Assembly: GCA_030751555.1 (NCBI GenBank)
Contig: JASMFX010000078.1
Location: 1-12,642, forward strand
Direction of reading: 5' to 3'
Origin: Candidatus Woesearchaeota archaeon
GTDB lineage: Archaea > Nanoarchaeota > Nanoarchaeia > Woesearchaeales > CALCXY01
Length of the DNA: 12,642 nucleotides
Below are positions 1-12,642 of the stretch, piece after piece. A program made the position numbers and the translations under genes. The notes under the pieces were generated by a model that worked only from the letters and a program-made list of their open reading frames with translations, was not told where the DNA came from and did not search any database. Positions within the stretch are counted from its first letter, which is position 1. Each line of letters opens with the position of its first letter.

Positions 1-188
1 GACGCTTTGTCGTCTAAACCAACATCTTCAATGTGAAAAGTGGTTCACAAACTAGGAAACCCTATATGTAGGTGTGTCCTTTAAAAAGTTTAAAAATGAC
101 CTATATACTCTACTAGCGAGAACTACTTTCCGAATTATACAACTGTGGTTCTATTATTTTCTTCTCCCCTTGGGATAATTACACTTTC

Positions 189-236
189 AATTTTTCTTAT
201 CTCCCCCTGCCCAGGCGAGGGGAGATAAGAAAAATT
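189..236. repeat. Long perfect inverted repeat (18-bp stem, 12-base loop)
   Basis: Bases 189-206 and 219-236 are exact reverse complements. The outer part of each arm is A/T and the inner part is a C4/G4 block. The 12-base loop 207-218 can pair further (GCC 209-211 with GGC 214-216). It lies upstream of the permease TATA box, so it is not in that gene's predicted leaderless transcript. It could be the 3'-end hairpin of a transcript coming from the left, part of a small RNA, or a mobile-element remnant. No flanking target-site duplication was seen. Confidence 0.7.
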
Positions 237-326
237 ACTGTTGGAATAAGTACAGATGACCGGAAACTAAAGGGTCAAGCCCGAACCAAAAAGGGCATTG
301 TGCATAGGATAATTGTATTAACAACA

Positions 327-334
327 TTTTTAAA
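327..334 (+). promoter_or_regulatory. TATA box for the permease gene
   Basis: The sequence TTTTTAAA is centred about 26 bases before the ATG at 357. This matches archaeal TATA spacing for a transcript starting at or next to the start codon. It supports choosing ATG 357 over the GTG at 300, because the GTG lies upstream of this promoter. Confidence 0.6.
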
Positions 335-356
335 CTCGATTCTTGATATTTGTGGT

Positions 357-1853
357 ATGATCAATTTGTTATTAGCACTCTCACCTGTTTTGTTAATTGT
401 TATTCTTTTGCTTTTGAGGAAGCCATTAACTAAAGCCGCTCCAATTACGTTTCTCTATACGCTTGTCATTACCTTGACTATTTGGAAAATGACTCCTCAA
501 GTGGTTGCTGCTTCTACCTTAAAAGGATTATTGGTAGGGATTGATATTCTACTGATCATATTTGGAGCGATCTTTTTTCTAGAGTTCTTACAGAATACCA
601 AGTTGCTTGTCTCGATTGAATACTATCTCAGTAGTTTATCCTCAGACCGGAGGGTTCAAGCGATTATTATTGCGTGGTTATTTGGAAGCTTTATTGAAGG
701 AAGTGCTGGGTTTGGTACTCCAGCTGCAATAGTTGCTCCACTGCTTGTAGGTATTGGATTTCCAGCGATTATTGCTGTGAGTGTGGCGCTTATTGCAGAT
801 AGCACTGCTGTTGTTTTTGGGGCAGTAGGAACGCCTATACGGGTTGGATTGACTGGTTTGGAGATTGGGATGATTCCTTACCACAGCGCATATATCAATC
901 TTTTTTTAGGAGTACTTGTTCCTGTATTGATACTTTGTGTTCTGGTTTATGGTAGCAAAAAAAGGTCTTTGAAAGCAGTAGTGGATTGTCTGCCTTTTGC
1001 TTTGTATGCAGGTGTTGCTTTTACTCTTCCTCATTATTTATTTACTCAATTAGGGCATGAATTCCCTTCAATGTTAGGAGCTCTTGTTGGGTTGATTATT
1101 GTTGGGGTAACCACTAAACTTGGATTTCTTGTTCCTAAGGACAAGTGGAGCTTTGATGGGAAGAAAAGTAAGATTGTTAAAACAGAGGTTGGTTTTTTGA
1201 GAGCTATTTTTCCTTATGTTTTGCTTTCTGGACTCTTGATTGGTGGGAAGTATCTTCTTAAGTCGTTTACGTTTTCTTTGGGAGGGGGCTTGATGCATAC
1301 GTTTAACTTGTTTAATCCTGGAATTTTGTTTTTACTTACTATTCTGATTATTAATTTGGCGTATAAATATAGGCATGTGTGTGGACCTGCTTGTAGTGAG
1401 GCTTCGAAGATTTTGGTAAAGCCGTTTATTGTGATTGCATCTATCACTGCATTTGTCCAAGTGATGATTTATTCAGGAGCAAATGGGAGTGGGTTAGGGA
1501 GCATGATTGAGATTATTGCTTCGGTAGCGCAAACAGAGCTGTTGCCTTTGTTAGCGCCGATTATTGGAGCTTTTGGTGCGTTTATTGCAGGAAGTGCCAC
1601 TGTTTCTACCTTACTCTTTGGAAAGTTCCAGTTTTTAGCTGCTCAGAATTTAGGTTTAGATACTGCTAAGATTTTGGCATTGCAGTTAGTTGGTGCAGGG
1701 ATTGGGAATATGGTTGCGCTGACTAATATTGTAGCTGCACAGGCAACTGTAAAATTGCATCATAAGGAAAGAGAGATTTTGAAGTTCACTGTTGTTCCTT
1801 GTTTGATTTATTTAATTCTAGCTGGATTGTTTGGGATTTGGTATGTTGGGTGA
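357..1853 (+). CDS. lldP: L-lactate permease family transporter (LctP/LldP)
   Basis: Polytopic membrane protein of 498 aa, close to the usual 500-570 aa of the lactate permease family (TC 2.A.14), which imports lactate or glycolate with protons. Family hallmarks are clear: [20 protein letters not shown] from residue 114, GSATVS at 412-417 in a segment running into LLFG, and [12 protein letters not shown] from residue 450. Hydrophobic segments run along the whole length, and the N-terminus ([20 protein letters not shown]) begins as family members do. An upstream GTG at 300 would add 19 residues that do not resemble the family, and it lies before the TATA box, so ATG 357 is preferred. The gene stands alone, with an apparently unrelated homing endonuclease downstream. 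No lactate dehydrogenase gene is in the window, so the substrate (lactate, glycolate or another small carboxylate) is inferred from the family only. Confidence 0.9.
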
Positions 1854-1936
1854 GAATTCTAGATTGTACTTTTCTCGTAAGAGTTTCGATAATTCTGAAA
1901 GAAACCACAGGTCACTGGACAGAGAGTGGCGTGAGG

Positions 1937-1944
1937 TATTTAAA
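1937..1944 (+). promoter_or_regulatory. TATA box for the homing endonuclease gene
   Basis: TATTTAAA is centred about 25 bases before ATG 1966, which fits a leaderless transcript. The endonuclease therefore seems to have its own promoter rather than depending on read-through from the permease. Confidence 0.55.
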
Positions 1945-1965
1945 GAACTAATGTTCTAAGGTTAT

Positions 1966-2676
1966 ATGAAATTTAAAATTGACCTTAGTAAAAAAGATAA
2001 ATTGAAAGGATTAGAATTACCAGATAATCCTAGTCCTGAATTAGCTTATTTAGTTGGAGTATTAGCAGGAGATGGGAATATTTTTGTTAGAAAGGAAAAA
2101 CATGATTATCGTGTAAAATGTGTTGGTGATCCAAAACATGAAAGATTGTTTTATGATAATGTTTTGAAAAGAGCAATGTATCAAGTATTTAACATTATGA
2201 TTGATAATAAACTGCAGGATTCATCCAAGACTTATGGATTTTATATTTATTCTAAAGCTCTTGTTACTTACTTGAACCAATTTGGAGGATTGCCAATAGG
2301 AAAGAAGTATTCCAAACTCAGAATTCCAAAATGGATAGGGAAAAAAGGTTTTATACCTCAGTTTATAAGAGGTTTAGCTGATACCGATTTCTGCTTGACA
2401 TATAAAAAGGGTAACTATCCTTGTATCGTGGGTAGCTCAAAATCCAGAGAATTCTTCCAAGAAGTATCAGTTGAATTAAAGAAGCTTGGATTTACATTCT
2501 ATGAGGTCTATGACAGTAAGCAGTATGATAGTCGATTTAAGAAAGGATATTCGATAATTAATAGAATTGAAATTAATGGTTGGAAAAATTATTGTCTTTG
2601 GATGCATAAAGTAGGATTCACTAATCCAAGAATAATAAAGAAAATAAATGCCGTAGTTAGGAACTACGGCCAATAG
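1966..2676 (+). CDS. LAGLIDADG homing endonuclease, two-motif (monomeric) type
   Basis: Predicted site-specific DNA endonuclease of 236 aa. Two LAGLIDADG helices are visible. The first is LVGVLAGDG at residues 29-37, with acidic residue D36. The second is FIRGLADTD at 133-141, with D141. They are about 105 residues apart, as in single-chain two-domain enzymes such as I-DmoI. Each motif ends in Asp, so both half-sites look catalytically intact. The protein is Lys-rich, and there is no intein splicing block (no N-terminal Cys/Ser junction, no C-terminal HN). The gene is free-standing, not inside a coding gene or in frame with a host protein. Its TAG stop (2674-2676) overlaps the last bases of the oppositely oriented initiator tRNA-Met gene, so it may have arrived through tRNA-targeted invasion. 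That link is inference; the target site is unknown. Start chosen from the TATA spacing and the only in-frame ATG near the 5' end. Confidence 0.88.
   Translation: MKFKIDLSKKDKLKGLELPDNPSPELAYLVGVLAGDGNIFVRKEKHDYRVKCVGDPKHERLFYDNVLKRAMYQVFNIMIDNKLQDSSKTYGFYIYSKALVTYLNQFGGLPIGKKYSKLRIPKWIGKKGFIPQFIRGLADTDFCLTYKKGNYPCIVGSSKSREFFQEVSVELKKLGFTFYEVYDSKQYDSRFKKGYSIINRIEINGWKNYCLWMHKVGFTNPRIIKKINAVVRNYGQ
2650..2670 (-). terminator. Hairpin in the 3' trailer of the tRNA-Met gene, followed by a T-rich run
   Basis: A perfect 9-bp stem (2650-2658 with 2662-2670) has a 3-base loop. Read on the minus strand it starts 3 bases after the tRNA discriminator base and is followed by a T-rich stretch, as expected of a transcript end. 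It lies entirely within the last codons of the homing endonuclease gene, so the same bases also encode protein on the other strand. Confidence 0.45.
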
Positions 2677-2687
2677 CGGGGGGTGGA

Positions 2688-2718
2688 CTTCCACGGAAAA
2701 ACACAACAGTGTTCAACT
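2688..2718 (-). other. tRNA-Met intron 2, 31 nt, T loop position 59/60
   Basis: After T-stem GGTGG the exon bases TTCA pair with TGGA at the intron's 3' end (one T-G wobble). This leaves 3-nt bulges AAA and AGT on opposite strands around a 4-bp helix. Cutting AA|A and AG|T restores the canonical T loop TTCAAAT. Inside the intron AACAC and GTGTT form a 5-bp stem with loop TGTT. The inner helix next to the BHB core is weak, so this is a relaxed BHB. A cut two bases earlier would leave TTCAAGT, which is possible but fits the bulges less well. Confidence 0.8.
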
Positions 2719-2732
2719 TTTGAACCACCGAC

Positions 2733-2761
2733 TTCCTCACTGTTAAGCGAACTTAACGGTA
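2733..2761 (-). other. tRNA-Met intron 1, 29 nt, variable loop position 45/46
   Basis: Exon bases CCTC (40-43) pair with GAGG near the intron's 3' end, flanked by 3-nt bulges AGT and AAG. Cutting AG|T and AA|G leaves a normal 5-base variable loop, AGGTC. The intron core is a strong stem, GTTAAG-TTCG-CTTAAC, extended by two more pairs past a C-A mismatch. The outer helix of a full BHB is missing, so this is also the relaxed type. Confidence 0.8.
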
Positions 2762-2831
2762 CTGAGGGTTATGAGCCCTCCGGGCACTCCTAGCTGCCCC
2801 ACCCCGCTATAAGTATGTGAATCAATGGATC

Positions 2832-2841
2832 ATTTATAAAT
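2832..2841 (-). promoter_or_regulatory. TATA box for the tRNA-Met gene
   Basis: On the minus strand the box reads ATTTATAAAT, centred about 28 bases upstream of tRNA base 1 (2808). It lies just beyond the 3' end of the secreted-protein gene on the same strand, so the tRNA has its own promoter. Confidence 0.6.
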
Positions 2842-2859
2842 ATTGCTAAAATAGAGAAA

Positions 2860-3519
2860 TTAGCTCAGATCATAATATCTCCAATGGAGAATATCATGTT
2901 TTCGTAATCTACCCACCCAGTAACCACCTATAACCCCTATATTGCCTTCTTGGGTTGTAATACATGCTGATTGGAAAGAGGTCATACGAGGATTGGCGTG
3001 TTCAAGGCCTTCTGCACAATCATCGTAGGTTACTTCGTCAAAGCGCTTATTAACTATTTTTAAAGGAACAGATGCTCCTCCTTTGATGGTTATATCATCG
3101 AATGAACGTTTAATAAAAATGTCTGTATAGCGGGATGGATTTGGTTTGTACTCTCCTATGCTAAAATCAATTGCTGCATGTGGCTTTGGTCCATAAGGCC
3201 ATGATCCTTGAATGAAAGGTGGTTCTTCATATACCTTTTTGCAGTAGGGTTTTTCTCCTTCCGGTTCAACGCAGACACCGTTACAGAGTACTTTTGTTTT
3301 CCATTCTGTTGTGCAATCAGGATTTAAGAGTTCTCTTTGCAGGTATTTTCCTTGAGTGCATTTCCAGTTAGTTGTCCATTTATGCTGGCAGATTTGGAGA
3401 TTGCCTGTTATATCGTTGTAATCAACAACTTTTACTGCATTTCCTACTACTGTAGGCTGAACATTCACAAGGATAAGAAAAATAGTTATTACGGTTAGGA
3501 TTATGATAACATTCTTCAT
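2860..3519 (-). CDS. Secreted Cys-rich protein of unknown function
   Basis: 219-aa protein with an N-terminal hydrophobic signal segment (about residues 4-20, MKNVIIILTVITIFLILVNV). The exported part opens with a Cys-rich block at about residues 43-93. Its repeated Cys/Trp spacing (WKC, PDC, WKT, LCNGVC, YCK) resembles short Cys-rich modules in surface proteins of small archaea, though I cannot name a family. The remaining ~125 residues are mixed polar and aromatic sequence with Cys 168 and Cys 186 (approximate), and no catalytic motif that I recognise. It is probably extracellular or tethered by an uncleaved signal anchor, with disulfides likely. The start ATG is supported by a TATA box 27 bases upstream. 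After the TAA stop the minus strand has a T-rich run that could end transcription before the tRNA-Met promoter. Confidence 0.75.
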   Translation of the reverse strand: MKNVIIILTVITIFLILVNVQPTVVGNAVKVVDYNDITGNLQICQHKWTTNWKCTQGKYLQRELLNPDCTTEWKTKVLCNGVCVEPEGEKPYCKKVYEEPPFIQGSWPYGPKPHAAIDFSIGEYKPNPSRYTDIFIKRSFDDITIKGGASVPLKIVNKRFDEVTYDDCAEGLEHANPRMTSFQSACITTQEGNIGVIGGYWVGRLRKHDILHWRYYDLS

Positions 3520-3542
3520 AAGTTAGCTTTCGGATATAAGGG

Positions 3543-3550
3543 TATATAAA
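3543..3550 (-). promoter_or_regulatory. TATA box for the secreted Cys-rich protein gene
   Basis: TTTATATA on the minus strand is centred 27 bases upstream of the ATG at 3519. This predicts a leaderless mRNA and fixes the start. Confidence 0.55.
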
Positions 3551-3601
3551 GTTTTTGGAAAAGTTGGCTTTGAAGCACTTGTAGTTTGGATACCAGAAAG
3601 A

Positions 3602-3609
3602 CTTAAATA
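3602..3609 (+). promoter_or_regulatory. TATA box for the three-gene operon
   Basis: CTTAAATA is centred about 26 bases before ATG 3632. A purine block (GGGGAGG) touches the start codon but is too close to act as a normal Shine-Dalgarno site. No other promoter-like box is seen before the next two genes. Confidence 0.5.
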
Positions 3610-3631
3610 GGTGATTTGTTGATGGGGAGGT

Positions 3632-4180
3632 ATGGCAATTCTAAGACGAGGTATCTCTGGTGAAATAGAGAAAATGAAACGTCAGTTGCATTCTCCTTCA
3701 TTTAAGGTACCTGATAATTGGTTTTGGTGGGATAAAAAGATAGCGCATTTTAATGAAATTGTGTATGCAGATGTTGCTGTTGTGAAGCGTATTCATATTT
3801 TTTATCTGCATGCAAAGGAAAAAAAGAAAACGGAACTGACTGAAAAGATTTTGCAGTTAGCAAGAGAATTAAGAAAAGATATTGACATTATTTTACAACA
3901 GAGTGCTCCTGATGCTCGTACCCAAAAAAACGAGGCAATGGTTGTGAATGAGTTGATTAGATCACTTGATAGGTTGCTGGGTAAAATAGTATATATACCT
4001 GACTATGAAATAGAGAAAAATTGGGAGGCGTTTCAACCAAAGGCTATCCAGGTTATTAATGGCAAGTATCCTTTCTATGATAGTAGTTCGATATCATTTG
4101 GTAATCCTAGGATTCCTGATCTGCCGAAGGTAGTTAGAGTTGATGCATTAATTGTTAGTTATAATGACGGTGGAAAATAG
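3632..4180 (+). CDS. Unknown protein, first gene of a three-gene operon
   Basis: 182-aa soluble protein that I do not recognise. The middle (about residues 45-120) looks alpha-helical, with many Lys, Glu and Leu residues, and there is a Trp cluster NWFWWDKK near residue 30. No signal peptide or membrane segment is seen. The C-terminus is RVDALIVSYNDGGK. That resembles an internal stretch of the next protein (KIDALLVCNPGG), which may point to a shared strand-turn element or to an old duplication. The stop TAG (4178-4180) is followed at once by the ATG of the next gene, so the two are almost certainly co-transcribed and translationally coupled. Start chosen from the TATA spacing; an ATG ten bases upstream is out of frame and stops quickly. 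Confidence 0.7.
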   Translation: MAILRRGISGEIEKMKRQLHSPSFKVPDNWFWWDKKIAHFNEIVYADVAVVKRIHIFYLHAKEKKKTELTEKILQLARELRKDIDIILQQSAPDARTQKNEAMVVNELIRSLDRLLGKIVYIPDYEIEKNWEAFQPKAIQVINGKYPFYDSSSISFGNPRIPDLPKVVRVDALIVSYNDGGK

Positions 4181-4570
4181 ATGGGTTTAACTTTGCGAAA
4201 TGTGAATATACTCTATGGTCATGGATACGAAGGTAGAAGAGCAGGTGGGGGAGTATCGGTAAAATATTGGAAGTTTGGGAATGGGAGCAATGTTGCTAGG
4301 GTATTGAAAGAGATTGAAGAAACAGGAATGAAGATTGACGCACTGTTAGTATGTAATCCAGGAGGCATAACTCTACGTCCTGAAGGAAAGTATATCTATA
4401 TTAAGAAGGGAAGTCCCAAGGTAAATGTGTCTTGGGGAAAGGATGGATATGTCATTGGGACCATCACAAATAAGCCAGGCCAAGTGGAGTTGGATTTTAG
4501 TTGTCCACCGGCACTTGCTAGGATGATAAAGGTGAAGGATGATCTTGGTATAAAGGTCAACAATAAATGA
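4181..4570 (+). CDS. Unknown small protein with an HG...C pattern
   Basis: 129-aa soluble protein without a recognised family. The N-terminal part reads as a beta strand ending in YGHG (His14), then a Gly-rich turn (AGGG), a helix (about residues 36-48), and a second strand ending in VCNPGG (Cys58). A strand-HG, helix, strand-Cys order is also found in clan CD cysteine peptidases (caspase and CHAT folds), but this protein is much shorter, so the resemblance is only a hint. The C-terminal half is beta-rich (YIYIKKGSPKVNVSWG). It is the middle gene of the operon: it begins directly after the previous stop and its own stop overlaps the next start (ATGA). Confidence 0.68.
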   Translation: MGLTLRNVNILYGHGYEGRRAGGGVSVKYWKFGNGSNVARVLKEIEETGMKIDALLVCNPGGITLRPEGKYIYIKKGSPKVNVSWGKDGYVIGTITNKPGQVELDFSCPPALARMIKVKDDLGIKVNNK

Positions 4571-4797
4571 ACAAATTCTGGTTTAAACCCAAGAAATATG
4601 GTTATGGTGCTACTCCTAGCTCTTGGGAGGGTTGGTTAGTTACTGGAGTGTTTATTCTTGTTGTTTTATGGAGGGCTTTGGTTTTGGAAGGGGTTCAACG
4701 TCTTTATTTGGAGATCTTTGTAATGGTGGTTATTTTAATACAGATTGTTAAGGTTAAGACAGATGGTGTTTGGAAGTGGCGGTGGGGTAATAAATAG
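4567..4797 (+). CDS. Small membrane protein with two predicted helices
   Basis: 76-aa protein. A cytoplasm-like N-terminus FKPKKYGYGATPSSWEGWLV leads into a hydrophobic segment (about 24-38), and a second follows (about 47-61), ending in a basic, Trp-rich tail (VWKWRWGNK). The layout of KYGYG, then P-x-x-W-x-GWLVT, two helices and a terminal WRWG resembles small conserved membrane proteins of unknown function in many microbes. That match is from memory and tentative. The start overlaps the previous stop by four bases (ATGA), which supports translational coupling. The next gene has its own TATA box, so this is probably the last gene of the operon. Confidence 0.68.
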   Translation: MNKFWFKPKKYGYGATPSSWEGWLVTGVFILVVLWRALVLEGVQRLYLEIFVMVVILIQIVKVKTDGVWKWRWGNK

Positions 4798-4804
4798 TGG
4801 AAAA

Positions 4805-4813
4805 TTATATATA
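4805..4813 (+). promoter_or_regulatory. TATA box for the metalloprotease gene
   Basis: TTATATATA lies eight bases after the preceding stop codon and is centred 27 bases before ATG 4836, predicting a leaderless mRNA. Confidence 0.6.
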
Positions 4814-4835
4814 CTTAGAGTCTAGGTAAGGTGTT

Positions 4836-6317
4836 ATGTTTGAGTATCAACTTTTTGTAGAGGAGTTTGAGTTTCTTGAGACTGGTGATTTTTTTCTAGG
4901 AGGGTATTTTTCTAGAAGGATTAAGAAAACTATAGTAATTAGCAATCTTGACAGGAGAATATTCAAAAAACAATGGAAAAAGATGGGTTTTAAAATTTCT
5001 CATCTAAAGAAGTTTTTAAAGGAATTTAAAAAAGAGGAATATCCTGAGATATGGCAAGGATCAGTACCTCCTTTTGAGAAGAAAGAAGTGGATTTGTCAA
5101 GAAGAAATTTTTGCAAAGCAGCACTTGCTGCAGGCATATTGCTTCAAGGAGCACAGATTTTTAATATAGCAGACCAATTTAGTATTTTTGCAGGGGAAAT
5201 TGAAGAAGAAAAGAAAAAGCCAGAGGATCCTTTAGCGAGCAAAGTACAAATAAAATCTATGGAAGATACTTATAAGATTAAATTGAAAGGGGCTTTTACA
5301 ATAGGAGAGATTGGGATGATTTCAAGAGCTCTTAAGATTATTATCAGGGGATGTGGTGACTTTAGAAAAAAAGATTTTATCAAACTTACTATTGAAAAAT
5401 ATGATTTAGATACACCACCCAATGAGCAGATGAAGAAGGTAAAAGAGTTGAAGGATCATATCGATGAAATGAGAAAAAATTTTGGAAAACTCTATGCTTT
5501 TGATCAGAACCTCAAAAAATTTTACACAGAGCTATATAATAAAGCACCCAACAAGAAAGCACTGGGATTTACTCTTTATGAGATTTCGACTGATGATTTC
5601 AAGGAGTTTCTTAATCATCGGAAGAGATTTGATTTAAGAGAGATTAATCTGGTTTTGTTGGGCACGTCACAGAGCTCGGCTAAGGGTTCTGATGTAGTAC
5701 AAATTGATAGTCTTGAGGACTTAGAAGAGGATTATCTACCTACTTTCCTCCATGAGGTAGCTGGCCATGCTTTAGTCTTGGATCCTAGTACAAAGGGACA
5801 TGATGAGCTGAGTTCTATATTTACGCTGTATAGGAGATCATTTGTATCTGATTATGCTAATCTTGAAGCTTTTATGAAAAAATTGTCTGCAAAGGTTCAA
5901 GCTTATTTTGATTCCTCAATGAAAGTGTCGAAGGGTTTACTCGAATTATCTCTGAGAGTTGTCCGAATTTGTGAATATTTTTTGAAGTATTCCAAATTTG
6001 AGAATGCTCAGGTAAAAAAAGAGTACCAAGATATGGAAAAGTTTGCTCGAGAGATGTATGGATTAGGGATGACTATATTGAATGGATCTCCAGAATTGTT
6101 GAACATTATTGCTGGTCATTCAGAAGAAATTATGGAGGAGATTGAATTTCCTGCAGAGGATGTGGCTGAGATTGCTTCCTATATGTTGAGGGGAAAATTG
6201 CCGGATAATAGAGGTATACAGATGAAGGCAAAGGCCTTGAAGAAGTTCTATGAAGTTAATTATAGTGATAAGGAAATCGAAGTTCAGGAGATTATGAATG
6301 TGAGGTTGGCTGCTTAG
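4836..6317 (+). CDS. Predicted metalloprotease with an internal twin-arginine-like segment
   Basis: 493-aa protein of no clear family. Residues 1-85 are charged and aromatic. At 88-94 comes SRRNFCK, close to the twin-arginine consensus SRRxFLK, followed by a hydrophobic stretch AALAAGILLQGAQIF and then a Glu/Lys-rich linker. This looks like a Tat signal or signal anchor set about 88 residues inside the protein. The rest is largely helical. At 306-311 stands HEVAGH, a HEXXGH zinc-binding signature like that of dipeptidyl peptidase III (M49), one residue longer than the common HEXXH. Candidate third ligands are Glu in HDELSSIF just after it or in YANLEAF. The sequence is otherwise unlike M49, so peptidase activity is a motif-based guess. 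The start is fixed by TATA spacing. The gene converges on tRNA-Ser, whose 3' end is 17 bases past the stop. Confidence 0.75.
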   Translation: MFEYQLFVEEFEFLETGDFFLGGYFSRRIKKTIVISNLDRRIFKKQWKKMGFKISHLKKFLKEFKKEEYPEIWQGSVPPFEKKEVDLSRRNFCKAALAAGILLQGAQIFNIADQFSIFAGEIEEEKKKPEDPLASKVQIKSMEDTYKIKLKGAFTIGEIGMISRALKIIIRGCGDFRKKDFIKLTIEKYDLDTPPNEQMKKVKELKDHIDEMRKNFGKLYAFDQNLKKFYTELYNKAPNKKALGFTLYEISTDDFKEFLNHRKRFDLREINLVLLGTSQSSAKGSDVVQIDSLEDLEEDYLPTFLHEVAGHALVLDPSTKGHDELSSIFTLYRRSFVSDYANLEAFMKKLSAKVQAYFDSSMKVSKGLLELSLRVVRICEYFLKYSKFENAQVKKEYQDMEKFAREMYGLGMTILNGSPELLNIIAGHSEEIMEEIEFPAEDVAEIASYMLRGKLPDNRGIQMKAKALKKFYEVNYSDKEIEVQEIMNVRLAA

Positions 6318-6334
6318 GTTTGGGGAGAATAAAA

Positions 6335-6448
6335 CGCCGAGGCCGGGACTTTCAATGGTGAAGCCCTTGCTTCTCCCAATTTGAACCCGGGAATCCAAAG
6401 GAAACAGGATTAGCAATCCTGCGCAGTACCAGACTGTGCCACCTCGGC
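6335..6448 (-). tRNA. tRNA-Ser (GCT) with a T-loop intron
   Basis: The 114-nt gene gives an 83-nt class II tRNA after one 31-nt intron is removed. Acceptor GCCGAGG (6448-6442) pairs with CCTCGGC (6342-6336), with G73 at 6335 as expected for Ser. The D stem has three pairs, normal for Ser. The anticodon stem CAGGA/TCCTG encloses TTGCTAA (anticodon GCT, reading AGC/AGT codons). A long variable arm built on TCC-TTT-GGA identifies the class. The T stem is CCGGG/CCCGG, and its loop becomes TTCAAAT only when the intron is removed. CCA is not encoded. TTTT follows directly on the minus strand (6334-6331) and may end the transcript. A TATA box lies 29 bases upstream. The seryl-tRNA synthetase gene is about 3.5 kb away. 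Confidence 0.93.
6349..6379 (-). other. tRNA-Ser intron, 31 nt, T loop position 59/60
   Basis: Exon TTCA pairs perfectly with TGAA at the intron's 3' end, with 3-nt bulges AAT and AGT. Cutting AA|T and AG|T restores TTCAAAT. The intron core is a clean stem: TGG with CCA, then GAAGC with GCTTC around an AAGG loop. The position, the length and both cut contexts match intron 2 of the tRNA-Met gene, but the inner sequence is different. Confidence 0.85.
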
Positions 6449-6449
6449 A
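6428..6449. repeat. 22-bp direct repeat, copy 1 (first 21 bases of tRNA-Ser)
   Basis: This segment is tRNA-Ser bases 1-21 plus one upstream base. It is identical to 6585-6606, 157 bases away, in the same orientation. Confidence 0.9.
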
Positions 6450-6472
6450 ACGGAAATCATAAACTTAAATTC

Positions 6473-6481
6473 TTTTATAAA
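6473..6481 (-). promoter_or_regulatory. TATA box for tRNA-Ser
   Basis: TTTATAAAA on the minus strand is centred 29 bases upstream of tRNA base 1 (6448). It lies within the segment bounded by the two tRNA 5'-end copies. Confidence 0.6.
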
Positions 6482-6497
6482 GGTTGCTAAGAATTTT

Positions 6498-6573
6498 GCA
6501 CTGACCAGAGGGACTGAGCGAAGCGAATGTCCCTCAGTGCTCTTTCTTTGCACATTTCTTTGGAAAAGAAATG
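6498..6573. repeat. Two stem-loops between the tRNA-Ser copies
   Basis: First hairpin, 6498-6540: GAGGGAC (6508-6514) pairs with GTCCCTC (6529-6535), extended past a 5-base bulge by GCACT (6498-6502) with AGTGC (6536-6540). Second, 6553-6573: a perfect 9-bp stem CATTTCTTT/AAAGAAATG with a GGA loop. CACTGAC (6499-6505) can alternatively pair with GTCAGTG (6576-6582). The structures could belong to a small RNA read from the minus strand or be the body of an inserted element. Confidence 0.65.
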
Positions 6574-6584
6574 GCGTCAGTGTC

Positions 6585-6606
6585 ACCAGACTGTGCCACC
6601 TCGGCA
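6585..6606 (-). pseudogene. Partial copy of the tRNA-Ser gene (5' 21 bases only)
   Basis: On the minus strand this reads the first 21 bases of tRNA-Ser exactly: acceptor 5' strand, positions 8-9, the D-stem 5' strand and most of the D loop. It then diverges. No anticodon arm, T arm or 3' acceptor follows before the intact gene begins. A TATA-like box is centred 28 bases upstream of its base 1, so the fragment kept promoter spacing and may be transcribed. Confidence 0.8.
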
Positions 6607-6628
6607 TAGGGATATGGAGTTAATAGTG

Positions 6629-6637
6629 TTTTTTAAA
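6629..6637 (-). promoter_or_regulatory. TATA-like box in front of the partial tRNA-Ser copy
   Basis: TTTAAAAAA on the minus strand is centred about 28 bases before 6605, base 1 of the partial tRNA copy. This is nearly the spacing used at the intact tRNA-Ser gene. AT-rich sequence makes chance matches possible. Confidence 0.4.
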
Positions 6638-6667
6638 CGTTTCTAAAAAAAGTTGATATCGCATACA

Positions 6668-6675
6668 TTTAAATA
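6668..6675 (+). promoter_or_regulatory. TATA box for the transglutaminase-like protein gene
   Basis: TTTAAATA is centred 27 bases before ATG 6698. A GGAGG at 6687-6691 lies between box and start with normal Shine-Dalgarno spacing. It would be in the mRNA only if transcription starts earlier than predicted, so leaderless and led translation are both possible. Confidence 0.6.
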
Positions 6676-6697
6676 AAGTAGAATCTGGAGGGGGTAG

Positions 6698-8632
6698 ATG
6701 AAAAAATGCTGGCTATTGATACTTTTGCTTCTCTTGCCTGTTGTTGCTGCTGATAAAGATATCTTAATGGCGGAGAGGATTAAGGTAAAAACTACCTTAA
6801 GTTCTGAGCTTAATTTTGTTGAGACTGGGGCAGGGTCATTGGTTGATACTGCTAATATCCAACTCTATCTTTTTCCGCTTAATGATGAAAGAAGTACTGT
6901 AGAATCGCTTGATGCAACGCCTGATGCAGTAGAAAAAGAGGATCATTTATTGTTTTCTTGGAAAAAGCCTAAAGGAAAGGTCGGTTTTAATGTTGAAGGG
7001 GTAACTGAGACTTTTGGGAGGTTTATTCCTGTTAGAACGAAAATACCTTTTCCGATGAAAAATTTGCCCAATGAGGTTAAGGAGTTTACTCAGGCAGCTG
7101 AGATTATTGATGCAGATCATCCAACCATTGTGAGAAAAGCAAATGAACTGGCAGCTGGTGAAGATGATGCGTATGTGGTTGCTTATAAGATTGGAAAATG
7201 GATACAGGATAATGTTGATTACAGCTTAGATTCGCTAACAGCTGATGTGAGTCAACCGAGTTCATGGGTTATGAAAAATAAAAAGGGAGTCTGTGATGAG
7301 ATTACTTCCTTGTTTATAGCAATGCTTAGAGCAGTAGGAATTCCTGGGAGGTTTGTTTCTGGTGTAGCGTATACTGATTATAATGATCTGAATGATTTTG
7401 GACCTCATGCCTGGGCAGAGGTATATTTTCCAGGGATTGGCTGGGTTGGTTTTGACATCACCTATGGGGAATATGGCTATGTTGATGCCCCCCATATTAA
7501 ATTAAAAGAAAATGTTGATGCAGATGATATTAGCACGAGATTTCAATGGAGAGGGGTTAAGATTGATGCTGAAGCTAGTGAGCTCGGCATTGATAATGAG
7601 ATTTTGGAGTTGGGAGAAAGAGTTAAGCCTTTACTGGATGTAAAGGCAAGAGTGTTGAAAAAGGCAGTGGGATTTGATAGCTTTAACCTGGTTGAAGCAA
7701 TTGTTGAGAATCCAAACGATTACTATGTTATCACTGATCTTTCTATCACTAAGAATAATAATATTGAGAACATGGATTTTTATAGGAAAGTCATTTTGTT
7801 AAGGCCAAAAGAGAAAAAGAAATATTTTTGGAAAATTCGGTTGACAGGTAAACTCTCAGAGGGATTTTTGTACACGATTCCCATAATGGTGTATACAACA
7901 AGAAATGCTTCTTCAACTGTGGATTTTGAGGTTGCTTCGAATAATCCATATTATGGGTTGGCAGAGATTACCTCTTATGTAAATGAGCATGATACACAGG
8001 AAGAAAAGGTTGTGCAGACAGATATTGATCTAGAGTGTGTTGCTGATAAGCAAGAGATATTATTGGGAGAAAAGATTGCTGTGACTTGCGAGGTGAGTAA
8101 TAAAGGTAATGTGGCTCGGAATGTGGAGGTGTGCCTTGATCAGTGCAAAAGTCTTGAAGTGGGGATTGCCCAGAAGAAACAGGCAGAGTTTGAGAAAGAG
8201 TTAGATGAGGTTGGAGAGAAAACAATCACTGTTACAATGGGGGGTCAGCAAGAAGATCTATCAGTTCTGGTTTTTGATAAAGCAGGGGTGAGTATTATTA
8301 ATGTTGATGCTCCTGATCAGGTTCGCTATGATGATGAGTTCCCGCTAATATATTCGTTAAAAAAATCATCCTTTGCAGATGTTAATAACATTCGTGTTGA
8401 GATTGAGAGTGCAACTAAAACAAGTTTTAGTGTTGAAAATCTAAAGGATATTATCAATATGGATGTAAAATTAAGGGGTTCTGATATTATTAATGATGAA
8501 GTTTTAATTACTGTTAGCTTTGAAGATAAGCAAGGAAATAGTTTTGAGAACCAACAGAAGGTTAAGATTTCTTTAGTGGATCTCTCTTTAATGCAGAAGA
8601 TTTCTATGTTTTTTAAGAAGTTGTTTGGTTAG
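6698..8632 (+). CDS. Secreted transglutaminase-like (papain-fold) domain protein
   Basis: 644 aa with an N-terminal signal peptide (MKKCWLLILLLLLPVVA, cleavage likely near residue 18). After a beta-rich N-terminal region, residues ~130-265 form a transglutaminase-like core with a complete Cys-His-Asp triad. Cys199 is in GVCDEITSLFIAMLRAVGIP, His237 in PHAWAEVYFPGIGW and Asp253 in GFDITYGEYG. The core is followed by repeated beta-sandwich domains. One at about 440-520 looks like a CARDB/Ig-type fold, and a further one precedes a short basic amphipathic tail (KISMFFKKLFG). No C-terminal membrane anchor is seen. Proteins of this family cleave or cross-link peptides at the cell surface; which of these applies cannot be told from sequence. 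Its stop overlaps the stop of the convergent gene by three bases. Confidence 0.88.
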   Translation: MKKCWLLILLLLLPVVAADKDILMAERIKVKTTLSSELNFVETGAGSLVDTANIQLYLFPLNDERSTVESLDATPDAVEKEDHLLFSWKKPKGKVGFNVEGVTETFGRFIPVRTKIPFPMKNLPNEVKEFTQAAEIIDADHPTIVRKANELAAGEDDAYVVAYKIGKWIQDNVDYSLDSLTADVSQPSSWVMKNKKGVCDEITSLFIAMLRAVGIPGRFVSGVAYTDYNDLNDFGPHAWAEVYFPGIGWVGFDITYGEYGYVDAPHIKLKENVDADDISTRFQWRGVKIDAEASELGIDNEILELGERVKPLLDVKARVLKKAVGFDSFNLVEAIVENPNDYYVITDLSITKNNNIENMDFYRKVILLRPKEKKKYFWKIRLTGKLSEGFLYTIPIMVYTTRNASSTVDFEVASNNPYYGLAEITSYVNEHDTQEEKVVQTDIDLECVADKQEILLGEKIAVTCEVSNKGNVARNVEVCLDQCKSLEVGIAQKKQAEFEKELDEVGEKTITVTMGGQQEDLSVLVFDKAGVSIINVDAPDQVRYDDEFPLIYSLKKSSFADVNNIRVEIESATKTSFSVENLKDIINMDVKLRGSDIINDEVLITVSFEDKQGNSFENQQKVKISLVDLSLMQKISMFFKKLFG

Positions 8633-9180
8633 GGTTTTTCTTCTCTTACGCTAGAGAGTACTTGTTCTATCAAAATGTCCACTATCTCTTCAGCCTCATG
8701 GTAATTAGATTGAGCTGCATCAATGGTAGCGGATTCTTGGACAAGAGATTCTATTCTTGAAGTCATGCGAGAAGGATGAGCAAGAAACTGGATATTATTC
8801 TGTTTAGGAGGAATTTCAGCTGTTTGTTGGTAGATTACTCTCTGACCTGGAATATCAGCGTCCATAAAGTAAAATCCAATAGAAAGGTATCGTGGTCCAG
8901 GATCATCACTTTCTGCAATAACTCGCTCGCCAGGGAGGTGGAACTGGAAGAGTGGTCCTGTATAACCATCAAGCCCCCCATCAGAAGCTAGGTGTATGAG
9001 TTGAGAGTGAACAGAACGACCAACAGTATAGCCATCTGTTCGATTGAGAACAATACTGGTGGTTTCAGGGGGTGTGTAGGTGGAGATAGTAGTAGGGTGT
9101 TGCTCAGGTTGAAAATGGCGAGGAGTAGTTGGAAATGAGGATGTAGATGATGGTGGGGCAACTGTGGGGGATGGTGTCAT
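8629..9180 (-). CDS. Unknown protein with a Pro/Ser/Thr-rich N-terminus
   Basis: 183-aa soluble protein that I do not recognise. Residues 1-40 are rich in Pro, Ser and Thr and probably disordered. About 43-130 reads as a compact beta-rich domain (IVLNRTDGYTVG, GPLFQFHLPGERVIAE, YLSIGFYFMDA). The C-terminal ~45 residues are acidic and helical (EAEEIVDILIEQVLSSVREEK). There is no signal peptide and there are no Cys residues. The GC content is higher than in the neighbours and codon use is Pro-rich, yet the frame is open throughout and begins at a well-placed ATG, so I take it as real. It is convergent with the transglutaminase-like gene, with overlapping stops, and divergent from the Lrp-like gene. 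A box at 9214-9223 or a weaker one at 9199-9206 could drive it. Confidence 0.6.
   Translation of the reverse strand: MTPSPTVAPPSSTSSFPTTPRHFQPEQHPTTISTYTPPETTSIVLNRTDGYTVGRSVHSQLIHLASDGGLDGYTGPLFQFHLPGERVIAESDDPGPRYLSIGFYFMDADIPGQRVIYQQTAEIPPKQNNIQFLAHPSRMTSRIESLVQESATIDAAQSNYHEAEEIVDILIEQVLSSVREEKP
8635..8647 (+). terminator. T-rich stretch after the transglutaminase-like gene
   Basis: A pyrimidine run, TTTTTCTTCTCTT, starts three bases after the stop codon and fits an archaeal T-tract terminator. It lies inside the 3' end of the convergent coding region. Confidence 0.4.
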
Positions 9181-9213
9181 TGGGAGAGGGTAAAAAGCTA
9201 TTTAGGGAGAGAG

Positions 9214-9223
9214 ATTATATATA
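9214..9223. promoter_or_regulatory. Palindromic TATA box between divergent genes
   Basis: TTATATATAA reads the same on both strands. To the left it predicts a start near 9192, giving the 183-aa gene a leader of about 12 bases. To the right it would start near 9245, well before the Lrp-like ATG, which has a better-placed box of its own. Confidence 0.4.
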
Positions 9224-9234
9224 AGTTTTGGTGA

Positions 9235-9301
9235 AAAAATGATACAAATATACTATTTTTTTAGGAAAAATTTATATATTATAACAAATAGTATCATTTT
9301 T
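9235..9301. promoter_or_regulatory. Inverted-repeat pair flanking the Lrp-like promoter, candidate operator
   Basis: AAAAATGATAC (9235-9245) and its exact reverse complement (9291-9301) lie either side of the TATA box. A second nested pair is ATACTATTT (9250-9258) and its complement (9286-9294). The right-hand site covers the predicted transcription start. Lrp/AsnC regulators often bind inverted repeats at their own promoters, so autoregulation is a reasonable inference. Confidence 0.5.
9271..9280 (+). promoter_or_regulatory. TATA box for the Lrp-like regulator gene
   Basis: TTTATATATT is centred about 27 bases before ATG 9302, predicting a leaderless mRNA. It decides the start: an in-frame ATG at 9239 lies upstream of this box. 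Confidence 0.6.
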
Positions 9302-9904
9302 ATGGGAAAAAATAACAAAGGGAAAAAGGTTCTCGACGATCAAGAGGTAAAAATCATTCGGGAATTGATTAGGAATCCAAGGATTAGTGATAATCAGGTT
9401 GCTAAAAAAACAAAAATACCTGTGATGAGTGTAAATAGAAAGCGAAAGGCTTTGGAGGAAGGTAATTATTTGAGGTATTATGCTACTATAAATGAGAGAA
9501 AGCTCGATATTTTTCATGCTAAGCAGCTCTATATCCTTAAGTTCAAACTTGGTATTACTAAAAATGTATATCTGGAAAAATTAGAGAAGGATCCAAAATG
9601 GAGACTATTTAATTCTAAATATATTAGTCTGGCTTATCTTGGCGAAAAGGATGGTCATCTAGCGCTGATGATGATCTTGGATGCTTCTAACGAGAGCCAG
9701 TTAGTTGAGGAATTTCATGGAAAGATCATTCCCTTTCTTAGGCAAAAGCTGGGAAAGTCCAGTGTTATTAGGATTAGCACTGTTGGTTTAGATAGACTAG
9801 TTAGGGTTCATCATAATTACCTCCCTAATATGAACATGGAGAATGGCAAGATACAGAAAGACTGGCCAGATGAGATGATCTTTGTTAATGAGGTTGAGGA
9901 ATAA
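9302..9904 (+). CDS. Lrp/AsnC-type winged-helix transcription regulator
   Basis: 200-aa predicted DNA-binding protein. Residues ~11-60 form the Lrp-type helix-turn-helix: DDQEVKIIRELIRNPRIS, then NQVAKKTKIPVMSVNRKRKAL with the recognition helix near SVNRKRKAL, and a wing-like GNYLRYY. The C-terminal ~130 residues have mixed alpha/beta character where Lrp proteins carry their effector-binding domain. The sequence there diverges from typical AsnC domains and is longer (usual Lrp length ~150 aa), so the ligand cannot be guessed. Start ATG 9302 is preferred over 9239, because the extra 21 residues (MIQIYYFFRKNLYI...) are encoded by the promoter and operator region. Inverted repeats around the promoter suggest self-regulation. 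The gene is divergent from the 183-aa gene and upstream of serS, which has its own promoter. Confidence 0.8.
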   Translation: MGKNNKGKKVLDDQEVKIIRELIRNPRISDNQVAKKTKIPVMSVNRKRKALEEGNYLRYYATINERKLDIFHAKQLYILKFKLGITKNVYLEKLEKDPKWRLFNSKYISLAYLGEKDGHLALMMILDASNESQLVEEFHGKIIPFLRQKLGKSSVIRISTVGLDRLVRVHHNYLPNMNMENGKIQKDWPDEMIFVNEVEE

Positions 9905-9924
9905 TATTGTTCTAAGCAGAAACC

Positions 9925-9933
9925 TTTAAATAT
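9925..9933 (+). promoter_or_regulatory. TATA box for the serS operon
   Basis: TTTAAATAT is centred 26 bases before ATG 9955, predicting a leaderless serS mRNA. Confidence 0.6.
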
Positions 9934-9954
9934 AAAGCTCTTCCTACAGAATAT

Positions 9955-11232
9955 ATGCTTGATATCAAATTTATAAGAGAGAATCCTGATGTTGTAAAGA
10001 AGAATCTCAAGAAGAAGTTTCAGGATGAAAAGATTAAGACAGTTGATGCGCTGCTCAAATTGGACAAAGAGTATTCTAAGATTTTAAACCAATCCCAGGT
10101 TATTAGGACTAAACGAAATAAGATCAGTGAGGAAATCAATGCGTTGAAGAAGGATGGAAAGGATATAAAAACAAAGGTTAAGCAGGCTAAGGAGATTCCT
10201 AAAAAACTTGAAAAGGTTGAGGCGAAGAGGCTTGAGGTCTTTGAAAAGTTACGGCAGGGATTGTTAACGATTCCCAATATTATTCATGATTCTGTTCCCA
10301 TTGGCAAAGATGATACTGAGAATAAGGAGATTGAAAAGATTGGCAAGCCTCGTAAGTTTGATTTCAAGGTACAAAGTCATGTTGATGTTTTGGAAAAATT
10401 AGGGATAGTTGATTTTGACGCTGCTAGGAGGGTCTCTGGGAATGGATTCTTTTACTTGAAGGGTAATCTTGCTCTGTTGAACCAGGCGCTTCTTAGGTTT
10501 GGGATTGATTTTATGCTGAAAAAAGGATTTGTCTTGGTAGAGCCTCCGCTTATGATCAATAAGGCTACTACAGAGGGTGTTGTGGATTTTGGTTTTTTTA
10601 AGGATATGACGTATAAGATTGAGGAAGAGGATTTGTATTTAATTGGCACTTCTGAGCATCCCTTAATCGGAATGGTGAGTGGAAAGGTTTTGGAAGAGAG
10701 TGATCTGCCGATTAAGATGGTTGGTGTATCTCAGTGTTTCAGAAAAGAGATTGGGAGCCATGGGATTGATGAGAAAGGATTGTTTAGGACACATCAGTTC
10801 AACAAGGTTGAGCAGATTGTGATTTGTAAGCCAGAGGAAAGCTATGATTATTATGATGAAATGTTAGGTATTTCCAAAGAGTTGTTTCATGCGTTGGGAT
10901 TGCCCACAAGAGTATTAGAGTGTTGCTCTGGTGATTTGGCTGATTTGAAAGCAAAGAGTGCTGATCTTGAGGTATGGAGCCCTCGCCAAGGTGCCTATAC
11001 AGAGGCTTGTTCCTGTAGTAATTTGACTGATAATCAGAGCAGGAGATTAGGGATTCGTGTACGAAAGGGTGGAGAAAAGTATTTTCCTCACATCCTGAAT
11101 AATACAGCTATTGCTACGTCCAGGGCCATGGTTGCTATTGTAGAAAATTATCAGAACAAGGATGGAAGTATTGAGATTCCAAAAGTTTTGCAGCCCTATA
11201 TGGGTGGAATGAAAATAATTAAAAAGACCTGA
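9955..11232 (+). CDS. serS: Seryl-tRNA synthetase (common, bacterial-like type)
   Basis: Charges tRNA-Ser with serine in the cytoplasm. The 425-aa length is normal for the widespread SerRS form, not the rarer methanogen form. The N-terminal ~110 residues (MLDIKFIRENPDVVKKNL, then Lys/Glu-rich helices) are the long coiled-coil arm that grips the variable arm of tRNA-Ser. The class II catalytic core follows, with TSEH at residues 232-235, motif 2 at FRKEIGSHGID (Phe262, Arg263) running to RTHQF, the serine/ATP-site stretch EACSCSNLTDNQSRR, and motif 3 at ATSRAMVAIVENYQ (Arg390). All expected motifs are present. The start is fixed by the TATA box and the family-typical N-terminus. A small membrane zinc-ribbon gene follows after 33 bases with no promoter, so the two are probably co-transcribed. 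Confidence 0.97.
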   Translation: MLDIKFIRENPDVVKKNLKKKFQDEKIKTVDALLKLDKEYSKILNQSQVIRTKRNKISEEINALKKDGKDIKTKVKQAKEIPKKLEKVEAKRLEVFEKLRQGLLTIPNIIHDSVPIGKDDTENKEIEKIGKPRKFDFKVQSHVDVLEKLGIVDFDAARRVSGNGFFYLKGNLALLNQALLRFGIDFMLKKGFVLVEPPLMINKATTEGVVDFGFFKDMTYKIEEEDLYLIGTSEHPLIGMVSGKVLEESDLPIKMVGVSQCFRKEIGSHGIDEKGLFRTHQFNKVEQIVICKPEESYDYYDEMLGISKELFHALGLPTRVLECCSGDLADLKAKSADLEVWSPRQGAYTEACSCSNLTDNQSRRLGIRVRKGGEKYFPHILNNTAIATSRAMVAIVENYQNKDGSIEIPKVLQPYMGGMKIIKKT

Positions 11233-11265
11233 TGTTTTAAAGGGTCTTAGAAAAAAGAGGTGAAA

Positions 11266-11631
11266 ATGGGTAGGATACATGGCTCAGCGTATTTGATTAT
11301 TGGATTTTTTGTTAGTTTTGTAAGCTGGGTCTTTGATTTTCAGAAGTTGATTGTTTTCTTTGGTATAGGTGCGATTATGGCACTTTATGGAGGGGCAAGA
11401 GTCGGGTTTGATGTTTATGAATTTTATAAGGAGAAAAAAGAAAGGCAAGGACAGATGGCTGGACAACAACCAGCGCAGCAGCAAGCTATGCATCCAAGTG
11501 CCCAAGCTCCTCACCAGCAGAGTCAACATAGGTCAACTGTTAAGCATTGCAAGAAATGTGGAACTGCAAGTCATTTTCATGCTAAGTTCTGTCATGCGTG
11601 TGGACATACTGGTTTTCATTTACGCACTTGA
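11266..11631 (+). CDS. Small membrane protein with a C-terminal zinc ribbon
   Basis: 121-aa protein. Two hydrophobic segments (about residues 5-22 and 26-42) are followed by a charged helix (EFYKEKKERQGQ). Next is a Gln/Pro/Ala/His-rich flexible linker, then a C-terminal zinc ribbon HCKKCGTASHFHAKFCHACG with two CxxC pairs. Membrane anchor plus linker plus zinc ribbon is a frequent layout in archaeal proteins of unknown role, so I assign no function. It lies 33 bases behind serS with no TATA box. GAGGTG at 11257-11262 just upstream resembles a Shine-Dalgarno site, consistent with a distal operon gene. A GTG at 11260 would add two residues; ATG is preferred because the GTG lies within the Shine-Dalgarno match. 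Confidence 0.75.
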   Translation: MGRIHGSAYLIIGFFVSFVSWVFDFQKLIVFFGIGAIMALYGGARVGFDVYEFYKEKKERQGQMAGQQPAQQQAMHPSAQAPHQQSQHRSTVKHCKKCGTASHFHAKFCHACGHTGFHLRT

Positions 11632-11639
11632 ACGCAAGC

Positions 11640-11647
11640 TTTAAATA
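11640..11647 (+). promoter_or_regulatory. TATA box for the Orc1/Cdc6 gene
   Basis: TTTAAATA is centred about 26 bases before ATG 11670 and starts eight bases after the preceding stop codon. Confidence 0.6.
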
Positions 11648-11669
11648 ATTCTAGTGATTGCTTATTTTC

Positions 11670-12642
11670 ATGTCATTATTCAAAGATATGCTCTCTTCTG
11701 AAGAAAGCTTGTTCAAAGATGAGGAAGCTCTCAATTATGATTTTGTTCCAAAGCTGCTTCCTTATCGAGATGCACAGCAGAGGCAGGTTGCCAGTTGTAT
11801 AAAACCACTGTTTCAGGACAGGGCAGGGAGAAATGTTTTTGTTTCAGGAGCTCCTGGGATTGGGAAGACAGCTGCAATTAAATGGGTTTTGCGTGATCTT
11901 GAGGATACGTCTGAGGAGATAGAGCCATTTTACATAAATTGTTGGCAGAAAAATACAACCTACAAGGTGATGCTGGAATTGTGTGAACAGCTTGGCTATA
12001 AGTTTACGCAGAATAAGAAAACTGAGGATTTATTCAAGGTTATTAAAGGATTACTTATTAATAAAGGAGCTGTGTTTGCCTTTGATGAGGTAGATAAACT
12101 GGATGATTTTGATTTTCTGTATACTATCTTAGAAGAGATTATGGTAAAGTCTGTTGTTTTGATTACGAATTATAAGGAATGGCTTATGGATCTTGATGAG
12201 AGGATTAAGAGTAGGTTAGTATGTGAGACCCTCTACTTTGAACCCTACAATGAACAGGAGACTCAGGGAATTTTAAAGGAAAGAATAAGATATGTATTTG
12301 TTCCGGGTGTTTGGAGCGATGATAGCTTGGTGTTAGTAAGTGCAAAGACTTTTGAGAAAAAGGATATTCGAACTGGGATTTATCTCCTAAAAGAGGCTGG
12401 AAGGATTGCAGAGGATGCTAGTTCTCGTAAGGTGACTGAGGACCATGCTAAAGAGGCAATTGGAAAGTTGGATCAATTCAGTGTTAAGGAAGAAGAGGAT
12501 TTGGAGGAGGAAACCCAGAAGGTGTTAGGGGTTGTGAAAGAGCAGAGTGGTGGAAAGATTGGTGATTTGTATAAGAGTTTTCAAGAAAATGGAGGTCTTG
12601 GGAGTTACAAGAGCTTTCAAAGGAAGGTAGAGAAGTTAGAGA
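11670..12642 (+). CDS. cdc6: Orc1/Cdc6-family replication initiator AAA+ ATPase, 3' truncated by the window
   Basis: About 324 residues are visible; the typical length is ~380-420, so the C-terminus lies outside the window. The archaeal Orc1/Cdc6 family binds origin repeats and loads the MCM helicase. Walker A is GAPGIGKT at residues 60-67 and Walker B is VFAFDEVDKL, with Asp139 and Glu140. A sensor 1-like VVLITN follows, then an arginine region LDERIKSRL, and a sensor 2-type helix KDIRTGIYLLKEAGRIAED. Residues ~285 to the edge start a winged-helix domain (GKIGDLYKSFQENGGLGSYKSFQRKVEKL). The N-terminus LFKDMLSSEESLFKDEEALNYDFVPKLLPYRD matches the family pattern of an FKDE..L..DY.P..LPHR block. 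Start from the TATA spacing. Initiator genes often lie near an origin, but I saw no origin repeats in the window. Confidence 0.92.
   Translation, partial: MSLFKDMLSSEESLFKDEEALNYDFVPKLLPYRDAQQRQVASCIKPLFQDRAGRNVFVSGAPGIGKTAAIKWVLRDLEDTSEEIEPFYINCWQKNTTYKVMLELCEQLGYKFTQNKKTEDLFKVIKGLLINKGAVFAFDEVDKLDDFDFLYTILEEIMVKSVVLITNYKEWLMDLDERIKSRLVCETLYFEPYNEQETQGILKERIRYVFVPGVWSDDSLVLVSAKTFEKKDIRTGIYLLKEAGRIAEDASSRKVTEDHAKEAIGKLDQFSVKEEEDLEEETQKVLGVVKEQSGGKIGDLYKSFQENGGLGSYKSFQRKVEKLE

Follow-up and report, generated by a model that had tools for sequence, protein, structure and literature searches.

The 12,642-nt stretch of DNA analyzed here, referred to as the window, carries on its minus strand an initiator tRNA-Met gene interrupted by two short introns and, running toward it on the plus strand, a LAGLIDADG homing-endonuclease gene (HEG) that ends in the 3' end of the tRNA gene (Table 1). 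A sequence-only reading had proposed the two introns and their sites, which our exact coordinates bear out, but had given no strand and had overlooked the convergent LAGLIDADG gene, which we regard as the key to the probable origin of such introns.

Table 1. Coordinates of the features at the initiator tRNA locus, numbered from the first letter of the window
Feature	Position	Strand	Description
Initiator tRNA-Met(CAU) gene	2674..2808	-	135 nt including two introns; mature form 75 nt including discriminator A
Exon 1	2762..2808	-	Nucleotides 1-45: acceptor 5' strand, D arm, anticodon arm, two variable-loop nucleotides
Intron 1	2733..2761	-	29 nt, position 45/46; relaxed BHB, 4-bp core CCTC/GAGG
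Exon 2	2719..2732	-	14 nt: GTC, T stem 5' strand, TTCAAA of T loop
Intron 2	2688..2718	-	31 nt, position 59/60; relaxed BHB, 4-bp core TTCA/TGGA, one G.U
Exon 3	2674..2687	-	T60, T stem 3' strand, acceptor 3' strand, discriminator
TATA box TTTATAAA	2833..2840	-	Starts 32 nt upstream of the initiator tRNA
9-bp hairpin with T-rich tail	2650..2670	-	Directly past the tRNA 3' end, within the HEG coding end
LAGLIDADG HEG, 236 aa	1966..2676	+	Convergent to the tRNA
HEG stop codon TAG	2674-2676	+	Complement of the tRNA 3' CTA
First LAGLIDADG motif, AYLVGVLAGDG	2044..2076	+	D36 invariant in 34 aligned sequences including the window
Second LAGLIDADG motif, FIRGLADTD	2362..2388	+	D139 and D141 invariant in 34 aligned sequences including the window
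TATA-like TATTTAAA	1937..1944	+	Upstream of the HEG; read from sequence
CACTGGACA motif	1913..1921	+	Upstream of the HEG

ARAGORN called no tRNA in the window, in the unspliced gene, or in versions of the gene with either single intron taken out. Removal of both introns in silico resulted in a call of tRNA-Met(CAT) of 75 nt, and the spliced form displayed the features of an archaeal initiator, namely, the CAU anticodon, three G-C anticodon-stem pairs, an acceptor end of the A1-U72 type, and a full cloverleaf, with up to 96% identity over 75 of 75 nt to the intronless gene of another genome (G183). An intron-tolerant tRNA search, which the sequence-only reading had asked for, was performed with an intron-aware profile trained on 38 distinct intronless initiator tRNAs; it gave the window locus 112.6 bits, placed both introns at identical nucleotides, and reached at most 9.6 among 40 reversed loci. 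As read from the letters, exon CCTC pairs with intron GAGG at intron 1 (bulges AG/T and AA/G), and exon TTCA pairs with intron TGGA, with one G.U, at intron 2 (bulges AA/A and AG/T). Both introns thus have the 4-bp core and the 3-nt bulges at both sites that mark an archaeal BHB intron, consistent with the earlier description of the junctions, and the label "relaxed" is assigned from the core helix and bulges. The cut sites are unique if AGGTC and the seven-base T loop are to be restored. The Rfam group I intron search gave no match in the window, so the introns are not assigned to that class, and Rfam matches to snoZ267 and speF fell under the gathering score. This sequence analysis confirms the doubly interrupted initiator tRNA. 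The hairpin past its 3' end is a possible terminator; strong hairpins were also observed at this place in L115, L121, L122, L146, L150, and L164 and were absent from the other 12 of the 19 loci folded.

The convergent ORF matched Pfam LAGLIDADG_3 (E 3.6e-6), and the best solved chains for the HEG profile were an I-DmoI/I-CreI chimera (E 2.9e-7) and I-DmoI (2.3e-6). Its AlphaFold2 model (pLDDT 94.3) resembled I-Tsp061I most closely among solved folds (E 1.8e-9), followed by an archaeal intein and I-DmoI, with the bI3 maturase (2ab5) and a bifunctional homing endonuclease/group I splicing factor (1p8k) among the other structural matches. The two motifs with acidic residues and the two alpha-beta repeats of a LAGLIDADG homing endonuclease are both present. 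By sequence and model, ORF 1966-2676 therefore encodes a monomeric LAGLIDADG homing endonuclease, and site-specific cleavage is predicted. Neither phages nor viral contigs yielded a match that would indicate a viral origin of the gene. Its stop codon lies within the tRNA in 13 of 19 initiator-tRNA loci with a window-type HEG and directly on the tRNA 3' CTA in 5 of these 19 (the window, L115, L120, L121, and L147). A CACTGG[ATC]CA motif was seen near the start of 9 of 29 tested tRNA-flanking HEGs and may be an operator or a piece of an element end.

A DPANN source of the window, suggested by the sequence-only reading, is well supported by sequence comparison. The nearest archaeal records of the window SerRS are named Nanoarchaeota and Pacearchaeota (56% and 53% identity), and the mature tRNA found matches in 312 of 371 genomes drawn from the phylum to which G001, the source genome of the Nanoarchaeota SerRS record, belongs, the best being 96% over all 75 nt. 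Only 2 of 63 HEG homologs had a taxon name, both Woesearchaeota. The SerRS gene (9955-11232) also shows as much as 54% identity to a Firmicutes-type record and is therefore called bacterial-type, its archaeal and Firmicutes relatives being about equally near. An L-lactate permease family gene (PF02652, 300-1853) adjoins the HEG in this presumed DPANN archaeon.

Introns in initiator tRNAs of the phylum

The sequence-only reading had considered two introns in an initiator tRNA notable. The introns are real, but they are not exceptional here: relatives in the phylum carry zero to four introns in this gene, at recurrent sites, and the same pair occurs in G239. A pattern for the 5' third of the initiator gene matched 224 of 371 genomes, and a backward control pattern matched none; the printed table gives one copy per matched genome and two in G199. 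A looser BLAST search with the mature tRNA gave two or three matches in some genomes. In a first set of 30 loci, 29 were readable and 7 had introns, and in a second set 36 of 40 did, these having been picked for the lack of a full-length BLAST match and thus being biased toward introns. The recurrent sites were 5/6, 10/11, 15/16, 28-31, 36-38 (canonical), 43/44, 45/46, 47/48, 53/54, and 59/60. Four introns in a single gene were observed in L148, L151, L271, L278, and L290. Among the loci read, the window pair of 45/46 and 59/60 was found elsewhere only in G239 (L122, the same place as L136); the two-intron BHB scan misses this locus owing to a mismatch in one core, and the profile DP was used instead.

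When 47 distinct genes interrupted at non-canonical sites were spliced in silico, standard pairs including G-U made up 984 of 987 stem cells; dealing the 3' letters anew gave 843 on average and at most 861. Double changes were seen in 13 of 21 stem pairs. The profile was trained on intronless genes, and its exon placement therefore leans to the intronless shape; covariation of T-stem strands that flank an intron does not follow from that training. Of 71 non-canonical introns, 47 had a 4-bp BHB core, versus 1.8% after the introns were shuffled; at the canonical site the core was present in 12 of 38, versus 1.6%, this low count being perhaps due to the DP setting the cut one nucleotide off. Long inserts were observed as well: L225 (minus strand, about 761-1528) is an initiator tRNA with a 693-nt canonical-site intron encoding a LAGLIDADG_3 protein, and L279 and L280 have introns of 408 and 406 nt with mutually similar ORFs that match no Pfam LAGLIDADG model. 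No Rfam group I intron was matched in L225, L279, or L280.

Archaeal BHB introns are cut by a splicing endonuclease. The sequence-only reading had raised the question of a heterotetrameric or other broad-specificity form of this enzyme; a search of 16 relatives revealed one PF01974 locus in 15 and two in G238 and no heterotetrameric enzyme, although a diverged second subunit could be missed in such a search. In all eight of eight relatives searched with PF02778, the domain lay in the same gene as PF01974, and the other matches, in G116, G239, and G298, were below the cut-off for a second subunit. From these domain searches, the splicing enzyme of the relatives looks like the alpha type. In the available text of two reviews, by contrast, non-canonical introns are tied to heteromeric or epsilon2 splicing endonucleases (PMC4090602, PMC12397907).

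HEGs beside interrupted tRNA genes

Loci chosen by their tRNA rather than by an HEG, de-duplicated to 116 and with three very long inserts set aside, revealed an association between HEGs and non-canonical introns. Of the 39 initiator tRNAs with a non-canonical intron, 14 had an HEG no more than 350 nt away, compared with 0 of 19 that had canonical introns only and 1 of 55 that had none (Fisher, non-canonical versus rest, 6e-7), and when 350 nt of flank was demanded on both sides, the counts were 13/36, 0/17, and 1/53 (1.6e-6); these p values take no account of shared ancestry. The counts are lower bounds, as illustrated by L281, whose LAGLIDADG_3 neighbor is missed by the HEG profile. The adjacency of HEGs to interrupted initiator tRNAs suggests spread by DNA cutting and copying. 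The remaining 25 of 39 initiator tRNAs with non-canonical introns had no profile-matching HEG nearby, which calls for frequent HEG loss or for another route of arrival for some introns. HEG-like ORFs were also noted upstream of two intronless initiator tRNAs, at 249 nt in L099 (1824-2525) and at about 980 nt in L104 (2554-3075).

The HEG profile matched 219 of 371 genomes, and a census of the family covered 90 of the listed HEG places (30 initial ones, the 40 that followed in the list, and 20 from its end). With the one-intron scan, a tRNA was detected within 350 nt of 64 of 90 HEGs versus 7 of 75 control ORFs, and within 60 nt of 49 of 90 versus 3 of 75, the control ORFs being kept 600 nt off initiator tRNAs. 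The two-intron scan added 7 HEG loci and 0 of the 68 remaining controls. Once the initiator-tRNA profile, run on the HEG loci but not on the controls, was added, 78 of 90 HEGs were near a tRNA, or 61 of 73 after subtraction of the 17 initiator loci. No tRNA was called for 12 of 90, among which the flanks of L165, L189, and L221 look tRNA-like by eye. In the one-intron scan, 29 of 64 HEG-flanking tRNAs were apparently intronless, and this slightly lowers our confidence in the mechanism proposed below. Because 4 of the 7 control tRNAs were also read as interrupted, we make no claim of intron enrichment for non-initiator tRNAs.

A quick tree of 100 HEGs, 70 of which were labelled (the anticodon of the other 30 rows was unclear or started with A), indicated tRNA specificity. 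The identity of the flanking tRNA required 25 changes on this tree versus a shuffled mean of 41.2 and a minimum of 36 (200 shuffles), and the distinction between initiator and other tRNAs required 4 versus a mean of 21.6 and a minimum of 16. Initiator HEGs formed three clades, with SH-aLRT of 100, in addition to the long-branched L281. Clade A (19 rows, including the window) had an intron at or past position 40 in 18 of 18 labelled loci, with further introns at 28-31 in 5/18 and at 36-38 in 5/18; clade B had an intron at or before 16 in 3/3; and clade C had one at 28-31 in 5/5, with another past 40 in 1/5. The window HEG groups with L136, which has the same two sites, and with L143, where some 850 nt separate the HEG from the initiator tRNA, itself interrupted at 53/54.

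Several relatives retain a second piece of the tRNA on the far side of the HEG. In L116, GTTCAAATCCACTCCCCACTA beyond the HEG is a second tRNA 3' end that starts at the intron site 53/54, and in L122, AAATCCTCTCCCCGCTA is a second 3' end whose start falls at 59/60 within three ambiguous A (each with p 0.005, the smallest value reachable with 200 shuffles). One acceptor base is altered in the L116 copy, which fits a relic. L130 is a weaker, mirror case: its intron is at 10/11, the HEG lies 5' of the tRNA, and the displaced piece, GCGGGGTAGAG, precedes the HEG (p 0.01). Weak displaced ends were also detected in L139 (9 nt, p 0.02) and L129 (p 0.035). The window has no displaced tRNA end (best p 0.60), and such ends were absent in 23 of the 28 loci tested, the window included. 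In a systematic remnant search of 64 HEG-flanking tRNAs, 2 scored at least 12 compared with 0.7% of control pairings, which adds little beyond L116 (L135 in that search). The block from tRNA to remnant is almost wholly HEG ORF in L116 and L122, and its boundary varies with the intron site. In L130, the HEG frame (about 3450-4139, reverse strand coordinates) was seen to start inside the displaced tRNA 5' piece, and the HEG and the restored tRNA may form one transcript from the old tRNA promoter.

A further comparison was of a close pair of loci. L141 and L131 are 90.1% identical over 1393 nt of one flank, up to tRNA nucleotide 15, and 88.7% identical over 1031 nt of the other flank, which begins within the opening codons of the ORF downstream; between the flanks, introns at 37/38 and 43/44 with a LAGLIDADG HEG in L141 stand against a 15/16 intron with a 298-aa ORF that has no detected relatives in L131. 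Judged by these alignments, the difference is what block replacement would leave. The 298-aa ORF of L131 (4088-4984), which occupies the place of the HEG beside the initiator tRNA, looks nuclease-like by eye despite the lack of a significant Pfam match and is possibly an endonuclease of another type.

Origin of the introns

We consider it likely that the window locus is an occupied homing site, in which the HEG has been copied into intronless tRNA genes together with an intron and a tRNA end, the intron masking the site. This reading draws on the architecture of the locus, the protein family, the adjacency, the match between clades and sites, and the remnants in relatives, from which we infer the cleavage, the copying by repair, the protection, and the splicing. 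The initiator tRNA would be transcribed from its own TATA box, the splicing endonuclease would remove both BHB introns, and a ligase would join the exons into the 75-nt tRNA, a course suggested by the sequence. The LAGLIDADG endonuclease would cut intronless initiator tRNA genes in their 3' half (the T-arm region), and repair of the break from the HEG-bearing allele would copy the intron, the remaining tRNA end, and the HEG as one block; unequal ends would leave the old tRNA end stranded beyond the HEG. By interrupting the recognition site, the intron would protect the occupied gene, and splicing would keep the interrupted tRNA functional. Once the HEG was lost, the introns would persist as scars, and further introns, up to four per gene, could come with HEGs that recognize other sites. 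Several observations count against this reading: the initiator tRNAs with non-canonical introns but no HEG nearby (25 of 39), the lack of a displaced tRNA end in the window and of a strong one in any tested locus but L116 and L122, the apparently intronless HEG-flanking tRNAs (29 of 64) and the HEG beside the intronless gene of L099, the clade A introns at other sites, the distance between HEG and tRNA in L143, and the single PF01974 locus in 15 of 16 relatives.

The homing scenario has to be weighed against several others. A freestanding selfish HEG might use conserved tRNA genes as safe sites, the introns being gained independently through host immunity or drift; the 25 of 39 initiator tRNAs with non-canonical introns that lack a detected HEG and the 29 of 64 HEG-flanking tRNAs that appear intronless fit such a history. 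We nevertheless regard it as unlikely, since the HEG clade predicts the intron region, the displaced tRNA end begins at the intron site in L116 and L122, HEG adjacency stands at 14/39 versus 1/55, and the 693-nt initiator-tRNA intron itself encodes a LAGLIDADG_3 protein. The protein might instead have given up homing for a role as a host factor, either a maturase or a regulator of initiator tRNA maturation. The LAGLIDADG maturases among the structural matches (2ab5 and 1p8k) are in keeping with this, but all 34 aligned sequences retain the catalytic acidic residues, the 25 of 39 initiator tRNAs with non-canonical introns manage without such a gene nearby, and the cutting of archaeal BHB introns is the task of the splicing endonuclease, which together make a host role highly improbable.

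Nearly as improbable, though a shade less so, is a site-specific integrase element that inserted at the tRNA and rebuilt its end, with the LAGLIDADG gene as a passenger. The block in L116 and L122 is nearly all HEG ORF, its boundary shifts with the intron site, and a Pfam scan of ten window ORFs revealed no integrase domain, even though displaced tRNA fragments resemble attachment-site repeats and the same proposal has been made for the tRNA-Thr of Caldiarchaeum, according to the available text of PMC3293823. That the window gene is a decayed initiator tRNA pseudogene, with an intact copy elsewhere in the genome, is hardly credible, considering that its mature sequence shares up to 96% identity with an intact gene, that its TATA box is retained, and that stems pair and covary across the introns in relatives. 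Moreover, matched relatives other than G199 hold one copy each of the 5'-half pattern, and a single match was obtained in G239, whose initiator tRNA carries the same pair of introns.

Under the homing reading, the introns of the window are probably one case of a phylum-wide, HEG-driven disruption of tRNA genes, as the relatives' sequences suggest. With somewhat less assurance, though still on the favorable side, we propose that the non-canonical tRNA introns of the DPANN phylum are homing scars, that the lineages of a large LAGLIDADG family are each tied to one tRNA gene and to one stretch of it and spread as a block with an intron and a new tRNA end, that this would be a general mechanism of archaeal tRNA intron gain, and that the Caldiarchaeum tRNA-Thr insertion would be an unrecognized case.

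Known systems and significance

HEGs of the I-DmoI and I-Tsp061I type are located inside an rRNA BHB intron. The window protein shares their fold with two LAGLIDADG repeats, their archaeal origin, and their association with introns; unlike theirs, its gene is not contained in an intron but runs on the strand opposite to the tRNA and its two very short introns and ends in the tRNA 3' end. It therefore differs from a mobile intron, in which the HEG sits inside the intron, an arrangement that was found in the relative L225. In the collaborative homing of phages, a freestanding HEG lies beside a group I intron that interrupts its target. The HEG of the window is likewise adjacent to but outside the intron, with a putative target indicated by the remnants and clades of relatives. 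In contrast to the phage system, the intron here is a protein-spliced BHB tRNA intron, and the proposed block would also supply a new tRNA end.

Disruption of an archaeal initiator tRNA has precedents. The initiator tRNA of Nanoarchaeum equitans is split. That of Thermofilum pendens is permuted, according to the accessible portion of PMC4090602; these genes are trans-spliced or permuted rather than interrupted by cis introns beside an HEG. The multi-intron tRNAs of Thermoproteales and others resemble those described here in having several non-canonical relaxed-BHB introns per gene (PMC4033280 and PMC4090602, in the parts available). For Thermoproteales, the available part of PMC4033280 states a maximum of three introns per tRNA gene, whereas the DPANN initiator tRNA reaches up to four and has adjacent HEGs. 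Archaeal rRNA is known to harbor group I introns with LAGLIDADG genes, as the accessible text of PMC6125680 describes.

The closest parallel is the tRNA-Thr(GGU) of Caldiarchaeum (Sugahara 2012), for which the available text of PMC3293823 reports an extra non-canonical intron at 24/25, an adjacent 813-bp ORF, and, on the other side of this ORF, a displaced piece of the tRNA 5' end. The locus was read as a pNOB8-type integrase element, and the ORF was classed only as DNA-binding or recombination (PMC3293823, same portion). It shares with our loci the extra intron, the adjoining ORF, and the displaced tRNA fragment and differs in being a single locus and in the integrase reading given in that text. 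By analogy, the 813-bp ORF may be of the same kind as the HEGs described here. A literature search covering titles and the beginnings of abstracts, with most subscription papers and bioRxiv outside its range, returned no report of archaeal tRNA BHB introns with adjacent HEGs.

A review, in its available part, describes how archaeal tRNA introns transpose as still unknown (PMC4090602). The window locus and its relatives offer a concrete and testable route, in which a tRNA-dedicated endonuclease would cut, repair would proceed from the occupied allele, and the intron would mask the site. If true, this route would explain the recurrence of intron sites and the piling up of several introns in one gene. 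It would also explain why the essential initiator tRNA is hit, as splicing would render the insertion tolerable, and essentiality would make it hard to lose.
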